DNA from: Glycomyces artemisiae
Lineage (GTDB): Bacteria > Actinomycetota > Actinomycetes > Mycobacteriales > Micromonosporaceae
Length of the DNA stretch: 64,000 nucleotides
NCBI RefSeq assembly: GCF_003002955.1
Contig: NZ_PVTJ01000002.1
Location: 62,001-126,000 of the forward strand
Direction: 5' to 3'
Part shown: positions 1-64,000 of the stretch, piece by piece
How positions within the stretch are numbered: the stretch's first letter is position 1
Layout of the letters: each line of letters starts with the position of its first letter
Translations under genes and position numbers: made by a program
Notes under the pieces: generated by a model
What the model was told of the DNA's origin: nothing
Databases searched by the model: none
What the model saw: the letters and a program-made list of their open reading frames with translations, nothing else

Positions 1-810
1 GAACTCCTTGACCGTGTCCATCATGCCGGTGACGTCGCAGGTGAGGAACACCGTGACGTGCGGGGCGGTGAACGCCGACGCGACCATGTTCTGCGCGGTC
101 AGCTTCCGCACGCCCTTGATGGGGATGCGCTGGTCCTCCGCGGCGACGGCGGCCCGCTGCGGCGCGGCGGGGGCCGGGGCCGCGACGGCCGCCTCGACGT
201 CGGCGCGCGAGACCGTCCCGTTCGGGCCGGTCGGCACGACCGACGCGAGGTCGACGCCGAGGTCCTTGGCGAGCTTGCGGACCGGCGGCTTGGCGAGCAC
301 CGGGCCGCCGGGCGCCGCGCCGTTCGGCGCCGGGACGGCGGGGACCGGCGGGGCGGCCTCCACCGGGGGCGGCGTGAACGACGGCGTGATCACCGACGGC
401 GGCGTCACCGGGGCGAGCGACTGCGGCGCGGGCGGCGCCGGCGTCTCCGCGGCGGGCGCGGCGCCCTTGCGCTTGCGGCGCTTGGACCCCGCCTCGCGGG
501 CGCCGTAGCCCACGAGGTTCGGGGTGCGCTCCTCCTGCTTCGCGGCCTCGGGCGGCGCGTCGGCCCCCTCGACCTCGAAGGTGGCGAGGGGCTTGCCGAC
601 GTCGACGGTCTCCCCGGCTTCGGCGTGGTGCTGCGCGAGCACCCCGTCGTAGGGGCTGGGCACCTCGACGAGCGCCTTCGCGGTTTCGACCTCGACGAAC
701 GGCTGGTTGAGCTTGACCTCGCCGCCGGGCTCCACGAGCCACGCGGCGACCTCGCCCTCGGTGAGGCCCTCACCGAGGTCGGGCAGGTTGAACGTGATCT
801 TCTGTCCCAT
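1..810 (-). CDS. Dihydrolipoyl acyltransferase (E2) of a 2-oxo acid dehydrogenase complex, N-terminal part
   Basis: The first 270 residues are present; the rest lies beyond the left edge. E2 carries acyl groups on a swinging lipoyl arm and passes them to CoA, forming the core of the cytoplasmic complex. A lipoyl domain spans residues 1-80, with the attachment lysine at about Lys45 in ETAKALVEV. A basic, Ala/Pro-rich linker follows, then a peripheral subunit-binding domain at about 170-206 (LAKPPVRKLAKDLGVDL). The acyltransferase domain begins near 225. The start is 10 nt after the E1 beta stop with GAGG just upstream, so it is the third gene of the operon. The LVGYG motif before the linker is common in actinobacterial branched-chain E2 proteins, so branched-chain 2-oxo acids are likelier substrates than pyruvate. 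That specificity is inference. Confidence 0.93.
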   Translation of the reverse strand, partial: MGQKITFNLPDLGEGLTEGEVAAWLVEPGGEVKLNQPFVEVETAKALVEVPSPYDGVLAQHHAEAGETVDVGKPLATFEVEGADAPPEAAKQEERTPNLVGYGAREAGSKRRKRKGAAPAAETPAPPAPQSLAPVTPPSVITPSFTPPPVEAAPPVPAVPAPNGAAPGGPVLAKPPVRKLAKDLGVDLASVVPTGPNGTVSRADVEAAVAAPAPAAPQRAAVAAEDQRIPIKGVRKLTAQNMVASAFTAPHVTVFLTCDVTGMMDTVKEF

Positions 811-820
811 GTTCGCCTCC

Positions 821-1795
821 TCAGTGCTCCAGGGACCGGTCGACGGCGTCGAGGACGCGGTCCAGGTTCGGAAGGTAGTCGTCTTCGAGGCGGCTCGCGG
901 GATAAGGCACGTCGTAGCCGGTCACCCGCAGCACGGGCGCCTCCAGGGAGTAGAAGCACTCCTCGGTGAGGCGGGCGGCGACCTCCGCGCCGATGCCGAC
1001 GTTCCCGGGGGCCTCGTGGACGACCACGGCCCGGCCGGTCTTGCGGACCGACGCGAACAGCGGCTCCCAGTCGATCGGAGACAGCGACCGCAGGTCGACG
1101 ACCTCCAGGTCGAGGCCCTCCTCGGCGGCGGCCTTCGCGGCGTTCTCGGCGACGTCCACGGTGGGGCCGTAGGCGATGAGCGTCGCGGTGCGGCCCTCGC
1201 GGACGGTGCGCGCCCGGTGCAGGTCGAGGCCTGGCTTCTCGGTGTCGACCTCGCCCTTGCCGTGGTAGCGGCGCTTCGGCTCGAAGAAGATCACCGGGTC
1301 GTCCCCGGCGGCGGCCTGCTGGATCATCCAGTACGCGTCGGCGGGGTTGGAGCAGGTGACGACCTTCAGGCCCGCGGTGTGCGCGAAGTACGCCTCGGGG
1401 GACTCGGAGTGGTGCTCGATCGCGCCGATGCCGCCGCCGTAGGGGATGCGGACGACGACGGGGAGGCGGATGCGGCCCCCGGAGCGGTTGGGGATCTTCG
1501 CGAGCTGCGAGACGAGCTGGTCGAACGCGGGGTAGACGAAGCCGTCGAACTGGATCTCGCAGATCGGCCGGTAGCCGCGCATGGCGAGGCCGATCGCGGT
1601 GCCGATGATCCCCGACTCGGCGAGCGGGGTGTCGATGATGCGGTCGGAGCCGAAGTCCTTCTGGAGGCCGTCGGTCACGCGGAACACGCCGCCGAGGCGG
1701 CCCACGTCCTCGCCCATCACCAGCGACTTCGGCTGGTCTTCGAGCACGCGGCGGAGGCCCTCGTTGAGGCCCTTGATCATGGACATGGTCGTCAT
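821..1795 (-). CDS. 2-oxo acid dehydrogenase E1 component, beta subunit
   Basis: The 324-residue protein has the usual E1 beta length and begins MTTMSMIKGLNEGLRRVLEDQ, followed by the family motif MGEDVGRLGGVFRVTDGL. It pairs with E1 alpha to bind thiamine diphosphate and decarboxylate a 2-oxo acid, passing the acyl group to lipoyl-E2. The SHSEPEA-like stretch (HHSESPEAYFAHTAGLKVV, about residues 128-146) and FFEPKRRYH (about 170-180) are typical of branched-chain and pyruvate E1 beta subunits. Its ATG overlaps the E1 alpha stop codon (ATGA, 1792-1795), which implies translational coupling and 1:1 expression. The neighbours support a bkd- or pdh-type complex; sequence alone does not settle the substrate. 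Confidence 0.95.
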   Translation of the reverse strand: MTTMSMIKGLNEGLRRVLEDQPKSLVMGEDVGRLGGVFRVTDGLQKDFGSDRIIDTPLAESGIIGTAIGLAMRGYRPICEIQFDGFVYPAFDQLVSQLAKIPNRSGGRIRLPVVVRIPYGGGIGAIEHHSESPEAYFAHTAGLKVVTCSNPADAYWMIQQAAAGDDPVIFFEPKRRYHGKGEVDTEKPGLDLHRARTVREGRTATLIAYGPTVDVAENAAKAAAEEGLDLEVVDLRSLSPIDWEPLFASVRKTGRAVVVHEAPGNVGIGAEVAARLTEECFYSLEAPVLRVTGYDVPYPASRLEDDYLPNLDRVLDAVDRSLEH

Positions 1796-2961
1796 CGGAC
1801 GTCGCTCCCCGCTCCGGTGGAAGGCTCAGCGAGCGAGGCCTGGAACTCGACGGCCTCGGCGCGCTGGGCCGCGATGCCCGCGGGCATCTGGGCGTACACG
1901 TTGTCGAACATCTCGGACACCTCCGGGTCGGTCAGGGCCATGACCCGGGCGCGCAGCGCCCGGACCTGCTCGCCGGCCTCGGTGTCGATGGCGGCGAAGT
2001 ACGACTCGTCGGCGAGCCCTTCGGCCGCCAGCCACTTGCGGTAGCGGACCACCGGGTCCTTCGCGCGCCAGAAGTCCAGCTCGGCCTCGTCGCGGTAGCG
2101 GGTGGCGTCGTCGGACGTGGTGTGGGGCTGCATGCGGTACGTGTAGGCCTCGACGAGGCTGGGGCCCTCGCCGCCGCGGGCGCGGTCGAGCGCGCCGCGG
2201 GTGACCGCGTAGGTCGCGAGGACGTCGTTGCCGTCCACGAAGATGCCGGGGACGCCGAAGCCCTCGGCGCGGCGGTACGGCGGGAGCCGGAACTGGCGGG
2301 CGTTCGTCTCGGAGATCGCGTACTGGTTGTTCTGGCAGAAGAACACCAGCGGGGAGTTGAACACCCCGGCCCACACGAGCGCCTCGTTGAAGTCGCCCTC
2401 GCTGGTCGCGCCGTCGCCGTGGTAGACGATGACGGCCTCGCCGTCCTCGGTGCCGACCGCGCCGTCCATGGCGACGCCCATGGCGTACCCGGCGGCGTGG
2501 AGGGTCTGCGAGGCGATGACGATCGCGTACATGTTGAACCGGTCGGCGACCGTGTCGCGGCCGCCGAGGTCGACGCCGCGGAACAGCGCGAACGACGAGA
2601 TCAGGTCGATGCCGCGGCACCACTGGACGCCGAGCTCGCGGTAGGCGGGGAAGACGGTGTCCTGGGGCCGCAGGGCCCGGCCGGAGCCGACCTGGGCGGC
2701 CTCCTGGCCGAGGAGGCTCGGCCACAGGCCGAGCTGGCCCTGGCGCTGGAGGGCGGTGCCCTGCGCGTCCAGTTCGCGGGTGATGACGAGGTCGCGGTAG
2801 AGGCCGCGGTACTCCTCGTCGCTCAGGTCGATGTCGTAGTCGGGATGCTTGACGCGCCGTCCCTCGGGTGAGAGCAGCTGCACGAACTGTGGTTCGTTCG
2901 TCGAGGCGGGTTTCGGACGGCTCTTGACCGTCTTCTTGGCTGGACGCTGTGTGTCGCCCAT
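1792..2961 (-). CDS. 2-oxo acid dehydrogenase E1 component, alpha subunit
   Basis: First gene of the E1 alpha-E1 beta-E2 operon. It encodes 389 residues when started at 2961, where GAGGAGG sits 7 nt upstream; an upstream in-frame start (3006) lacks such a site. The thiamine diphosphate signature runs from GDGATSEGDFNEAL to CQNNQYAIS (about residues 190-225). FPAYRELGVQWCRGI and the C-terminal YRMQPHTTSDD are typical of E1 alpha. The first 25 residues are Lys/Pro-rich (RPAKKTVKSRPKPAS) and probably disordered. The protein decarboxylates the 2-oxo acid and reductively acylates E2. The divergent gene begins at 3154, so a shared promoter region of about 190 bp lies between them. No regulator gene is adjacent. 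Confidence 0.95.
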   Translation of the reverse strand: MGDTQRPAKKTVKSRPKPASTNEPQFVQLLSPEGRRVKHPDYDIDLSDEEYRGLYRDLVITRELDAQGTALQRQGQLGLWPSLLGQEAAQVGSGRALRPQDTVFPAYRELGVQWCRGIDLISSFALFRGVDLGGRDTVADRFNMYAIVIASQTLHAAGYAMGVAMDGAVGTEDGEAVIVYHGDGATSEGDFNEALVWAGVFNSPLVFFCQNNQYAISETNARQFRLPPYRRAEGFGVPGIFVDGNDVLATYAVTRGALDRARGGEGPSLVEAYTYRMQPHTTSDDATRYRDEAELDFWRAKDPVVRYRKWLAAEGLADESYFAAIDTEAGEQVRALRARVMALTDPEVSEMFDNVYAQMPAGIAAQRAEAVEFQASLAEPSTGAGSDVR

Positions 2962-3153
2962 TGATGCCTCCTCATATTCGTATTCCGGTACATCCAAGCA
3001 TCCCAAAGCCCTGGGCGGTGCGCGTCACACCCTTCACCCGATTACTATTCGGGACTGAAGTCTGACACTGAGTAGCCGAGGGCTGTCGATCATCGACATC
3101 ATCGGCCCTGAACGGCCGTTTCGTCGCACGGGGGTGGCGGGAAGGAGCACGCA

Positions 3154-3960
3154 GTGCACGGCAGAGGCAGCGACCAGGGGGGACGCTGGCCGGTGGGGAT
3201 CTGGTTCGCCCTCGTGGGGATCAGCGCCGGCACGGTGGCGTCCTTCGCGATGGTCGGGTGGACCTTCACGCGCGGGCTCTACACGGGCGCCGACGGGACC
3301 GAGCCGATGGAGATCGAGTCCGGCACGGTGATCATCGAGGGCGAGGAGCCCCCCGCGACGCCCGGCGAGATCGCGGGGCTCGCGGGTGCCGAGCCCGTCC
3401 CGGGCGGCCTGGCCGAGCCCGGCGAGGGCGTCGAGCCCGTCGCAGCCGAACCGCAGGCCGAACTCGTCCCGCAGCGCGACCGCGGCGAGCCCGACGACGC
3501 CCCCGGTCCTCCCGTGGAGGAGGGCGGCGAGGAGTCCGAGCCGCCGCGGCTCGTCCCGATCGGCGAGGACCCGTGCGGGCCCGAGGAGTCGGGCGAGAAC
3601 GGCGAAGAAGACGACGGCGAGGACGACGGGAACGGCTGGGACCACGGCGACTGGGACAATGGCGGCTGGGACGACGGGTGGGACGACTGGGACCACGGCG
3701 AGTGGGATGACGGCGGCCGGGACGACTGGGGCGAGAGCTGGGACGACGCCTGGAGCGAGTCCAGCAGCGACGACGAAGCCTCCGACCCCGCCGCAGATCC
3801 GGAAGTCGAAGCCGATGCCGGGGTCGATGCCGATGCCGACCTCAACACCGAACCCGGTTCCGAATCCAGCCTCGAACTCGAAGCCGAGCTCGACGCCGAA
3901 CTCGAAGTCGACCTCGATCTCCAAGCGCCCGAACCGCTTCCGACCGAAGACGAGGATTGA
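3154..3960 (+). CDS. Membrane-anchored, highly acidic low-complexity protein
   Basis: Function unknown. GTG start with GAAGGAG upstream; 268 residues. A short basic N-terminus is followed by one hydrophobic segment (about 13-37, VGIWFALVGISAGTVASFAMVGW), which suggests a signal anchor with the rest outside the membrane. Residues 50-150 are rich in Glu, Pro and Gly. About 155-200 holds a Trp-Asp-Gly-rich run of short WDxG/DDW units (GWDHGDWDNGGWDDGW). The tail is almost wholly acidic and ends TEDED. Such a surface could bind cations or cell-wall polymers, but nothing here proves it. It is divergent from the dehydrogenase operon. The same DNA has a long open frame on the opposite strand that reads as Gly/Val/Asp-rich nonsense; I regard that as a by-product of biased composition. 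Confidence 0.7.
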   Translation: MHGRGSDQGGRWPVGIWFALVGISAGTVASFAMVGWTFTRGLYTGADGTEPMEIESGTVIIEGEEPPATPGEIAGLAGAEPVPGGLAEPGEGVEPVAAEPQAELVPQRDRGEPDDAPGPPVEEGGEESEPPRLVPIGEDPCGPEESGENGEEDDGEDDGNGWDHGDWDNGGWDDGWDDWDHGEWDDGGRDDWGESWDDAWSESSSDDEASDPAADPEVEADAGVDADADLNTEPGSESSLELEAELDAELEVDLDLQAPEPLPTEDED

Positions 3961-4135
3961 TCCCGTCCCCTACCGCGACGCCCCGCGCCCTGCCGAACCT
4001 GCTCGCCCGAAGGGGTGAGATGTGGGGAAGGCCACCCCGCAGCCGTAACCTGCATATGCGGATTGCCGTTACCCCCTTCGAGGGCGCGTCCCCGAGCGAT
4101 CGAGGCGCGCACGGATCTAGGTGGGGTACAAGCAA

Positions 4136-4945
4136 ATGGATCTCTTCTCTCGCAGCATGCTGGCGTGTTCGGCCGAAGCGGGCCTGACCACGACGGCGCT
4201 GTCACGGCACGTTCCGCTCCTTCGCCGCAACATCCGGGCCGGCGACCAGGTGTCGCTGCTGAGCCGCTGCGTCGGCTCCGACGGTCTCGGCAGCGGCGAC
4301 CACGTCCTCATGCTCACAGGCGAGCGCCTGGTGGTGACCCGGCAGTCGCGGCTGCTCGGCCGCGTGCGCCTGTGCCTCGACGCGCCGGTCGCGGCGATCG
4401 AGAACCTCCGCTGGTCGGCCGACCCGGCCGGTCCAGGCGTCGAACTCAACTTCACGGTCCTGGAGGGCCCGGGCGCGAGCGAGCCGCACCGCTGGCACTT
4501 CTGGCTTCCCGCGAGCCACGCCAAGCGGGTGTGGCGGGTGGACGCGCTGCTCGCGCGGGCGTTCCGCCGCCCCAAGGTCACGGCCCGCCCCGCCGGGCGG
4601 CCGCGGCAGCAGCGGCCGAACCCGCTCCTGTCCCCCAGCGGCGTCTTCCCGGTCGTCCCCGCGCCGCTCGCGGGCGCGCTCTTCCCGGGGGACGGCGGGC
4701 ATCCGACGAGCCCGCTCCCGATGAGCGACACGGTCCGCCTGGAGCGGCTGGTGCGTCCGGCAGTGGCGGCGATCGAGCCGCCGCACGCCGCGGTGCCGTC
4801 ACCGCGCCCGCCGTCGTCGCCGCTCAACGCGGGGCGGCCGTCCCCCGGCCCGGCGGCGCAGGATGCAGCGGTGCAAGGTCCTGTCGAGGCCGGCCCGGTG
4901 GGGGCCAGCCCGGTGGGTCCGGCGCCGACGCTGGCGGCGGCCTGA
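4136..4945 (+). CDS. PH-like domain protein, Pro/Ala-rich C-terminus, unknown function
   Basis: The start at ATG 4136 is preferred because AGGTGGGG lies about 10 nt upstream; a GTG at 4121 is also in frame. Residues 35-155 read as one compact domain with alternating beta strands (GDHVLMLTGERLVVTRQSRLL, then a WHFWLP strand and a C-terminal helix AKRVWRVDALLARAF). This resembles bacterial pleckstrin-homology proteins that use the same layout of strand, VVT and final helix. The last 110 residues are Pro/Ala/Gly-rich and probably disordered. There is no signal peptide or membrane segment. The assignment rests on pattern only. The gene is monocistronic, with hairpins downstream at 4954-4972 and 5066-5100. 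Confidence 0.62.
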   Translation: MDLFSRSMLACSAEAGLTTTALSRHVPLLRRNIRAGDQVSLLSRCVGSDGLGSGDHVLMLTGERLVVTRQSRLLGRVRLCLDAPVAAIENLRWSADPAGPGVELNFTVLEGPGASEPHRWHFWLPASHAKRVWRVDALLARAFRRPKVTARPAGRPRQQRPNPLLSPSGVFPVVPAPLAGALFPGDGGHPTSPLPMSDTVRLERLVRPAVAAIEPPHAAVPSPRPPSSPLNAGRPSPGPAAQDAAVQGPVEAGPVGASPVGPAPTLAAA

Positions 4946-4953
4946 CCTCTTCA

Positions 4954-4972
4954 CCGGGCCTTCTCGGCCCGG
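4954..4972 (+). terminator. Short hairpin just after the PH-like gene
   Basis: A 7-bp perfect stem, CCGGGCC/GGCCCGG, with loop TTCTC begins 8 nt after the stop codon. There is no T-tract. It probably acts together with the stronger hairpin at 5066-5100. Confidence 0.45.
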
Positions 4973-5065
4973 CTTGAGACCAGGGTGCGGGCCGCGGCGG
5001 CGGTTGGACGCCTGCCGCGGCAGGACGCGGCCCGCATCCTCGAAATCCATGCAGCGGTTGACGAA

Positions 5066-5100
5066 GGGGGCCGGTGCGACTCGCTGTCGCACCGGCCCCC
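5066..5100. terminator. Bidirectional intrinsic terminator
   Basis: A perfect 15-bp stem (GGGGGCCGGTGCGAC and its complement) with a 5-nt loop lies between the convergent PH-like and DDAH-type genes. An A pair on the left and TT on the right let it serve both strands. Confidence 0.8.
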
Positions 5101-5133
5101 TTGCGCTGCTTGCTGTCCCTTACCGCCCGCGCT

Positions 5134-5982
5134 CTAGCGGCGGAGTTCGGCGGTGCAGCACTTGACTGAGCCGCCGCCCTTCTTGAGCTCGGAGAGGTCG
5201 ACGGGGACCGGCGTGTACCCGGCGTCCTCGACCTTGCGGGCCATGGCTTCGGCTTCGGCGTTGATGACGACGTTGCGGCCGTCGGAGACGAAGTTGAGGC
5301 CGAATCCGGCGGCGTCCTCGGCGTCGGCGATGACGGCGTCGGGGAAGAGCCGTTCGAGGAGGAGGCGGCTGCCGGGGGCGAAGGCGTCGGGGAAGTAGGC
5401 GATGTTGTGGTCGTCGAGGGGGGCGAGGGCGGTGTCGAGGTGGTAGTAGCGGGGGTCGACGAGGCGCAGGGAGACGACTTGGCGGCCGAACACGTCGGCG
5501 GCCTCGGCGTGGGCGCGGGCGTCGGTGCGGAAGCCCCAGCCGGCGAGGACGAGTTCGCGGCCGGGCAGGTAGGTGAAGTCGCCTTCGCCTTCGTTGATGT
5601 GCTCGGGCTCGGCGAAGGTCCAGCCGGAGGTGCGGTACCACTTCTCATGGGCGTCGGCCTCGGGGCGGCGCTCGGGGTGGCGGAAGCTCGCGCCGTAGGC
5701 GATGCCGTCGACGACGAACGCGCCGTTGGCGGCGTAGACCATGTCGGGCAGGCCCGGCTCGGGTTCGAGGCGGAGCACGTCGTGGCCGAGAGAGGTGTAG
5801 ATGTCGGCGAGCTCTTCCCACTGGGCGCAGGCGAGGGCGGCGTCGACGGGGGCGGTGGTGTCCATCCAGGGGTTGATGGCGTACTCCACCGCGTAGTAGG
5901 CGGGGCGGCACATGAGGTACGTGCGGCGGCCGGGCGACCGGGTCGCGGTCACCTGGTCAGGTGAAGAACGGTGTTTCTCCAT
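5134..5982 (-). CDS. ddaH: Dimethylarginine dimethylaminohydrolase-family (amidinotransferase fold) enzyme
   Basis: The 282-residue protein belongs to the guanidine-modifying pentein superfamily. The family hydrolyses methylarginines or related guanidino compounds through a Cys-His pair. The catalytic His lies in YYHLDTALAPL (about residue 187) and the nucleophilic Cys in GGGSVKCCTAEL near the C-terminus. Substrate contacts include ANGAFVVDG and EGEGDFTYL. The start at 5982 is supported by TACACT ending 6 nt upstream, which gives a leaderless mRNA; no Shine-Dalgarno is visible. Actinobacteria often keep this gene beside ornithine aminotransferase, but that partner is absent here. Substrate could be dimethylarginine or another guanidine. 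Confidence 0.85.
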   Translation of the reverse strand: MEKHRSSPDQVTATRSPGRRTYLMCRPAYYAVEYAINPWMDTTAPVDAALACAQWEELADIYTSLGHDVLRLEPEPGLPDMVYAANGAFVVDGIAYGASFRHPERRPEADAHEKWYRTSGWTFAEPEHINEGEGDFTYLPGRELVLAGWGFRTDARAHAEAADVFGRQVVSLRLVDPRYYHLDTALAPLDDHNIAYFPDAFAPGSRLLLERLFPDAVIADAEDAAGFGLNFVSDGRNVVINAEAEAMARKVEDAGYTPVPVDLSELKKGGGSVKCCTAELRR

Positions 5983-6198
5983 TGCGCGAGTGTAGACAGC
6001 CCGCGGCCTGCGTAGCGACCCTCCAGCCCCTCGACACTCGGGAGTGTGACCAAACCACCTCATTCCCTACGCTGTCAGCGCTTTCATCCTTCCCGGCCGG
6101 GCGCGGGCGGACTGATTCCGGGGCCCCTCCCCCTCCCCGTGCCCACCCTCCGCCGACCAGCACACCAATTACTCGTCAAGCCTGTGTCTTCTCCGGGT

Positions 6199-6229
6199 CC
6201 CCCGGCGGCCTGGCCTCGGCCGCCGGGGG
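6199..6229 (-). terminator. Terminator of the pilus operon
   Basis: A perfect 12-bp stem (CCCCCGGCGGCC and complement) with a 7-nt loop lies 25 nt beyond the last gene of the Tad-like operon. There is no T-tract. Confidence 0.65.
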
Positions 6230-6253
6230 GCGGATCGTTCGTCGTCGGTTCGG

Positions 6254-6667
6254 TTATTGGAAGGCCACCGGGCCCGCGCGGGAGACGGCCCTGGCAGGGC
6301 CGAGGAGCTGCGGGAGGCCGGTGGGGGTCTCGGTGACGAGGACCGTCACTTCGAGGCCGTTGACGTCGCAGCGGACGAACTCCGTCGACGTCCGCTCGAC
6401 CATCGCCCTCGCCGCCCCGCAGGCCTCCCCTTCGCCGAGGAGGACCCGGGAGGCGCCTTCGAGCGCGGCGGCGTCGGCCGCTCCCTGGGCGCGGTGGCGG
6501 GCGGCCCCGGCCTGGCCGATCGCGGTATAGGCCACCGCCATCGCGACCAGTGCCGCGGCCACTCCCGCCGCCAGGACCGTCGCCGAGCCCTGCTCGCTAG
6601 CGCCCCGGGTGCGCCGGATCAGACGCACCCGGGCGCTCAGACCGGAGCGGATACGGGTCCGCCTCAT
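6254..6667 (-). CDS. Rv3654c-like TadE-family helicase/pilus-associated small protein
   Basis: Last gene of the pilus operon; 137 residues. A basic N-terminus (about 1-25) precedes one hydrophobic segment (about 27-52, GSATVLAAGVAAALVAMAVAYTAI), the arrangement of pseudopilin-like proteins. The segment begins with the EQGSATV motif seen in actinobacterial Rv3654c-type proteins. The rest is a short extracytoplasmic domain with one Cys pair (EACGAAR, VRCDV). The ATG overlaps the stop of the preceding TadE-like gene (ATGA, 6664-6667). Its probable role is a minor pilin or assembly factor at the membrane. Family names that mention secretion or helicase reflect neighbouring genes, not an activity seen here. 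Confidence 0.8.
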   Translation of the reverse strand: MRRTRIRSGLSARVRLIRRTRGASEQGSATVLAAGVAAALVAMAVAYTAIGQAGAARHRAQGAADAAALEGASRVLLGEGEACGAARAMVERTSTEFVRCDVNGLEVTVLVTETPTGLPQLLGPARAVSRAGPVAFQ

Positions 6668-7068
6668 CGGACCGGCCCCGGTTCGAGCGGTGCGACGGCG
6701 GTCGCGGTGATCGTCATCGGCGGCGTCAGCGGGCCGAGCGGCCGCGTCGGCGCGGTGACCACGGCCCGGGCGAGGTCGCCGTCCTCGGAGACCGCGACCG
6801 AGGCGCCGTCGGGCAGGTACGCGTCGGCGACGGCGTGCGCGTCCTCGCCTCGGGCGGCGGCGATCGCGGCGCTGTTGGCCGCGTCGATCGCCCGGACCTT
6901 CAGGCCGACCGCCGACACCGCCCACAGCCCCAGTGCCAGGACCGCGACCACCGCCGGGAGCGCCGCCGCCGTCTCGGCGGTGACGTAGCCGCGCTGGCGC
7001 GGGTCGTCGCGGGCCCGCCGGTCGGGCGGCCGGCTCGCGCGGGGCCGGGACCGGTGCGGCGCGTTCAC
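6664..7068 (-). CDS. TadE-like minor pilin (Rv3655c-like)
   Basis: 134 residues from a GTG at 7068 that overlaps the previous stop (GTGA). The frame stays open far upstream, but the sequence upstream of this point is only the shadow of other genes. A basic N-terminal stretch leads to RGYVTAETAAALPAV, the prepilin-like cleavage/TadE motif with its conserved Glu, followed by the hydrophobic helix VVAVLALGLWAVSAVGL. The mature part is about 80 residues and exposed outside the membrane. TadE-type proteins are minor pilins or scaffold parts of type IVc pili. Its place between the DUF4244 pilin candidate and the Rv3654c-like gene matches the standard actinobacterial order. Confidence 0.83.
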   Translation of the reverse strand: MNAPHRSRPRASRPPDRRARDDPRQRGYVTAETAAALPAVVAVLALGLWAVSAVGLKVRAIDAANSAAIAAARGEDAHAVADAYLPDGASVAVSEDGDLARAVVTAPTRPLGPLTPPMTITATAVAPLEPGPVR

Positions 7069-7598
7069 TGGAGGGCCCGTTCGATCAGGGCCTGGAGGGC
7101 GGCCTCGACCGGGCCGGAGGTGAGGACCTTCATGAGGATGCCCGCGAAGGCGACCGCGGCGAGCGTGCCGAGCGCGTACTCGGCGGTGCTCATGCCGCTC
7201 TCGCCGCGCATTCGGGACGCGAACTTGCCGCCCCAGCTGGGTTTCGCGGTGCCGCGCATGCGGCCGGGCCGCCATTCGTCGGGTTCGCCGGGGCCGGGGC
7301 GGCGGTAGCGGGAGGCCGGGCGGTCGTCGGGGACCTGCGGGTCCTCGGCAGTGATGGGCGTGCGGGCGCGGTTGGCCCCGGGGGACCAGGCCGGTGCGTC
7401 CACGGGCGCCGCGGTGAGGCGGACGGTGGGCTCGTCGAGGTCGTCGTGCCCGGGCTCGCGGTCGTCGCGGAACGCCTTGCACCTGGGGGCGTCGCAGGTC
7501 GCGGTGCGGCAGGTGGGCCAGCGGATCGAGTCGGGCCGGCAGGCGGCCTGCATGGCGGGGGACGGTCGGTGGTCGGCGGTTCGGGTGTCGGCGCGCAT
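7065..7598 (-). CDS. DUF4244-domain small pilin candidate with a long Cys-containing N-terminal extension
   Basis: 177 residues. The C-terminal 45 (GESGMSTAEYALGTLAAVAFAGILMKVL) form the DUF4244 unit: a Flp-pilin-like motif, Gly then Met-Ser-Thr-Ala-Glu-Tyr, followed by one hydrophobic helix. DUF4244 proteins are normally short, about 50-80 residues. This one has about 125 extra N-terminal residues that are polar, Pro/Arg-rich and contain four cysteines within 22 residues (ACRPD, PTCRTATCDAPRC). The start at 7598 is supported by GAGAGGAC about 8 nt upstream. An internal ATG at MRGTAKPSW (about residue 114) would give an ordinary-sized product but has no good ribosome site. Likely the major pilin or its precursor. 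Confidence 0.75.
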   Translation of the reverse strand: MRADTRTADHRPSPAMQAACRPDSIRWPTCRTATCDAPRCKAFRDDREPGHDDLDEPTVRLTAAPVDAPAWSPGANRARTPITAEDPQVPDDRPASRYRRPGPGEPDEWRPGRMRGTAKPSWGGKFASRMRGESGMSTAEYALGTLAAVAFAGILMKVLTSGPVEAALQALIERALQ

Positions 7599-7628
7599 TG
7601 CGGTGTCCTCTCTTCGGTTGCGGTCGGG

Positions 7629-8228
7629 TCAGAGGCCGGGGGCCAGGGTCTCGGCGACGACGCCGAGGACCACGGGGCCGATGCCGGCGATGACGAACGC
7701 GGGCAGGAAGCACAGGCACAGCGGGCCCACGAGGGCCACTGCGGCGCGTCCGGCGCGTTCGTCGGTCCTGGTGCGCTGCTCGGCGCGCAGCGACGCGGCG
7801 AGCTGTTCGAGTCCTCCGGCGACGGCGGCGCCGGTGTCGCCGGAGCGGTCGAGCTGGCGGGCGAGCCGGGCGGCGCCGGGGAGCCTGCCGAGTTCGGGGA
7901 GCGCCTCGGCTGCGGTGGCGCCGAGGTGGATCGCTCCGGCGAACCGGTTGAGGCGCTCGCCGATCAGCGGGTCCTCGGTGTCGGCGACCGCGAAGGCGAC
8001 CTGCGGGAACGGGGCGCCGGAGCGCAGGCCCGCCGCGATGAGGTCGAGGGTCCACGGCCAGGCCGGGGCGAGCCGGTCGGCGGCGGCCCGTTCGGCGCGG
8101 TCGGGGTCGCGGCGCAGGAGCCGGGCGGCGAGCCACCACGCGGCGAAGCCCGCGAGGATGCCGGTCGGCCCGCCGACGGCGACGGCGGCGACGACCCCGA
8201 GGAGCGGTCCGATGAGGCGGCGGATCAT
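7629..8228 (-). CDS. TadC-like type II/IV secretion inner-membrane protein (T2SF domain)
   Basis: 199 residues. Two hydrophobic regions at the N-terminus (about 4-35) and one at the C-terminus (about 165-195, VALVGPLCLCFLPAFVIAGIGPVVLGVV) flank a helical cytoplasmic T2SF domain. The domain includes LDLIAAGLRSGAPFPQVAFAVA and RLARQLDRSGDTGAAVAGGLEQLA. The ATG overlaps the TadB-like stop (ATGA, 8225-8228). With TadB it would form the inner-membrane platform on which the TadA ATPase assembles pilin. Confidence 0.85.
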   Translation of the reverse strand: MIRRLIGPLLGVVAAVAVGGPTGILAGFAAWWLAARLLRRDPDRAERAAADRLAPAWPWTLDLIAAGLRSGAPFPQVAFAVADTEDPLIGERLNRFAGAIHLGATAAEALPELGRLPGAARLARQLDRSGDTGAAVAGGLEQLAASLRAEQRTRTDERAGRAAVALVGPLCLCFLPAFVIAGIGPVVLGVVAETLAPGL

Positions 8229-8905
8229 GACGCGCCCCCCGGTCCGACGGAGTTGATGAGCGCGCCGGTCCAGGCGAGTCCTGCGGCTTGCAGGCCCATG
8301 GCGGTCGCGGCGGCGGCCATGCCGAGCGGGTTCGCGAGGAGGAACGCGAGCGCCTGGGCGCCGAGGAGTTCGCCGAAGGCGACTCCGACCGCGGGGAGCG
8401 CGATGAGGAGTGCGGCGGTGGCGCGGATCGACGCGGTCTGGGCGTAGGCGCGGGCGGTCGACTGCTCGGTCTCGCGGAGGTGCTCGGCGAGGCGGCGGCA
8501 CAGGTCCGCGGCGGGTGCGCCGAGTTCCGCGGCGATCGCGAGCGCGGCGCGGAGGCGGGACGCGGCGGCGGTGGCCTCGGCGGGCCAGTCGGGTTCGGCC
8601 GAGGCGAGGGCGCGGGCCGGATCGGTGCCCGCGGTGAGGTCGGCCGCGAGGTAGGCGACCGTGTCGGCCGCGGCCCGGTCGGCGTCGCGCCGTCGTTTCC
8701 GCAGGAGCGCGCGGTGCCAGCTGATGGCGGCCGCCGCGGCGTAGACGGCGGCGGCGAGTGCGGCGTTGGCGGCCGCGAGCGGGCCGAGGCCGCCTTGGTG
8801 GCGGTATCCGGCGAGCCAGGCGGCGAGCAGTGCCGCGGTCAGGGCGATGCAGGCGGCGGTGGTCTTGGGCCGATGGATGATCAGGGCGTTGGCGATGGCG
8901 GTCAT
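8225..8905 (-). CDS. TadB-like inner-membrane platform protein of the Tad pilus
   Basis: 226 residues. It has N-terminal hydrophobic segments (about 15-65), a cytoplasmic helical T2SF-like region (about 75-150, with LAADLTAGTDPARALASAEPDWP and CRRLAEHLRETEQSTARAYAQTA) and C-terminal membrane helices (about 155-215). The start is the ATG overlapping the tadA stop (ATGA, 8902-8905). It is short compared with TadB of proteobacteria but typical for actinobacterial Rv3657c/Rv3658c-type proteins. It partners the TadC-like protein downstream. Confidence 0.83.
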   Translation of the reverse strand: MTAIANALIIHRPKTTAACIALTAALLAAWLAGYRHQGGLGPLAAANAALAAAVYAAAAAISWHRALLRKRRRDADRAAADTVAYLAADLTAGTDPARALASAEPDWPAEATAAASRLRAALAIAAELGAPAADLCRRLAEHLRETEQSTARAYAQTASIRATAALLIALPAVGVAFGELLGAQALAFLLANPLGMAAAATAMGLQAAGLAWTGALINSVGPGGAS

Positions 8906-10050
8906 GCGGTTCGCTCCCTCAGCAGTCGTTCGAGGATTCCGGCGGATTCGCCCGGCCCGTGTCGGGTCCAGGCGGTGGTGACGGCGAGCCCGGCGGGCCC
9001 GGTTTCGATGACGGCGATCTCGGCGGCCTGGCGGCCGGTGCCGGTGCGCCGCAGGTGGACGACGACGCGCAGGGCGGCGACGAGCTGGGCGTGGAGTCCG
9101 GCCCGCGGGAGGCCGTGCGGGAGGGCGAGGGCCTCCAGGCGGGCGGGCACGTCGGCGGCGGTGTTGCAGTGGAGCGTCCCGGCGCCGCCTTCGTGGCCGG
9201 TGTTCAAGGCGCCCAGGAGTTCCACGACCTCGGCACCGCGGCATTCGCCGACGACGATCCGGTCGGGCCGCATCCGCAGGGCCTGGCGGACCAGGGCCGC
9301 GAGGTCGACCGCTCCGGCGCCTTCGACGTTCGCCGGGCGGGATTCGAGCGTGAGCGCGTGCGGGTGGTCGAGGGCGAGTTCGGCGGCGTCCTCGACGATC
9401 ACGATCCGCTCCGTGCGGGCCGCGGTAGACAGGAGACTCGCGAGCAGCGTGGTCTTGCCGCTGCCGGTGCCGCCGGTCACCAGGAACGGGAGCCGCGCTT
9501 CGACGATGCGGAGCAGGAGGTCGGCCATGTCGGCGGTGAGCGTGTCGGCCTCGACGAGCTGCGTCAGCGTGAACGCCTTCGACCGGTGGGTGCGGAACGA
9601 CAGGTACGGGCCGGTGGCGGCGATCGGCGGGAGGACGGCGTGGAAGCGGGTGCCGTCGGGGAGCCGCACGTCGGCGTACGGGCTGCCCGCGTCGAGGCGC
9701 CTGCCCGCCGCGGCGGCGAGGCGGCAGGCGAGGGAGCGGACCGCGTCGGCGCGGCCGAGGCGGACCTCGGTGGGCCGCAGGCCGTCGCCGCGGTCGGCCC
9801 AGACGCCGCCGGTGCCGTTGACGACGACGTCGGTGACGGCTGGGTCGTCGAGGAGCGGTTGCAGGGGCCCGGCGCCGATGAGGTCGCCGCTGAGCGACGC
9901 GGTGAGCCGCAGGAGCGAGTCCTGGTCGGGCGGGGCGGCCCCGGAGGCGCGCAGGGCCCGGACGATCTCGGCGGTGGCGGAGTCGCGGCCGCCGGGCCGG
10001 GACTGCGCGGCGAGCTGGCGCCGGACCCGGTCCAGCAGTTCGAGGCTCAT
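8902..10050 (-). CDS. tadA: TadA/CpaF-type secretion ATPase
   Basis: 382 residues; powers pilus assembly from the cytoplasm. A Walker A motif, GGTGSGKTTLLASLL, lies at about 195-209. It is followed by IVIVEDAAELALDHPHALTLE (Asp box), the Walker B-like RPDRIVVGECRGAEVVELLGAL and the His-box LHCNTAADVPARLEAL. The N-terminal domain has the usual ISGAGPLQPLLDDPAVTDVVVNG-type motif, here as IGAGPLQPLLDDPAVTDV. Start and stop overlap the flanking genes by 4 nt, so the operon is tightly coupled. Length matches actinobacterial homologues. Confidence 0.93.
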   Translation of the reverse strand: MSLELLDRVRRQLAAQSRPGGRDSATAEIVRALRASGAAPPDQDSLLRLTASLSGDLIGAGPLQPLLDDPAVTDVVVNGTGGVWADRGDGLRPTEVRLGRADAVRSLACRLAAAAGRRLDAGSPYADVRLPDGTRFHAVLPPIAATGPYLSFRTHRSKAFTLTQLVEADTLTADMADLLLRIVEARLPFLVTGGTGSGKTTLLASLLSTAARTERIVIVEDAAELALDHPHALTLESRPANVEGAGAVDLAALVRQALRMRPDRIVVGECRGAEVVELLGALNTGHEGGAGTLHCNTAADVPARLEALALPHGLPRAGLHAQLVAALRVVVHLRRTGTGRQAAEIAVIETGPAGLAVTTAWTRHGPGESAGILERLLRERTA

Positions 10051-11198
10051 CGGACCGCACCGGTGCGGGCGAGGCCGCTGCGCGGGCGTTCGCGGCTGAG
10101 TTCGGCGGTGAGGTCGTGGACGGCGCGGGCGAGGCGCCCGCGCGGGAGGCGGCCTTGGCGCAGCAGCACGGGGAGGCGCCGGTCGGTGGGGATCGCGCCC
10201 CACACCGGGGGTTCGGCCCAGTCCGCTTCGCGCGGGCCGTCCCAGGAGACGCCCGCGGGGCGGGGACGGGCGTCGCCGCGCAGGACCGCACCGAGGTGGG
10301 CGTTGTAGAGGCCGTAGGCGGCGGTGACGCTGCGGGCGGCCTCCCAGGACCGTTCGCCGGGTCCGATGACGACGGCGACCGAGCGGGCGGCGGTGGCGGC
10401 GTGGGCGGCGGCTTCGGTTCTGGCGCGGGGCAGGTCGACGACGACGAGGTCGGCGGCGAGGCGCGCGGCGCGCAGGACCTGGTCGAACACGTCGGCGGGG
10501 ACGTCGGCGGGGTTGCGCGGGTCGGGACCGATGAGGTGGAGGCCGCCGCGGCGGGGCAGGCCGTCGAGGAGTCGTTCGGGTTCGAGGAGGCCGGAGCCCT
10601 CGGCGAGGGAGGGCCAGCGCCAGCCGGGTTGGGAGGCGAGTCCGGTGGCGGCGTCGATGCCGCCGCCGGTGGGGTCGAGGTCGATGAGGACGGTGCGGCG
10701 GCCGTCGCGGGCGGCGCTGCCGGCCGCGGCGAGGGCGATGGTGGAGGCGCCGGCGCCGCCGTGTCCGGCGACGGCGGCGATGACGGGTGCGGGTTCGGTG
10801 TCGCGGGCGGTGCGGGTGAACAGGTCGGAGAGCCATTTGTCGGCGGCGGGGAGGGCGATGACGCTGGTGGCCTGGAGCTGGAAGGCCATGGGCCACAGGA
10901 TGGACTCGTCGGCGGGGTCGTTGCCGAGCCAGGCGACGGTGGTGCAGAAGACGAGGTGTTCGCGGGCGGGGAAGCCGAGTTCGATGCAGGCGGCGCCGAG
11001 GTCGGGTCCGACGAGGACGATGGGGGCGCGCTGCCAGGTCGCGGCGGCGTCGGGGGCGTGGTCGATGCGGCGTACGGGGTGGCCTGCGGCGGCGGCGAGG
11101 GGGAGGACGGCTTCGGCGAGGCGGTCGTCGGCGGTGACGAGGATGGATTCGGCCGCGGGTGCGGCGGTGGCGGTGGTGCGGTCGAGGATCGCGGCCAT
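10047..11198 (-). CDS. ssd: Ssd/CpaE-like septum-site-determining P-loop protein, first gene of the Tad operon
   Basis: 383 residues. The N-terminal third (about 20-125) resembles the receiver-like domain of CpaE/Ssd proteins. A MinD-type ATPase follows, but its Walker A is GHGGAGASTIALAAAGSAA, lacking the usual GK[ST]; a later LIDLDPTGGGIDAATGL and LVVVDLPR match the family. Ssd proteins localise Tad machinery and can affect division; the altered P-loop suggests weak or no ATPase activity. The start at 11198 is chosen for the GGAG 6 nt upstream (GTAGGAGCAACC). That Shine-Dalgarno is part of an inverted repeat (see 11199-11242). An upstream start at 11240 is also in frame but unsupported. Confidence 0.86.
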   Translation of the reverse strand: MAAILDRTTATAAPAAESILVTADDRLAEAVLPLAAAAGHPVRRIDHAPDAAATWQRAPIVLVGPDLGAACIELGFPAREHLVFCTTVAWLGNDPADESILWPMAFQLQATSVIALPAADKWLSDLFTRTARDTEPAPVIAAVAGHGGAGASTIALAAAGSAARDGRRTVLIDLDPTGGGIDAATGLASQPGWRWPSLAEGSGLLEPERLLDGLPRRGGLHLIGPDPRNPADVPADVFDQVLRAARLAADLVVVDLPRARTEAAAHAATAARSVAVVIGPGERSWEAARSVTAAYGLYNAHLGAVLRGDARPRPAGVSWDGPREADWAEPPVWGAIPTDRRLPVLLRQGRLPRGRLARAVHDLTAELSRERPRSGLARTGAVR

Positions 11199-11242
11199 GG
11201 TTGCTCCTACGCTCAGTGGTGTTCGCGTGACGTGGAGCAACC
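11199..11242 (-). promoter_or_regulatory. Leader hairpin that could sequester the Shine-Dalgarno of the Tad operon
   Basis: On the minus-strand mRNA, GGTTGCTCC (11242-11234) is perfectly complementary to GGAGCAACC (11207-11199), which contains the ribosome-binding site and abuts the ATG. The loop is 26 nt. If it forms, initiation of the first gene, and through coupling the operon, would be repressed. Confidence 0.55.
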
Positions 11243-11285
11243 TTGACGGGTGGGGGCCGGAACCGGCAAGGAAAAGTTTTGGGGC

Positions 11286-11328
11286 TGTGGATAACTCGCG
11301 GAGCCGCAGGTCGCGGCCCTGTGGATAA
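11286..11328 (-). promoter_or_regulatory. Two perfect DnaA boxes upstream of the Tad operon
   Basis: TGTGGATAA (TTATCCACA on the minus strand) occurs at 11286-11294 and again at 11320-11328, in the same orientation. Each sits in a longer near-repeat, CTGTGGATAACT followed by CGCGGAG. They lie 88-130 bp upstream of the operon start, where a promoter would be expected. Confidence 0.7.
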
Positions 11329-11361
11329 CTTCGCGGAGGTGAGTCGGGTTCGGATATGCGG

Positions 11362-11392
11362 CGAGGGACCGTCCCGGCGGGACGGTCCCTCG
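11362..11392 (-). terminator. Terminator downstream of the aldose epimerase gene
   Basis: A perfect 14-bp stem (CGAGGGACCGTCCC and complement) with loop GGC begins 16 nt after the galM-like stop codon. Confidence 0.8.
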
Positions 11393-11408
11393 TGGAGGTC
11401 GGCGGTTC

Positions 11409-12305
11409 CTATTCGGGGCGGATGCCCCAGACGCCGAACCAGGCTTCGCTGGGGGAGAGCTCGATGAGGTCCTCTCCGGTGGCGAGGGCGTTCGGCGGGC
11501 AGGTGGTCGGCTCGATGGCGACGGAGGCGCGCTTGCGGTCGCCTTCGAGGCCGTCGGAGGTGTAGATGTGGACCCAGCCGAAGGACTCGTCCATCCAGAC
11601 GGTGACGGCCTGGCCGGAGACGGGATCGGCGAGGCGGACTTCGGCCTTGCCGTCGGAGCCGCGCTTGAGGTCGCCGTAGGCGTCGTCGATGACGAGGTCC
11701 TTCAGCACCGTGGGCTCGTCGAAGTCGGCGGGGCCGGAGCCGACGGGGATGCTCTGCTTGTCGAGTTTCAGCTTCTTGGCGGCCGGGACGTGGAGGGTGG
11801 CCTCGTCGATCCGCTCCAGGGAGCCGGGGATGAGATAGGAGTGGGTGCCCATGCCGAACGGCGCGGTCTTCGTGCCGGGGTTGGAGACGGTGTGGGCGGC
11901 GCGCAGGCCCCCGGGGCCGACGGACCAGCGGGTGCGCAGTTGCAGCGTCCACGGGTAGCCGAGGCGGGCGGGGAGGCGGCATTCGAGGGTGACGGAGGTG
12001 TCGGTGACCTCGACGGCGGACCATTCGGCCCAGGCGACGAACCCGTGGAGGGCGGTGTTGGTCTCGATCTCGTTGACCGGGAGCTGGTACTCGGTGCCGT
12101 CGAAGGTGTACTTGCCGTCGCGGATGCGGTTGGGCCAGGGGGCCAGGACGTGGCCGGACCAGCCGGGGGCGAGCTCCTCGTCGCCGTAGCTCATGACGAC
12201 CGGTCGGCCGCGGTAGGAGTACGAGCGCACGCCGCCGCCGACAGCGACGATGGTGGCCTCGTGGTCGTTGTAGGCGATCACCCATTGCTCGCCGGACAGC
12301 GCCAT
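11409..12305 (-). CDS. galM: Aldose 1-epimerase family protein
   Basis: 298 residues. It interconverts the anomers of galactose, glucose or a related sugar in the cytoplasm. The catalytic histidines lie in ALHGFVAW (about 85-92) and GTHSYLIP (about 153-160), and the general-base Glu in VAIEPTTCPPNAL (about 265). Other family landmarks are LAPWPNRIRDGKY and the final WFGVWGI. The start at 12305 has GGAGG 8 nt upstream; an ATG 15 nt further up overlaps that site and is less likely. Single gene with its own terminator. Confidence 0.9.
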   Translation of the reverse strand: MALSGEQWVIAYNDHEATIVAVGGGVRSYSYRGRPVVMSYGDEELAPGWSGHVLAPWPNRIRDGKYTFDGTEYQLPVNEIETNTALHGFVAWAEWSAVEVTDTSVTLECRLPARLGYPWTLQLRTRWSVGPGGLRAAHTVSNPGTKTAPFGMGTHSYLIPGSLERIDEATLHVPAAKKLKLDKQSIPVGSGPADFDEPTVLKDLVIDDAYGDLKRGSDGKAEVRLADPVSGQAVTVWMDESFGWVHIYTSDGLEGDRKRASVAIEPTTCPPNALATGEDLIELSPSEAWFGVWGIRPE

Positions 12306-12661
12306 AGGGGTTACCTCCATGTCGTTATCGATGGGCTGGATGTGCTTTGACGTTAGCTCATGTCGGATGACCTGCGGCACGCGTGTCGATGTGGGCGAGA
12401 TCGCAGGAAACCGTTGAAACCAACAAGACCCATTATTGAAACCCTCCCATCAAACCGGGCAAAATTGGGCAAATAACTAAGCTCACGATGCTTGTCTCAT
12501 ATTTTGCGCCACTTCCGTACCGCCGTCGAGGATCACCCCCGCCCCGCGGGCACTTCCGTCGGGGACGGCCGTGAGGCACCATTTCCAGATAACTACGAAC
12601 CGTCGCCTCCCGGAAGCCCCCGGTCGGCAACCACAGGGACAACACACTCAGGAGTACAACG
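12306..12661. promoter_or_regulatory. Divergent promoter region between galM and citrate synthase
   Basis: 356 bp without a gene. The middle (about 12410-12500) is much more AT-rich than its surroundings and holds a short tandem motif, GGGCAAAA then GGGCAAAT, near 12458-12473. The 3' end carries AGGAG before the citrate synthase ATG. I see no clear operator dyad. Confidence 0.5.
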
Positions 12662-13750
12662 ATGTCTGAGTTCAAGCCCGGCCTCGAAGGCGTCATCGCC
12701 TTCGAAACCGAGATCGCCGAGCCTGACAAAGAGGGTGGTTCGCTCCGCTACCGCGGGGTGGACATCCAGGACCTGGTAGCGCAGAGCACCTACGGCGACG
12801 TATGGGGCCTCCTCGTCGACGGGAAGTTCGGAAGCGGCCTGCCCGCCGCGGAGCCCGTGCCCGTCCCGGTCTCCTCCGGCGACACCCGCGTCGACGCCCA
12901 GGCCGCGGTCGCCATGCTCGCCCCCTACTGGGGTCTGAAGCCGCTGCTCGACATCGACGACGAGACCGCCCGGGACGATCTCGCCCGAGTGTCCGTCACC
13001 ACGCTGTCGTTCATCGCCCAGTCCGCGCGCGGCTCCGGCCGCCCGGCCGTGCCCCAGTCGGAGATCGACAAGGCCGAGACCATCACCGAGCGGTTCATGC
13101 GCCGCTGGCGCGGCGAGCCCGACCCCGCGCACGTCAAGGCCGTCGACACCTATCTCATGTCCGCCGCCGAGCACGGCATGAACGCCTCCACCTTCACCTC
13201 CCGCGTGGTCGCCTCCACCGGCGCCGACGCGGCCGCCGCGATCTCCTCGGGCATCGGCGCCCTGTCCGGCCCGCTGCACGGCGGCGCCCCCTCGCGCGTC
13301 CTCCACATGATCGAGGGCGTCGAGAAGTCCGGCGACGCCGAGGGCTACGTGAAGAACCTCCTCGACTCCGGCGAGCGCCTCATGGGCTTCGGCCACCGCG
13401 TCTACCGCGCCGAGGACCCGCGCTCGCGCGTGCTCCGCGCCGCCGCGAAGGAACTCGGCGCCCCCCGCTACGAGGTCGCCGAGGCCCTGGAGTCCGCGGC
13501 CCTCGCCGAGCTGCGCGCCCGCAAGCCCGACCGCGTGCTCGCCACGAACGTCGAGTTCTGGTCCGCGGTGCTCCTCGACTTCGCGGAGGTCCCCGCGGAG
13601 CTGTTCACGCCGATCTTCACATGCGCCCGCGTGGGCGGCTGGAGCGCCCACATCCTGGAGCAGAAGAAGCTCGGCCGCATCGTGCGCCCGTCCGCGACCT
13701 ACGTCGGCCCGGGCCCGCGCGGCCTCGACGAGGTCGAGGGCTGGAACTAG
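12662..13750 (+). CDS. Citrate synthase (citrate synthase 2 type)
   Basis: 362 residues; condenses acetyl-CoA with oxaloacetate at entry to the TCA cycle. The active-site signatures are AEHGMNASTFTSRVVAST (catalytic His), GPLHGGAPSRVLHM and GFGHRVYRAEDPRS, with a C-terminal CARVGGWSAHILEQ. AGGAGTACAACG precedes the ATG. The short form, without a long N-terminal domain, matches the actinobacterial second citrate synthase. That gene often lies near serC, which is two genes away here. A hairpin follows directly. Confidence 0.95.
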   Translation: MSEFKPGLEGVIAFETEIAEPDKEGGSLRYRGVDIQDLVAQSTYGDVWGLLVDGKFGSGLPAAEPVPVPVSSGDTRVDAQAAVAMLAPYWGLKPLLDIDDETARDDLARVSVTTLSFIAQSARGSGRPAVPQSEIDKAETITERFMRRWRGEPDPAHVKAVDTYLMSAAEHGMNASTFTSRVVASTGADAAAAISSGIGALSGPLHGGAPSRVLHMIEGVEKSGDAEGYVKNLLDSGERLMGFGHRVYRAEDPRSRVLRAAAKELGAPRYEVAEALESAALAELRARKPDRVLATNVEFWSAVLLDFAEVPAELFTPIFTCARVGGWSAHILEQKKLGRIVRPSATYVGPGPRGLDEVEGWN

Positions 13751-13765
13751 CCGAAACGCCTGCGA

Positions 13766-13797
13766 AGCGGCCCGCACCCCGAGGGGCGCGGGCCGCT
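13766..13797 (+). terminator. Terminator of the citrate synthase gene
   Basis: The outer stem is AGCGGCCCGC/GCGGGCCGCT, with an inner CCCC/GGGG stem and one mismatch, followed by TTTC. It starts 16 nt after the stop codon. Confidence 0.8.
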
Positions 13798-13879
13798 TTC
13801 ACATTCCCTCGGCGATACCCGGTATGCGCGGTCGGGATAGGATCGTCCCCGAAACCCCACCACCCGAACGGGACGACGC

Positions 13880-15901
13880 ATGCCCTCCCCCCGGACGCCG
13901 CACCTGCGCCGCCGCGACCTCCTGGTCGGCGGCCTCGCCGGGCTGGCCGTGACCGCCGCGGCGGCCGAGAGCACCAGGTCGGTGTGGGACGCCGCGTCCG
14001 GCACCCCGTTCCCCGAGCCGCCCCGCACCGGCCCCGTCCACCTGATGATCGGCGCGCACCCCGACGACTGCCTGTACTTCGTGAACCCGCGCGTCGCCCG
14101 CGTCGTCGAGGACGGCGCGGACCTGTGCACCGTGGTCCTCACCGCGGGCGAGGCCGACGGGCGCAACACGTGGAACACCGCCGCCCCCGTCGACTACGCC
14201 GGGTACGCCGCCTCCCGCAACAACGGGCTGCGCCGCGCCTATGCGCTCATGGCCCTCGGCGACGCCGACGCGCCCTGGGACCGGTCGCGGGCGACCCTCG
14301 GCTCCGGGCAGGACGTCGAGCTGTGCGTCCTGCGCGACCGGCCCGGCGTGCACCTCGTGTTCTGCTCCCTGTGGACGAACCTCGGGCGCGTCACCGGCGA
14401 CTTCACGCGCCTCCTCGCCCTGTGGGAGGGCCGCCTCGACGCCTCCGCGGTCCTGCCGCCCGCCGGATCGCCGCTCGGCGCCGGGTCGACCGTGGACCGC
14501 GCCACGGTGCGGGCGAGCCTCGCCGAGCTGCTCGACCGGTACCGGCCCGTCGCCGTGAACACCCTCGACCTCGACCCGGACCCCGTCGCCGGGGAGCGGC
14601 TCGGCGCCGAGCAGACCGGCTACTCCGACCACATCGACCACACCGCCGCCGCCCTCTTCGCATGGGAAGCCGCATTGGGGACCGGTGCGACCGTCGAGTC
14701 CTGGCGCGGCTACTACAACCGGCGCTGGCCCGGGAACCTCGGGCCCGCGGACCTGGACGCCAAGGGCGCGGCGCTGGACGCGTACGCGTGGGCCGACGGC
14801 GGCGACTGCGGCCATGCCCCCGGCTGCGGCGACCGGCTCATCGTCGGCCCCGGCGCGGGGACCACCTACGGGCACGCCACCCACCCGCGGTACACGCAGG
14901 CGCTCGTCCCCGTCGAGACCGCCGCGGGCATCGCGCCGGCGGTCGTGCGCGGCGGGCGCGCCGCCGTCCTGCGCGGGGACCGCGGCTGGGACGGCCTCGG
15001 CGGGCCCGTCCTCCTCCCGTCCCTCGCGGCCGCCGGGACCCGCCTCTACGGGATCGGCCCCGAACTGACGGAGGACCCAACCGCGCACGTGCGGGACCTG
15101 TACTGCCTCGACCGGGACACCGGCGAGTGGGCGAACCTCGGCAACCCCGCCGGGACCGGCCCGGCCGCGCGCACCGTCGGGCAGCCCGCCGCCGCCGACG
15201 ACGGGACCACCGCGGTCGCGTGCCTGCGCCACCCCGACGGCGGGCTCGCCGTGCGCACCCGCACCGCGCACGGCTGGAGCGACTGGGCGCACCTTCCCGG
15301 GCCCGCCGTGCACGAGGCGCCCGCCGCGGTCGGCGCCGCCGGGGCCTTCACCATCGTCGCCGCCACCCCCGACAACATCGCCGCCTGGGAAGGCGACGGC
15401 ACGGCCTGGACCCAGCGCGGCCTCGACCTGCCCGGCGCCGACGGCGCCGCCCACATCCCCGCCGGGGCCGTCACCGCCGAGCAGGCCCCCGACGGGCGCC
15501 TCCTGATCGCCTCCCGCGCCGCCGGCGGCAGCGACGTCGTCCTCCACCTCGGGCAGGGCACGGCGTGGACGGGCGTGCGCGTCCCCCTCGAAGGCGGCAT
15601 CCTCGCGCCCACCGTCGCGCTCGGCCCCGACGGGGCGATCGCCGTCGTCTGCGACGACGGCAGCGGCGCCCCCGCGGCCCTCGTCCTCGACCTCGACGAC
15701 CTCGACGGCGCCGCAGGGGAGCTCGCGCTCCTGTCGCGGCCGTGGACCCGCGGCGACGTCACCGTCCTCAAGCGCCCCGCGGCGGCGTTCGGCTCCGACG
15801 GGTCGCTGCGGCTGTGGGCCGTCGCCGCCGACGGTGAACTGTGGACGGCGCAGGCCGGGCCCGGCGCGCCGCCGCCCGTCGGGTGGGAGAGCGCCGCCTG
15901 A
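13880..15901 (+). CDS. Secreted PIG-L family deacetylase with C-terminal beta-propeller-like region
   Basis: 673 residues. A twin-arginine-type signal (LRRRDLLVGGLAGLAVTAAAAES) suggests export in the folded state. Residues 52-280 form a PIG-L/LmbE zinc amidohydrolase domain. Its metal ligands lie in AHPDDC (His-Pro-Asp-Asp, about 57-61) and in YSDHIDHT (about 255). This family removes N-acetyl groups from GlcNAc-containing molecules. The remaining 370 residues are repeats of beta-rich blocks with Gly/Asp turns and aromatic strands (YGIGPELTEDPT, GWSDWAHLPGP, SLRLWAVAADGELWTAQ), like sugar-binding propellers. A cell-surface or extracellular glycan deacetylase is the best guess. A TAGGAT -10 candidate lies about 37 bp upstream. 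Confidence 0.82.
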   Translation: MPSPRTPHLRRRDLLVGGLAGLAVTAAAAESTRSVWDAASGTPFPEPPRTGPVHLMIGAHPDDCLYFVNPRVARVVEDGADLCTVVLTAGEADGRNTWNTAAPVDYAGYAASRNNGLRRAYALMALGDADAPWDRSRATLGSGQDVELCVLRDRPGVHLVFCSLWTNLGRVTGDFTRLLALWEGRLDASAVLPPAGSPLGAGSTVDRATVRASLAELLDRYRPVAVNTLDLDPDPVAGERLGAEQTGYSDHIDHTAAALFAWEAALGTGATVESWRGYYNRRWPGNLGPADLDAKGAALDAYAWADGGDCGHAPGCGDRLIVGPGAGTTYGHATHPRYTQALVPVETAAGIAPAVVRGGRAAVLRGDRGWDGLGGPVLLPSLAAAGTRLYGIGPELTEDPTAHVRDLYCLDRDTGEWANLGNPAGTGPAARTVGQPAAADDGTTAVACLRHPDGGLAVRTRTAHGWSDWAHLPGPAVHEAPAAVGAAGAFTIVAATPDNIAAWEGDGTAWTQRGLDLPGADGAAHIPAGAVTAEQAPDGRLLIASRAAGGSDVVLHLGQGTAWTGVRVPLEGGILAPTVALGPDGAIAVVCDDGSGAPAALVLDLDDLDGAAGELALLSRPWTRGDVTVLKRPAAAFGSDGSLRLWAVAADGELWTAQAGPGAPPPVGWESAA

Positions 15902-16011
15902 CCTGCCGGTCCGCCCGTCCCAGCCTGCGGCCGGGCCGGGCCCGCGCGATCACGCCCCGCAGGCCCGGGTTTACAGTGAGGCCCAGGACCGACCCAGATG
16001 GGAGCCTTACC

Positions 16012-17127
16012 GTGACCGACCAGATCACCATCCCCGCAGCGCTGCTGCCCGCCGACGGGCGCTTCGGATCCGGACCCTCCAAGGTCCCGTCCGAGGCCAT
16101 GAGCGCGCTGTCCGGTCTCGGCAGGTCCGTCATGGGCACCTCCCACCGCCAGAAGGCCGTCAAGTCGCAGGTCGGGCGCCTGCGCGCGGGCCTCGCCGAC
16201 TTCTTCGGCCTCCCCGACGGGTACGAGGTCGTCCTCGGCGTCGGCGGCGCGACCGCGTTCTGGGAGGTCGCCGTGTTCGGCCTCGTCGACGACCGCGCCC
16301 AGGCCGCCAGCTTCGGCGAGTTCGGGTCGAAGTTCGCGAAGGCCATCAAGATCGCCCCGCACCTCGGCGACCCGACGATCGTCACCGCCGAGCCCGGCAC
16401 CGCCGCGTACCTCTCCTACGAGGAGGACGTGGACGTCTACGCCACCCCGCACAACGAGACCTCCACCGGCGTGGCCGTCGACGTCAAGCGCGTCGCGCAC
16501 CCGGGCGCGCTCATGCTCCACGACGCGACCTCCGCCGCCGCGGGCCTGCCGGTCGACCTCACCGAGACCGACTGCTATTACTTCGCGCCGCAGAAGGGCC
16601 TCGCCTCGGACGGCGGCCTGTGGATCGCGGTCCTCAGCCCCGCCGCGATCGAGCGCGCCGAGCGCATCGCCGCGTCCGGCCGGTACATCCCCGCGTTCCT
16701 CGACCTGAAGACCGCGATCGACAACTCCCGCAAGGAGCAGACCTACAACACCCCGGCCGTGGCCACCGTGGTGCTCGCCGCCGAGCAGGTCGACGCGCTC
16801 AACGCCGCGGGCGGGCTCGACGCCGCGACCAAGCGCTGCGCCGAGTCGGCCGGCGCGATCTACTCGTGGGCCGACGCGAGCACGTTCGCGACTCCGTTCG
16901 TGACCGACCCCTCCCTCCGCTCCAACGTGGTCGCCACGGTCGACTTCGAGGGCGTCGACGCCGCTGAGATCGCGAAGGTGCTGCGCGCCAACGGGATCGT
17001 CGACACCGAGCCGTACCGCAAGCTCGGCCGCAACCAGCTGCGCATCGCCACCTACCCCGCGGTGGACCCGGCGGACACCGCCAAGCTCACCGAGGCGATC
17101 GACTACGTGGCCGCGAAGCTCGGCTAG
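16012..17127 (+). CDS. serC: Phosphoserine aminotransferase
   Basis: 371 residues; a PLP enzyme that makes phosphoserine from 3-phosphohydroxypyruvate and glutamate. The start is a GTG at 16012 with GGGAG 7 nt upstream; a TACAGT -10 lies at about 15973. Key motifs are RFGSGPSKVPSEAM at the N-terminus, SHRQKAVKSQV, PHNETSTG and the PLP-lysine in YYFAPQKGLASDGG (about 197). It is the actinobacterial (Mycobacterium-like) SerC subtype, which has this GPSKV start. A strong hairpin follows at 17151-17192. Confidence 0.95.
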   Translation: MTDQITIPAALLPADGRFGSGPSKVPSEAMSALSGLGRSVMGTSHRQKAVKSQVGRLRAGLADFFGLPDGYEVVLGVGGATAFWEVAVFGLVDDRAQAASFGEFGSKFAKAIKIAPHLGDPTIVTAEPGTAAYLSYEEDVDVYATPHNETSTGVAVDVKRVAHPGALMLHDATSAAAGLPVDLTETDCYYFAPQKGLASDGGLWIAVLSPAAIERAERIAASGRYIPAFLDLKTAIDNSRKEQTYNTPAVATVVLAAEQVDALNAAGGLDAATKRCAESAGAIYSWADASTFATPFVTDPSLRSNVVATVDFEGVDAAEIAKVLRANGIVDTEPYRKLGRNQLRIATYPAVDPADTAKLTEAIDYVAAKLG

Positions 17128-17150
17128 AGCGGCCGCAACGGTTCCTCGGC

Positions 17151-17192
17151 CGGTCGGGCGGCCCGGCACCCGCATGCCGGGCCGTCCGACCG
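17151..17192 (+). terminator. Long terminator hairpin of serC
   Basis: An 18-bp stem (17151-17168 with 17175-17192) contains a single G-U wobble and a 6-nt loop, 23 nt after the stop codon. Confidence 0.85.
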
Positions 17193-17269
17193 ACACGACC
17201 GTACCGGCTGCCACCGACAACGCCTCTGAACTGGACGTTCGCTTCAGGAGCCACACCCGGACACCCGAC

Positions 17270-17296
17270 GGGCCGGACCGCTTCGCGGTCCGGCCC
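17270..17296 (+). terminator. Second hairpin between serC and the kinase gene
   Basis: An 11-bp perfect stem, GGGCCGGACCG and complement, with a CTTCG loop, followed by GGTT. It would insulate the downstream promoter at 17326-17331. Confidence 0.6.
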
Positions 17297-17337
17297 GGTT
17301 CCGTTCGGCGCGCACCGGACTCGGTTACATTGAAACG

Positions 17338-18246
17338 GTGAGAGAAGCCCCCGACCGCCGCGACCTCCGCCTGCTGCCGCAGCTCATCGAGCACCAGCGG
17401 GTGCGCACGACCCCGGTGAAGGCCAACGACTTCTCGATGCCCCTGGAGACCCCGAGCGCCGGATCGGCCTCCGCGCAGCGCCTCACCTTCGACGACGGCA
17501 CCCACCTGTTCGCGAAGTTCGCCGAGGGCCGCGCCCCCGGCTACCTCGCCGCCGAATCCAACGGGCTCCGCTGGCTCGGCGAAGCCACTGAGGCGGTCGT
17601 GCCGGTCCTACACGCCGACGACGGGATGCTCGTCGAGCCGTGGATCGAACCGGCCGCCCCGACCCCCGGGCACGCCGCCGCGCTCGGCCGCGACCTCGCG
17701 CGGATGCACGCCGCGGGCGCCGACCGGTTCGGCGCGCCCTGGCGCGGCTACATCGGCGAGACCTTCATGGACAACGACCCGGCCGGTGCGACGTGGGCCG
17801 AGTGGTACGCCGCCAAGCGGATCGCCCCGTACCTGAAGCCCTCCCGCGACAACGGCGCCCTCGACGCGGCCGACGTCGAGGCCGTGGAGCGGCTCGCGTC
17901 CCGGCTCGGCGGCCTCGCCGGGCCCGAGGAGCCGCCCGCCCGCGTCCACGGCGACCTGTGGTGGGGCAACGTCCTGTGGGGCGCCGAGCGGGCCTGGCTC
18001 ATCGACCCGGCAGCGCACGGCGGCCACCGCGAGACCGACCTCGCGAACCTGCGCCTGTGGGGCGGGACCCCGCTGCTGGAGACGATCCTCGCCTCGTACG
18101 CCGAGGCCGCGCCGCTCGCCGACGGCTGGGAGGAGCGGACCCCGCTGCACCAGCTGTTCCCGCTCCTGGTCCACACCACGCTCTTCGGCCGCGCCTACCG
18201 CTCCCAATTGATGGGACTCGTGTCTCACTTTACGAAACTGTCATAG
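17338..18246 (+). CDS. Fructosamine kinase family protein
   Basis: 302 residues. The protein-kinase-like fold phosphorylates sugars attached to amines (ketosamines), a step in protein deglycation. The catalytic loop is RVHGDLWWGNVLWG (about 200-213), followed by the metal motif WLIDPAAHGGHRETDLA. N-terminal ATP-binding strands include HLFAKFAEG and a glutamate in AAESNGLRWL. The GTG start has TACATT ending 6 nt upstream and no Shine-Dalgarno, as expected for a leaderless mRNA. The gene ends 20 nt before moaA, which has its own promoter motif inside the end of this gene. Confidence 0.9.
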   Translation: MREAPDRRDLRLLPQLIEHQRVRTTPVKANDFSMPLETPSAGSASAQRLTFDDGTHLFAKFAEGRAPGYLAAESNGLRWLGEATEAVVPVLHADDGMLVEPWIEPAAPTPGHAAALGRDLARMHAAGADRFGAPWRGYIGETFMDNDPAGATWAEWYAAKRIAPYLKPSRDNGALDAADVEAVERLASRLGGLAGPEEPPARVHGDLWWGNVLWGAERAWLIDPAAHGGHRETDLANLRLWGGTPLLETILASYAEAAPLADGWEERTPLHQLFPLLVHTTLFGRAYRSQLMGLVSHFTKLS

Positions 18247-18266
18247 TGGGGGACTACGCTCGAACC

Positions 18267-19313
18267 ATGCCTGCACCGATCCCCGCACCCGGCTCCGCGG
18301 CCCCCGCGAGCGCCCAGGGCCCCGGCGCCCTGCGGGACCGGCACGGACGCGTCGCCACCGACCTGCGCGTGTCCCTCACCGACCGCTGCAACCTGCGCTG
18401 CGCCTACTGCATGCCCGAAGCCGGACTCCCGTGGCTGCCGAAGCCGACCCTGCTCACCGACGACGAGGTGTCCCGGCTCGTCCGGATCGCCGTGCGCGAC
18501 CTCGGCGTGCGCGAAGTGCGCTTCACCGGCGGCGAGCCGCTCCTGCGCCCCGGCCTCGCCGGCATCGTCACCGAGGCCGCCGCCCTGGACCCGCGCCCCG
18601 AGATCTCCTTGACCACCAACGCGATCGGCCTCGACAAGCTCGCGCCGACGCTCGTCGCCGCCGGGCTCGACCGCGTCAACGTCTCCCTCGACACGCTCGA
18701 CCGCGACACCTTCAAGGCCCTCGCCAAGCGCGACCGGCTCGACGCGACCCTCGCCGGGATCGCGGGCGCGGCCGCCGCCGGGCTCGCGCCCGTCAAGATC
18801 AACACCGTGCTCATGCGCGGCGTCAACGACACCGAGGCGCCCGCGCTGCTGCGGTTCGCGCTCGAACACGGCTACGAGCTGCGGTTCATCGAGCAGATGC
18901 CCCTCGACGCGGCGGGCGTGTGGCGCCGCGACGAGATGGTCACCGCCGCCGAGATCCTCGATGCGCTGCGCGCCGAGTTCGACCTCGTGCCCGACCCCGC
19001 GCACCGCGGGTCGGCCCCGGCCGAGACGTGGCTGGTCGACGGCGGGCCCGCGAAGGTCGGCGTCATCGGCTCGGTGACGCGGCCGTTCTGCGGCGACTGC
19101 GACCGCACCCGCCTCACCGCCGACGGGCAGGTCCGCAACTGCCTGTTCGCGCAGGGCGAGACGGACCTGCGCGGGCTCCTGCGCGAGGGCGCCTCGGACG
19201 CGGAGGTCGCGGGGCGCTGGCGGGAGGCCATGTGGGGCAAGCTGCCCGGGCACGGCATCGACGACCCGTCGTTCCTCCAGCCGTCCCGGCCCATGTCGGC
19301 GATCGGGGGCTGA
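18267..19313 (+). CDS. moaA: GTP 3',8-cyclase (molybdenum cofactor biosynthesis protein A)
   Basis: 348 residues. A radical-SAM enzyme that starts molybdopterin synthesis from GTP. The SAM-cluster motif is DRCNLRCAYCMPEAGLPW (about 37-54). The C-terminal cluster uses FCGDCDRTRLTADGQVRNC, and the protein ends in the required Gly-Gly (SAIGG). FTGGEPLLR and SLDTLDRD are family motifs. The start at 18267 is supported by TACGCT ending 6 nt upstream. The moaD-like gene follows after 2 nt. A MobA-like gene lies elsewhere, at 38.4 kb. Confidence 0.96.
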   Translation: MPAPIPAPGSAAPASAQGPGALRDRHGRVATDLRVSLTDRCNLRCAYCMPEAGLPWLPKPTLLTDDEVSRLVRIAVRDLGVREVRFTGGEPLLRPGLAGIVTEAAALDPRPEISLTTNAIGLDKLAPTLVAAGLDRVNVSLDTLDRDTFKALAKRDRLDATLAGIAGAAAAGLAPVKINTVLMRGVNDTEAPALLRFALEHGYELRFIEQMPLDAAGVWRRDEMVTAAEILDALRAEFDLVPDPAHRGSAPAETWLVDGGPAKVGVIGSVTRPFCGDCDRTRLTADGQVRNCLFAQGETDLRGLLREGASDAEVAGRWREAMWGKLPGHGIDDPSFLQPSRPMSAIGG

Positions 19314-19315
19314 GG

Positions 19316-19555
19316 GTGGTCACGGTGCGGTACTTCGCGGGCGCGAAGGCGGCCGCGGGGCGCGGCGAGGAGCAGGTCAGCGCCGCCGACGTCGCGGAGC
19401 TGAAGTCGGTCCTGGAGGGCCGGCACGGGCCGGTCCTGGGGAAGGTCCTGTCGGCGTCGACGCTGCTGGTGGACGGACTGGCCGCGCGGGACCCGGGGAC
19501 GGTGCTGCCCGCGGGGGTCGTGGTCGAGGTGCTGCCGCCGTTCGCGGGCGGGTGA
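19316..19555 (+). CDS. moaD: MoaD/ThiS family sulfur carrier, molybdopterin synthase small subunit
   Basis: 79 residues, a ubiquitin-like carrier. It starts VVTVRYFAGAKAAAG, typical for MoaD, and ends PPFAGG. The terminal Gly-Gly is the residue pair that is adenylated and thiocarboxylated. GTG start 2 nt after moaA; GAGG at the junction may serve as ribosome site. MoaD partners MoaE, which is not in the window. Confidence 0.9.
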   Translation: MVTVRYFAGAKAAAGRGEEQVSAADVAELKSVLEGRHGPVLGKVLSASTLLVDGLAARDPGTVLPAGVVVEVLPPFAGG

Positions 19556-19790
19556 GGCGGGCCCGGTCCGGGTGCGGGCCGGAACGTGAAAGCGGATTTT
19601 CCGGATTTGTCCCGCGCCGCGGCCCCTTTCCATGACCGTACGCTCCGGGTCCGACACGGTGCGCGTTCGCAGGTGCGGCCCGGTTCCGGGCCGGTTCGGG
19701 CGGGGATCGCAAGCCGTGCGGGGGTGCGCGTCCGGGTCGGGGGCGGGAGCCGCTGGCTCGGGGGCGGTGCGTGTCTGCGAGGATGCATGT

Positions 19791-20987
19791 GTGCGCCGTC
19801 CTGATGAACGAAAGCAGCCGCAGGTGGCGTCCCCGCTGTTCGAGCTCTCGGCCGACATGCGGACCACCGGCGAGCGGCGGCGCCGCTCGCACCGGCCCCA
19901 TTCGCGGTACGTCCGCGAGTCCGTGCCGATGCCGGAGCCGGCGTTGACGACGCGGACGCCCGACCCGTGGCTGGAGTCCGCCCCGCTGCTCACCGGCATG
20001 GACGAAGTGGGGGCGGGCCTGCTCGACTCCCTCGACGCGATGCAGCGCGTCGCCGCGTCCGCCGGGCGCGGCCCGCTGCTCATCAACGCCTCGCCCGGGA
20101 CCGGGAAGACCCACCTGCTCATCCGCCGCACCGCGTACCTGGTGCAGGAGCTGGGCGTGCCCGCCAGGCAGTGCCTGGTGCTGGCCGCCTCGACGGCGGG
20201 CGCGGCGCGGATCAGGCGGGAGCTGAGGACGCTGCTGGGGCGCGAGGCCGCCGCGATCACCGTCGCCGAGTTCGACGACTTCACCGCCGCCTCCCCGCCC
20301 GAGCTCGGGCACCTGTTCATCGACGACCTGCCGCGGATGCCGATGCGGCTGTTCCGGCAGCTGACCGAGCACCGCGGGCCGGAGGCGGACGTGACCGCCA
20401 CGGGCGACCCGGACTCGGCGCTGTGCGCGGGCGAACCGGCCGCGTTCGCGGCGTTCGGCGAGCAGTTCCCGCAGGCGCACGTGATGCGCCTGTCGCGCAA
20501 CCACCGCAGCCCCGCCGCGGTCCTCGTGGCCGCCTCGCAGGTGGTCGAGCCGATCAGCCGCGTCCCGGGGCGCCTCGTGCAGCCCGAGCGACCCGCCCTG
20601 GAGGGCTCGGGGATCGGCCGGTACTTCGCGGTCGACGCCGACGACGAGAAGCGGTTCGTGGAGGCCCTGACCGAGCGGCTCGCCGACCTCGGGGTCGCCG
20701 AGGGCGAGCTCGCGGTCATCGGGCCGGACGGCCTGTCGGTCGCCGAGGCGGCCGACGGCGAGTACCGCGTGGTGTGCCTCACGGGAGTGACCGCCGAGGA
20801 CTGGCCGAACACGGCCGCGGCCCGCCGCGAGCTGTACGTGGCGCTCGGCCGGACCCGCGACCTCGCCTACGTCTCCCACACCGGTGCCGGATCGCCGCTC
20901 CTGGCCGATGTGGACCAGGGATTGTTCAGTCCTTTCGGGATGGTCCCGCAACTGCGCTCGGGCCCTGAGCAGCCGCGACTGCTGTAG
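19791..20987 (+). CDS. Reduced UvrD/PcrA-like ATPase (SF1 helicase core without large insertions)
   Basis: 398 residues from a GTG at 19791 with GAGGA 7 nt upstream. The motifs match the SF1 (UvrD/Rep) order in compressed form: Walker A ASPGTGKTHLLIRRTAYL (about 102-119), Walker B LFIDDLPRMP (about 176), motif IV LSRNHRSPAAVL (about 236) and motif VI RRELYVALGRTRDLAYVS near the C-terminus. Full UvrD is about 700 residues; the 1B and 2B insertions are missing, and Walker B is DD rather than DE. It may be a DNA-dependent ATPase that does not unwind. The N-terminal 90 residues are basic and probably flexible. Its neighbour is a ParA-like ATPase 92 bp downstream. Confidence 0.72.
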   Translation: MRRPDERKQPQVASPLFELSADMRTTGERRRRSHRPHSRYVRESVPMPEPALTTRTPDPWLESAPLLTGMDEVGAGLLDSLDAMQRVAASAGRGPLLINASPGTGKTHLLIRRTAYLVQELGVPARQCLVLAASTAGAARIRRELRTLLGREAAAITVAEFDDFTAASPPELGHLFIDDLPRMPMRLFRQLTEHRGPEADVTATGDPDSALCAGEPAAFAAFGEQFPQAHVMRLSRNHRSPAAVLVAASQVVEPISRVPGRLVQPERPALEGSGIGRYFAVDADDEKRFVEALTERLADLGVAEGELAVIGPDGLSVAEAADGEYRVVCLTGVTAEDWPNTAAARRELYVALGRTRDLAYVSHTGAGSPLLADVDQGLFSPFGMVPQLRSGPEQPRLL

Positions 20988-21079
20988 CACGCGCGGTCCG
21001 ACCACGTGGAGTTCCCACGCGGACACGAACGGATGGGACACAATAGGCGGGTAACCGCCGTCTCACGCTGGGAGTCCCG

Positions 21080-22333
21080 ATGGAGCACACCGAAGAGGAC
21101 ACCGTTCCTCTGCACCGGCCGGATGCTCCCGCCTGGTCTCCGTTCGCACCGCCGGAAGTGAACGCGCAGTACGCGGCCGGCCCGGAGGCCGTCCACAATC
21201 CGCGCACCACCGACCACGTGCCGAGCGCGCCGCCGCCCCCCGCGATGCCGATGCCCGCGGAGCCGCAGTCGCCGACCCCGTCGCAGCCGCAGCAGGCCGC
21301 GCCGGACGGCTGGCCGTCGCCGCCGTCCCAGGGCGTGCCGCCGGTGTCGCCGCACGTCCCGGTGCCGGTGTTCCCCGACCACGCCGGTGCGCTGGAGCGC
21401 GTCGGCGTCACCGCCGACGACTTCGCGTCGCGGCGGGTCGTGCCGCCGCGCCCGCCGGTCGCCGAGACGGGCCTGCGCGGGGCGCTGCACCGGTTGAGCT
21501 TCGGCGCCGTCGCGCTGCCGCCCGGCCCGCGCGAGCGCGCCCGGCAGCGGGCGGTCGAGACGGTGCGCCGCAACTTCGGGGGCCTGCGCCAGATCACCGT
21601 CGTGAACCCGAAGGGCGGGGCGGGGAAGACCGTCGCGGTCCTCATGCTCGCGATGACGTTCGGGCGCCACCGCGGCGGGTACGTGCTCGCGTGGGACAAC
21701 AACGAGACGCAGGGGACGCTGGGCATGCGCGCCCAGCAGGACTTCCACGTCCGCACCGTCCGCGACCTGCTGCGGGACCTCGACCACTTCAAGGGGCCCA
21801 CGGGGCGGATCGGCGACCTGTCGCAGTACGTGCGCGCCCAGGGCGGCGCGATGTTCGACGTGCTCGCCTCCGACGAGTCGGCGACGGCCGGGGAGATGCT
21901 CACCGCGCAGTCGTTCGGGGACCTGCGGGAGGCGGTGTCGCGGTTCTACAAGCTCATCGTCGTCGACACCGGGAACAACGTGCGGGCCCAGAACTGGCAG
22001 GCGGCGATCGACGCGACCGACCAGCTGGTGGTGACGATGTCGGCGCGGAACGACTCGGCGGAGACCGCCGCGAGGATGCTCGACCACCTGGAGCAGACGG
22101 GCCGGCGGGACCTGGTGCGGGGCGCGGTGTCGGTGGTGTCGATGCCCGCCCACCGCAAGGACGTGGACCTGCCCGCGGTGCAGCGGCATTTCGCGGCCCG
22201 GACCCGGGCGGTGCTGCTGGCGCCGTACGAGAAGCTGCTCGACTCGGGCGAGCCGATCCGCTACGACTCGTTGAGCAAGGCGTCGTCCGCGGCCTGGCTG
22301 CGGATCGGCGCGGCGGTGGCCGAGGGCCTGTAG
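21080..22333 (+). CDS. ParA/MinD-like P-loop ATPase with Pro-rich N-terminus
   Basis: 417 residues; ATG with GGGAG about 7 nt upstream. Residues 1-135 are Pro/Gln-rich and probably disordered. The ATPase begins at about 170 with QITVVNPKGGAGKTVAVLMLA (deviant Walker A, KGGxGKT) and VLAWDNNETQGTLG (about 210), followed by KLIVVDTGNNVRAQNW (Walker B). This layout is like EspI/ESX-associated and actinobacterial MinD-like proteins, with DNN replacing DxD. Possible roles are positioning of a secretion system or DNA segregation; no ParB-like partner is adjacent. Its last 73 nt overlap the end of the convergent TetR gene. Confidence 0.8.
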   Translation: MEHTEEDTVPLHRPDAPAWSPFAPPEVNAQYAAGPEAVHNPRTTDHVPSAPPPPAMPMPAEPQSPTPSQPQQAAPDGWPSPPSQGVPPVSPHVPVPVFPDHAGALERVGVTADDFASRRVVPPRPPVAETGLRGALHRLSFGAVALPPGPRERARQRAVETVRRNFGGLRQITVVNPKGGAGKTVAVLMLAMTFGRHRGGYVLAWDNNETQGTLGMRAQQDFHVRTVRDLLRDLDHFKGPTGRIGDLSQYVRAQGGAMFDVLASDESATAGEMLTAQSFGDLREAVSRFYKLIVVDTGNNVRAQNWQAAIDATDQLVVTMSARNDSAETAARMLDHLEQTGRRDLVRGAVSVVSMPAHRKDVDLPAVQRHFAARTRAVLLAPYEKLLDSGEPIRYDSLSKASSAAWLRIGAAVAEGL

Positions 22334-22926
22334 GAGGCCAGGAGGTCGACGAGGCCCGCGGCGGCGTCGGCGAGGCGGGAGTCGTCCTCGTCGGCGTGGC
22401 CGGTGACGAGCGCGCCCTGGACGAACACGAGGGCGGTGCGCGCGAGCCGCCCGGGGTCGGCGGCGGGGTCGAGCTCGCCGCGCTCGACGGCGCGGGCGAG
22501 GATCGCGGCGAGGTCGCGTTCGAGGTCGGTCCAGGCGTCCTGGACGCGGCGCATCGTGGCCGGGTCGTCGGCGAGCTCGACGGCCGCGCGGACGACGAAC
22601 CCGCCCTCCTTCGAGTGCCTGACGACGACGTCGAGGATCTCGGCGACGGCCCGCAGCGCGTCCGCAGGGTCGTCGTCGGCGGCTTCGCGAGCTGTCGCGC
22701 GGCGGGCTATCGCGCGCAGCTCCGGCTCGGTGTCGTCCCTATATCGTTGCAGCGCTGTGATGTAGAGCTGGTGCTTGGACCCGAACGCGGCGTAGAGCCC
22801 GGCGCGGTTCATGCCGGTGGCGGCGACCAGGTCCGACATGGAGGTCGCGGAGAACCCGCGGTCCAGGAACACCCGTGTCGCAGCGCGAAGGACTCTGTCC
22901 AAATCGGGGTTCTTATTTCTGCTCAC
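22261..22926 (-). CDS. TetR family transcriptional regulator
   Basis: 221 residues. The N-terminal DNA-binding domain (about 7-55) has the TetR helix-turn-helix ATSMSDLVAATGMNRAGLYAAFGSKHQLY. The C-terminal ligand/dimer domain is helical and of the TetR_C type. The GTG at 22926 is chosen over one at 22935 because TACGGT ends 7 nt upstream of it, as at other leaderless genes here. It is divergent from the cobalamin riboswitch operon, with about 100 bp to that promoter, so cross-regulation is possible but unproved. Its 3' end overlaps the ParA-like gene on the other strand. Confidence 0.88.
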   Translation of the reverse strand: MSRNKNPDLDRVLRAATRVFLDRGFSATSMSDLVAATGMNRAGLYAAFGSKHQLYITALQRYRDDTEPELRAIARRATAREAADDDPADALRAVAEILDVVVRHSKEGGFVVRAAVELADDPATMRRVQDAWTDLERDLAAILARAVERGELDPAADPGRLARTALVFVQGALVTGHADEDDSRLADAAAGLVDLLASYRPSATAAPIRSQAADDALLNES

Positions 22927-23028
22927 GTTGAGCACCGTATCGACACCCGGTGCTACGGGTCAATAACCGCAAGGCGGGAGTTGACTCACGAGGCGCGAGT
23001 GAACGGTCGCACTGCGCAGGCGCCCGGC

Positions 23029-23057
23029 TTGACACCCCCAGGGGCAGCGGCGAGAAT
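23029..23057 (+). promoter_or_regulatory. Promoter of the cobalamin riboswitch operon
   Basis: TTGACA (23029-23034), a 17-nt spacer and GAGAAT (23052-23057). The expected transcript start, about 23064, sits just before the riboswitch. Confidence 0.75.
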
Positions 23058-23072
23058 GAGCGCAAACTGAAC

Positions 23073-23206
23073 AGGCGTCTGGCGGGGGAAGTCCGGTGAA
23101 AGGCCGGCGCTGACCCGCAACGGTAGTCGCGGTCGCGAAATGCGACAACCGGGCACCCTTCTGCTCCTGCCCGGTCCACCCGCGTGAGCCCGAATACCCG
23201 CCGCGC
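23073..23206 (+). ncRNA. Cobalamin (adenosylcobalamin-type) riboswitch
   Basis: The conserved core is clear: GGGGGAAGTCCGGTGAAA (23084-23101), then GGCCGGCGCTGACCCGCAAC (23102-23121) and GGTAG, and near the 3' end GTGAGCCCGAATACCCGCC. P1 pairs GGCGGG (23081-23086) with CCCGCC (23197-23202). Downstream hairpins (CGCCTGT/ACAGGCG at 23223-23244 and GCGGC/GCCGC at 23248-23260) lie between the aptamer and the first start codon and may be the expression platform. It should lower expression of the ECF operon when cobalamin is plentiful. Confidence 0.93.
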
Positions 23207-23298
23207 CCAACGGAAATGTCAACGCCTGTCGTGGTCTACAGGCGCTTGCGGCGCAGCCGCCTGCCCGAAGACCCACTCGCTCTAGGAAAGGTCAGGCA

Positions 23299-24570
23299 AT
23301 GCGCCACCTTGCCGGCCGCGTGCTCATCGCAGCGGCCCTGCCCGTCACCCTGCTCGCGGCGTCGCCCGCGCACGCCCAGTCGTCGCAGCCGTTCGCCGAG
23401 CCCGCCGCGGCCGCCGCGTCCTGGCTGGCCGCCCAGTCCGACGGGACCGCCTGGAACCAGGACCCGGCGACGACGCTCGACGCGGTCATCGGCCTCCAGG
23501 CCGCCCGCGTCGGCGGCGACCAGGTGCAGACCGCGCTCGAATGGCTCAACGACACCGCGGTCCTCGACCCGTACGTGAACACGACCGCCGCGGGCGGCGC
23601 CGGGTTCAACGCCGGGTCGGCCGGGAAGGTCATGTACACCGTCGCGACCGCCGGGGGCGACCCGACGGACTTCGGCGGCATCAAGCTCGCCGAGGAGACG
23701 GCCGCCGCGCAGGCCGCGAACGGCACCTACGGCGACGGCACCGCCCTGTCGACCGCGTGGGCGGTCCTCGGCCTCTCGCGCACCGACACGCCCGCGGGCG
23801 AGGCCGCGGCGACCGGGTTCGCGGCGGTCCAGTGCCCCGACGGCGGCTTCAGCTTCGGCGACGTCGACGGCGGCGACGACTGCGTCTCCGACCCGGACAC
23901 GACCGGCCTGGCCGTCTCGGCGCTCACGACCCTCGGCGACCCGGCCGCGGCGTCCCTGGAGCCGGCCGTGGCCTGGCTGGAGGCGGCGCAGGCCGAGGAC
24001 GGCGGGTTCGACGGCGGGTTCGGCGAGAACGCGAACTCGACGGCCATGGCCGCGCAGGCGCTCCTCGCGGCCGACCGGCCCGAGGCGGCCGAGCGGGCCG
24101 TCGCGTTCCTGCTGACGCTCCAGTTCGGCTGCGACGGCGCCGCCCCCGGCGCGTTCATGTACACGAACCCCGAGGACGCCGACTTCGGCGAGGCGACGCG
24201 CCTGCTGGCGACCGCGCAGGCGATCGTCCCGGTCTCGGGCCAGGACCTTACAACGCTCGACGCCTCCGGCTCGGCCGCCGACGTCCCCGCCGTGGACTGC
24301 GAGTCCGCGGACGCGGGCGACGGCGCCACCACGGCCGCCGACGACGAGGAGTCCGGTTCGGCCTCCTGGCTGCCCTGGGCGATCATCGCCGCGGTCGTCG
24401 TCATCGCCGCGCTCATCGTCGTCTTCGCGCTGCGCTCGCGCCGCGGCGGCGGCTCGGGCGGGGCGGGCGCCGCGGCGCCCGCCGGGCCGAACGCCGACGG
24501 CGCGGCTTCCGGCGGGTCCGCTTCGGACGAAGCGGCCGGCGAGGACACCGACGAGGGCAAGGACAAGTAG
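23299..24570 (+). CDS. Secreted, membrane-anchored alpha/alpha-barrel protein (prenyltransferase-repeat, transcobalamin-like N-domain)
   Basis: 423 residues. A signal peptide (1-26, cleavage after AHA) precedes helical repeats with the prenyltransferase/squalene-cyclase pattern: AAASWLAAQSDG, AAVQCPDGGFSFGDVDGG, AVAWLEAAQAEDGGFDGGF, AVAFLLTLQFGCDG. Four cysteines fall in two likely disulfide pairs. A Ser/Asp-rich linker leads to a membrane helix (about 354-376, WLPWAIIAAVVVIAALIVVFAL), RSRR and a Gly/Ala/acidic tail. No polyprenyl substrate motif is visible. Placed right after a B12 riboswitch and before an ECF transporter, it most resembles the cobalamin-binding alpha barrel of intrinsic factor and transcobalamin. 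B12 capture at the cell surface is inference. Confidence 0.85.
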   Translation: MRHLAGRVLIAAALPVTLLAASPAHAQSSQPFAEPAAAAASWLAAQSDGTAWNQDPATTLDAVIGLQAARVGGDQVQTALEWLNDTAVLDPYVNTTAAGGAGFNAGSAGKVMYTVATAGGDPTDFGGIKLAEETAAAQAANGTYGDGTALSTAWAVLGLSRTDTPAGEAAATGFAAVQCPDGGFSFGDVDGGDDCVSDPDTTGLAVSALTTLGDPAAASLEPAVAWLEAAQAEDGGFDGGFGENANSTAMAAQALLAADRPEAAERAVAFLLTLQFGCDGAAPGAFMYTNPEDADFGEATRLLATAQAIVPVSGQDLTTLDASGSAADVPAVDCESADAGDGATTAADDEESGSASWLPWAIIAAVVVIAALIVVFALRSRRGGGSGGAGAAAPAGPNADGAASGGSASDEAAGEDTDEGKDK

Positions 24571-24578
24571 TCCCTCCC

Positions 24579-25196
24579 GTGTCCCTTCGCGAACGACGCG
24601 CAGCCAGCGCCCGCCACTCAGGCGGGCGCTGGCTGCGCGTGCGCGCGGTGGCGCTCGCGGCGCTGTTCGCGGCCGCCGCGCCGGTGGCGCCCGCGGCCCC
24701 CGCTGCGGCGCAGGACGCCTGCGCAGGCGTGACCGTGGTCGTCGACTTCGGCGAGCTCGACGACCTGCGGACCGGGTGCGCCGCCGATCCGGCGGACGGG
24801 CTCGACGCGCTCGCGCAGGCCGGGTTCGCGGTGACGGAGGTCGCGGCGATCCGCGGCATGGTGTGCAGCATCGACGCGCTGCCCGCGACCGATTGCGGTG
24901 CTTCACCTCCCGCGGACGCGTACTGGTCGTACTGGCACGCGAACGCCGGGGACGAGGAGTGGACGTACTCGATGGTCGGCGGCGCCGACGCGACTCCTGA
25001 CGCGGGCGACGTCGAAGGCTGGGCGTTCGGGGACGGCTCCGCGCCGCCCGCGCTCGCGCCCGGCGACGCCGTCGCATCGGAGGCCGGGTCGGAGCCGGAG
25101 TCCGGCGGGTCGTCGTACACGTGGATCATCGCCGTGGCCGTGCTCGCCGTCATCGGCGTGCTCGCGGCGTGGCGGCTCCGGCAGCGGCGCGCCTGA
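24579..25196 (+). CDS. Secreted, membrane-anchored DUF4430-like protein (transcobalamin-like C-domain)
   Basis: 205 residues from a GTG 8 nt after the preceding stop. A basic n-region and a hydrophobic core (about 24-40) form a signal peptide ending near APAAAQ. The mature domain starts CAGVTVVVDFGELDD and contains PADAYWSYWHANAGDEEW and DVEGWAFGDGSAPPALAP. The WxYWH...W.YS...VEGW pattern matches DUF4430-like beta domains. Four cysteines suggest two disulfides. A C-terminal helix (about 180-198) and RLRQRR anchor it. DUF4430 is the C-terminal half of transcobalamin-type proteins. An alternative GTG at 24639 would exclude the 20-bp hairpin at 24596-24640 but has no ribosome site. Confidence 0.82.
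   Translation: MSLRERRAASARHSGGRWLRVRAVALAALFAAAAPVAPAAPAAAQDACAGVTVVVDFGELDDLRTGCAADPADGLDALAQAGFAVTEVAAIRGMVCSIDALPATDCGASPPADAYWSYWHANAGDEEWTYSMVGGADATPDAGDVEGWAFGDGSAPPALAPGDAVASEAGSEPESGGSSYTWIIAVAVLAVIGVLAAWRLRQRRA
24596..24640 (+). repeat. Perfect 20-bp inverted repeat at the start of the DUF4430-like gene
   Basis: The arms are 24596-24615 and 24621-24640 (ACGCGCAGCCAGCGCCCGCC and its exact complement), with loop ACTCA. It is the longest perfect stem I noticed in the window. It may be an attenuator, an mRNA-processing site or a stabilising 3' structure for the upstream gene. Confidence 0.8.
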
Positions 25197-25198
25197 CC

Positions 25199-26515
25199 GT
25201 GCCGACCGGACCCGGCCCGATGCGCCGCCGCACCGCCCACCCCGTCGCCTGGTGGGCGTGGGCGCTGCTGCTCGCGACCGCCGCGGGGCGCACCGCGAAC
25301 CCGTGGCTGCTGCTCCTCATCGCCGCGGTCGCCGGGCTCGTGGTGGCGTTCTGCCGGGGCGACGAGCCCTGGTCGGGCGCGTACCGGGTGTTCCTCTACA
25401 TCGGGTTGAGCGCGGTCGCGGTCCGCATGGCGTTCTATGTGGTCTTCGGCGGCTCCGACGGGCCGACGGTCCTGTTCACGCTGCCGTCGGCGACGCTCCC
25501 GGAGTGGGCGGCCGGGTTCCGGCTCGGCGGCGACGTCACCGCCGAGGGCGCGCTCGCCGCCCTGTACGACGGGATGCGGCTCGCGGTGCTGCTCGTGTGC
25601 GTGGGCGCGGCGAACGCGCTCGCGAGTCCGCGGCGGCTGCTGCGGTCGGTTCCGGCCGCGCTGTACGAGGTCAGCGTCGCGGTCGTCGTGGCGCTGTCGG
25701 TGGCGCCGCAGCTGGTCGCGTCGGTCGGGCGGGTCCGGCGGGCGAGGGCCTTGCGCGGCAACACGAGCCGGAGTCCGGCGAACCTCATGCGGACGGTCGT
25801 CGCGCCGGTGCTGCACGAGGCGCTCGACCGGTCGCTGCACCTGGCCGCGGCCATGGCGTCCCGCGGGTACGGGCGCGCCGCGGGCGTGCCCGCCCCGGCC
25901 CGCCGCGCCACCGGCGCCGCGCTCCTCACCGGGCTCCTCGGCCTGTGCGCGGGCGCGTACGCGCTCCTCGGCACCGCTACTCCAGCGCCCCTCGCGTGGG
26001 CGGTCCTCGCGGTCGGCGCGGCCGCCGCGGTCTTCGGGATCGCGTTCGCGTCCCGGCGCGTGCCGCACACCAGGTACCGCCCGGACCGCTTCGGCCTCAA
26101 GGACTGGGCGGTCGCCGCCTCCGGCGCGGCCGCCGTCGCCGGTTCGGTGGCGAGCCTCGCCCTCGAACCCGCGGCCCTGTGGCCCGCGACCGCGCCGCTC
26201 CATGTACCCCCGCTCCCCCTGTACGCCGCGGCCGGAGTCCTCCTCGCCGCCGCGCCCGCATTCCTCGTGCCGTCGACGCCCGAGAGCGCCGCCCGGCAAG
26301 CGCACGAGCGCACCCCGACCCCGGCCCGCGCGGAGGCCGCTGCCGCGGCTCCGGCAAGCAACGGCGATGGAACACCGGGCGGCGACCGGCAGCCCGCTTC
26401 GAGCGTCGGCACCGGCGCACCACAAGGCGGGCGGCGTCCCGCCGCGGACGCCGAATCCGCGGCGCCGCGAGGCGGCTCGGGCACCGACACCTCGGCAACG
26501 GAAGGCACCCGATGA
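25199..26515 (+). CDS. Energy-coupling factor transporter transmembrane protein (EcfT) with long disordered tail
   Basis: 438 residues from a GTG 2 nt after the upstream stop; an ATG at 25220 is a close alternative. EcfT couples the ATPases to the substrate-binding S protein. Several membrane helices lie at about 10-60, 65-85 and 215-330. The coupling-helix signature is AMASRGYGRAAG (about 216-227), the Ala-X-Arg-Gly motif of EcfT. An earlier cytoplasmic helix pair includes RVRRARALRGNTSRSP. The last 85 residues are Ala/Pro/Gly-rich and unusual for the family. The stop overlaps the ATPase start (ATGA). Confidence 0.88.
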   Translation: MPTGPGPMRRRTAHPVAWWAWALLLATAAGRTANPWLLLLIAAVAGLVVAFCRGDEPWSGAYRVFLYIGLSAVAVRMAFYVVFGGSDGPTVLFTLPSATLPEWAAGFRLGGDVTAEGALAALYDGMRLAVLLVCVGAANALASPRRLLRSVPAALYEVSVAVVVALSVAPQLVASVGRVRRARALRGNTSRSPANLMRTVVAPVLHEALDRSLHLAAAMASRGYGRAAGVPAPARRATGAALLTGLLGLCAGAYALLGTATPAPLAWAVLAVGAAAAVFGIAFASRRVPHTRYRPDRFGLKDWAVAASGAAAVAGSVASLALEPAALWPATAPLHVPPLPLYAAAGVLLAAAPAFLVPSTPESAARQAHERTPTPARAEAAAAAPASNGDGTPGGDRQPASSVGTGAPQGGRRPAADAESAAPRGGSGTDTSATEGTR

Positions 26516-28176
26516 CCGTCGACGCCATCGTGTTCGAGCACGTCACCTTCGCCTACGAGGCAGCCCCGACCGGCGCGGGCCGGACCGTCCCGGCGGCGCC
26601 CGTCCTCGACGACGTGTCGTTCGCGCTCCCCGAGGGCGAGTTCTGCCTGCTCGTCGGCCCGACGGGCGCCGGGAAGTCCACGCTCCTCAAGGCCGTCAAC
26701 GGGCTCGTGCCCCGCTTCACCGGCGGCGACATGCACGGCCGCATCGCCGTCGCCGGGCGCGAGGTGCGCACCGCGACCCCGGCCGACCTCGCCGACGTCG
26801 TCGGCTACGTCGGCCAGGACCCGCTCGCGGGGTTCGTCACCGACGAGGTCGAGCTCGAACTCGCCTACACCGCCGAGCAGCTCGGGATCGCGCCCGCGGC
26901 GATGCGCAAGCGGGTCACCGAGATCGTCGATCTGCTGGGCCTCGCCGACGTGCGGGACCGCGCGCTCGCGCAGCTGTCGTCGGGTCAGCGCCAGCGGGTC
27001 GCGATCGGCGCGGCCCTGGTCGCGGGCCCGGCCGCGCTCGTGCTCGACGAGCCGACGTCGGCGCTCGATCCGGCCGCGGCCGACGAGGTGCTGTCAGTGC
27101 TGCACCGGCTCGTCCACGACCTCGGCGTCACGGTGCTGCTGGCGGAGCACCGGCTCGAACGGGTCGTCCAATATGCAGATTCCGCCCTCCTTCTCGACGG
27201 CGGCAAGGTCGCCGCCGGTCCGCTCGGCGAGGTGCTCGCCGAGTCCCCTGTCGCTCCCCCGGTGGTCGGCCTGGGGCGGCTGGCCGGATGGCCCGGCCCG
27301 CCGGTGACGATCCGCGAGGCCCGGCGCCACGCCGCCGGACTCCGCGCGACCATCACTGAACGTGCCCGAACCGTAGCGCGACACACCGACACTTCCGTCC
27401 CGTCCGCATCGCTGGAACCGCCGCTGCTGGAGGCCCGGGGCGTCACGGTCGACTACCCGGGGGTGCGCGCGGTCGCCGGGATCGACCTCGTCGCGCGCCG
27501 CGGCGAGCGCATCGCCCTCATGGGCCGCAACGGGTCCGGGAAGTCCAGCCTCATGTGGGCGCTCCAGGGCACCGGGAAGCGCTCCGGCGGGACCGTCGCC
27601 ATCGCGGGCGCCGACCCCGCGTCGCGCAGGCCCGGGGAGCGGCGCCGCCTCGCCGGGCTCGTGCCCGCCGAGGCCGCCGACCTGCTGTACGCCGAGACCG
27701 TCGCCGCCGAATGCGCCGGAGCCGACGCCGACGGCGGCGCCCCCAAGGGCGCCTGCGCGAAGATCCTCGACGACCTCGTCGACGGCGTCGACCCCGAGAC
27801 CCACCCCCGCGACCTGTCCGAAGGGCAGCGCCTCGCGCTCGCGCTCGCCGTGACCCTCACGGCCGCACCGCCCCTGCTGCTCCTCGACGAGCCGACCCGC
27901 GGCCTCGACTACCCGGGGAAGGCCGCGCTCGCCGCGCGCCTGAAAGCCCTCGCGCAGGCCGGGCACTGCGTGGTCGTGTCCACGCACGACGTCGAGTTCT
28001 GCGCCGAGTTCGCCTCCCGCGTGGTGGTCCTGTCGGACGGCGAGGTCGTCGCCGACGGCCCGGCCCGGCAGATCACCGCCGCGTCGCCGATGTTCGCGCC
28101 GCAGGTGGAGAAGATCCTGCCCGGCTGGCAGACCGTCGCCGAGGTCGCCGCGGCCCTGGGGCGCGACGGTGAGTGA
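26512..28176 (+). CDS. Fused double ATPase of an ECF transporter (EcfA-EcfA')
   Basis: 554 residues with two ABC ATPase domains. Domain 1 (about 1-250): Walker A GPTGAGKSTLLKAVNGL, Q-loop GQDPLAG, signature LSSGQRQRVAIGAAL, Walker B ALVLDEPTSALDP, switch His in LLAEHRLERV. Domain 2 (about 305-545): Walker A GRNGSGKSSLMWAL, signature LSEGQRLALALAV, Walker B LLLLDEPTRGLDY, switch His in STHDVEF. A single-chain A-A' is common in actinobacterial ECF systems. It overlaps EcfT by 4 nt and the S gene by 8 nt, so all three are translationally coupled. Confidence 0.94.
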   Translation: MTVDAIVFEHVTFAYEAAPTGAGRTVPAAPVLDDVSFALPEGEFCLLVGPTGAGKSTLLKAVNGLVPRFTGGDMHGRIAVAGREVRTATPADLADVVGYVGQDPLAGFVTDEVELELAYTAEQLGIAPAAMRKRVTEIVDLLGLADVRDRALAQLSSGQRQRVAIGAALVAGPAALVLDEPTSALDPAAADEVLSVLHRLVHDLGVTVLLAEHRLERVVQYADSALLLDGGKVAAGPLGEVLAESPVAPPVVGLGRLAGWPGPPVTIREARRHAAGLRATITERARTVARHTDTSVPSASLEPPLLEARGVTVDYPGVRAVAGIDLVARRGERIALMGRNGSGKSSLMWALQGTGKRSGGTVAIAGADPASRRPGERRRLAGLVPAEAADLLYAETVAAECAGADADGGAPKGACAKILDDLVDGVDPETHPRDLSEGQRLALALAVTLTAAPPLLLLDEPTRGLDYPGKAALAARLKALAQAGHCVVVSTHDVEFCAEFASRVVVLSDGEVVADGPARQITAASPMFAPQVEKILPGWQTVAEVAAALGRDGE

Positions 28177-28975
28177 GGTCCGGCCCGCGGCGCGCCCGGC
28201 CGCGCGGCCCGCCGTGCATCGGCGAGCGGCGGTGGCTTTGGCGCTCGCGGCGGGGTTCGGGCTGGTGGCGATGTCGTGGCCGCTGCTGGCGGCGCCGGGC
28301 GGGGCGCTGACGGAGACCACGTCGGGCCCTTGGCTGTTCGCACTGCTGCTGCCGCTCGTGACGGCGACGGTGGTGGTGCAGCTGGCCGGCGGCGGCCTGG
28401 ACGCGCGGGCCGTGGCGCTGCTGGGCGTGCTCTCGGCGGTGGTGGCGGCGGTGCGGCCGTTCGGGGCCGGGGCGGCCGGGGTGGAGACGGTGTTCTTCCT
28501 GATCGTGTTGGCGGGCAGGGTGTTCGGGGCCGGGTTCGGGTTCCTGCTGGGGTGCACGGGCCTGTTCGCGTCGGCGCTGCTCACGGGCGGGGTGGGGCCG
28601 TGGATGCCGTACCAGATGTTCGCGGCGGCGTTCGTGGGCCTGGGCGCGGGCCTGCTGCCGCGCACGCCGGACACGCGGCCGGGCCGGGCCGGGGAGCTGG
28701 CGCTGCTCGTCGTCTACGGGGTGGCGGCGTCGCTGGCGTACGGGCTGCTGATGAACCTGTCGTTCTGGCCGTTCGCGATCACGCAGGGGGAGCTGGCGTA
28801 CGTGCCGGGCGGCGGGCTCGGCGAGAACCTGCCGCGGCTGCTGGCGTACTCCCTGGCGACGTCGCTGGGCTGGGACGTGGGACGGGCGGCGACGACCGCG
28901 GTGCTGCTCGTGCTCACGGGCCCCCTGCTGCTGCGGGTGCTGCGGCGGGCGGCCCGGCGCGCGAACTGGTCCTAG
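28169..28975 (+). CDS. ECF transporter S component, predicted cobalamin-specific
   Basis: 268 residues, GTG start. About six to seven hydrophobic segments lie from 20 to 255, with a basic N-terminus (RPAARPAARPAVHRRAA). The loop GVGPWMPYQMFAAAFVGLGAGLLP (about 150-173) matches S proteins in which a W-x-P-[YF]-Q-M motif precedes a membrane helix. Specificity cannot be read from sequence alone, but the operon begins with a cobalamin riboswitch and contains the transcobalamin-like pair. Vitamin B12 or a precursor is therefore the likely cargo. Last gene of the operon; no clear terminator in the 30 bp before the convergent gene. Confidence 0.85.
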   Translation: MSEVRPAARPAARPAVHRRAAVALALAAGFGLVAMSWPLLAAPGGALTETTSGPWLFALLLPLVTATVVVQLAGGGLDARAVALLGVLSAVVAAVRPFGAGAAGVETVFFLIVLAGRVFGAGFGFLLGCTGLFASALLTGGVGPWMPYQMFAAAFVGLGAGLLPRTPDTRPGRAGELALLVVYGVAASLAYGLLMNLSFWPFAITQGELAYVPGGGLGENLPRLLAYSLATSLGWDVGRAATTAVLLVLTGPLLLRVLRRAARRANWS

Positions 28976-29005
28976 CGGCGACGAGCCCGGCGGGACCCCA
29001 GGCGT

Positions 29006-29656
29006 TCAGGCGTTGCGGGCGAGGCGGAAGCCGAGGTCGTCGATGTGCAGCACCGGCATGGTGCGGCGGCGCACCCCGGCCCGGCACGACCAGTGCTCGT
29101 CGAACCAGCCGCCGCCCTTGATGACCCGGTAGTCGCGGTAGACCTCCCGGTCGTACACGTCGAAGCACCACTCCCAGGCGTTGCCGAGCATGTCGTACAG
29201 GCCCCACGGGTTCGGCTCGCGCCCGGCGACCTCGTGGAGGCGCTCGCCGGAGTTCCCGCGGTGCCAGGCGATCGCGTCGAGGCCGCCGTAGCGCGGCCCG
29301 GCGGTCCCGGCCCGGCAGGCGTGCTCCCATTCGGCCTCGGCGGGCAGCCGGTAGCCGTCCGCGGCGCGGTCCCACACGACGGCATCGCTCTCGCCGGTCT
29401 CGGCTCCCGCGTAGACCGGTTGCAGCCCTTCGCGTTCCGACAGCGCGTTGCACCAGCGGACGGCGTCGAGCCAGGACACCTCGACGGCCGGAAGGTCCCC
29501 GGCGCCCGCACCGCCGAGCACCTCGGCGTACAGCCCGCGCGTGACCGGGACGGCGGCCAGGCGGAACGGCGCGACCTCGGCGGTCCAGGAGCGCTCGGTC
29601 CGCCGGTCGTGGAGCGTCGCGGTCCCCGCGGGGATCGGCAGCATCTGCGGTGTCAC
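29006..29656 (-). CDS. SUMF1/formylglycine-generating-enzyme-like domain protein, probably not a true FGE
   Basis: 216 residues, one FGE-sulfatase (SUMF1) domain. Landmarks are VSWLDAVRWCNALSEREGL, YRLPAEAEWEHACRAG, WGLYDMLGNAWEWCFD, the KGGGWFDEHW region and SCRAGVRR. True FGEs end in GFRCA with a catalytic Cys; here it is GFRLARNA, so copper-dependent formylglycine formation is unlikely. It is also shorter than FGE. SUMF1 folds of this type occur in many unrelated roles. The GTG start has TAGTAT ending 6 nt upstream, a leaderless arrangement. No sulfatase or EgtD gene is nearby. Confidence 0.8.
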   Translation of the reverse strand: MTPQMLPIPAGTATLHDRRTERSWTAEVAPFRLAAVPVTRGLYAEVLGGAGAGDLPAVEVSWLDAVRWCNALSEREGLQPVYAGAETGESDAVVWDRAADGYRLPAEAEWEHACRAGTAGPRYGGLDAIAWHRGNSGERLHEVAGREPNPWGLYDMLGNAWEWCFDVYDREVYRDYRVIKGGGWFDEHWSCRAGVRRRTMPVLHIDDLGFRLARNA

Positions 29657-29768
29657 CGACGAATACTAGAGCCCGCCACCGACAGGTGACGCCGGTCACG
29701 GCCGGTCACATCGCCGGGCCCGGCCGGTTCACACGGGCAACAGCGTCCTACAGAACCGGAGCAGTCCG

Positions 29769-30116
29769 ATGAGCATCGCCTACACCATCGTCACCGTCGC
29801 CGCGGCCCTCTGGACCGGGTTCTCGGCCTACTCGATCTGGGCGAAGGCCCCGTACGTGGTCGAGCCCCTGCGGCACTACGGCGTCCCGCAGTCGTGGTGG
29901 TTCCGGCTGGGCCTCGCGAAGGCCGCCGGGTCGGCCGGCCTCCTCGTCGGCCTGGCCGTCCCGTGGATCGGCATCGCCGCGGGCGCCGGCCTGGTCCTGT
30001 ACTTCCTCGGCGCGGTCGTCACCGTGGCGCGGGCCCGCGCGTACGGGATGCTCGTCGCCCCGCTCATGTACCTCGTCCCGGCGGCCGCCACGCTCACCCT
30101 CGGCATCCTCGTCTGA
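29769..30116 (+). CDS. DoxX-like small membrane protein
   Basis: 115 residues with four hydrophobic segments (about 3-22, 45-65, 68-88, 92-113), the DoxX-like family layout. YGVPQSWWFRLGLAKAAGSAGLLVGL in the second segment is characteristic. Members sit in the cytoplasmic membrane; their biochemical role is mostly unknown, with some links to redox stress. GGAG lies 7 nt before the ATG. Single gene, convergent with the AhpD-like gene. Confidence 0.82.
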   Translation: MSIAYTIVTVAAALWTGFSAYSIWAKAPYVVEPLRHYGVPQSWWFRLGLAKAAGSAGLLVGLAVPWIGIAAGAGLVLYFLGAVVTVARARAYGMLVAPLMYLVPAAATLTLGILV

Positions 30117-30142
30117 GCCTTTCCATTACGGCCGCAAAGGAA

Positions 30143-30169
30143 AAGGGCCCGCGCGGTGCGCGGGCCCTT
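30143..30169. terminator. Bidirectional terminator between DoxX-like and AhpD-like genes
   Basis: A perfect 12-bp stem (AAGGGCCCGCGC and complement) with loop GGT. It is flanked by GGAA on the left and CCTCC on the right. Confidence 0.8.
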
Positions 30170-30181
30170 CCTCCTGTTCCC

Positions 30182-30652
30182 TTAACGCTGCCACTGCTCG
30201 GCGAAGGAGACGCCGACCTTGGGACTGCCGATGAGCGCGAGCGGCGTGAAGAACCCGATCTGCCCGAGGACCCCGATGAGGACGACGATCTGCTCCTCGG
30301 TGAGGTGCTTGCGGGCCTCGTCGACGAGCTCGTCGGAGACGCGCTCGCCGGTCGGGTTCGGGGTGTGGACGGCCTCGGCGAGGGCCAGCGCGGCCCGCTC
30401 GGCGTCGGTGAACAGCGGCGAGGTGCGCCAGGTGGCGACGGCGCCGAGCCGCTCGGGGGTGTCGTCGGCGGCTTCGAGCTGCCGGGCGGTGAAGTAGCTG
30501 GAGCCGAGGAGCTGCCCGACGCGCAGGTGCACGAGCGACGCGGTCTTCGCGGGGAGGGCGCCGTCGGCGTTCACCTTGTTGACGGCGGCGGCGATCTCGT
30601 TGACGACGGGCAGGTACTGGGCGGGGTTCTCGATGCGGGGCAGGACGATCAT
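30182..30652 (-). CDS. AhpD-like/carboxymuconolactone decarboxylase fold protein lacking the redox cysteines
   Basis: 156 residues, all-helical CMD fold. The start at 30652 has GAAGGGAA upstream. The usual active-site stretch (CxxCxxxH) is replaced by LVHLRVGQLLGSSYFTARQLEAA, so no Cys pair is present and an AhpD-type disulfide reductase is unlikely. The C-terminal half keeps LFTDAERAALALAEAVHTPNP and EEQIVVLIGVLGQIGFFTPLAL, which are typical. It is divergent from an SDR gene, with a dyad between them (30712-30744). Possible roles are an isomerase or binding protein in a small catabolic module; unproved. Confidence 0.82.
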   Translation of the reverse strand: MIVLPRIENPAQYLPVVNEIAAAVNKVNADGALPAKTASLVHLRVGQLLGSSYFTARQLEAADDTPERLGAVATWRTSPLFTDAERAALALAEAVHTPNPTGERVSDELVDEARKHLTEEQIVVLIGVLGQIGFFTPLALIGSPKVGVSFAEQWQR

Positions 30653-30711
30653 GGCGGTGTTCCCTTCTCGGTGTTCGCGGTTCTGCCTCCATGACGGATG
30701 CCTGGACGCCG

Positions 30712-30744
30712 ATGTGACCGCCCTTCGTGCGATGCGCGTCACAT
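30712..30744. promoter_or_regulatory. Candidate operator dyad between AhpD-like and SDR genes
   Basis: ATGTGAC (30712-30718) and GTCACAT (30738-30744) form a 7-bp perfect inverted repeat with a 19-bp spacer in the 154-bp divergent gap. The half-sites are 26 bp apart centre to centre, about two and a half helical turns. Confidence 0.5.
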
Positions 30745-30806
30745 GAGATTGCGGGAGGGGTCGGCGCGGGCCCGGCGTTGAAAGGCGCACCGACGAAGGG
30801 ACCCCC

Positions 30807-31658
30807 ATGAGCACTCCTCCCACGCGATCTGCCGAGGGCCGCGTCTGGCTGGTCACCGGCGCCGCCGCCGGGTTCGGCCGGGCGATCACCGAGGCCGCGG
30901 TCGCCGCGGGCGACACGGTGGTCGCGACCGCCCGCACCCCGGAGGCGCTCGGCGACCTGGCCGCGGCGCACCCGGGCCGGGTCGTCCCGGTCCGCCTGGA
31001 CGTGACCGACCCGGAGCGGATCCGCGCGGTCGTCGCCGAGACCATGCTCTGGTACGGCCGCATCGACGTGCTGGTCAACAATGCGGGCCGCGGGCACCTC
31101 GGCGCGGTCGAGGAGACCACGGACGCGGAGCTGCGGTCCCTCATGGATCTGCACGTGTTCGGGCCCGCGAACCTGGTCCGGGAGGTCCTGCCGCACATGC
31201 GGCTGCGCCGTTCGGGCGCGATCGTGCAGCTCTCCAGCATGGGCGGGCGCACGTCGTTCCCCGGCGTGGGCGCCTACTCGGCGACGAAGTTCGCGCTCGA
31301 AGGGCTCAGCGTCGCGCTCGCGGCGGAGGTCCGGCCGCACGGGATCGACGTGATGGTGGTGGAGCCGAGCGCGTTCCGCACGTCGTTCGCGAGCGGCGGG
31401 CACACCGAGTCGGCGCCTGTGGAGGGCTACGAGGACACGGTGGGGCGGTTCCGGGAGTCGTTCCCGGCATCGGACGGCAGCCAGCCGGGCGACCCGGCGA
31501 AGGCCGCGGCGGCGATCGTCGCGGCGCTCGGCGCCGAGGAGGTGCCGCTGCGCCTCGTCCTGGGGGACACGGCGGTCGACGCGATCCGCAGGGACCTCGC
31601 CGCGCAGGCCGCGGAACTGGACGCATGGGAGCACGTGTCCCGCGCGATGGGCTACTGA
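30807..31658 (+). CDS. Short-chain dehydrogenase/reductase
   Basis: 283 residues, classical SDR. The cofactor motif is VTGAAAGFGRAI (about 15-26); the following ATART favours NADP(H). NNAG lies in VLVNNAGRGH (about 90), the catalytic Ser in IVQLSSMGG (about 142) and the Tyr-Lys pair in YSATKFALEGLSVAL (about 155-159). The longer C-terminus (ESAPVEGYEDTVGRF) is like oxidoreductases acting on hydroxysteroid-type or aldehyde substrates. Substrate unknown. It ends 7 bp inside the convergent membrane-protein gene. Confidence 0.9.
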   Translation: MSTPPTRSAEGRVWLVTGAAAGFGRAITEAAVAAGDTVVATARTPEALGDLAAAHPGRVVPVRLDVTDPERIRAVVAETMLWYGRIDVLVNNAGRGHLGAVEETTDAELRSLMDLHVFGPANLVREVLPHMRLRRSGAIVQLSSMGGRTSFPGVGAYSATKFALEGLSVALAAEVRPHGIDVMVVEPSAFRTSFASGGHTESAPVEGYEDTVGRFRESFPASDGSQPGDPAKAAAAIVAALGAEEVPLRLVLGDTAVDAIRRDLAAQAAELDAWEHVSRAMGY

Positions 31659-32032
31659 GCGAGCAGCCACCGCCAGCGCGGCAGCTCCGCGGCCAGCGAC
31701 GCCGCCGTCAGGGCGCTCAACGCGATCGCGGCCCATGCGGGCCAGGCGATCCAGGCGCAGACGACCCCGGCGGCCATGGTCGCCGCGAGGATGAGGACCG
31801 TGACCGGTCCGGGGACGGGGACGATCGCGGAGGGCTTGTCGCCGGGCGTGGCGAACACGGTCGGGATGGCGATCGCGACGACGACCGCGGCGATCCCGAG
31901 GGCGAGGTTGACCTGGGCGGCGGCGGTGCCGAGCGCGGCCCACGCGGCGATCTCGGTGAGGAACCGCAGGGCCGCGGCGGTGCGCCGCTTCGGCGAGGCC
32001 GCGCCGAGGTCGTGGACGGGGGTCTGGGTCAC
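31652..32032 (-). CDS. DUF2568/YrdB-like small membrane protein
   Basis: 126 residues with four hydrophobic segments. FLTEIAAWAALGTAA at about 24-38 and the mid-sequence VPGPVTVLILAATM match the YrdB/DUF2568 pattern, in which the first helix begins with a charged FLxEL motif. GTG start with GGAGG about 10 nt upstream. Function of the family is unknown. It lies 82 bp beyond the dnaE stop, beyond that gene's terminator, and overlaps the SDR gene tail to tail by 7 bp. Confidence 0.72.
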   Translation of the reverse strand: MTQTPVHDLGAASPKRRTAAALRFLTEIAAWAALGTAAAQVNLALGIAAVVVAIAIPTVFATPGDKPSAIVPVPGPVTVLILAATMAAGVVCAWIAWPAWAAIALSALTAASLAAELPRWRWLLAQ

Positions 32033-32071
32033 GGTCCGATGATCCTCCGCGAAGCGCTGCGCCGCAAACGC

Positions 32072-32103
32072 GGACGGGCCCGCCGTCCCCGGCGGGCCCG
32101 TCC
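32072..32103 (-). terminator. Terminator of dnaE
   Basis: A perfect 13-bp stem (GGACGGGCCCGCC and complement) with a 6-nt loop, 11 nt after the dnaE stop codon. Confidence 0.8.
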
Positions 32104-32114
32104 CCGAAACGCGG

Positions 32115-35100
32115 TCAGCCCATGAGGGCCCCGGCGCCGAGGAGCGCCTTCAGGTCCGCGGACAGCTCCACGGACGGCCGAACCCGCCACGCGTCGCCGA
32201 GCGCCAGCAGGGTCGTCTTGGGCCCGTTGGCGATCTGGACGCGGACCTGCGCCTCGCCGCGGTGGGTCCGGAACGTGTCGGAGAGCTTCTCGATCAGGTC
32301 CGGGTTGACCGACGCGGCCCGCAGCGCGAGCGTGATCGGCGCCGAGTTCGACTCCGGGCCCGAGGTCGTGTCGAGGACGGCGAGGTCCTGCGCGATGAGC
32401 TGCGCGGTGCCGTCCCGCCGGTCGAGCTTGCCCTTGACGCAGCAGATGAGGTCGTCGGCGAGCGACTCCGACACCAGCTCGTACGTGTTCGGGAAGAACC
32501 GCACCTCGATCGAGCCGGCCAGGTCCTCCAGGGTCGCGGACGCCCACAGCTTGCCCTGCTTGGTGACCCGCTTCGCGACGTTCTGGAGGATCCCCGCGAC
32601 CCGCACGTTCGCGCCGTCGGGCAGCTCCTCGCCGTGCAGGGCCGCGACCGGCCGGTCCGCGTTCGACGACAGGAGCCGCTCGAACCCGTTGAGCGGGTGG
32701 TCGGAGACGTACAGGCCGAGCATCTCCCGCTCGAACCCGAGCTTGTCGCGCCGGTCCCACTCGTCGTCGGCGATGGTCAGGTCCACGCCGAGCGTGTCGG
32801 TGGTCTCCTCCATCATCCCGCCGAACAGGTCGAACTGGCCCCGCGCCTCCTCCTTCTTGATCGACACCATCGCGTCGATCGCCTTCTCGTGCACCTCGGC
32901 GAGGCCCCGCCGCGCGTGCCCGAGCGAGTCGAACGCGCCCGCCTTGATGAGCGACTCGACGGTCCGCTTGTTGCACACCGCCGCCGGGACCTTCTGGAGG
33001 AAGTCCTTGAAGTCCGCGTACGCGCCCTTCTCCTCGCGCGCCTCGATGATCCCGGCGACGACGTTCGCGCCGACGTTGCGCACCGCGCCGAGCCCGTACC
33101 TGATGTCCTTGCCGACCGGGTGGAACATGTGCCGCGACTCGTTCACGTCCGGCGGCATCACCGTGATCCCCATGCGCCGGCACTCCGACAGGTACACCGC
33201 GGCCTTGTCCTTCGAGTCGCCCACCGACGTCAGCAGCGCCGCCATGTACTCCGCCGGGTAGTTCGCCTTCAGGTAGGCGGTCCAGTACCCGACGAGCGCG
33301 TACCCGGCCGCGTGCGACTTGTTGAACGCGTACCCGGCGAACGGGAGCATGATGTCCCACAGGGTCTTGATCGAGTCCTTGGAGTACCCGTTCGACTGCA
33401 TGCCCGCCTCGAACGCCGCGAACTGCTTCTCCAGGACGTCGAGCTTCTTCTTGCCCATGGCCTTGCGGAGCACGTCCGCCTGCCCCATCGTGAACCCGGC
33501 GAGCTTCTGCGCGATGCGCATGATCTGCTCCTGGTAGACGATCAGGCCGTACGTCTCGGCGAGGATCTCCTCCAGGGCGTCCGCCAGCTCCGGGTGCAGC
33601 GGCGTGACCTCCTGCCGCTTGTTCTTGCGGTCGGCGTAGTTGTTGTGCGAGTTCGCGGCCATCGGGCCCGGCCGGTACAGGGCGTTCACGGCGATGATGT
33701 CGTTGAACTCGGTGGGCTGCATCCGCTTCAGCAGCTCGCGCATGGCCCCGCCGTCGAGCTGGAACACCCCGAGGCTGTCGCCGCGCGCCAGCAGCTCGTA
33801 CGCCTTCGGGTCGTCCGTCGCGAGCGTGTCCAGGTCCAGCTCGATCCCCCGGTTCAGCTTGATCGCCTCGATCGCGTCGCCGATGACCGTGAGGTTCCGC
33901 AGCCCCAGGAAGTCCATCTTCAGCAGGCCGATGTCCTCGCACGACGGGTAGTCCCACCCGGTGATGATCGACCCGTCCGGCCTGGCCCACATGGGGATGC
34001 AGTCCACGAGCGGCTGCGACGACAGGATGACCGCGCACGCGTGGACGCCCGCGTTGCGGATCAGCCCCTCCAGGCCCAGCGCCGTGTCGAAGATCGTGCG
34101 GACCTCGCCGTCCGACTCGATGAGGCTGCGGACCTCCTGCGCCTCCTTGTACCGCTCGTGGCCCGGGTCCATGATCCCCGACAGCGGGATGTCCGTGGCG
34201 GCCACGGGCGGCGGCAGGGCCTTCGTGATCCGCTCGGCGATCGAGAACCCCGGCTGCCCGTGGTGGACGCGCGCGGAGTCCTTGATCGCGGCCTTGGTCT
34301 TGATGGTGCCGAACGTGATGACCTGGGCGACGAACTCCTTCCCGTACTTCTCCGTCGCGTACGTGATCATCTCGCCGCGCCGCCGGTCGTCGAAGTCGAT
34401 GTCGATGTCGGGCATCGACACGCGCTCGGGGTTGAGGAACCGCTCGAACAGCAGCCCGTGCTCGATCGGGTCGATGTTCGTGATCTTCATCGCGTACGCG
34501 ACGAGCGAACCGGCCGCGGACCCGCGGCCCGGTCCCACGTAGATCCCCACCGAGCGGGCGTGGGAGATGAGGTCGGCGACCACCAGGAAGTACGACGGGT
34601 ACCCCGCGTTGATGATGACGTTCAGTTCGAGCTCGGCCCGCTCCAGGTACTCCGCGGGCACGTCCCGGCCCGGGAACCGCTCCGCCAGGCCGACCCGCAC
34701 CTGCTCGCGCAGCCACGTCCCCTGGTCGTGCCCCTCGGGCACGTCGATGACCGGCATCCGGTCCTGCACGGCGAACACGTCCTCGTAGGACTCGACCATG
34801 TCGGCGACGAGCAGCGTGTTCGCGCAGCCCTCCTGCCACAGGTCGTCGTTCTTGATCCCGTACATCTGCTCGGCCGAGCGCAGGAAGTAGCCCTCGCCGT
34901 CGAATTTGAACCGCTTCGGGTCGTCGAGCGTCGTCCCCGACTGGACGCACAGCAGCGCCGCGTGCGTCGACTTCTGGTCCTCGGTCACGAAGTGGGAGTC
35001 GTTGGTGACCAGCGGCCGCAGCTTCATCTTCTGCGCCATCTCGTACAGCTCGTTCTTGACGCGCATGTCGATCTGGTTGTCGTGGTCCATGATCTCCAGG

Positions 35101-35657
35101 AAGAAGTTCTCCGGCCCGAAGATGTCCCGGTAGTCGGAGGCCGCCTGGTACGCGGCCTCGTGCTGGCCGAGCCGGAACCGGGTCTGCACCTCCCCGGAGG
35201 GGCAGCCGGTGGTCGCGACGATCCCCTCGGCGTGCTGGGCGATGAGCTCGCGGTCCATGCGCGGCTTGTAGTAGTAGCCCTCGAAGGACGCGATGCTGGA
35301 GAGCTTGAAGAGGTTCCGCAGGCCGGTCGAGTTCTTCGCGACCATCGTCATGTGCGTGTAGGAGCCGCCGCCGGAGAGGTCGTCGCCGCGCTGGCTCGGC
35401 TCGCCCCAGAAGACGGGCTTCTTGTGGAACCGGTCCTGCGGCGCGATGTACGCCTCGATGCCGAGGATCGGCTTGATCCCGGTCTTCTTCGCCTCCTGGT
35501 AGAAGGCGTACCCGCCGTACATGTTGCCGTGGTCGGTCATGGCGATCGCGGGCTGGCCGAGCCGCTGCGCCTCTGCGAACAGGGGTTTGAGTTTCGCGGC
35601 TCCGTCGAGCATCGAGTACTCGGTGTGCACGTGCAGGTGGACGTACTGGTTCGACAC
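32115..35657 (-). CDS. dnaE: DNA polymerase III alpha subunit (replicative, DnaE1 type)
   Basis: 1180 residues, as expected for DnaE1. An N-terminal PHP domain begins [13 protein letters not shown] and continues [11 protein letters not shown] (metal-binding His/Asp). The polymerase palm carries [23 protein letters not shown] and the catalytic [12 protein letters not shown] (about 405-416). Fingers and helix-hairpin-helix regions follow ([21 protein letters not shown]). An OB fold (about 1010-1055, [19 protein letters not shown]) and a C-terminal tau-binding region close the protein. GTG start with GGGAGC upstream; a TAGGCT -10 lies about 84 bp upstream (35746-35741). It synthesises the chromosome in the replisome. 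Confidence 0.97.
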
Positions 35658-35806
35658 GCTTCGCTCCCGCTTTGACCTGTGGTTTTGTCCTCGCTGGGCC
35701 CCCGGCCGCGCCCCCGCGGACGGCCCGCTCCAGACCCTCTAGCCTAGCCCCCCGGCGGGCCCGGCCGCGCGGCCTCCGCGGCCCCGATGGGCGCCGCCAC
35801 GGTCGC

Positions 35807-36601
35807 TCAGGGGCGCTCGGCGAACGCCTCGCGGGTGGCGTCGTCGAGCGGGAAGAACAGCTCCACGGCGAGTTCGGAGACCGTGACGTCGCGGGGCGCG
35901 CCGAACGTCGCGATCGTCGTGAACATCGACAGGTCGCCGCGCGGGGTGCGCACCCGCAGGGGCAGCGCGATCGGGCTCGGGGCGGCCCCGTCCCACCGGC
36001 CGTCTTCCTCGCCGACGGGCTGGTAGGAGCGGACCTCCTCGACGAGCGCGGCCACCGCCGGGTGCTCGTCGACGGCGAACTGCTCGCGCAGCCGGTCCAG
36101 GAAGTACTGCTGCACTTCGCGGAAGTTCAGCAGCCGCGGCGCGAGCCCGCCGGGGTGCAGGGCCGCGCGGGCGAGGTTGGCGCGGCCCGAGAGCAGTGCC
36201 GGGTCGACGCCCTCCATGAGCCGGGCGGCGCCGCCGTTGAAGTCGAGGAGGTTCCCGAACCGGTCGACGACGACCGCCGGGAGCGGGTCGTGGTGCTCCA
36301 GGATCATCCCGACGGCCTGCCGGGCCACGGCGAGCCGGTCGTCCCAGTAGTCGGTCTCGTCCCATTCGGGCGCGAAGCGCGCGGCCACGAGCAGCGCGTT
36401 GCGTTCGCGCAGCGGCACGCCGAGCGCCTCGGCGAGGCGCAGGACCATGCGGCGGCTGGGCTCGGCGCGGCCGGTCTCGACGCGGGAGAGGTGCCTCGCG
36501 GAGACGCCGGTCTGCACGGACAGCTCGAACTGGCTCAGGCGGCGCCGCTCGCGCCACTGCCGCAGGAGCGCACCGAACGCGGGGAGGGTCTGGACGGTCA
36601 C
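35807..36601 (-). CDS. XRE-type regulator with MmyB-like ligand domain
   Basis: 264 residues. An N-terminal helix-turn-helix (about 10-62, LRQWRERRRLSQFELSVQTGVSARHLSRVETGRAEPS) precedes a MmyB-like/PAS-like domain (WDDRLAVARQAVGMILEHHDPLPAVVVDRFGNLLDFNGGAARLM). MmyB-like domains can bind fatty acids; actinobacterial members usually repress or activate a divergent gene. Here the divergent gene is the small membrane protein at 36728. The GTG at 36601 has TACGGT ending 6 nt upstream; an upstream start at 36652 is less likely. Confidence 0.88.
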   Translation of the reverse strand: MTVQTLPAFGALLRQWRERRRLSQFELSVQTGVSARHLSRVETGRAEPSRRMVLRLAEALGVPLRERNALLVAARFAPEWDETDYWDDRLAVARQAVGMILEHHDPLPAVVVDRFGNLLDFNGGAARLMEGVDPALLSGRANLARAALHPGGLAPRLLNFREVQQYFLDRLREQFAVDEHPAVAALVEEVRSYQPVGEEDGRWDGAAPSPIALPLRVRTPRGDLSMFTTIATFGAPRDVTVSELAVELFFPLDDATREAFAERP

Positions 36602-36727
36602 GGCGCAACCGTATCCGCGGCCCGGACCGGGGGCCATGACCTCCGAGGTCATTGCGGGCCGGACCGGGCGCGCCGACGATGGTCGGCATGCGGCGACCGC
36701 CCGGGTCCCGCCCTTTCGGAGGATCTC

Positions 36728-37126
36728 ATGACGACGACCACCCGCTCCGCTTCCGAGGCCCGCCTGCGCTCGGTCCTGCGCCAGGACGCCGCCGCCTGCG
36801 CGGCCTTCGGCCTCCTCATGACCGCCGGGTTCGCCCTGGTCGACCGGCTGCTGGGCCTCGGCCCGGCCTGGTCGGTGCCGCTCGGCGTGTACCTGCTCGG
36901 CTGCGCGGCCGCCCTGGCGCTGGTCGCCGGGTACCCGGCGCTGGTGCGGGGACAGGTGATCGGCGTGGTGGCGAACAATGCCGCGGCCGCGGCGGCCCTG
37001 GCGGCGCTGCCGTTCACGGGCCTGGTGGACCTGACGGTCCTGGGCACGATCGTGCTGCTCGGCGGGGCCGCCCTGGTGGCGCTGTTCGCGGTGCTCGAAG
37101 GCACGGGCGCGAAGCGCCTCGCCTGA
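36728..37126 (+). CDS. Small four-helix membrane protein, likely target of the adjacent XRE regulator
   Basis: Not recognised as a named family. 132 residues with four hydrophobic segments (about 24-44, 49-70, 77-97, 103-125) after a short polar N-terminus (TTTTRSASEARLRS). GGAGG lies 5 nt before the ATG. It is divergent from the XRE/MmyB-like gene with 126 bp between. A strong 14-bp hairpin follows 5 nt after its stop codon. Confidence 0.72.
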   Translation: MTTTTRSASEARLRSVLRQDAAACAAFGLLMTAGFALVDRLLGLGPAWSVPLGVYLLGCAAALALVAGYPALVRGQVIGVVANNAAAAAALAALPFTGLVDLTVLGTIVLLGGAALVALFAVLEGTGAKRLA

Positions 37127-37131
37127 CCCGG

Positions 37132-37163
37132 GCCGCGGGCGGCGCGTCCGCGCCGCCCGCGGC
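37132..37163 (+). terminator. Terminator of the small membrane protein gene
   Basis: A perfect 14-bp stem (37132-37145 with 37150-37163) with loop GTCC. Confidence 0.82.
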
Positions 37164-37222
37164 TACCACGCCGCTGCGCAACACGCCAAACAATCCACAA
37201 CCACTTTTCAAGTCGAAAACAG

Positions 37223-37231
37223 TTATCCACA
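37223..37231 (+). promoter_or_regulatory. Perfect DnaA box
   Basis: TTATCCACA lies within an AT-rich stretch (about 37185-37250) 52 bp upstream of the DUF4192 gene. A weaker match, CAATCCACA, lies at 37191-37199. Confidence 0.65.
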
Positions 37232-37282
37232 GGATGAAAAGGAATTCTTGCCAGTAGTCGACCCCTGACGGACAGTTGACCC

Positions 37283-38263
37283 ATGCACACCACACAGGCA
37301 AGAATCAGCATCAAGGGCCCCACTGACCTTCTTTCTACAATCCCCCACCTGCTCGGTTTCCATCCCGAGCACAGCCTCGTCGCGGTGGGCCTCATCGCCC
37401 GGAAACTCCAGTGCACCTTCCGGGTGGACCTCCCCGGCTCCGCCGACCACCTGGAGCACCTGGTCGACCTGACGGCGCAGCTCAGCCGCAACAACTGCGA
37501 CGAGTGCGTGGTCGTCGCCTACGGCGACAAGGAGGTCGCCGAGGCCTCGATCGCCCGCGCGGCCCTCCGCTTCGACCACGCGGGCATCCGTCCGCTTGAC
37601 CAGCTCCGCGTGACCGACGGCCGCTGGTTCAGCCTGACCTGCGACCAGCCCTGCTGCCCGGCCGAGGGCATGCTCCTCCCCGAGTCCACACCGGCGTCCT
37701 GCGAGGTCGCGGTCGCGGGCTGCCACGCGGCGGCCGACCGCGCCGCGATCGCCGAGCAGCTGGCCCCGGCCCCGCCGGGCCGCCGCGCCGCGGTCGAACG
37801 GGCGGTGGCGAAGTCGCTCGCCGCCGAAGCGGACCTCGACTGGGCGGGCCAGCGCTCCGCGGACCTCAACGCGATCGACCACTGGCTGAGCACGAGCGCC
37901 CTCCCGGGCCCTGACGACATCGCCTCGATCGGCCTCGCCTTGGGCGACCTGGACATCCGCGACTACGCGCTCCGCCGCATCTCCAGCGGCCGGCTCGAAG
38001 GCAACCGGATCGACCTGTGGCTGTGGGTCGCCCGCCACATGGCGGACGACCTCCTCGCTCCGGCCGCGACGGTCGCGGGCTTCGCCGCCTACCGCTTCGG
38101 GAACGGCGTCCTCGCCCTCGAAGCGTTCGAGACGGCGCTGAAGGCGAGCCCGCACTACCGGCTCGCGCAGATGCTCATGGCCGCGCTTCAGGCGGGCTAC
38201 CCGCCGAGCGCCCTCGGCAGCATCGGCACCGGCGACATCGAAGCCGCGGAGAAAGAGGACTGA
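37283..38263 (+). CDS. DUF4192 family protein
   Basis: 326 residues, soluble. The family signature is at the N-terminus: ISIKGPTDLLSTIPHLLGFHPEHSLVAVGL (about 8-37). A central beta region and an all-helical C-terminal half follow (DLWLWVARHMADDLL, ALEAFETALKASPHYRLAQMLMAAL), the last part resembling a TPR-like pair. DUF4192 is found almost only in actinobacteria and has no known function. A Cys cluster, CDQPCCP (about 122-128), is notable. No good Shine-Dalgarno is seen; the upstream region holds a DnaA box. Confidence 0.9.
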   Translation: MHTTQARISIKGPTDLLSTIPHLLGFHPEHSLVAVGLIARKLQCTFRVDLPGSADHLEHLVDLTAQLSRNNCDECVVVAYGDKEVAEASIARAALRFDHAGIRPLDQLRVTDGRWFSLTCDQPCCPAEGMLLPESTPASCEVAVAGCHAAADRAAIAEQLAPAPPGRRAAVERAVAKSLAAEADLDWAGQRSADLNAIDHWLSTSALPGPDDIASIGLALGDLDIRDYALRRISSGRLEGNRIDLWLWVARHMADDLLAPAATVAGFAAYRFGNGVLALEAFETALKASPHYRLAQMLMAALQAGYPPSALGSIGTGDIEAAEKED

Positions 38264-38413
38264 CCCGAAGACCCGGCCTCCCCCGGAAACCCACCAAGAG
38301 AGAAGAGCAGTAATGCCACCGGAATCGAAACTTCATCGATCGGAGCAGACACGCACCGGAGCCGCACCTTCCACAGGCCACCGCGCCCCGCCGGGGATGG
38401 CTAGTCTGGGGGC

Positions 38414-39028
38414 ATGGGTGAACTCCCGAGCGATTTCGCCGCGATCCTCCTGGTCGGCGGCAGGGCCCGGCGATTCGCCGGATGCGCGAAGAGCGAACTG
38501 GTCGTCGACGGCGCCACGATCCTCGAACGCATGCTGGCCGCCTGCGCCGGGGCGGCCGCCCGGGTCGTGGTGGGCGCGCGGCCCTCCGATGCCGCGCCCC
38601 TCCCCGAAGGGGTGGTCCAGGTCCTGGAGGACCCGCCGGGTTCGGGCCCGGCGAGGTCGGTCCGGACCGGCCTGGGGCACGTCCCCGACCACTGCACGCG
38701 GGTGGCGGTCCTCCCCGGGGACCTCCCGTTCCTGACGCCCGAGGCGCTGCGGCTCCTCCTGGGCACGGCGGACGCGGCGGGCCCGGAGACCGGAGCGGTC
38801 TTCTGCGACAACGCGGGACGCAGGCAGTGGCTGTGCGGCGTATGGCCCGCGGACCGCCTCCGCCGCAACGCGGCAGGGGTCGAACCGGGAGCCCCCGCGA
38901 GGCTCCTGTTCACCGGGATCGACATCGAGACCGTGGTCTGGGAGGACGCCAGTCCGCCCCCGTGGTTCGACTGCGACACCCCGGAGGACCTCGACCAGGC
39001 CCGGACCTGGGCCGCCGACCTCAAATAG
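38414..39028 (+). CDS. MobA-like nucleotidyltransferase (molybdenum cofactor guanylyltransferase family)
   Basis: 204 residues, Rossmann-like NTP transferase. The N-terminal nucleotide loop is ILLVGGRARRFAGCAKSELVVDG (about 11-33), a variant of LxGGxSxRMGxxK. A later metal motif is AVLPGDLPFLTPEAL (about 98-112), and the end is DCDTPEDLDQAR, typical of MobA. It would attach GMP to molybdopterin or act on a related NTP. TAGTCT (38402-38407) ends 6 nt before the ATG, a leaderless arrangement. moaA and moaD are 20 kb away. Confidence 0.86.
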   Translation: MGELPSDFAAILLVGGRARRFAGCAKSELVVDGATILERMLAACAGAAARVVVGARPSDAAPLPEGVVQVLEDPPGSGPARSVRTGLGHVPDHCTRVAVLPGDLPFLTPEALRLLLGTADAAGPETGAVFCDNAGRRQWLCGVWPADRLRRNAAGVEPGAPARLLFTGIDIETVVWEDASPPPWFDCDTPEDLDQARTWAADLK

Positions 39029-39326
39029 CGGCACCGACCACGACCGACGCCACCGCGACCACCGGCCTCCCCGGCATCGCACGGCCCCGGTCGCCCTGCC
39101 GCAAGGGCGGTCAACGACGACCGCCGGCCGCCGCCGAGGCGACGGCCTCCGACACCATGCAGGCAAACGACATCGGGCGGGTGGGCGAGGGGCGGGGTGG
39201 GGGCGGGGGGGAGGGGCCGCCGAAGCGATCGTGAGTAGTGCAGGGCAAGCGCTGTCAGCTCCGGCCCCCAAGGGTGGTCGCGCGGAGCGCTCGCGTCGCG
39301 CATGAACCCCGGCCGGACCCGCCGGG
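39029..39326. other. Gene-free convergent gap with a G-rich tract
   Basis: About 300 bp between the MobA-like and rhomboid genes hold no credible gene. The notable content is 39175-39217 on the plus strand: GGG, GGG, GGGG, GGGG, a run of five G, a run of eight G and GGGG separated by one to four bases. This fits an intramolecular G-quadruplex motif. Confidence 0.6.
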
Positions 39327-39355
39327 CCCCGGGGCCGCCTTGCGGCGGCCCGGGG
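39327..39355 (-). terminator. Terminator hairpin directly after the rhomboid stop codon
   Basis: CCCCGGGGCCGCC pairs with GGCGGCCCGGGG around TTGC, with one bulged G. It abuts the stop codon at 39356. Confidence 0.65.
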
Positions 39356-40282
39356 TCAGACGACGTCGAAGCGGTTGTCGAGGGCGCCGGTCTGGAAGAA
39401 CGTGACCGCGGCGAGCGCGATCAGGAACAGCGCGAAGCCGACCCAGTGCAGCTGGCGCCGCTCGCGCGGCGTGAAGGTGAGGATCGCGCCGCAGATCAGG
39501 CCGCCGATGAGGCCGCCGACATGGCCCGCGAGGCTGAAGCCCATGAAGATGGTCAGCACCAGGTTGAGGCCCAGGAGCACGTAAATGCCCTGGTTGTCGC
39601 GCCGGAGCTTGCGGTTGACCATGATGAGGAGCCCGAACAGGCCGTAGACGGCGCCGGAGGCGCCGGCCGTGAACGTGTCGTACGAGAACAGGTAGACCGC
39701 GACCGAGCCGGCCAGGCCCGAGAGGAAGTAGGCCGCGGTGAACCGCGCGGGCCCGAGGTCGCGTTCGAGGATCCGCCCGAGCATCCACAGCACCACCATG
39801 TTGAACAGCAGGTGGATGGCGCCGAAGTGCAGGAACATGGCCGTGACCATGCGGTAGTACCCGCCCGCGGCCACGACCGGCGCGGTGAACGTGCTGCCGA
39901 AGAGCGCTACCGGCACGTCGGTGTTGTAGCCGGGCACGTACCCGATCTCGGCGCCGAGCATGTGCAGCGGGGTCATCGTCGAGGTCGTGACCGCCGCGAG
40001 GCTGCCGCCCGCGACGATCGCCAGGACGAACACCGCGACGTTCGCGCCGATGAGGATCTTCGTGGCGGTCCCGGCGGCGCCCGCGCGCGAGCCGCCGCCG
40101 AACGACGAACGCGTCTTGCGCATCGTCCGGCGGCCCTCGGCCACGCAGTCGGGGCATTGGAAGCCCACGGGGGCGTCGATCCGGCAGTCGGCGCAGATCG
40201 GCTTGTCGCAGCGCACGCAGCGCAGATACGTCTGGCGGTTCCGGTGGCGATAGCAGACCGGGGCCGACTGCTCTTCGCTCAT
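39356..40282 (-). CDS. Rhomboid family intramembrane serine protease with N-terminal zinc-finger
   Basis: 308 residues. A B-box-like zinc-binding segment (about 9-47, CYRHRNRQTYLRCVRCDKPICADC, then CPDC) is followed by six to seven membrane helices. The protease core has HFGAIHLLFNMVVLWMLG, the catalytic Ser in TAGASGAVYGLFG (about 210) and the catalytic His in SLAGHVGGLIGG (about 263). It cleaves membrane proteins within the bilayer; the substrate is unknown. Stop-to-start distance from ppiA (minus strand) is 10 bp, so the two are probably cotranscribed. This pair is conserved next to oriC in actinobacteria. Confidence 0.95.
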   Translation of the reverse strand: MSEEQSAPVCYRHRNRQTYLRCVRCDKPICADCRIDAPVGFQCPDCVAEGRRTMRKTRSSFGGGSRAGAAGTATKILIGANVAVFVLAIVAGGSLAAVTTSTMTPLHMLGAEIGYVPGYNTDVPVALFGSTFTAPVVAAGGYYRMVTAMFLHFGAIHLLFNMVVLWMLGRILERDLGPARFTAAYFLSGLAGSVAVYLFSYDTFTAGASGAVYGLFGLLIMVNRKLRRDNQGIYVLLGLNLVLTIFMGFSLAGHVGGLIGGLICGAILTFTPRERRQLHWVGFALFLIALAAVTFFQTGALDNRFDVV

Positions 40283-40292
40283 CGAGGCCTTG

Positions 40293-40805
<513 letters not shown>

Positions 40806-40921
40806 GGCGTCAATGGTGCCAGACGGCCGAGGTTCGTCCAACTTTCTCCCCCGTTTCCCTCGACGGGTGTCACAGGCCGGTGCACGATGAGTTGTACATG
40901 CACCTAGAGGAGGCATTCACG

Positions 40922-41284
40922 ATGGGCTTCAGCCGACGTTCCGCGACTCCCACCCGGGAGGCAGTGGACCATTTCAAGCACGGTGTGACCTCGTTCAAGG
41001 ACGCGGGGTTCGCGGCCGCGCGCGGCACGCGCGACGCCGCGGCGCCGAAGGTCAACGTCGTCCTCACCAAGGTGGGGCTGCGCAAGCCCCCGGCGCCCAA
41101 GTGGCCGTGGGTCGCCGGCGCCATCGGGGCGGGCCTGGCGGTCGGCGGGGCCGTCGCGTACCTGTGGTACCGCCGGCGCACCGAGTCGATCGGGGAGCAG
41201 CTCCTCGCCGACGAGCTCCTCGACGACACGGAGCTGGACGACCGGGCGCTCCACGAGGAGCTCGTCGACAGCGCGAGCCGGTAG
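40922..41284 (+). CDS. DUF5324-like small membrane-anchored protein
   Basis: 120 residues; GAGGAGG 9 nt before the ATG decides the start. A polar N-terminal half (DHFKHGVTSFKDAGFAAARGT) is followed by one membrane helix (about 65-85, VAGAIGAGLAVGGAVAYLWY) with RRR on the cytoplasmic side. The C-terminal tail is strongly acidic (ELLDDTELDDRALHEELVD). This layout and its position next to ppiA match the actinobacterial DUF5324 family, which has no known role. Confidence 0.75.
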   Translation: MGFSRRSATPTREAVDHFKHGVTSFKDAGFAAARGTRDAAAPKVNVVLTKVGLRKPPAPKWPWVAGAIGAGLAVGGAVAYLWYRRRTESIGEQLLADELLDDTELDDRALHEELVDSASR

Positions 41285-41682
41285 CGGCACCGGCGGCTCG
41301 GCAATCCGGGGGGATGCCGCCGCCGCGCCACAAGAGAAGGAACACCGCCCGGCCCGGGGCCGGGCTATCGGGGATCCGTGGGGGCACGGGTCCCCGGAAT
41401 CGTTCCGGGGCAAGAAGAGCGCGGGACGCGGGAAAGGGCAACGCCGGACCGGTGTCTCGTCCCGGGGGGGAGTGGGCGAGTCCACCGATCCGGCGTCAGG
41501 GGGCGGGATAACGGCTGCTGCCGCGGCTGGGCCGCGGCCACGCAACCGATTGTGTCGCCCCGCTCGCTCGCGGGGAAGGGCGGTGCGGTGGCGGTTATAC
41601 GCCATGTCGCATAACCGCCATCCATACTCGACCGAGTGTTCCCGTGCCGTCACGATACGTGTCGTGACGGACGGTGCCGCGG
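41285..41682. other. 398-bp convergent gap packed with hairpins
   Basis: No credible gene. Inverted repeats follow one another: CGGCGGC/GCCGCCG (41291-41322); GCCCGGCC/GGCCGGGC (41347-41365); an 11-bp stem with one wobble (41370-41395) overlapping CCCCGGAA/TTCCGGGG (41392-41410); a 14-bp stem with one mismatch (41441-41454 with 41483-41496); CCGCGG/CCGCGG (41521-41537); CCCCGC/GCGGGG (41558-41575); TGGCGGTTAT/ATAACCGCCA (41589-41620); ACTCG/CGAGT (41626-41637); CCGTCACGA/TCGTGACGG (41647-41670). The last is a plausible terminator for the aminotransferase gene. The rest may be a structured RNA or a relic. Confidence 0.6.
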
Positions 41683-42777
41683 TCAGGCGCGGGAGCTCTC
41701 CACGGCCTTCGCGAGGCGGCGCACGCCCTCGTCGATGCGGTCGGCCTTCACGGCCGAGTACGCCAGGCGCAGGCAGGACTCGCCGCCTTCGAGCACGAAG
41801 TCGGTGCCCTTGACGACCTGGACGCCCTCCTCGGCGGCCGCGGCCGCGACCTTCGCGCAGTCGACGCCCTCGCCGAGGTCGACCCACAGGAAGTAGCCGC
41901 CGTCGGGGACGACGAACTCGGCGTTCGGCAGGTGCGCGCGCAGCGACGCGGCGAGCTGGTCGACGCGCTCCTCCAGGGCGGCCTTCACCGTCTCGATCGA
42001 CCGGTCGAGCGCGCCGGAGGCCGCGAACTGGTAGATCGTGGACTGCGCGAACATGTTCGGCGCGATGTACGTGTTCGTGGCGGCGGCCGCGATCTGCGCG
42101 ATCAGGTCGGCGGGGCCGACGAGGTAGCCGGTGCGCAGGCCGGGGCAGACGGTCTTGGAGAACGAGGACGCGTACACGACGCGCTGGTCGCGGTCCTGCT
42201 CCAGCATGGTCGGGAACTGCTCGCCGCGGAAGCGGATGTCGAGGTACGGGTCGTCCTCGAAGATCGTGAAGTCGTACTCGTTCGCGAGCTGGAGGAGGCG
42301 GACGCGCTTCTCGCCGGAGAGCGTGACGCCGGCCGGGTTCTGGAAGTTCGGGATGATGTGCGCCAGGGACGGGCGCACGCCGCCCTTGAGCAGCACCTCC
42401 AGCTCCTCGATGTCGAGGCCGTCGGCCTGGACGCGGACCGGGTGGAGGCGGCCGCGGCGCTCGCGCAGGCCGAGCAGGGTGCGGTCGTAGGTGGGCCGTT
42501 CGACGATCACCGGCGAGTCGGGCTTGACGAGCGCGTCGAACAGGAACGCGTCGGCCTGCATCGAGCCGTTGGTGACCAGCACGTTCTCGGGGTTCACGCC
42601 GTGCTTCGCGGCGATCCACTCGCGCAGCGCGGGGTAGCCCACGGACGTGCCGTAGCCGGTGGTCCCGGCCGGGTCGGCGTCGAGGGCGGCCGTGGCCGCG
42701 GCCTTGATGCCCTCGGTGTCGACGATGTCGAGCGACGGGGCGCCCCGGGAGAAAGAGATGACGTCGGTGTTCGGCAT
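41683..42777 (-). CDS. PLP-dependent aminotransferase (class I/II, LysN/MocR-like core)
   Basis: 364 residues, fold type I. The PLP lysine lies in ASSFSKTVCPGLRTGYLVGP (about 230). Other landmarks are TNGSMQADAFLFDALVKP, VERPTYDRTL, HIIPNFQNPAGVTLS, FEDDPYLDIRF and the C-terminal CLRLAYSAV. This subgroup includes 2-aminoadipate and aromatic or branched-chain aminotransferases; the substrate cannot be fixed. The start at 42777 is supported by TACGCT ending 6 nt upstream. Its position between the DUF5324-like gene and crgA interrupts the usual origin-proximal order. Confidence 0.92.
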   Translation of the reverse strand: MPNTDVISFSRGAPSLDIVDTEGIKAAATAALDADPAGTTGYGTSVGYPALREWIAAKHGVNPENVLVTNGSMQADAFLFDALVKPDSPVIVERPTYDRTLLGLRERRGRLHPVRVQADGLDIEELEVLLKGGVRPSLAHIIPNFQNPAGVTLSGEKRVRLLQLANEYDFTIFEDDPYLDIRFRGEQFPTMLEQDRDQRVVYASSFSKTVCPGLRTGYLVGPADLIAQIAAAATNTYIAPNMFAQSTIYQFAASGALDRSIETVKAALEERVDQLAASLRAHLPNAEFVVPDGGYFLWVDLGEGVDCAKVAAAAAEEGVQVVKGTDFVLEGGESCLRLAYSAVKADRIDEGVRRLAKAVESSRA

Positions 42778-43123
42778 GACACCAGCGTAAGCGGCCCATA
42801 GGGCGGGCGTCGAGCGGTATGCGGGCGCGCCGCGGCGCAGCTCACGCGGCGGCACCGGGAGGGAGCGCGGGGCAGCGCCGGTCAGCGCCCGGCACGGGCC
42901 GGGGACGGGCCCGGGGCGGGTCCCGGATCGAGAGGGGGACGGGACCGGTTCGCACCCCGGACGGGACCCTCATCGGGCACGGCGCGGCGGGCCCGACGCG
43001 CGGTCCGCTCCGGCGGGAGCGCCGGGCGCGATACGGTGCAGGAGAAACCGTTCGCAGAAGCACAGATCCCGCGGCCCCGCGGGCGGACCGGTTCCGCGCC
43101 GAGGGCCCGGAAGGAGGAGGACG
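42778..43123. promoter_or_regulatory. Divergent gap between the aminotransferase and YbhB-like genes
   Basis: 346 bp, very GC-rich, with no gene. The TACGCT box of the aminotransferase lies at its left edge. On the right, GATACGGT near 43028 is a possible -10 for the plus-strand operon, and GGAGGAGG precedes the ATG at 43124. The middle is a run of GGGACGGG-like segments without a clear dyad. Confidence 0.5.
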
Positions 43124-43642
43124 ATGACGTCGCTCGACCGCACGAGGGCCCCGTGGCCCTACGATTTCCTTCCCCCCGTCCCGTCGTTCACCGTCGTCTC
43201 CGACGACGTCGCCGACGGCGAGGTGCTCCCGCAGGCGCAGGTCGCCGGGGAGGACGTGTCCCCGCACCTGGCATGGTCCGGGTTCCCCGACGAGACCGCG
43301 GCGTTCGCCGTGACCTGCTACGACCCCGACGCGCCCACCGGGTCCGGCTGGTGGCACTGGATGCTCCTGGGCCTCGACGCCTCCGTGACCGAGCTGCCGA
43401 CCGGCGCCGCGGCCTCGCCGCCGCCGGGGATCGTGCAGCTGCGCAACGACTCCGGGACCGTCGGCTTCGCGGGCGCCGCGCCGCCGCCCGGCGACCCCGA
43501 CCACCGGTACCTGTTCGCCGTGCACGCCTTGCAGGACCAGGTCGACGTCGAGCCGACCTCGTCGATGGCGGTCGGGGCGTTCCACTTGACGTTCAACACG
43601 ATCGCGCGCGCGGTCATCGCGCCGGTGTACCGCAATGGCTGA
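43124..43642 (+). CDS. YbhB/YbcL family Raf-kinase-inhibitor-like protein (PEBP fold)
   Basis: 172 residues. The PEBP ligand pocket is CYDPDAPTGSGWWHWMLLGL (about 66-85), with ISPxLxW-type SPHLAWSGFP (about 46-55) and HRYLFAVHAL (about 126-135). Bacterial members are cytoplasmic and of uncertain function; the name refers to the eukaryotic homologue. GGAGGAGG lies 5-6 nt upstream of the ATG. It overlaps the thiolase gene by 8 nt, so both are coexpressed. Confidence 0.9.
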   Translation: MTSLDRTRAPWPYDFLPPVPSFTVVSDDVADGEVLPQAQVAGEDVSPHLAWSGFPDETAAFAVTCYDPDAPTGSGWWHWMLLGLDASVTELPTGAAASPPPGIVQLRNDSGTVGFAGAAPPPGDPDHRYLFAVHALQDQVDVEPTSSMAVGAFHLTFNTIARAVIAPVYRNG

Positions 43643-44792
43643 GGCCGTAGTCCTCGCCGCCGCCCGCACCCCGCTGGGACGGCGCGGCGGCGTGCTCTCC
43701 GGCGTCCACGCCGTGGACCTGGCCGCGCACGCGATGAACGCGGCCCTGGAGCGGTCGGGCCTCGGCCCGGACGCCGTCGACGACGTGGTCCTCGGGTGCG
43801 TCTCGCAGGTCGGGGAGCAGTCGTGGAACATCGCCCGGAACGCGGTCCTCGCCGCGGGCTGGCCCGACGCGATCCCCGGGACCACGGTGGACCGGCAGTG
43901 CGGGTCGAGCCAGCAGGCGGTCGCGTTCGCGGCCGCGGCGGTGCTCGCCGGGCACGCCGACGTCGTCGTCGCGGGCGGCGTCGAGTCGATGTCGCGGGTG
44001 CCGATGGGGTCGAGCCTCGGCGCGGGCGCGGGGGAGCCGTACGGGCCCGCCGTGCGCGAACGCTATGCGGCGCAGGTCGACGCGACCGAGGCGATGCCGT
44101 TCAACCAGGGCGTGGCCGCGCAGCGGGTCGCCGCGAAGTACGGGATCGGCCGGGAGGCGATGGACGCGTTCGCGCTCGCCAGCCACGAGAAGGCCGCCGC
44201 GGCGACCGACAAGGGCCGCTTCAAGGCCGAGATCGCGCCGATCGCGGGCGTCGAGGCCGACGAGGGCATCCGGCGGGACACGAGCCTGGAGCGGCTCGCG
44301 GGGCTGCGCCCCGCGTTCACCGCGGACGGGACCGTGACGGCGGGGTCGTCGTCGCAGATCTCGGACGGGGCGGCGGCGCTGGTCGTCACCACCGACGAGC
44401 ACGCCCGGCGGCTCGGGGTGCGGCCGCTCGCGCGGATCGCGGCGGCGTGCGCGGTGGGCTCAGACCCGGTGCTCATGCTGGACGGGCCGATCCCGGCGAC
44501 CGCGAAGATCCTGCGGCGCACCGGACTCGACCTCGACGAGATCGACGTGTTCGAGGTGAACGAGGCGTTCTCGGCGATCCCGCTCGCGTGGCTGGCGGAG
44601 ACCGGCGCGGACGAGGAGCGGATGAACCCGAACGGCGGCGCGATCGCCCTCGGCCACCCGCTCGGCGCCTCGGGCGCGCGGCTCGCCGCGACCATGCTCC
44701 ATCACATGCAGGCCGACGGGTTGCACCGCGGCCTCCAGGTCATGTGCGAGGGCGGCGGCATGGCGAACGCGACGGTCTTCGAACTGCTGTAA
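43635..44792 (+). CDS. Thiolase (acetyl-CoA acetyltransferase family)
   Basis: 385 residues. The nucleophilic Cys lies in TVDRQCGSSQQAV (about 90), with the second active-site set in FEVNEAFSAIPLAW, NPNGGAIALGHPLGASGAR (His) and the C-terminal Cys in QVMCEGGGMANATVFELL. AGGVESMSRVPMGS is also typical. Such enzymes cleave or form 3-ketoacyl-CoA in beta-oxidation or steroid side-chain degradation. With a PEBP partner only, the pathway is not clear. The ATG lies inside the end of the preceding gene. Confidence 0.93.
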   Translation: MAEAVVLAAARTPLGRRGGVLSGVHAVDLAAHAMNAALERSGLGPDAVDDVVLGCVSQVGEQSWNIARNAVLAAGWPDAIPGTTVDRQCGSSQQAVAFAAAAVLAGHADVVVAGGVESMSRVPMGSSLGAGAGEPYGPAVRERYAAQVDATEAMPFNQGVAAQRVAAKYGIGREAMDAFALASHEKAAAATDKGRFKAEIAPIAGVEADEGIRRDTSLERLAGLRPAFTADGTVTAGSSSQISDGAAALVVTTDEHARRLGVRPLARIAAACAVGSDPVLMLDGPIPATAKILRRTGLDLDEIDVFEVNEAFSAIPLAWLAETGADEERMNPNGGAIALGHPLGASGARLAATMLHHMQADGLHRGLQVMCEGGGMANATVFELL

Positions 44793-44847
44793 CGAAACCG
44801 GAGCAACCCGGCAGATCACGAAATAACGCGATAAATCCGCCCTTAAG

Positions 44848-44879
44848 GGACCCCTGGCACAAGAGTACGCCGGGGGTCC
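44848..44879. terminator. Hairpin between thiolase and crgA
   Basis: An 11-bp stem, GGACCCCTGGC with GCCGGGGGTCC, one G-U wobble and a 10-nt loop, lies between two converging genes. AT-rich DNA precedes it (44793-44846). Confidence 0.6.
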
Positions 44880-44958
44880 GACATGTTCGGGGCCGAGTCC
44901 ACGCGAGGAGGACTCGGGTTCGGGGCGGGGTGCCGGGGCCTGCCTGAGACGGGCCCGG

Positions 44959-45219
44959 TCAGCGCCACTTCGAGAGGACGAGCAGGGCCGCGACCATGCA
45001 GGAGAAGCCGACCGCGAGGTTCCAGTAGCCCCAGGCCTCGACGGGGAAGGCCATGCCGGAGAGGTAGAACAGGGTCAGCCAGCCGATGCCGATCACGATG
45101 AGGGCGACGGCGGTGATCGGGACCCAGGTGGGGCTCGGCTCGTAGCTCTCGCCCGAGCTGGTGCTCGTGCCAGCAGAGCTTGAGTAGACCTTCTTCTTGC
45201 GCACGCGTGACTTCGGCAT
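44959..45219 (-). CDS. crgA: Cell division protein CrgA
   Basis: 86 residues. The N-terminus MPKSRVRKKKVY is the CrgA signature; a Ser-rich stretch and two membrane helices follow (about 34-54 and 64-82), with PTWVPITAVALIVIGIGWL and WNLAVGFSCMVAALLVLSKWR. CrgA is an actinobacterial divisome protein that contacts FtsZ-ring and cell-wall synthesis proteins. The ATG at 45219 has GGAGAG upstream. Its presence supports an origin-proximal position. Confidence 0.96.
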   Translation of the reverse strand: MPKSRVRKKKVYSSSAGTSTSSGESYEPSPTWVPITAVALIVIGIGWLTLFYLSGMAFPVEAWGYWNLAVGFSCMVAALLVLSKWR

Positions 45220-45532
45220 CGACGACTCTCCAACTGAGGGACATGTCCGGCGTCCAGGGTACCGCCCGCCGGTGACGCGGCGTCCGCGCGGCATCGCGTA
45301 GCTCACACCCCGGCGGCGACCTGCCCGGTTCCGGGCGGCGAACGCGTGTAAGGAGTATGGCGGGACCGCCGGGCGGCCCGCCCGGCGCGCCCGGGCCGCG
45401 AGGTCCCGGCCGCGCCGGTGGGCTGCCCGTTCGGGCGATACTCGGCCTCGCGGGACAACCCTAGGATTGCCTCGCGCGTTATGGTTACGACAGCGCCCGC
45501 AGCACACGGGCACGACTGAGGGGAATTTCCAG
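45220..45532. promoter_or_regulatory. Divergent gap between crgA and the sortase gene
   Basis: 313 bp. It holds the upstream regions of both genes. GTTATGGTTACGAC near 45478-45491 is a possible -10 region for the sortase operon. A 35-codon Gly/Pro-rich frame at 45357-45464 has AAGGAG only 1 nt before its ATG; I do not call it a gene. Confidence 0.5.
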
Positions 45533-46690
45533 GTGAGCGATCAGGACTGGTCCCCCTTCGCGAGCGAGCCTCCCCCTCGTCCGCAGGGTCCCCAGGGGGC
45601 CGCTCCCGGACCGGCGCCCCAGCAGCCGGCGAGCCCGCCGCGCGCGCCGCAAAGGCAAGGGCCGCAGCAGACACCGCCGAACGGGCCGCGGCAGCCGAGC
45701 CCTCCGCGGGCGTCTTCGCCTGCGCCCCAAGCGGGTCCGCCGACGACGCCCGGCCGCGCCAGCGTCCCCGGCGCGCAGCCGCCCGGGGAGCGCCCGCCCG
45801 GGGCGAGGCCGAGCCCCGGCCCGCGCACGCCGCCCGCCGAGCCCGACCACGACACCACGACCGCGCTGCGCCCGCCGAAGCTCGCGAAGGCCCCGCTCGT
45901 CCCCGAGCCCGACGGCACCGCGATCCTCCCGGTCATCCCCGCCGAGGACGTCCCCGCCCCGCCCGGCGCCGAGTCCGCCGCCCGCAAGAAGCGGACCGTC
46001 AAGCGCCACAGGGGCGAAGGCGGCGCCCGCTCCACCGTGCGCGGCCTCGGCGAGGTCCTCATCAGCCTCGGCGCGATCGTCCTCCTGTACGCCGCCTACG
46101 AGGTCTTCGGCGTCTCCGGGGAGATCAACAACGAGCAGGACACCCTCTCCACCGACCTCGACACCATGTGGCAGGCCGAGGAGGAGGGCGACGAGGGCTC
46201 CCCGGTCCCCGAGCTCGGCGACGCGTTCGCGCGCATGTGGGCGCCCGACATCCGCCCCGAGTCGTGGACCCTCGTGGAGGGCACCGAGCCCGCCGACATC
46301 GAGTACGCGCCCGGCCGCTACCTCGACGGCGCCATGCCCGGGGAGCAGGGGAACTTCACGCTCGCCGGGCACAACGTGCCCGCGATCTTCCAGAAGATCC
46401 GCGACCTCGAACCGGGCGACAAGGTCGTCATCGAGACCAAGGACTACTTCTACGTCTACGAGGTCCAGGAGCACGTCGTCGTCGACGAGACGCAGGTCGA
46501 CATCACCGCGCCCGTCCCCGGCGACCCCGGCGCCGAGCCCGGCGACGAGGACTACTGGCTGACCCTGTTCACCTGCCACCCCCTGTGGGACAACTACGAG
46601 CGGTACGTCGTGTACAGCCAGCTCGTCGACACCATCGATCGCGACGCCGAGGGCGACCTGCCCGACGCGGCCGTGGACGCGGAGGCCTGA
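45533..46690 (+). CDS. Class E sortase
   Basis: 385 residues. A Pro/Gln-rich cytoplasmic region (1-150) leads to a basic stretch, a membrane helix (about 170-190, GEVLISLGAIVLLYAAYEVF) and the extracellular sortase domain. The catalytic His is in FTLAGHNVPAIF, the Cys in LTLFTCHPLWDNYERYVVY, with the Arg at the end of that motif. Class E sortases attach LAXTG-type proteins to peptidoglycan in high-GC Gram-positives. GTG start with GAGGGGAA upstream. It is followed by a small anchored protein (1-nt gap) and pabA. Confidence 0.94.
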   Translation: MSDQDWSPFASEPPPRPQGPQGAAPGPAPQQPASPPRAPQRQGPQQTPPNGPRQPSPPRASSPAPQAGPPTTPGRASVPGAQPPGERPPGARPSPGPRTPPAEPDHDTTTALRPPKLAKAPLVPEPDGTAILPVIPAEDVPAPPGAESAARKKRTVKRHRGEGGARSTVRGLGEVLISLGAIVLLYAAYEVFGVSGEINNEQDTLSTDLDTMWQAEEEGDEGSPVPELGDAFARMWAPDIRPESWTLVEGTEPADIEYAPGRYLDGAMPGEQGNFTLAGHNVPAIFQKIRDLEPGDKVVIETKDYFYVYEVQEHVVVDETQVDITAPVPGDPGAEPGDEDYWLTLFTCHPLWDNYERYVVYSQLVDTIDRDAEGDLPDAAVDAEA

Positions 46691-46691
46691 C

Positions 46692-46994
46692 GTGTACTCG
46701 TGGATCTGGCGCAAGCTCCCGTTCGGTCTGCCCGGCAAGATCATCGGCTCGGTCGCCCTCGGCGCCGGGACGCTCGCGCTGCTGTGGTTCGTGCTGTTCC
46801 CCGCGATCCGGCCCCACATGCCGTGGAGCAACGTCGACCCGGCGGGCGGCGTGAACGTCGACCAGCCCGAAGGGGGCGGCGACGCGTCGCCGACGTGCAC
46901 GCCCGGCCTCGACTGCCAGGACACCCAGTTCGACCCCGAGGACTGGCACACCGCCGAGTCCCCCACCGGGGAGACGAGCGAGGGCGACGGGTGA
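46692..46994 (+). CDS. Small membrane-anchored protein in the sortase-pabA operon
   Basis: Unknown function, 100 residues. A basic N-terminus (SWIWRKLPFGLPGK) precedes one membrane helix (about 17-38, IIGSVALGAGTLALLWFVLFPAI). The rest is acidic, Pro/Gly-rich and ends in a disordered tail with two Cys (CTPGLDC). The GTG start is 1 nt after the sortase stop. No LPxTG-like motif is present, so it is not an obvious sortase substrate. Confidence 0.75.
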   Translation: MYSWIWRKLPFGLPGKIIGSVALGAGTLALLWFVLFPAIRPHMPWSNVDPAGGVNVDQPEGGGDASPTCTPGLDCQDTQFDPEDWHTAESPTGETSEGDG

Positions 46995-47010
46995 CCGCCC
47001 GGAGCGGGCC

Positions 47011-47613
47011 GTGACCGGGAGCGTGCTGGTGGTGGACTTCCGCGACTCGTTCGTCCACACCATCGTCTCCTACCTGCGGGCCCTCGGGGCCCGCGTCGAC
47101 GTGCGCCGCTCCGACCGGACCGATGTGGATGAAGCGGTGCGGCTGCGCCCCGCCGGGGTGCTGCTCTCCCCCGGGCCCGGCCGCCCCGACGAGGCCCGCC
47201 TCGGCCACGACCTGCTCGACCGGTTCGCCGGGGACGTGCCGATCCTCGGGGTGTGCCTGGGGCACCAGGTGATCGCCGAGCACTGGGGCGCGGTCGTCTC
47301 GCGCGCCGCCGAGCTGCGCCATGGCGAGACCTCCCCGATCCTCCACGACGGCACGGGCGTGTTCGCCGGGCTCGCGAACCCGTTCACCGCCACCAGGTAC
47401 CACTCGCTCGCCGTCGAGCCCGGCAGCGTCCGCGACCCGCTGCGCGTGACCGCGACCAGCGAGGACGGCACGGTCATGGGGCTGCGGCACCGCGGCGTCG
47501 ACGTCGAGGGCGTCCAGTTCCACCCCGAGTCGATCCTCACCGACGACGGCAGCGCCCTCCTCGCGAACTGGCTGCGCCGCACCGGGACCGGGCCTGGCGC
47601 CGGGGGCGCGTGA
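47011..47613 (+). CDS. pabA: Aminodeoxychorismate/anthranilate synthase component II (glutamine amidotransferase)
   Basis: 200 residues, class I GATase. The nucleophile lies in ILGVCLGHQVIAEHWG (about 77-92), and the His-Glu pair in VEGVQFHPESILTDDG (about 166-181). LSPGPGRPDEA is the usual oxyanion loop. It supplies ammonia for p-aminobenzoate (folate) or anthranilate. Conserved position near oriC in actinobacteria, normally followed by serine/threonine kinase genes, which are absent here. GTG start 16 nt after the previous gene. Confidence 0.93.
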   Translation: MTGSVLVVDFRDSFVHTIVSYLRALGARVDVRRSDRTDVDEAVRLRPAGVLLSPGPGRPDEARLGHDLLDRFAGDVPILGVCLGHQVIAEHWGAVVSRAAELRHGETSPILHDGTGVFAGLANPFTATRYHSLAVEPGSVRDPLRVTATSEDGTVMGLRHRGVDVEGVQFHPESILTDDGSALLANWLRRTGTGPGAGGA

Positions 47614-47728
47614 GACGCCCGGGCGCCGGGAACCGTGCGGTTCGGGACGGCGGCATGACGCGCGGCACTGACAGTGCAGTCGAGTGTGGATGCCGCGGCC
47701 CCGCACCGCGGTCGCCTAGGCTGTGCGG

Positions 47729-48193
47729 ATGCGGCGACAACGCCGCCTGCTCCCGGGGGGACCGCGCATGACCGACAAGGACTGGGCTCCGCGCCGCAGG
47801 GGCGGCGGCTCCCGGTTCGCGGGGGTCCTGCTCCTGCTCGTGGGCGCCTGGCAGGTGTTCATCGGCTACGCCGTGGCCTCCGGCGACGCGTACGTGTTCA
47901 CCGGCGGCGGCTACTGGTACCGGGCCGACAACGCCGGCTGGGGCTGGGTCAACCTCGCGATCGGCCTGGCCGCCATCGCGATCGGCTTCGTGCAGCTCGG
48001 CCGGGTGCAGTCGCGGCGGCTGGAGCGGCTGCGCGGCACCGGGTACGCCGGGCTGCTCGTCGCGGTCGTCTCGGCCATGAACCAGTTCTTCCTCGCCCCG
48101 CAGTACCCGCTGTGGGCGACCCTCGTCATCGCCGTCGACGTGTTCGTCATCTGGGCGCTCACCACCGGTCCCGAGCACGGAGAACGGGACTAG
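47729..48193 (+). CDS. DUF7144-like four-helix membrane protein
   Basis: 154 residues from 47729, where TAGGCT (47717-47722) ends 6 nt upstream. A second start at 47768 (MTDKDWAP) has a G-rich site and is equally possible. Four hydrophobic segments (about 32-54, 72-91, 105-125, 128-147) follow a basic N-terminus. RFAGVLLLLVGAWQVFIGYA and the WVNLAIGLAAIAIGF helix resemble the actinobacterial DUF7144 pattern. Function unknown. Confidence 0.72.
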   Translation: MRRQRRLLPGGPRMTDKDWAPRRRGGGSRFAGVLLLLVGAWQVFIGYAVASGDAYVFTGGGYWYRADNAGWGWVNLAIGLAAIAIGFVQLGRVQSRRLERLRGTGYAGLLVAVVSAMNQFFLAPQYPLWATLVIAVDVFVIWALTTGPEHGERD

Positions 48194-48241
48194 ATCTCCC
48201 GAACCGCCACGTGAGTCCCGCGGGCCTGGCACGGTGGAGGG

Positions 48242-49117
48242 ATGGGTGGACGGTCGATCGTCAAAGCCGCCAAGCGATACGGCGCCGCGAGCCGCGGCGA
48301 CGCCGCGGCCGCCCTCACCTACTACTCGGTGCTGTCGCTGTTCCCCGCGATCCTCGTCGGCACCTCCCTCATCGGGCTCCTCGACGCCGACGCGACCGCG
48401 TCGCTCCTCGACGGCGCCGGGACGCTCGTCCCCGGCGACTCCATGTCGATCATCGAGGACGCGGTGGCGCGCCTCCAAATGGACCCGCGCACCGCCGGGC
48501 TCCTCGCGCTCCTCGGCCTCGCCACGGCCCTGTGGGCCGCCTCCAACTACGTGGCCGCGTTCTCCCGCGCCCTCAACGCCGTCGACGACGTGGACGAGTC
48601 CCGCAAATGGTGGACCGTGCTCGTCGTGCGGGTCGTGCTCACCCTCGTCGTCGGCGCCCTGACCGCCGTGTGCGCGGTCGTCGCCGCCACCGGCGGCTCC
48701 GTGGCCCGCGCCGTCGGGCGCGCGCTGCACGCCGGGGACGCGGCGGTCGCCGTGTGGGGCTGGGTGAAATGGCCCGCGATCACGGTGCTCGTCATCGTGA
48801 TCGTCGCGCTCCTGTACTGGCTCGCGCCCGCGAAGCGGTCCCGGCTGCGCCGCCGCGCGCCCGGCGCGGCCCTCGCCGTCGTCCTGTGGCTCGCCGCCTC
48901 CGCCGGGTTCGGGCTCTACGCCGCGAGCTTCGGCAGCTACGACAAGACGTACGGCGCGCTCGGCGGCGTCATCGTGTTCCTCGTGTGGCTGTGGATCACC
49001 AACGCCGCCCTGCTGTTCGGGTACGAGTACAACGCGACCGCCGAACCCGAGGCCGACACGGCCGGGACGGCCGCGGGCGAGGCCTCCGAGCCGAGCGCCG
49101 CCGAAGACGCGACCTAG
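48242..49117 (+). CDS. YihY/BrkB family membrane protein
   Basis: 291 residues, about six membrane helices. The family motif is at the start: RGDAAAALTYYSVLSLFPAILVGTSLIGLL. Other landmarks are LWAASNYVAAFSRALNAVDDVDESRKWW and GSYDKTYGALGGVIVFLVWLWITNAALLFGYEYNA. Members are inner-membrane proteins once thought to be RNase BN; the role is unsettled, possibly lipid-related transport. The last 28 residues are acidic. Its TAG shares the palindrome CTAG with the stop of the convergent response regulator. Confidence 0.92.
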   Translation: MGGRSIVKAAKRYGAASRGDAAAALTYYSVLSLFPAILVGTSLIGLLDADATASLLDGAGTLVPGDSMSIIEDAVARLQMDPRTAGLLALLGLATALWAASNYVAAFSRALNAVDDVDESRKWWTVLVVRVVLTLVVGALTAVCAVVAATGGSVARAVGRALHAGDAAVAVWGWVKWPAITVLVIVIVALLYWLAPAKRSRLRRRAPGAALAVVLWLAASAGFGLYAASFGSYDKTYGALGGVIVFLVWLWITNAALLFGYEYNATAEPEADTAGTAAGEASEPSAAEDAT

Positions 49118-49776
49118 CCGGTCCCCTTGGCCTGCACCAGGCCCGACTCGTACGCGAACACCACCAGGCCCGCCCGGTCGCGGACCGCGAGCTTCATCAT
49201 CGCCCGGTGCACGTGCGTCTTCGCCGTCGCCGGGCTGATGAACAGCCGCTCGGCGATCTCCGCGTTCGTCAGCCCGCGGGCCACCAGCGCGACGATCTCC
49301 GTCTCGCGGGTCGTGAGCCCCTCGACCTGCCCGGCGAGGCGCGAGGGCGGGTGCGCGACGTACTCGGCGACGAGCTTCGCGGCGATCTGCGGCGACAGGA
49401 GCGTCTCCCCGCCCGCCGCGGCCCGGATGCAGCGCAGCAGCTCCTCCGGCTCGGTGTCCTTCACGAGGTACCCGGCGGCGCCGGCGCGGAGCGCGTCGAA
49501 CACGTACGCGTCGAAGGAGTAGTTGGTGAGCATGACGACGCGCACGTCGCCGAGCCGGTCGTCGGCGGCGATGGCGCGCACCGCGCCGATGCCGTCGCCG
49601 CCGGGCATCTCGACGTCGAGGAGGGCGACGTCGGGCAGCGCCTCGGCCGCGAGGCGCACCGCGGTCGGCCCGTCGGCGGCCTCGGCGACGACGGTCATGT
49701 CGTCCTCGGCGTCGATGAGCGCCCGGAACCCGCCGCGCATGAGCGGCTGGTCGTCGGCGAGCAGGACCCGGATCAC
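49114..49776 (-). CDS. NarL/LuxR-family response regulator
   Basis: 220 residues. The receiver domain (1-120) has the acidic pocket DDQ (9-10), the phosphoacceptor Asp in VALLDVEMPGGDG (about 54), Thr in MLTNYSFDAYVF and Lys in LVKDTEP. A C-terminal LuxR helix-turn-helix (about 150-210) reads LTTRETEIVALVARGLTNAEIAERLFISPATAKTHV. It is controlled by the histidine kinase upstream (GTGA overlap). Targets are unknown; the convergent YihY gene and the divergent AhpD-like operon are neighbours. Confidence 0.96.
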   Translation of the reverse strand: MIRVLLADDQPLMRGGFRALIDAEDDMTVVAEAADGPTAVRLAAEALPDVALLDVEMPGGDGIGAVRAIAADDRLGDVRVVMLTNYSFDAYVFDALRAGAAGYLVKDTEPEELLRCIRAAAGGETLLSPQIAAKLVAEYVAHPPSRLAGQVEGLTTRETEIVALVARGLTNAEIAERLFISPATAKTHVHRAMMKLAVRDRAGLVVFAYESGLVQAKGTG

Positions 49777-50990
49777 CGCGACTCCTCCAGTTCGGGCGCG
49801 GCCCCCGCGGCCGCAGTGCTGGCGGCAGGAGGTGCGGCAGTGTCGTTGGAGACAAGATCGGGGAGCCGCGCCCGGACGGTGAAACCGTACTCGCCGGGTC
49901 CGACATCGAGGGTCCCGCCGAGGTCGTCGACGCGTTCGCGCATGCCGGTGATCCCGTTGCCGGGGACGACCGCGGCGGCGTCGCCGTTGTCGGCGACCTC
50001 GACGACGACCGCGCCGTCCTCGCGGCGCACCCGCACCCGGACCCGGTCGCCCGTGGAGTGGCGGACCGCGTTCGTGAGCGCCTCCTGGACGATCCGGTAC
50101 GCGGCGTGGTCGGTCTCGGGGTCCACGGGCAGGTCGCAGCCGATCTCGCAGTCGACGTCCACGGTGAACCCGAGGCCCCGGTAGCGGTCGGCGAGGTCCT
50201 CGACGCGGTCGAGGCGGTGCCCGTCGTCGTCGCGGAGCATCGTCAGGGTCTCGCGCAGCTCCCGCGTGGCGTCCTTCGCGGCGGCCTCCACGGCGACCAG
50301 GGCCGTGGGCGGGTCCTCGCCCCGCTTGCGCGCCAAGTGGATCGCGACCCCGGCCTGGACGCGGATGACGGAGATCGAGTGGGTGAGGGAGTCGTGGAGC
50401 TCGCGGGCGATCCGCACGCGTTCGTCCGCGGCCTTGCGTTTGACGGCCTCTTCGCGGACGTGCTCGGCCTCGGCCATGTAGGCGTCGCGCTGGCGCCGCG
50501 ACAGGCCCGAGATGAGGGCCACGTGCAGCCAGCCGACGACCAGGAGGGTGCGCTCGACGACGCCCGCGTCGAACTCCCAGCCCGCGGTGCGGAGGTTCCC
50601 GAGCGCGGTCATCGCCGACAGCGCCAGGACCGTCCACACCGAGAGCGCCCGGTAGCCGGTGTACATGGCGACGGCGATGGCGACCAGCGCGGGGACGACC
50701 GCGAGCGGCCCGACCCCGAGGGGCCCGCTGGCGAGGACCGCGCCGACCGAGACGGCCAGGACGAGCCGCGGGCGGCGCCGCCACAGCGGGAACACCAGGG
50801 GCCCGAGCATGAGCGGGAGCCAGCCCCACGTCGGCATGCCGTCCCGGACGTCCTTGATGAGGCCCGCGGTGAGGGTGTCGGCGAGCATGACGGCGGTGAC
50901 GACGAGGTCGAGGCGCCTGCCCGCGAGGACGCGCGCGCGGCGGTCGGCGAGTCGGCTGCCTGTGGCGCTGGGCTCGGGGGGACTGGGCAT
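49773..50990 (-). CDS. Sensor histidine kinase (HisKA_3 type)
   Basis: 405 residues. Several N-terminal membrane helices (about 28-165) have no large outside domain, so a membrane-internal signal is likely. The dimerisation/phosphoacceptor helix is RVRIARELHDSLTHSISVI (His about 215). The ATPase domain contains VQEALTNAVRHS (N box) and GNGITGMRERVDDLGG. The Ala-rich tail (about 370-405) is probably disordered. The start at 50990 has TACCAT ending 6 nt upstream, so the HK-RR mRNA should be leaderless. Confidence 0.94.
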   Translation of the reverse strand: MPSPPEPSATGSRLADRRARVLAGRRLDLVVTAVMLADTLTAGLIKDVRDGMPTWGWLPLMLGPLVFPLWRRRPRLVLAVSVGAVLASGPLGVGPLAVVPALVAIAVAMYTGYRALSVWTVLALSAMTALGNLRTAGWEFDAGVVERTLLVVGWLHVALISGLSRRQRDAYMAEAEHVREEAVKRKAADERVRIARELHDSLTHSISVIRVQAGVAIHLARKRGEDPPTALVAVEAAAKDATRELRETLTMLRDDDGHRLDRVEDLADRYRGLGFTVDVDCEIGCDLPVDPETDHAAYRIVQEALTNAVRHSTGDRVRVRVRREDGAVVVEVADNGDAAAVVPGNGITGMRERVDDLGGTLDVGPGEYGFTVRARLPDLVSNDTAAPPAASTAAAGAAPELEESR

Positions 50991-51204
50991 GCCCCGATGG
51001 TATCGCCGCAGGCGGGCGGCGTCGTCGGCCCGCGGTGCAGGCCGCGGGTACGCCGCTGGGTGTACGACCGGCGGGGTGCTGCTGCGCTCGGCGAGGCCGT
51101 TATCGCCGCCTCGGGGCGGACGACGCGGCGGCGCGCGGCGGGGAGGCTGGAGCCATGCGGCGGCCGCGGTGCCGCCGGTAGCCCAACGAGGAGGGAGTCC
51201 CCCC

Positions 51205-52209
51205 GTGTCCCCTGCGGTCAGGCATGTCGTCCCTGTCGATCCGAAGCACGCCGAAGGCCTTGTGGCCGAGGTGTACCGGCAGGTCAAGTCGGAGCTGGGC
51301 GTCCTGGGCCCGGCGCTCACGATGTTCTCGCCCGCGCCGGAGCTGCTGGCGCCGGTGTGGTCGCTGCTGCGCGAGTCGCTGCTCGTCGGCGGCCCCGAGG
51401 AGCGGAAGGCGAAGGAGGTCGTCGCGACGGTGGTCGCGGTGCGCAACGGGTGCCGGTTCTGCACCGACGCGCACGTCACGATGCTCCACGCCGCGGGCGA
51501 GCCGGAGCTCGCCGAGGGCCTGCGCGCCGGGGTGGCGCCGCCGGAGTGGGCGGCGCTCGCCGACTGGGCGGCCGACCCCGTGGTGGACGGGCCGTTCGCT
51601 CCGGAGGCCGCGCCGCGGTTCATCGGGACGGCCCTGGTGTTCGAGCTGCTCACGCGGCTGTTGAAGGTGCTCGCGGAGAACGAGGCGCCGAGCCCGGTCC
51701 TGACGACGCGGCTGGGCCGGTCGGTCGGGTCGCGGATCGTCCGCCAGCTGGTGGCCGCGGAGCTGGAGCCGGGCGCGTCGCTGCCGCTGCTGGAGGAGCG
51801 GCCGCAGTGGGCGCGGGGCACCGTGGTCCGCGAACCCGCTTGGGCCGCAGGGTCGCCGGTGGGGCGCGCGTACGGCGCGGTCCGGTCGATGGCCGCGTAC
51901 GGGTCGATGCTCCTGTCCGACGCGGCGGTCGAGGCCGTGGCTCGCACCGTGGGCGCGCAGGGCACGGACCTGGTCGACCGGGTGCCGGAGCTCGCGGGCG
52001 CGGCCGGCCTGCCGCGGGAGGCGGCCCTGGGGGCGCGGCTGGCCGTGGGCGCGGCGCTCGCGCCGGGCGCGGTCGCGGACGCCGACGTGGCGTCGTGGCG
52101 GGGCGAGGTGTTCACCGACCACTGCGTGGTCCATCTGCTGGCGTTCGGCGCGATGACCGCCGTCGACGCCGTCCAAGACGAGATCGAAACGAGGAATGTC
52201 GATGCTTAG
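51205..52209 (+). CDS. AhpD-like/carboxymuconolactone decarboxylase family protein with redox CxxC
   Basis: 334 residues with one strong CMD/AhpD motif: VAVRNGCRFCTDAHVTMLHAAG (about 75-96), which has CxxCxxxH. The second half is a related helical domain without the cysteines, so the protein may be an internal duplication with one active site. Such proteins act as alkylhydroperoxidase or disulfide reductases. GAGGAGGGAG precedes the GTG start. The gene overlaps the following membrane-protein gene by 8 nt. Divergent from the two-component system, which may regulate it. Confidence 0.85.
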   Translation: MSPAVRHVVPVDPKHAEGLVAEVYRQVKSELGVLGPALTMFSPAPELLAPVWSLLRESLLVGGPEERKAKEVVATVVAVRNGCRFCTDAHVTMLHAAGEPELAEGLRAGVAPPEWAALADWAADPVVDGPFAPEAAPRFIGTALVFELLTRLLKVLAENEAPSPVLTTRLGRSVGSRIVRQLVAAELEPGASLPLLEERPQWARGTVVREPAWAAGSPVGRAYGAVRSMAAYGSMLLSDAAVEAVARTVGAQGTDLVDRVPELAGAAGLPREAALGARLAVGAALAPGAVADADVASWRGEVFTDHCVVHLLAFGAMTAVDAVQDEIETRNVDA

Positions 52210-52627
52210 GTTCTATCGGGTGTGGATCGGCGTGCTCCACGCGCTGATCGGGATCCAGTTCTTCCTGGCCGGGTACGGGGCGCTGGGGACCGGTTCCCCC
52301 GACGAGTCGTTCTCCCTGCACATCATGAACGGGCGGCTCATCGCGGCGGTGGCGCTGCTGGGCATCCTGTTCGCGGCGCTGTCGCGGGCGGGCGGGAAGC
52401 TCGTCGGGCTCGCGGCGGGCGTCCTCGGCCTGGTCGTCCTCCAGTCGCTGATCGCGCTGGTGAGCGTGGCGGGGACGACGCCGGGGCAGATCATCTTCGG
52501 GTTCCACGCGATCAACGCGCTCATGATCATGGGCGTCGCGGAGGCGTCGGCGAGGCTCGCGAAGCGCCTCATCGCCGAGCGCAAGGAGCGCGCGGAGAGT
52601 GCGGAGGCCCTCCCGGCCGCGGCATGA
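52202..52627 (+). CDS. Four-helix membrane protein (DUF6220-like)
   Basis: 141 residues; ATG at 52202 with GAGGA 6 nt upstream, preferred to an ATG at 52196. Four hydrophobic segments (about 6-28, 45-62, 68-90, 97-115) start with FYRVWIGVLHALIGIQFFLAGYGAL, reminiscent of DUF6220 membrane proteins. The C-terminal tail is charged and ends Ala-rich. No function known. It is coupled to the AhpD-like gene and may be its redox or membrane partner; that is only context. Confidence 0.7.
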   Translation: MLRFYRVWIGVLHALIGIQFFLAGYGALGTGSPDESFSLHIMNGRLIAAVALLGILFAALSRAGGKLVGLAAGVLGLVVLQSLIALVSVAGTTPGQIIFGFHAINALMIMGVAEASARLAKRLIAERKERAESAEALPAAA

Positions 52628-52648
52628 GACCTGCATGAGGGGAACCAG

Positions 52649-52677
52649 GGGCCCGCGGCGCGATGCGCCGCGGGCCC
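52649..52677 (+). terminator. Terminator of the AhpD-like/membrane-protein operon
   Basis: A perfect 13-bp stem (GGGCCCGCGGCGC and complement) with loop GAT, 21 nt after the stop codon. Confidence 0.82.
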
Positions 52678-52715
52678 GCCCGCGTCCCGGGGGCGGGCGG
52701 TGGGATGCTCGGGGG

Positions 52716-53270
52716 ATGGGTGAGCTGGTGCGGCGCCGGTGCGCAAGGGTCCTGCTGGTCGACGAGGAGGACCGGGTGCTGCTGTTCCGCAGCGTCGACT
52801 ACATGGGCCCGGGCGTGGAGTACTACGTGACGCCCGGCGGCGGCCTCGACGCGGGCGAGTCGCTGGAGGCGGGCGCGGTCCGCGAGGTGTTCGAGGAGAC
52901 GGGCCTGCGGCTCGACGGGCCGCTGGGGCCGGTGGCCGCCGAGACGGCGGGCGTCTGGTCCGACGGCCCGGACCTGGCGGTCGAATCGGAGGACGCGTAC
53001 TTCTTCGTGCGCGTCCCGCACTTCGACCCGGTCCGCGACGGCTTGGAGGCGATCGAGCAGCGGGAGTTCACCGAAGCGGTGTGGCTCACGATTCCGGAAG
53101 TGACGCAGATCGATGCGCTGGTGTTCCCCGCGCGGATCGCGTCCCTGCTCACCGCCCTCCTGGACGGTGCGATTCCCGCTGCGCCCCTTCGCATCCCGTG
53201 GGGCGCATGGACTTGGGACACCGATAGGGGCTGGACGACTACCGAGCGTGCCCCCATACTTGACCGGTGA
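52716..53270 (+). CDS. Nudix hydrolase 1 of a tandem trio
   Basis: 184 residues. The Nudix box is intact: GGLDAGESLEAGAVREVFEE then TGL (about 43-65), fitting GX5EX7REUXEEXGU. It hydrolyses a nucleoside diphosphate linked to another group; the substrate is unknown. YVTPGGG and FWLT-like VWLTIPEV surround the core as in ADP-ribose or MutT-like members. The ATG at 52716 has GATGCT ending 6 nt upstream, a degenerate form of the leaderless box. Its stop overlaps the next Nudix gene (GTGA). Confidence 0.9.
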   Translation: MGELVRRRCARVLLVDEEDRVLLFRSVDYMGPGVEYYVTPGGGLDAGESLEAGAVREVFEETGLRLDGPLGPVAAETAGVWSDGPDLAVESEDAYFFVRVPHFDPVRDGLEAIEQREFTEAVWLTIPEVTQIDALVFPARIASLLTALLDGAIPAAPLRIPWGAWTWDTDRGWTTTERAPILDR

Positions 53271-53797
53271 GCGCGACGAACGAACCCACCCGAATCGACC
53301 GGTACGGCGCGCGGTGCATCGTGATCGACGAACAGGACGCAGTGCTGTTCATCGGCCGGTCGGCCACCGCGGACCGCCCCGCCCGCTGGTTCCTGCCCGG
53401 CGGCGGCATCGACCCCGGCGAGACCCCCCTCGACGCCGCCGTGCGCGAGCTGTTCGAGGAGACGGGCCTGCGCGTGCCGCCCGCCGACGTCACCGGGCCG
53501 GTCGCCCGGCGGTCCTTCAGCCGCTCCCGCGACGGGGAGGTGTTCACGCAGGACAACTACCTGTTCTTCACGCGTGTCCCGCGCTTCCAGGCGCGCGTGT
53601 CCGGCGGCGACGCCTACGAGCAGGACCTTGAGTTCAAGTGGATCGGCGTCGACGAGCTCGCCGCCGCCGAGGGCCACGACGCCCCGTTCGACCCGCTCCT
53701 GCACCTCATCAAGCGGCTCGTCTCCGGCGACGTCCCGGCTGAGCCGCTCCGCCTCGAACCCGCCGGCAGCCGCACCGCCGACACCTCCGTCCGATGA
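53267..53797 (+). CDS. Nudix hydrolase 2 of a tandem trio
   Basis: 176 residues. The intact Nudix box is GGIDPGETPLDAAVRELFEE then TGL (about 47-69), after WFLPGGG. The ending LHLIKRLVSGDVPAEPLRLEPAG is shared in pattern with the C-termini of the two neighbours (a leucine helix, then DGxxPAEPxxL), which suggests local duplication. GTG start overlapping the previous stop, ATG of the next overlapping its own stop. Confidence 0.9.
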   Translation: MSATNEPTRIDRYGARCIVIDEQDAVLFIGRSATADRPARWFLPGGGIDPGETPLDAAVRELFEETGLRVPPADVTGPVARRSFSRSRDGEVFTQDNYLFFTRVPRFQARVSGGDAYEQDLEFKWIGVDELAAAEGHDAPFDPLLHLIKRLVSGDVPAEPLRLEPAGSRTADTSVR

Positions 53798-54312
53798 GCA
53801 TCGAGTCGGCGACCGGCGCCGGGTTCCGCGTCTCGACGCGCGTCATCCTCACGGCCCCCGACGGCACCGTCCTCCACGTCGGAGGCGACCGGTGCCGCGA
53901 AGGCGTCGAGCGCTGGTTCACGCCCGGCGGCGGCGTCGAGGACGGCGAGGCCCCCGCGGCCGCGGCCGCCCGCGAGCTGTACGAGGAGACCGCGCTGAGG
54001 GTCTCGGCCGAGGCGCTGGGCGAACCGGTCGGGCACGGGACCTACGTGTGGTTCCTGCGCGGCCGCCTGATGGTGCAGCAGAACTGGTACTTCCACCTGC
54101 CCGTCGAGCGGTTCGCGCCGCGCATGCTCAGCGACATCGACTACGAGAAGCACCTGACCTTCCGGTGGCTGCCGGTCGAGGAGTGCGGGTCGACCGACGG
54201 GATGCTCGACCCGTGGCGGCTCGTCGAGCTCGTCAAGCGGCTCAGGGACGGCGACCGGCCCGCCGAGCCGGTCGACCTCGGCGGGTCCTACGGCCCGCGC
54301 TTCGGCGACTGA
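53794..54312 (+). CDS. Nudix hydrolase 3 of a tandem trio, with altered box
   Basis: 172 residues. The Nudix-like box is GGVEDGEAPAAAAARELYEE then TAL (about 47-69): the metal-binding REUXEE glutamates remain, but the conserved Gly near the end is Ala. Residual activity is plausible but not certain. WFTPGGG precedes it, and LVELVKRLRDGDRPAEPVDL closes the domain as in the neighbours. Last of three genes joined by 4-nt overlaps. A terminator follows. Confidence 0.88.
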   Translation: MSIESATGAGFRVSTRVILTAPDGTVLHVGGDRCREGVERWFTPGGGVEDGEAPAAAAARELYEETALRVSAEALGEPVGHGTYVWFLRGRLMVQQNWYFHLPVERFAPRMLSDIDYEKHLTFRWLPVEECGSTDGMLDPWRLVELVKRLRDGDRPAEPVDLGGSYGPRFGD

Positions 54313-54320
54313 ACGCAGCA

Positions 54321-54345
54321 CGCCCCCGCCCATCGGGCGGGGGCG
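54321..54345. terminator. Bidirectional terminator between the Nudix trio and gnd
   Basis: A perfect 11-bp stem (CGCCCCCGCCC and complement) with loop ATC, 8 nt after the Nudix stop and 16 nt beyond the gnd stop. Confidence 0.82.
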
Positions 54346-54361
54346 CGTCGTGTTGCGGCCC

Positions 54362-55792
54362 TTAGACCTCGTGCTCGGTGCGGTCGCCCGACCAGTCGGT
54401 GTGGAAGGTCCCGTCGCGGTCGACGCGCTTGTACGTGTGCGCGCCGAAGAAGTCCCGCTGGCCCTGGATGAGCGCGGCCGGGAGGCGGCGCGAGCGCAGC
54501 CCGTCGTAGTAGGCGAGCGCCGAGGAGAAGCCCGGCGTGGGGATGCCCGCAAGGGCGGCGGTGGCGACGACGCGGCGCCACGCGTCCTGCGCGTCGGTGA
54601 CGATCTTGGTGAACTCGGGCGCGGCCAGGAGCGTCGGCAGCTCGGGGTCCGAGCGCCAGGCGTCGGTGATGCGGTCGAGGAAGCGGGCGCGGATGATGCA
54701 CCCGGCGCGCCACAGGGCCGAGCAGGAGCCGAGGTCGATGCCCCAGTCGTACTCGGCGGAGGCGGCGGCGATCTGGTCGAATCCCTGCGCGTACGCGACG
54801 ATCTTGGAGGCGTAGAGCGCCTGGCGGACGTCCTCGACGAACGTCTCCGGGAAGTCGGTCTTCGCGGTCGGCCCGGTGAGGAGGTCGACGGCGCCTTCGC
54901 GCTGCTTCGTGCCGGAGGAGAGGGCGCGGGCGAAGGTGGCCTCGGCGATGCCGGTGACGGGGACGCCCAGGTCGAGGGCGTTCTGGACGGTCCAGCGGCC
55001 GGTGCCCTTCTGGCCGGCCTGGTCGACGATGACGTCGACGAGGGGCTTGCCGGTGGCGGCGTCGACGTGGCCGAGGACTTCGGCGGTGACCTCGATGAGG
55101 TAGGAGTCGAGCTCGCCGGCGTTCCATTCGGCGAAGGTCTTCGCGAGGTCGGCGGGCTCGATGCCGACGCCGCGGCGCAGCAGGTCGTAGGCCTCGCCGA
55201 TGAGCTGCATGTCGGAGTACTCGATGCCGTTGTGCACCATCTTGACGAAGTGCCCGGCGCCGTCGGGGCCGAGGCGGGTGCAGCACGGGGTGCCGTCGGG
55301 GGCCTTGGCGGCGATGGCTTCGAGGATCGGGCCGAGGGACTCGTAGGACTCCTCGGAGCCGCCGGGCATGATCGCGGGGCCGAGGAGGGCGCCCTCCTCG
55401 CCGCCGGAGACGCCGGTGCCGACGAAGTGGAGGCCCTTCTCGCGCAGGGCCGCTTCGCGGCGGCGGGTGTTCTCGAAGTGGGCGTTGCCGCCGTCGATGA
55501 CCATGTCGCCGGGCTCCATGAGGGCGGCGAGCTGGTCGATGACGGCGTCGGTGGCGGGCCCGGCCTGGACCATGATCATGGCCTTGCGGGGCCGCTTGAG
55601 GGAGGCCACGAAGTCGGCGAGCTCCTCGGAGGGCACGAAGTCGCCCTCGTCGCCGTGCGCGTCGATCAGCTCGGTGGTCTTGGCGTACGTGCGGTTGTAG
55701 ACGGCGACGGTGAAGCCGTGCCGGGCGAAGTTGCGTGCCAGGTTGGAGCCCATGACGGCCAGCCCGACCACGCCGATGTCGGCGGTGCTCAT
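54362..55792 (-). CDS. gnd: 6-phosphogluconate dehydrogenase, decarboxylating
   Basis: 476 residues. It oxidises 6-phosphogluconate to ribulose 5-phosphate and CO2 in the pentose phosphate pathway. The cofactor motif is IGVVGLAVMGSNLARNFARHG, followed by the NADP-favouring YNRT. Catalytic regions are GTGVSGGEEGALLGPAIMPGG, HFVKMVHNGIEYSDMQ (Lys and Asn) and, near the C-terminus, QRDFFGAHTYKRVD. It is the long (NADP-type) form. The start at 55792 has AGGGAGA upstream; an in-frame start at 55882 is unsupported. Confidence 0.97.
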   Translation of the reverse strand: MSTADIGVVGLAVMGSNLARNFARHGFTVAVYNRTYAKTTELIDAHGDEGDFVPSEELADFVASLKRPRKAMIMVQAGPATDAVIDQLAALMEPGDMVIDGGNAHFENTRRREAALREKGLHFVGTGVSGGEEGALLGPAIMPGGSEESYESLGPILEAIAAKAPDGTPCCTRLGPDGAGHFVKMVHNGIEYSDMQLIGEAYDLLRRGVGIEPADLAKTFAEWNAGELDSYLIEVTAEVLGHVDAATGKPLVDVIVDQAGQKGTGRWTVQNALDLGVPVTGIAEATFARALSSGTKQREGAVDLLTGPTAKTDFPETFVEDVRQALYASKIVAYAQGFDQIAAASAEYDWGIDLGSCSALWRAGCIIRARFLDRITDAWRSDPELPTLLAAPEFTKIVTDAQDAWRRVVATAALAGIPTPGFSSALAYYDGLRSRRLPAALIQGQRDFFGAHTYKRVDRDGTFHTDWSGDRTEHEV

Positions 55793-56195
55793 GCCTGTCT
55801 CCCTACGTTGCGTGAAGAGGTGTCCGCCCCGATTCTCGCCGGTCGGCCCGGCGCGGGGCGCACCACCGCCGATCGTATCCACACGGCGGGACGTGCGCCT
55901 CCCGTTGTCGCAAGGGCCGGGTCTGCGGTGGTTCGGGTTCGAGCGGGCGGCGACGAGAGGCCCGATGCGGCTGGGGCCCGATTGCGGCAGTCGGGTCGAC
56001 CGGGGCGCGGTGGATCCGCTCGTGTGGGCCTAGTTGAGACGAATCCTTCTGCAGCACAACATAACTGCCGGAAACATGAATCTTCTCTACCCGTTTCAGT
56101 GATGACGCCCGACCGCCACCCTGTCATTATTGGATTAGCACAAGAAGCCGAAAACCCAACAGGTATTCGAGCATCAGCCGAGGAGGTGAGAACCG
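55793..56195. promoter_or_regulatory. Divergent gap between gnd and the DUF222/HNH gene
   Basis: 403 bp. The part next to gnd is normal high-GC DNA. The part from about 56030 to 56180 is clearly AT-richer (for example GTCATTATTGGATTAGC near 56124-56140), unlike the rest of the window. It ends with GAGGAGG before the ATG at 56196. No gene or clear dyad seen. Confidence 0.5.
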
Positions 56196-58400
56196 ATGAG
56201 CGCCAACAGGTCCCCGAGCACCAAGGCCCAGTCGGTCCGCGCCTGCCTCGACGACACCGCCGCACTCATCAACGGCGCCTACGCCACCGCACTGCGGGTC
56301 GCGATCGACGCGTTCGCACACCAGGTGCACCGCGACGGCGACGGGTTCTCAGCCCAGCGGGACTGGATGATCGCCCAGTTCGACTTCACCCACTCGGCGG
56401 CCGGAGACATCGCCGCGATCGCCAAGCACGCCCCGCGGTTCACCGTCCTCGCCGAAGCGGCCCTGTCCGGGTACGCCCGAATCGACCAGGTCGCCTACGC
56501 CGTCCGGTCCCTCGCCAAGACCGCCGCCAGCGCCCTGTTCGCCCGCATCCCGTTCCGGACCCCGGTGGCCTCCCCCTTCGATCCCAACACGGCTTGTGCC
56601 ACACCGGAGGCCCTGGTCGCCGAGTACGCCGCGCACGCCCCGTTCAAGGTCCTCAAGCGCCACCTGGCCGAACTGCACGCCAACCTCGCGGAGGAAGCCG
56701 AGCTCTTGGACGGGCTCGGCGAGGAGTCGCTGCAGCGGCTCGAACTCCAGGAACTCGGCGAGGGCGGCATGTGGGTCCTCAGCGGTCTCCTGTCGGCCGA
56801 CACCGGCCGCCTCATGGACAAGTACTTGAACACGGCCGTGCCGCCGCCGCGCCAGGACGAGACCGACCAGCACGGTGTGCTCCCCCCGCAGGCCAATCGG
56901 AACGCCGAAGCCCTCCACCAGCTCCTCGCCGGCTACGGCGCCTCCCCCGACGCAGTCAAGCGGCACGGCCACACCGCCACTCTCGACCTCATGGTCGACA
57001 TCGAGACCCTCCAGGGCAAGGACACCGACCGGGCGGCGCTTCTGGAGGGCCAGCCGGTCAGTGTCGCCAAGGCCCGCCTGCTGGCCTGCGAGGCCGGGGT
57101 GATCCCCTCGGTCTTCGACTACGCCACCGGTGAAGCCGTCGAACTCGGCAGGGCCGCCCGGCTTCCCAACACGTCGCTGCGCAGGAAGCTGGAGCTTGAG
57201 CAACCGGAGGGCTGCGCCTGGACCGGCTGCGACCGGCCGGTCGCCTGGACCGAAGCACACCACCTGGTGCACTGGGCGGACGGCGGCGAGACGAACGCCG
57301 ACAACCTGATCCTGCTGTGCAGGTTCCACCACGGCCGCATCCATACTGCGGGCTGGACCGTGGAGAAGACCGGGCCGGGCAGGGCGGTCATCACCCACCA
57401 CGACCACCCCGCCGCCTCCGGCACCGCGGTCCTTGCAGGCGCGGCCGGGAACGGGGAGGCCGAAGGGTGCGAGTGCCTGGACTGGCGGACCGACGTGGAC
57501 ATGGACGCGTCAGTCGCCGACGACGCGAAGTACCTCTTCCCGACCGGGCTGTACCCGTTCGAATGGTCCTCGGCGCTGGCGTCCGACCTCGGTTCGATGG
57601 CCGCCCAGGTCCAAGCGGCCCGTGAGTACTTCGAAGGCGGCAGCGCCGCCCGGTTCGACGCCCGGGGCCTGGGCAGCGGCCTTGGCCGGGAGGAGGGCCG
57701 GACCCCGACCGAGTCGGAGGTCTGCCGGGTCCCGGTCACCGATCCGCCCCGGGTCTTCGGGGAGGGCCGGTCCGCCGAGGATCTGATCCCCTTCTTACCC
57801 CGCCTGCCGGGGCCGCGGACCCCGGCGGGGACGCGAACGCAGCACGCCGGGCCGGAATGGCCTCCTCCTCCAAGGCAGCTGCATGTGCCTGCCCCTGATC
57901 CAGGGTGCGGGCATTCGCATTGCCCCCCAGTGGAAGCGATCGAGACCCCGTGCGCGACCGCAGATGCCCGCCCGGTTCACGGGCAGGCGGTCACCCCGCC
58001 GGGCCGGTCGGCTGCCGGGTCGCTCGACCGCCTTGCGGCTCCGTCACCGGTTCGGGCCGCCCCGCAGCCCCGCGCCGCCCTGCCGTCCGCGGAACCGACG
58101 GCCCGCGGACCTGCGGGCAGTCGGCGCGGGAGGCCTGCGCGCCCGCCTGACTCATCCCGCGCCTGTTCATCGGCGACGCTCGAACCCCGCGCGGATCGGA
58201 TCCCGAGGCCGCCCCGCGGCACCGCCCCGGATCGGATCCCGAGGCCGCCCCGCGGCACAGCCCAGCGGCACCGCCCGGAGGGGCGCGCTTCGCCGAGTCG
58301 CAGGCAGTCGGCGGCGTGCACCCGCGCCGAGCGGGCCGCCGTCTTCGCCGGGGCCGAAGACGGCGAGTTCGACGTCGCCGACCAGCAGGGCCCCGCCTAG
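56196..58400 (+). CDS. DUF222/HNH-nuclease family protein with long low-complexity C-terminus
   Basis: 734 residues. A DUF222 (13E12-type) helical domain spans about 10-320. An HNH domain follows at about 345-390: CAWTGCDRPVAWTEAHHLVHW, DGGETNADNLILLC and RFHHGRIHTAGW, with the zinc and catalytic Cys/His. Family members are multicopy in many actinobacteria and thought to be mobile, but their role is not established. The last about 230 residues are Pro/Arg/Ala-rich without domain character and include a duplicated 12-residue unit. Such text often means the original frame was lost, so a frameshift near residue 500 is possible. AT-rich upstream DNA suggests recent arrival. Confidence 0.85.
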   Translation: MSANRSPSTKAQSVRACLDDTAALINGAYATALRVAIDAFAHQVHRDGDGFSAQRDWMIAQFDFTHSAAGDIAAIAKHAPRFTVLAEAALSGYARIDQVAYAVRSLAKTAASALFARIPFRTPVASPFDPNTACATPEALVAEYAAHAPFKVLKRHLAELHANLAEEAELLDGLGEESLQRLELQELGEGGMWVLSGLLSADTGRLMDKYLNTAVPPPRQDETDQHGVLPPQANRNAEALHQLLAGYGASPDAVKRHGHTATLDLMVDIETLQGKDTDRAALLEGQPVSVAKARLLACEAGVIPSVFDYATGEAVELGRAARLPNTSLRRKLELEQPEGCAWTGCDRPVAWTEAHHLVHWADGGETNADNLILLCRFHHGRIHTAGWTVEKTGPGRAVITHHDHPAASGTAVLAGAAGNGEAEGCECLDWRTDVDMDASVADDAKYLFPTGLYPFEWSSALASDLGSMAAQVQAAREYFEGGSAARFDARGLGSGLGREEGRTPTESEVCRVPVTDPPRVFGEGRSAEDLIPFLPRLPGPRTPAGTRTQHAGPEWPPPPRQLHVPAPDPGCGHSHCPPVEAIETPCATADARPVHGQAVTPPGRSAAGSLDRLAAPSPVRAAPQPRAALPSAEPTARGPAGSRRGRPARPPDSSRACSSATLEPRADRIPRPPRGTAPDRIPRPPRGTAQRHRPEGRASPSRRQSAACTRAERAAVFAGAEDGEFDVADQQGPA
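58192..58263 (+). repeat. Two-copy 36-bp tandem repeat in the DUF222/HNH gene
   Basis: The units 58192-58227 and 58228-58263 differ at only two positions. They encode DRIPRPPRGTAP and DRIPRPPRGTAQ in the gene's frame. The unit keeps the reading frame. Confidence 0.85.
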
Positions 58401-58409
58401 GCTGTGACC

Positions 58410-59774
58410 ATGCAGTATCACGATTCCGTGCTCGGCCTGATCGGCAACACCCCGCTGGTGAGGCTCGGGGCCGTCACCGGCGGCGCTTCGGCGACCGTCC
58501 TCGCGAAGGTCGAGTACCTCAACCCGGGCGGGTCCATCAAGGACCGCATCGCCCAGCGCATGATCGACGAGGCGGAGGCGTCCGGGGCGCTCAGGCCGGG
58601 CGGGACGATCGTCGAGCCGACCAGCGGGAACACCGGCGTCGGGCTGGCGATGGTGGCGCAGCAGCGCGGGTACAAGTGCGTGTTCGTGTGCCCCGACAAG
58701 GTCTCGGAGGACAAGCGGAACGTCCTGAAGGCGTACGGCGCGGAGGTCGTGGTGTGCCCCACGGCCGTCGACCCGGAGGACCCGCGCTCCTACTACAAGG
58801 TGTCGGACCGGCTCATCAGCGAGATCGACGGCGCGTGGAAGCCCGACCAGTACTCGAACCCGGCGAACCCGGCGTCGCACTACGCGCAGACCGGCCCGGA
58901 GATCTGGGAGCAGACCGAGGGGAGGATCACCCACCTGGTCGCGGGCGTCGGCACGGGCGGCACGATCACCGGGATCGGCAAGTACCTCAAGGAGGTCTCC
59001 GGCGGGAAGGTGCAGGTCGTGGGCGCCGACCCGGAGGGCTCGGTGTACTCCGGCGGCACGGGCCGGCCGTACCTGGTCGAGGGCGTTGGCGAGGACTTCT
59101 GGCCCGCGAACTACGACCGGGACCTGGCCGACCGGATCGTGGAGGTCACCGACGCGGAGTCGTTCGCGATGACGCGGCGCCTCGCCCGCGAGGAGGGCCT
59201 GCTCGTGGGCGGGTCCGCGGGGATGGCGGTGGTCGGGGCGGTCGCGGTCGCGCGGGACGCGGGCCCCGACGACGTGATCGTGGTGATCCTCCCCGACGGC
59301 GGCCGCGGCTACCTGTCGAAGATCTTCAACGACTCGTGGATGACCGAGTTCGGGTTCCTCAGCGCCTCCGGGGAGACCACGGTCGGCGAGGTCCTGGCGG
59401 GCAAGAACGGCGACATCCCCGAGCTCGTCCACGTGCACCCGCAGGACACGGTGCGCGAGGCGATCGACATCATGCGCCAGTTCGGGGTGAGCCAGATGCC
59501 GGTGCTCAAGGCCGAGCCGCCGGTGACGTCCGGCGAGGTCGCGGGCGCGGTCGCGGAGCGGGACCTCATGGACGCGCTGTTCGGCGGGAAGGCGACGCTG
59601 CACGACCCGATCGAGCGGCACATCGGGGAGGCCCTGCCGACGATCGGATCGGGCGAGCAGGTCGAGCGGGCCGTGGCGGCGCTCCAGGACCGGGACGCGC
59701 TCATGGTGTTCGCCGAGGGCAAGCCGGTGGGCGTGCTCACCCGGCAGGACCTGCTCGGGTACGTGGAGGGCTGA
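58410..59774 (+). CDS. Cystathionine beta-synthase
   Basis: 454 residues. A PLP fold-type II domain (1-320) has the PLP lysine in NPGGSIKDRIAQRM (about 41), SGNTGVGLAMVA and GVGTGGTITGIGKYL. A C-terminal CBS pair follows (about 335-450; VHVHPQDTVREAIDIM and VLTRQDLLGYV). It joins serine and homocysteine in reverse transsulfuration; CBS domains usually sense adenosyl compounds. The start at 58410 is supported by TAGGCT (58398-58403) ending 6 nt upstream; that box contains the TAG stop of the DUF222 gene. A GTG at 58404 is less likely. Confidence 0.95.
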   Translation: MQYHDSVLGLIGNTPLVRLGAVTGGASATVLAKVEYLNPGGSIKDRIAQRMIDEAEASGALRPGGTIVEPTSGNTGVGLAMVAQQRGYKCVFVCPDKVSEDKRNVLKAYGAEVVVCPTAVDPEDPRSYYKVSDRLISEIDGAWKPDQYSNPANPASHYAQTGPEIWEQTEGRITHLVAGVGTGGTITGIGKYLKEVSGGKVQVVGADPEGSVYSGGTGRPYLVEGVGEDFWPANYDRDLADRIVEVTDAESFAMTRRLAREEGLLVGGSAGMAVVGAVAVARDAGPDDVIVVILPDGGRGYLSKIFNDSWMTEFGFLSASGETTVGEVLAGKNGDIPELVHVHPQDTVREAIDIMRQFGVSQMPVLKAEPPVTSGEVAGAVAERDLMDALFGGKATLHDPIERHIGEALPTIGSGEQVERAVAALQDRDALMVFAEGKPVGVLTRQDLLGYVEG

Positions 59775-59814
59775 TTTCCCGGTTCCGTTGACGGAAGGCC
59801 CCGCACCCTCCTAG

Positions 59815-59832
59815 TATAAGTCTCAACTTATA
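59815..59832. promoter_or_regulatory. AT-rich operator dyad before the SRPBCC-ArsR operon
   Basis: TATAAGT (59815-59821), CTCA, ACTTATA (59826-59832): a perfect 7-bp inverted repeat, extended by near-matching flanks (TAG/TTA). It stands out in high-GC DNA, overlaps the likely -10 region and ends 13 bp before the SRPBCC ATG. It fits an ArsR-family dimer site. Confidence 0.75.
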
Positions 59833-59845
59833 TTAGGAGGGGCAC

Positions 59846-60493
59846 ATGTTCGATGCCGTAGACCCGATCGCGGCCGTCGAGGCGGTCGCGCGGGAGGTCC
59901 GCACCGGCGAGCGCGACGGGAAGCCGACGCGCCTGGTCGTCGCGCGCCGCACCTACCGCGCCGACCGCGCGGACGTCTGGGACGCCGTCACCAGTCCCGA
60001 CCGCATCCCCCGCTGGTTCCTGCCGCTCAGCGGCGACCTGCGCGAAGGCGGCCGGTACCAGCTCGAAGGGAACGCCGGGGGCCTCATCGAGCGCTGCGAC
60101 GCGCCCGCCTCACTCGCCGTCACGTGGGAGTTCATGGGCGGCGTCTCCTGGCTCGAAGTCCACCTGAGCGAGGCCGCGGACGGCACGGTCCTCGAACTCG
60201 TCCACGAGGCGCTCGTCGACCCCGAGTTCTGGGGCCAGTTCGGTCCGGGCGCGGTCGGCATCGGCTGGGACTCGGCCCTGTTCGGCCTCGACCTGCACCT
60301 CGCGGGCGGGGAGGACGTCGACCAGGCCGAGGCCGAGAAGTGGGCGGTCAGCCCCGTCGGCGTCCGGTTCTCCACGATCGCGGGCGAGTCCTGGGGCGAG
60401 GCCGCGATCGCCGACGGCGACGCGCCGCAGGCCGCGAAGGCCGCCGCGGCCAACGCGATCAAGTTCTTCACGGTGCCGCCCGAGGAGGCGTGA
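59846..60493 (+). CDS. SRPBCC (START-like/AHSA1) domain protein
   Basis: 215 residues. The N-terminal half is typical of AHSA1-like proteins: TYRADRADVWDAVTSPDRIPRWFLPLSGDLREGG, then LAVTWEFMGGVSWLEVHL and VLELVHEALVDPEFWGQFGPGAVGIGWD. The fold makes a deep hydrophobic pocket, but the ligand is not known. GGAGGGG lies 5 nt upstream. It is in an operon with an ArsR-like regulator (55 bp downstream), a common actinobacterial pairing in which the regulator controls both. Confidence 0.9.
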   Translation: MFDAVDPIAAVEAVAREVRTGERDGKPTRLVVARRTYRADRADVWDAVTSPDRIPRWFLPLSGDLREGGRYQLEGNAGGLIERCDAPASLAVTWEFMGGVSWLEVHLSEAADGTVLELVHEALVDPEFWGQFGPGAVGIGWDSALFGLDLHLAGGEDVDQAEAEKWAVSPVGVRFSTIAGESWGEAAIADGDAPQAAKAAAANAIKFFTVPPEEA

Positions 60494-60548
60494 GGGGCTC
60501 GGCATAATTGCGCGGTCCCTGCCGCGAAGTCGTTGAGAGTGAGGCCCG

Positions 60549-60920
60549 ATGTCGGACTTGGTATTCGACGCGCTCGGCGACCCGGTGCGGCGCCGCATCA
60601 TGGAGCTGCTCGGCGCGGGCGAGCGCCCGGCCGGGGACGTCGCGGCCGTCATGCGCGAGGGCCTCGGCATCTCCCAGCCCGCGGTCTCCCAGCACCTCAA
60701 GGTCCTGCGCGAGGCGGGCCTGGTGACGGTGCGGGCGGAGGGGACGCGCCGGATCTACGGCGTCGACGACGCGGGGCTGGACCGGGTGCGGGCGTGGCTC
60801 GCGCGGTTCGAGGACGCGTTCGCGGGTCCCTTGGACGCACTAGAGACCGAGCTCGCGCGGGGGAAGCGCGAGCGGCGGCTGCGCGGGGAGGGCCGCCGGG
60901 AGCGGCGCGGCGCCGCATAG
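60549..60920 (+). CDS. ArsR-family winged-helix regulator
   Basis: 123 residues. The winged helix-turn-helix (about 5-80) begins LVFDALGDPVRRRIMELLGAG and has ISQPAVSQHLKVLREAGLVTV with a wing at EGTRRIYGV. No Cys is present, so classical metal binding at a CVC site is excluded. The C-terminal helix is basic (RGKRERRLRGEG). It probably represses its operon through the dyad at 59815-59832. Start supported by GTGAGG upstream. Confidence 0.9.
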   Translation: MSDLVFDALGDPVRRRIMELLGAGERPAGDVAAVMREGLGISQPAVSQHLKVLREAGLVTVRAEGTRRIYGVDDAGLDRVRAWLARFEDAFAGPLDALETELARGKRERRLRGEGRRERRGAA

Positions 60921-60938
60921 ACACGAACAGTAAAGTAT

Positions 60939-60999
60939 CCGACTCGTTCGGTTGCGGGTCTTCGCAAGGCGGCCCGCAAACCGGGCGAGTCGGATTTTT
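60939..60999 (+). terminator. Intrinsic terminator of the SRPBCC-ArsR operon
   Basis: A long stem (60939-60960 with 60971-60993, about 20 bp with wobbles and one bulge) is followed by ATTTTTC. It is the clearest T-tract terminator on the plus strand here. Confidence 0.9.
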
Positions 61000-61014
61000 C
61001 TGCGCCCTGGGGCC

Positions 61015-61043
61015 TTGACAAGCGCCGTGATGACCGACACGAT
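61015..61043 (+). promoter_or_regulatory. Promoter of the chitinase gene
   Basis: TTGACA (61015-61020), a 17-nt spacer and CACGAT (61038-61043). The predicted leader (about 61050-61085) is strikingly AT-rich (TTTAGGAATCTTTAAATAT). Confidence 0.65.
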
Positions 61044-61085
61044 TGGAGACATACATTTAGGAATCTTTAAATATATGGAGGTCCC

Positions 61086-62279
61086 TTGCGACGCCTACGA
61101 TCCGCGGCCGTCATCGCCGCCGCCACTCTCGCCGCGGCAGGCGCCGTCGCCCTGCCGGTCGCCTTCGCGAACGGCGCGTTCGCCGAGGCCGCCTGCGAAG
61201 GCGCGCCCTGGCAGTCGAGCGCCGTCTACGTCGGCGGCGACCGCGTCAGCCACCAGGACCGCGAGTACCGCGCCAAGTGGTGGACCACCGGCGAGACCCC
61301 CGGCACCACCGGCCAGTGGGGCGTCTGGGAGGACCTCGGCGCCTGCGACGGCGCGGGCCCGACCGACCCGCCCACCACCGAGGAGCCGACCGAGGAGCCC
61401 ACCGGCGGCCCCGGCCAGGGCGACCGCCTCCTCACCGGCTACTGGCACAACTTCGACAACGGCTCAGGGGTCATGGAGCTCAACGCCGTCCCCGCCGCGT
61501 ACGACATCATCGCCGTGGCCTTCGCCGAGTCCACCACCACGCCCGGCCAGATCGACTTCGCCCTCGACTCCAGCCTCACCGGCGCCGGGTACACCGAGGC
61601 CGAGTTCAAGGCCGACATCGACGCGATCCAGGCCCAGGGCCGCGACGTCGTCATCTCCGTGGGCGGCGAGCGCGGCAACGTCACGATCAACGACGCCGCC
61701 ACGGCCGCGGCGTTCGCGAACTCCGTGGTGTCGCTCATGAACGAGTACGGCTTCGACGGCGTCGACATCGACCTGGAGCACGGCATCAACGCGGGCGCGA
61801 TCGAGACCGCGCTGCGCCAGGTCGCCGGCGCCAAGCCCGGCTTCACGTACACGATGGCGCCGCAGACGATCGACTTCCAGTCCACCTCGGCCGGGTACTA
61901 CCAGCTCGCGGTGAACACCAAGGACCTCCTCACGATCGTCAACATGCAGTACTACAACTCCGGCTCCATGCTCGGCTGCAACGGCCAGGTGTACGCCCAG
62001 GGCGACATCGACTTCCTCACCGCGCAGGCCTGCATCCAGCTCCAGGCCGGGCTCGCCCCGTCCCAGGTGGGCCTGGGCCTCCCGGCCGTCCAGAGCGCCG
62101 CGGGCTCGGGCTACGTCAACCCGACGATGGTCAACGACGCCCTGACCTGCCTGGAGACCCGCCAGCGCTGCGGCGACTTCGTGCCCTCCCAGTCCTACCC
62201 GGGCATGGGCGGCGCGATGACCTGGTCGATCAACTGGGACAAGACGAACGGCTACAACTTCGCCAACACCGTCGGATAA
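61086..62279 (+). CDS. Secreted GH18 chitinase with N-terminal CBM5/12-type module
   Basis: 397 residues. A signal peptide (about 1-34) is followed by a chitin-binding module (about 36-88: CEGAPWQSSAVYVGGDRV, HQDREYRAKWWTTG, WGVWEDLGAC), a Thr/Pro/Glu linker and the GH18 domain (about 115-397). The catalytic motif is GFDGVDIDLEHG (DxxDxDxE, about 215), with TMAPQTID and MQYYNSG. It cleaves chitin outside the cell. The start is a rare TTG with GGAGG 4 nt upstream; no in-frame ATG or GTG with a usable site is close by. No DasR-like operator was recognised. Confidence 0.92.
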   Translation: MRRLRSAAVIAAATLAAAGAVALPVAFANGAFAEAACEGAPWQSSAVYVGGDRVSHQDREYRAKWWTTGETPGTTGQWGVWEDLGACDGAGPTDPPTTEEPTEEPTGGPGQGDRLLTGYWHNFDNGSGVMELNAVPAAYDIIAVAFAESTTTPGQIDFALDSSLTGAGYTEAEFKADIDAIQAQGRDVVISVGGERGNVTINDAATAAAFANSVVSLMNEYGFDGVDIDLEHGINAGAIETALRQVAGAKPGFTYTMAPQTIDFQSTSAGYYQLAVNTKDLLTIVNMQYYNSGSMLGCNGQVYAQGDIDFLTAQACIQLQAGLAPSQVGLGLPAVQSAAGSGYVNPTMVNDALTCLETRQRCGDFVPSQSYPGMGGAMTWSINWDKTNGYNFANTVG

Positions 62280-62303
62280 CCGCTTCACCCTCTCTCGCAA
62301 AGA

Positions 62304-62338
62304 GGACCGGCCCCGCCCTCGTAGGGCGGGGCCGGTCC
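62304..62338. terminator. Bidirectional terminator between chitinase and MHYT genes
   Basis: A perfect 16-bp stem (GGACCGGCCCCGCCCT and complement) with loop CGT. Confidence 0.85.
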
Positions 62339-62344
62339 GCGCGT

Positions 62345-63148
62345 TCAGTAGCGCGGGGGCTTGCGGCCGGCGACGGGGCGGTCGGTGGTGCGGCGCTGGA
62401 GGGAGGAGAGGTGCTCGTCGGCTTTGAGCTCCTCGTCGGTGGGGACCATGACGACGGTGAAGACGAGGAAGAGGAGGACGATCGCGGTGAGGGTGGCCAT
62501 GGGGAAGACGAGGTCGACGGCGTCGACGCCGTGCGGGGCCTCGTCGGCCTCGCCGCCTGCGACCAGGCCGAGCATCCCGGTGTAGTGCATGAGGTTGACG
62601 GCGAGGGCCATGACGGCGGCGGCGAGCCACATGGAGGAGGCCCTTTGGAGGCGCCAGGAGAGCCACAGGGCGGTGGTGGCGGCGCCGATCGCGATGGCGA
62701 CGGAGGCGATGACGTAGCCGAGGCGGTAGTCGAGTTCGACGTCGGCGCTGACGGCGGCCATGCCGGTGTAGTGCATGGCGGCGACGCCGATGCCGGTGAG
62801 GGTCCCGGCGGCGGCGAGTTTGAGGGGCGTGTAGCGGCCGAGGCCGATGGCGTAGAGGCCGCAGGCGACGACGGCGACGGCGATGAGGGCGCTGAGCGCG
62901 GTCGTCCACGGCTCGTAGAGGATGCGGGCGTCGCGGACGGCGAAGCCGAGCATGGCAACGAAGTGCATGACCCAGATCCCGGTGCCGCCGATGGCGAACG
63001 CGGCGACGGTGAGCCACAGGGCGCGCCGCCCCGCGCCCTTGTGGCGGCGGGCGTGGCGGGCGAGGAGCAGCCCGAGGGCGGAGCCGGTCATGGAGACCAG
63101 GAAGGCCACGGGGAGGGTGGCGTACCCGTGGGAGAAGTGTTCGATCAT
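62345..63148 (-). CDS. MHYT-domain membrane sensor protein
   Basis: 267 residues with seven hydrophobic segments. Three MHYT units carry the motif at GIWVMHFVAML (about 60), GVAAMHYTGMAAV (about 122) and NLMHYTGMLGL (about 188). Conserved Met, His and Tyr near the outer face are proposed to bind copper and sense O2, CO or NO. A short cytoplasmic tail (about 240-267) lacks a GGDEF, EAL or kinase domain, so output must come from a partner. ATG start; no clear ribosome site. Confidence 0.92.
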   Translation of the reverse strand: MIEHFSHGYATLPVAFLVSMTGSALGLLLARHARRHKGAGRRALWLTVAAFAIGGTGIWVMHFVAMLGFAVRDARILYEPWTTALSALIAVAVVACGLYAIGLGRYTPLKLAAAGTLTGIGVAAMHYTGMAAVSADVELDYRLGYVIASVAIAIGAATTALWLSWRLQRASSMWLAAAVMALAVNLMHYTGMLGLVAGGEADEAPHGVDAVDLVFPMATLTAIVLLFLVFTVVMVPTDEELKADEHLSSLQRRTTDRPVAGRKPPRY

Positions 63149-63475
63149 CGCGGATTCCGAGGGGTGGGTACTGAGCAGTAAGGATGATCGGATCGTAATC
63201 GCGGAGAGGGGGTTCCGCGTGCCGCGCGTTTATTCGGAATGCGGATTGTGCGATGGTTTGCACACCGATGAAACCGCTCGGAAGGGCACAGGGGCGACAG
63301 TCGCGGCCCGAGAATTCCCCCGACCGGGTGAATCGGTTCTGGCCGTTCGCACTGATCCGGACAAGCGTTGTGCGCCGCCTCACATCTCACCCGAGTAGCC
63401 AAGGGGCACAACGAAAAAGGCCGCCGACACCGGGGCCGGCGGCCGGACGTCTCAGCGTCCTATGTGCATCCGCGA
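63149..63475. promoter_or_regulatory. Gap upstream of the MHYT gene, with the fumarase terminator
   Basis: 327 bp. The left part must hold the MHYT promoter; several AT-richer words are visible (GATCGGATCGTAATCG near 63187-63202, GTTTATTCGGAATGCGG near 63228-63244), but I cannot fix a -10. The right end holds the terminator listed at 63414-63444. No gene seen. Confidence 0.5.
63414..63444 (-). terminator. Terminator of the fumarase gene
   Basis: GGCCGCCG pairs with CGGCGGCC around a 10-nt loop (63419-63444); on the minus strand it is followed by TTTTT (AAAAA at 63414-63418). Confidence 0.82.
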
Positions 63476-64000
63476 CTACGTGACGGTGATGTGGCGGCGG
63501 CGCCCGACGGTGAGGACGGGCTGGCGGGTCGCCTCGTAGAAGTCGTTGCCTTTGTCGTCGACGACGATGAACGCCGGGAAGTCCTCGACCTCGATCTTCC
63601 AGACGGCCTCCATGCCGAGCTCGGGGTACTCCAGGACCTCCATCGACTTGATGTTCTCCTGGGCGAGCTTCGCGGCGGGGCCGCCGATGGACCCGAGGTA
63701 GAAGCCGCCGTGCGCGTTGCACGCGTCGGTGACGCGCTGCGAGCGGTTCCCCTTGGCGAGCATGACGAACGAGCCGCCCGCGGCCTGGAACTGGTCGACG
63801 TAGGAGTCCATGCGCCCGGCCGTGGTGGGCCCGAATGACCCGGAGGCGTAGCCCTCGGGGGTCTTCGCGGGGCCAGCGTAGTAGACGGCGTGGTCCTTGA
63901 GGTACTGCGGCAGCTCCTCGCCCGCGTCGAGGCGCTCCTTGATCTTCGCGTGGGCGATGTCGCGGGCGACCACGAGCGTCCCGGTGAGGGACACGCGGGT
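63476..64000 (-). CDS. Class I fumarate hydratase, C-terminal (beta) part
   Basis: The last 174 residues; the 5' part lies beyond the right edge. The sequence matches the beta domain of iron-sulfur (class I) fumarases: [80 protein letters not shown] and [34 protein letters not shown]. It hydrates fumarate to malate in the TCA cycle. Whether the gene is a single long chain or a separate beta subunit cannot be seen here. Confidence 0.95.

Follow-up and report, generated by a model that had tools for sequence, protein, structure and literature searches.

Animal transcobalamin and intrinsic factor combine an alpha/alpha toroid with a DUF4430-type domain. To our knowledge, extracellular capture of B12 by Gram-positive actinobacteria has hardly been studied. 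The closest bacterial systems were described in Burroughs 2007 (PMC1796856), relevant passages of which report fusions of a toroid with an SLBB domain, stand-alone SLBB proteins and operons with CbiO and CbiQ, and propose a role in B12 scavenging. The principle of bacterial B12 scavenging by a toroid and an SLBB domain is therefore, by these passages, prior art. The locus studied here resembles the proteins described there in having an exported toroid and SLBB-like protein, surface anchors and ECF-type neighbour genes. However, in those passages of PMC1796856 the two domains are fused, in either order, whereas here they are encoded by two genes with anchors of their own, and in one group of relatives they are permuted together.

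The window is the whole analysed stretch of 64,000 nt from Glycomyces artemisiae. Its initial annotation had proposed a B12 riboswitch operon with a transcobalamin-like protein split over two genes, P1 and P2, beside a full ECF transporter. We estimate a probability of about 0.7 that this is a B12 or corrinoid import operon in which a two-chain transcobalamin equivalent feeds an ECF importer.

Operon layout and leader

A promoter-like site, the riboswitch and the genes for P1, P2, EcfT, fused EcfA-A′ and the S component were all located where the initial annotation had placed them (Table 1). P1 is separated from P2 by 8 nt and P2 from EcfT by 23 nt; EcfT overlaps EcfA-A′ by 4 nt, and EcfA-A′ overlaps S by 8 nt. 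The promoter had been called strong; our evidence for it is similarity to the consensus. TTGACA-17-GAGAAT agrees with 10 of 12 consensus positions and was the sole such site within 22900-29100, compared with a mean of 0.0 (sd 0.2) in shuffled versions of that stretch. The aptamer scored narrowly above the RF00174 gathering score of 31.5 bits, which places it within the family. Folding of the leader RNA was uninformative (z -1.3). No terminator was detected, and translational control by the riboswitch is thus more likely. On the minus strand the operon is flanked by an ORF at 22261-22935, by eye a TetR-type regulator, and by one at 29006-29656 that resembles, also by eye, formylglycine-generating-type proteins.

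Table 1. Features of the operon and of a second riboswitch locus in the host genome
Feature	Position	Strand	Remarks
sigma70-like promoter	23029..23057	+	TTGACA-17-GAGAAT; consensus comparison only
cobalamin riboswitch aptamer RF00174	23063..23219	+	32.3 bits; full model
P1, alpha/alpha toroid (predicted), exported, C-terminal membrane helix	23299..24570	+	423 aa; signal peptide by eye
P2, DUF4430/SLBB-like, exported, C-terminal membrane helix	24579..25196	+	205 aa; GTG start; signal peptide by eye
EcfT transmembrane component	25220..26515	+	PF02361 CbiQ 34.1 bits, cut-off 25; start codon chosen by us
EcfA-A′ fused ATPases	26512..28176	+	two ABC_tran stretches
ECF S component	28169..28975	+	GTG start; ECF_trnsprt PF12822 21.9 bits, below cut-off 30.7
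second-riboswitch locus, 743-aa ORF	L069 4846-7077; G000:C2 about 226.8-229.3 kb	-

Export and anchoring had been claimed for both P1 and P2. Each possesses a C-terminal hydrophobic stretch, and the signal peptides were recognised by eye only. EcfT, two ATPases and an S component are all present, as in an ECF transporter, the S component taken singly being below its Pfam cut-off. ECF ATPase models scored best against EcfA-A′, yet below their equivalog cut-offs. The S profile found no relative in the PDB. Mean column identity was 62% for the S component (25 homologues), compared with 34% for P2 (35 sequences) and 32% for P1 (28 sequences), the sequence sets being different.

The toroid protein P1

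The Pfam matches of the window P1, to Prenyltrans (18.3 bits) and SQHop, were weak and below the cut-offs. The best of five structure models reached a pTM of 0.73 and a pLDDT of 67.2, and the other four had pLDDT values of 33.7-47.5. In a structure search the P1 model matched toroids, including intrinsic factor and transcobalamin. With one good model in five, this agrees with the barrel-type fold of the initial annotation and supports a predicted alpha/alpha toroid. Terpene cyclases matched the model slightly better than intrinsic factor did, and glycoside hydrolases about equally well. The P1 profile matched cyclases, complement and farnesyltransferase in the PDB. Transcobalamin was not among the 58 matches listed for it, and neither the P1 nor the P2 profile retrieved transcobalamin or intrinsic factor from the PDB.

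Squalene-hopene and drimenyl diphosphate cyclases were the best matches of P1 in both sequence and fold. This would fit a secreted terpene-cyclase-like enzyme, with P2 as an unrelated surface protein and the co-regulation of the two due to chance. Class II terpene and squalene cyclases carry the catalytic motif DxDD. However, this motif was absent from the aligned place in all 28 P1 members (two have it elsewhere), P1 is predicted to be exported and a B12 riboswitch leads most of the clusters, so that we find such an enzyme hardly credible.

The beta protein P2

Searched alone, the window P2 had no Pfam match, and it matched a DUF4430 profile built by us with an E value of 0.075. By hhalign, 71 columns of the P2 family, beginning at the helix, aligned with DUF4430 (90.8%), 5 of the 35 family members matched PF14478 (best E 3.7e-6), and ten DUF4430 proteins from outside the class aligned to the family in unswapped order. 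The label DUF4430-like thus applies at the level of the family; the window protein taken singly is not recognised as such. The window P2 scored 38.3 bits against the NCBIfam model SCO2322 (NF040672), below the cut-off of 85, and its second half paired with the start of the model. These comparisons support the view that P2 is related to the SCO2322 family but unpermuted, and that its kinship to DUF4430 holds at the family level. AlphaFold applied to P2 (11 sequences) gave a pLDDT of 47.6 and no usable fold, and neither the P2 sequence nor its profile found anything relevant in the PDB.

A conserved aromatic residue in the insert before strand 3 of toroid and SLBB/DUF4430 proteins is described in a passage of PMC1949818. 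The GFVCRI place of P2, which is aromatic in 23 of the 35 members and Met in the window protein, may correspond to the position given in that passage.

Link to vitamin B12

The initial annotation had suggested a survey of both genes together with the cobalamin riboswitch. It had also named homologues mostly lacking any B12 gene or riboswitch as an outcome that would refute its proposal, and the survey did not show this. A same-strand RF00174 match lay 49-486 nt upstream of 50 of the 66 P1/P2 clusters (53 genomes, E 1e-3 per genome); 34 of these matches reached the gathering score and 16 were below it, kinship among the genomes being ignored. The other 16 of the 66 clusters had no detected upstream riboswitch. 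Clusters at contig ends were scored as misses; L050 and L055 were flagged for this reason, and L047 and L098 also lie close to a contig start. L067 and L108 were likewise scored as misses, their riboswitch being internal to the cluster and preceding one of its later genes. Genome G038, with a single weak P2 match and no ORF match in L070, was left out of the riboswitch count and kept in the cbiC and co-occurrence counts. In Glycomyces, a match preceded P1 in 10 of 10 loci (25.4-36.6 bits, three over gathering). The solo P1 genes of loci L056-L059 and L061 each have a cobalamin riboswitch of their own. A riboswitch was found before P1 on another contig in G055 and also in G114 and G121, two genomes whose P2 is close to the end of a contig.

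The host genome contains three B12-binding domains and gave no match for cbiC. A second cobalamin riboswitch in this genome (85 bits) is located 41 nt before the 743-aa ORF of Table 1, which reads as metE, the B12-independent methionine synthase. Among the genomes of the order, no cbiC match was obtained in 17 of 36 P2-positive and 21 of 114 P2-negative ones (Fisher 1e-3, kinship ignored). The riboswitches, the co-occurrence of P1 and P2 described below and the B12-binding domains of a host lacking a cbiC match all bear out the B12 reading of the initial annotation, and the identity of the locus as a B12 operon is well supported. From the riboswitch and the genome content, the substrate would be B12 or another corrinoid.

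Import of cobalt, or of a lower corrinoid such as cobinamide, in place of cobalamin has to be weighed here. Pfam names the EcfT family CbiQ, cobalt transport, cbiC was present in 19 of the 36 P2-positive genomes, and for the cobinamide variant, passages of PMC5997447 report that ECF-CbrT takes both cobalamin and cobinamide. However, cobalt alone would be of no help to this host, since its genome has no cbiC match, and a metal ion would presumably need no large extracellular toroid. We regard this alternative as quite improbable.

Distribution across actinobacteria

We surveyed 150 genomes of the order, using a one-sequence query for P2 (E 1e-3) and profiles with a stricter threshold (E 1e-20) for P1 and S. 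These searches recovered P2 from 36 genomes, P1 from 37 and S from 35. P1 and P2 occurred together in 33 genomes, P1 only in 4, P2 only in 3 and neither in 110 (Fisher 3e-25, kinship ignored). S and P2 were both present in 30 genomes, S only in 5, P2 only in 6, and neither in 109, kinship again being ignored. All three proteins were found in 28 genomes. Exceptions to co-occurrence lay on short contigs in G008, G020 and G114, and the others had no such explanation; G025 and G118 possess S and P2 with no P1.

Within the order, we examined the loci of each of the other 35 genomes that contain P2. For the class, in which 108 of 197 genomes had a profile match, many of them weak and partial, 20 regions from 18 genomes were examined. 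A single region held all five families in 25 of the 35 genomes from the order, as did 14 of the 20 regions from the class. The usual gene order was P1-P2-EcfT-EcfAA′-S; L103, where P1 comes after S, and L107 are among the exceptions. P1 was recovered from ten named Glycomyces loci (65-79% identical). The initial annotation had expected database labels of prenyltransferase and hypothetical protein; one annotated relative indeed carries a prenyltransferase/squalene oxidase repeat protein and a hypothetical protein. The same gene set is annotated on a Streptomyces plasmid, with metE adjoining. Lone beta proteins lacking P1 or ECF matches in the fetched stretch were seen in L109 (G266), L064 and L106, that of L109, from a genome of 1.2 Mb, being downstream of a cobalamin riboswitch.

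Circular permutation

In 12 loci (L091-L102) the halves of the P2 profile matched the beta protein in swapped order, the second half leading; the match to the remaining half was only weak in L093 and L097. The toroid was also swapped, in 9 of the 9 loci of this group that carry P1. In-silico rotation, applied to 10 of the 12 P2 and 8 of the 9 P1 proteins, raised the score of every one. For P2 it rose from 30-50 to 62-86 bits, no shuffled control exceeding 5.1; for P1, which had no shuffled control, the rise was from 93-124 to 129-180 bits. In five unpermuted controls each, themselves members of the profile, the unrotated score was the best or within 6.1 bits of the best. No locus among those examined paired a permuted with an unpermuted partner, and G233 possesses one permuted locus (L094) and one unpermuted locus (L103).

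Since DUF4430 proteins outside the class are unswapped, the swapped order is probably derived. SCO2322 looks like a permuted form of the P2 family. Toroids in tandem within one frame and beta genes in tandem were found in L056-L059 and L061, and such forms would be the intermediates expected of permutation by duplication and trimming. In a midpoint-rooted tree of EcfT, EcfA and S from 54 loci, printed without supports, 11 permuted loci were located in two places. A single inherited event could account for both partners being permuted.

Fusions and membrane anchors

P1 and P2 are separate genes in the window, and the two domains share one chain only in some relatives. In L053, L060, L066 and L104 a single frame encodes a beta domain and, after it, one or two toroids. 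A further beta-toroid fusion, in L067, was detected by iterated profile only, and two were located on Streptomyces plasmids (L114 and L116), one of them annotated as a single gene. L063, with a partial toroid and then a beta domain in one frame, was excluded from the fusions. In all seven fused loci the fusion is followed by a further beta gene that stands separately. The chain annotated at 7698-10433 of L114, on a Streptomyces plasmid, has the structure beta-toroid-toroid, and the LASTG before its last hydrophobic stretch resembles a sortase signal.

C-terminal hydrophobic helices were called at a hydropathy threshold of 1.45 over 17 residues, a setting chosen after the results at 1.6 over 19 were seen. 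L034, which shares a contig with L006, and L045, which overlaps L046, were left out of this count and of the tree. Among 56 adjacent P1-P2 pairs, both proteins had the helix in 38, neither in 7, only P1 in 7 and only P2 in 4, a concordance with a Fisher value of 0.003, kinship ignored. L056-L059 and L061 make up five of the seven P1-only cases, and in these loci another P2, which does have a hydrophobic tail (1.65-2.03), follows. Six anchorless pairs (L038, L039, L040, L042, L043 and L044) end right after their domains and look secreted. L038 and L042-L044 have a second P1-P2 pair in the same region. Fusion, anchor concordance, co-occurrence and common permutation together suggest, indirectly, that P1 and P2 work together.

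Roles of P1 and P2

The initial annotation had P1 and P2 act as two halves of a clamp. L099 and L101 argue against a strict form of this model, for in both a riboswitch is followed by permuted P2, EcfT, EcfAA′ and S with no P1. In the small-genome genus of L101 (g79), none of 12 genomes had a P1 match, the presence of P2 in 11 of the 12 depending on a weak profile match alone. P1 was missing from 16 of 18 P2-positive genomes of a targeted set, 16 of which had been picked as P1-less at the locus or small and two as positive controls.

These loci could be explained by a B12 operon in which binding or relay of the vitamin is the task of P2 alone. The toroid would then have a different role at the surface, such as binding a different ligand, a polymer of the wall or a protein that carries corrinoids. 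G025 and G118 fit this explanation, as does the separate beta gene retained by fused loci. On the other hand, P1 is present in 33 of the 36 P2-positive genomes of the order, is fused to the P2 domain in several loci, shares the permutation of P2 and, as a solo gene, also follows cobalamin riboswitches (L056-L059, L061). We consider this explanation unlikely.

Under the preferred reading, in which both chains capture the corrinoid, scarcity of cobalamin would permit expression of the operon through the riboswitch. The P1 toroid and the DUF4430-type beta-grasp P2 would then be exported and stand side by side, each anchored in the membrane by its C-terminal helix, and would take up the corrinoid between them as a two-chain equivalent of transcobalamin. 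The captured corrinoid would be handed to the dedicated S component and driven inward by EcfT and EcfA-A′. Because P1-less loci exist (L099, L101 and g79) and S is more conserved than P2 and P1, we favour a model in which P2 docks on the transporter and P1 is the capture half, which may be lost or doubled. Going further, we tentatively suggest, at somewhat less than even odds, that actinobacteria possess a modular two-chain transcobalamin. It would consist of an obligate ECF-docked beta protein and an exchangeable toroid, either anchored or fully secreted as a B12-scavenging pair, with both chains permuted together in one lineage and tandem forms elsewhere as permutation intermediates.

Comparison with known systems

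A toroid encoded as a separate partner gene is not described in section 7 part 1 and further passages of PMC1796856, and the words "riboswitch" and "Streptomyces" are absent from that paper. The two-gene split, soluble versus anchored pairs, a riboswitch survey and the double permutation (Streptomyces-type loci) were not found in our searches of the open-licence PMC literature. The surface B12 lipoproteins of Bacteroides belong to an outer-membrane system of Gram-negatives, unlike the proteins studied here. Their B12-binding at the surface, as the abstract of PMC6143338 describes it, is likewise a form of surface capture. ECF-CbrT is likewise an ECF-type B12 importer with an S component, but passages of PMC5997447 describe no extracellular capture proteins for it. 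In acI freshwater Actinobacteria, which are B12 auxotrophs, passages of PMC5301498 place an ECF module behind cobalamin riboswitches. G222-type loci look similar to the ECF loci in those passages, and the word "transcobalamin" is absent from PMC5301498.

SCO2322-type proteins occupy the place of P2 before the ECF genes in L091-L102, with halves swapped relative to the window P2, their membership of that family being based on the swapped NF040672 match of the window P2. If our reading is correct, it would give the SCO2322 family a function and provide an example, from nature, of joint permutation in a pair of partner proteins. Animal transcobalamin and intrinsic factor are one soluble chain each, whereas the system described here has two chains predicted to be membrane-anchored, and on our reading it would serve as a bacterial model of intrinsic factor with halves that can be mixed.
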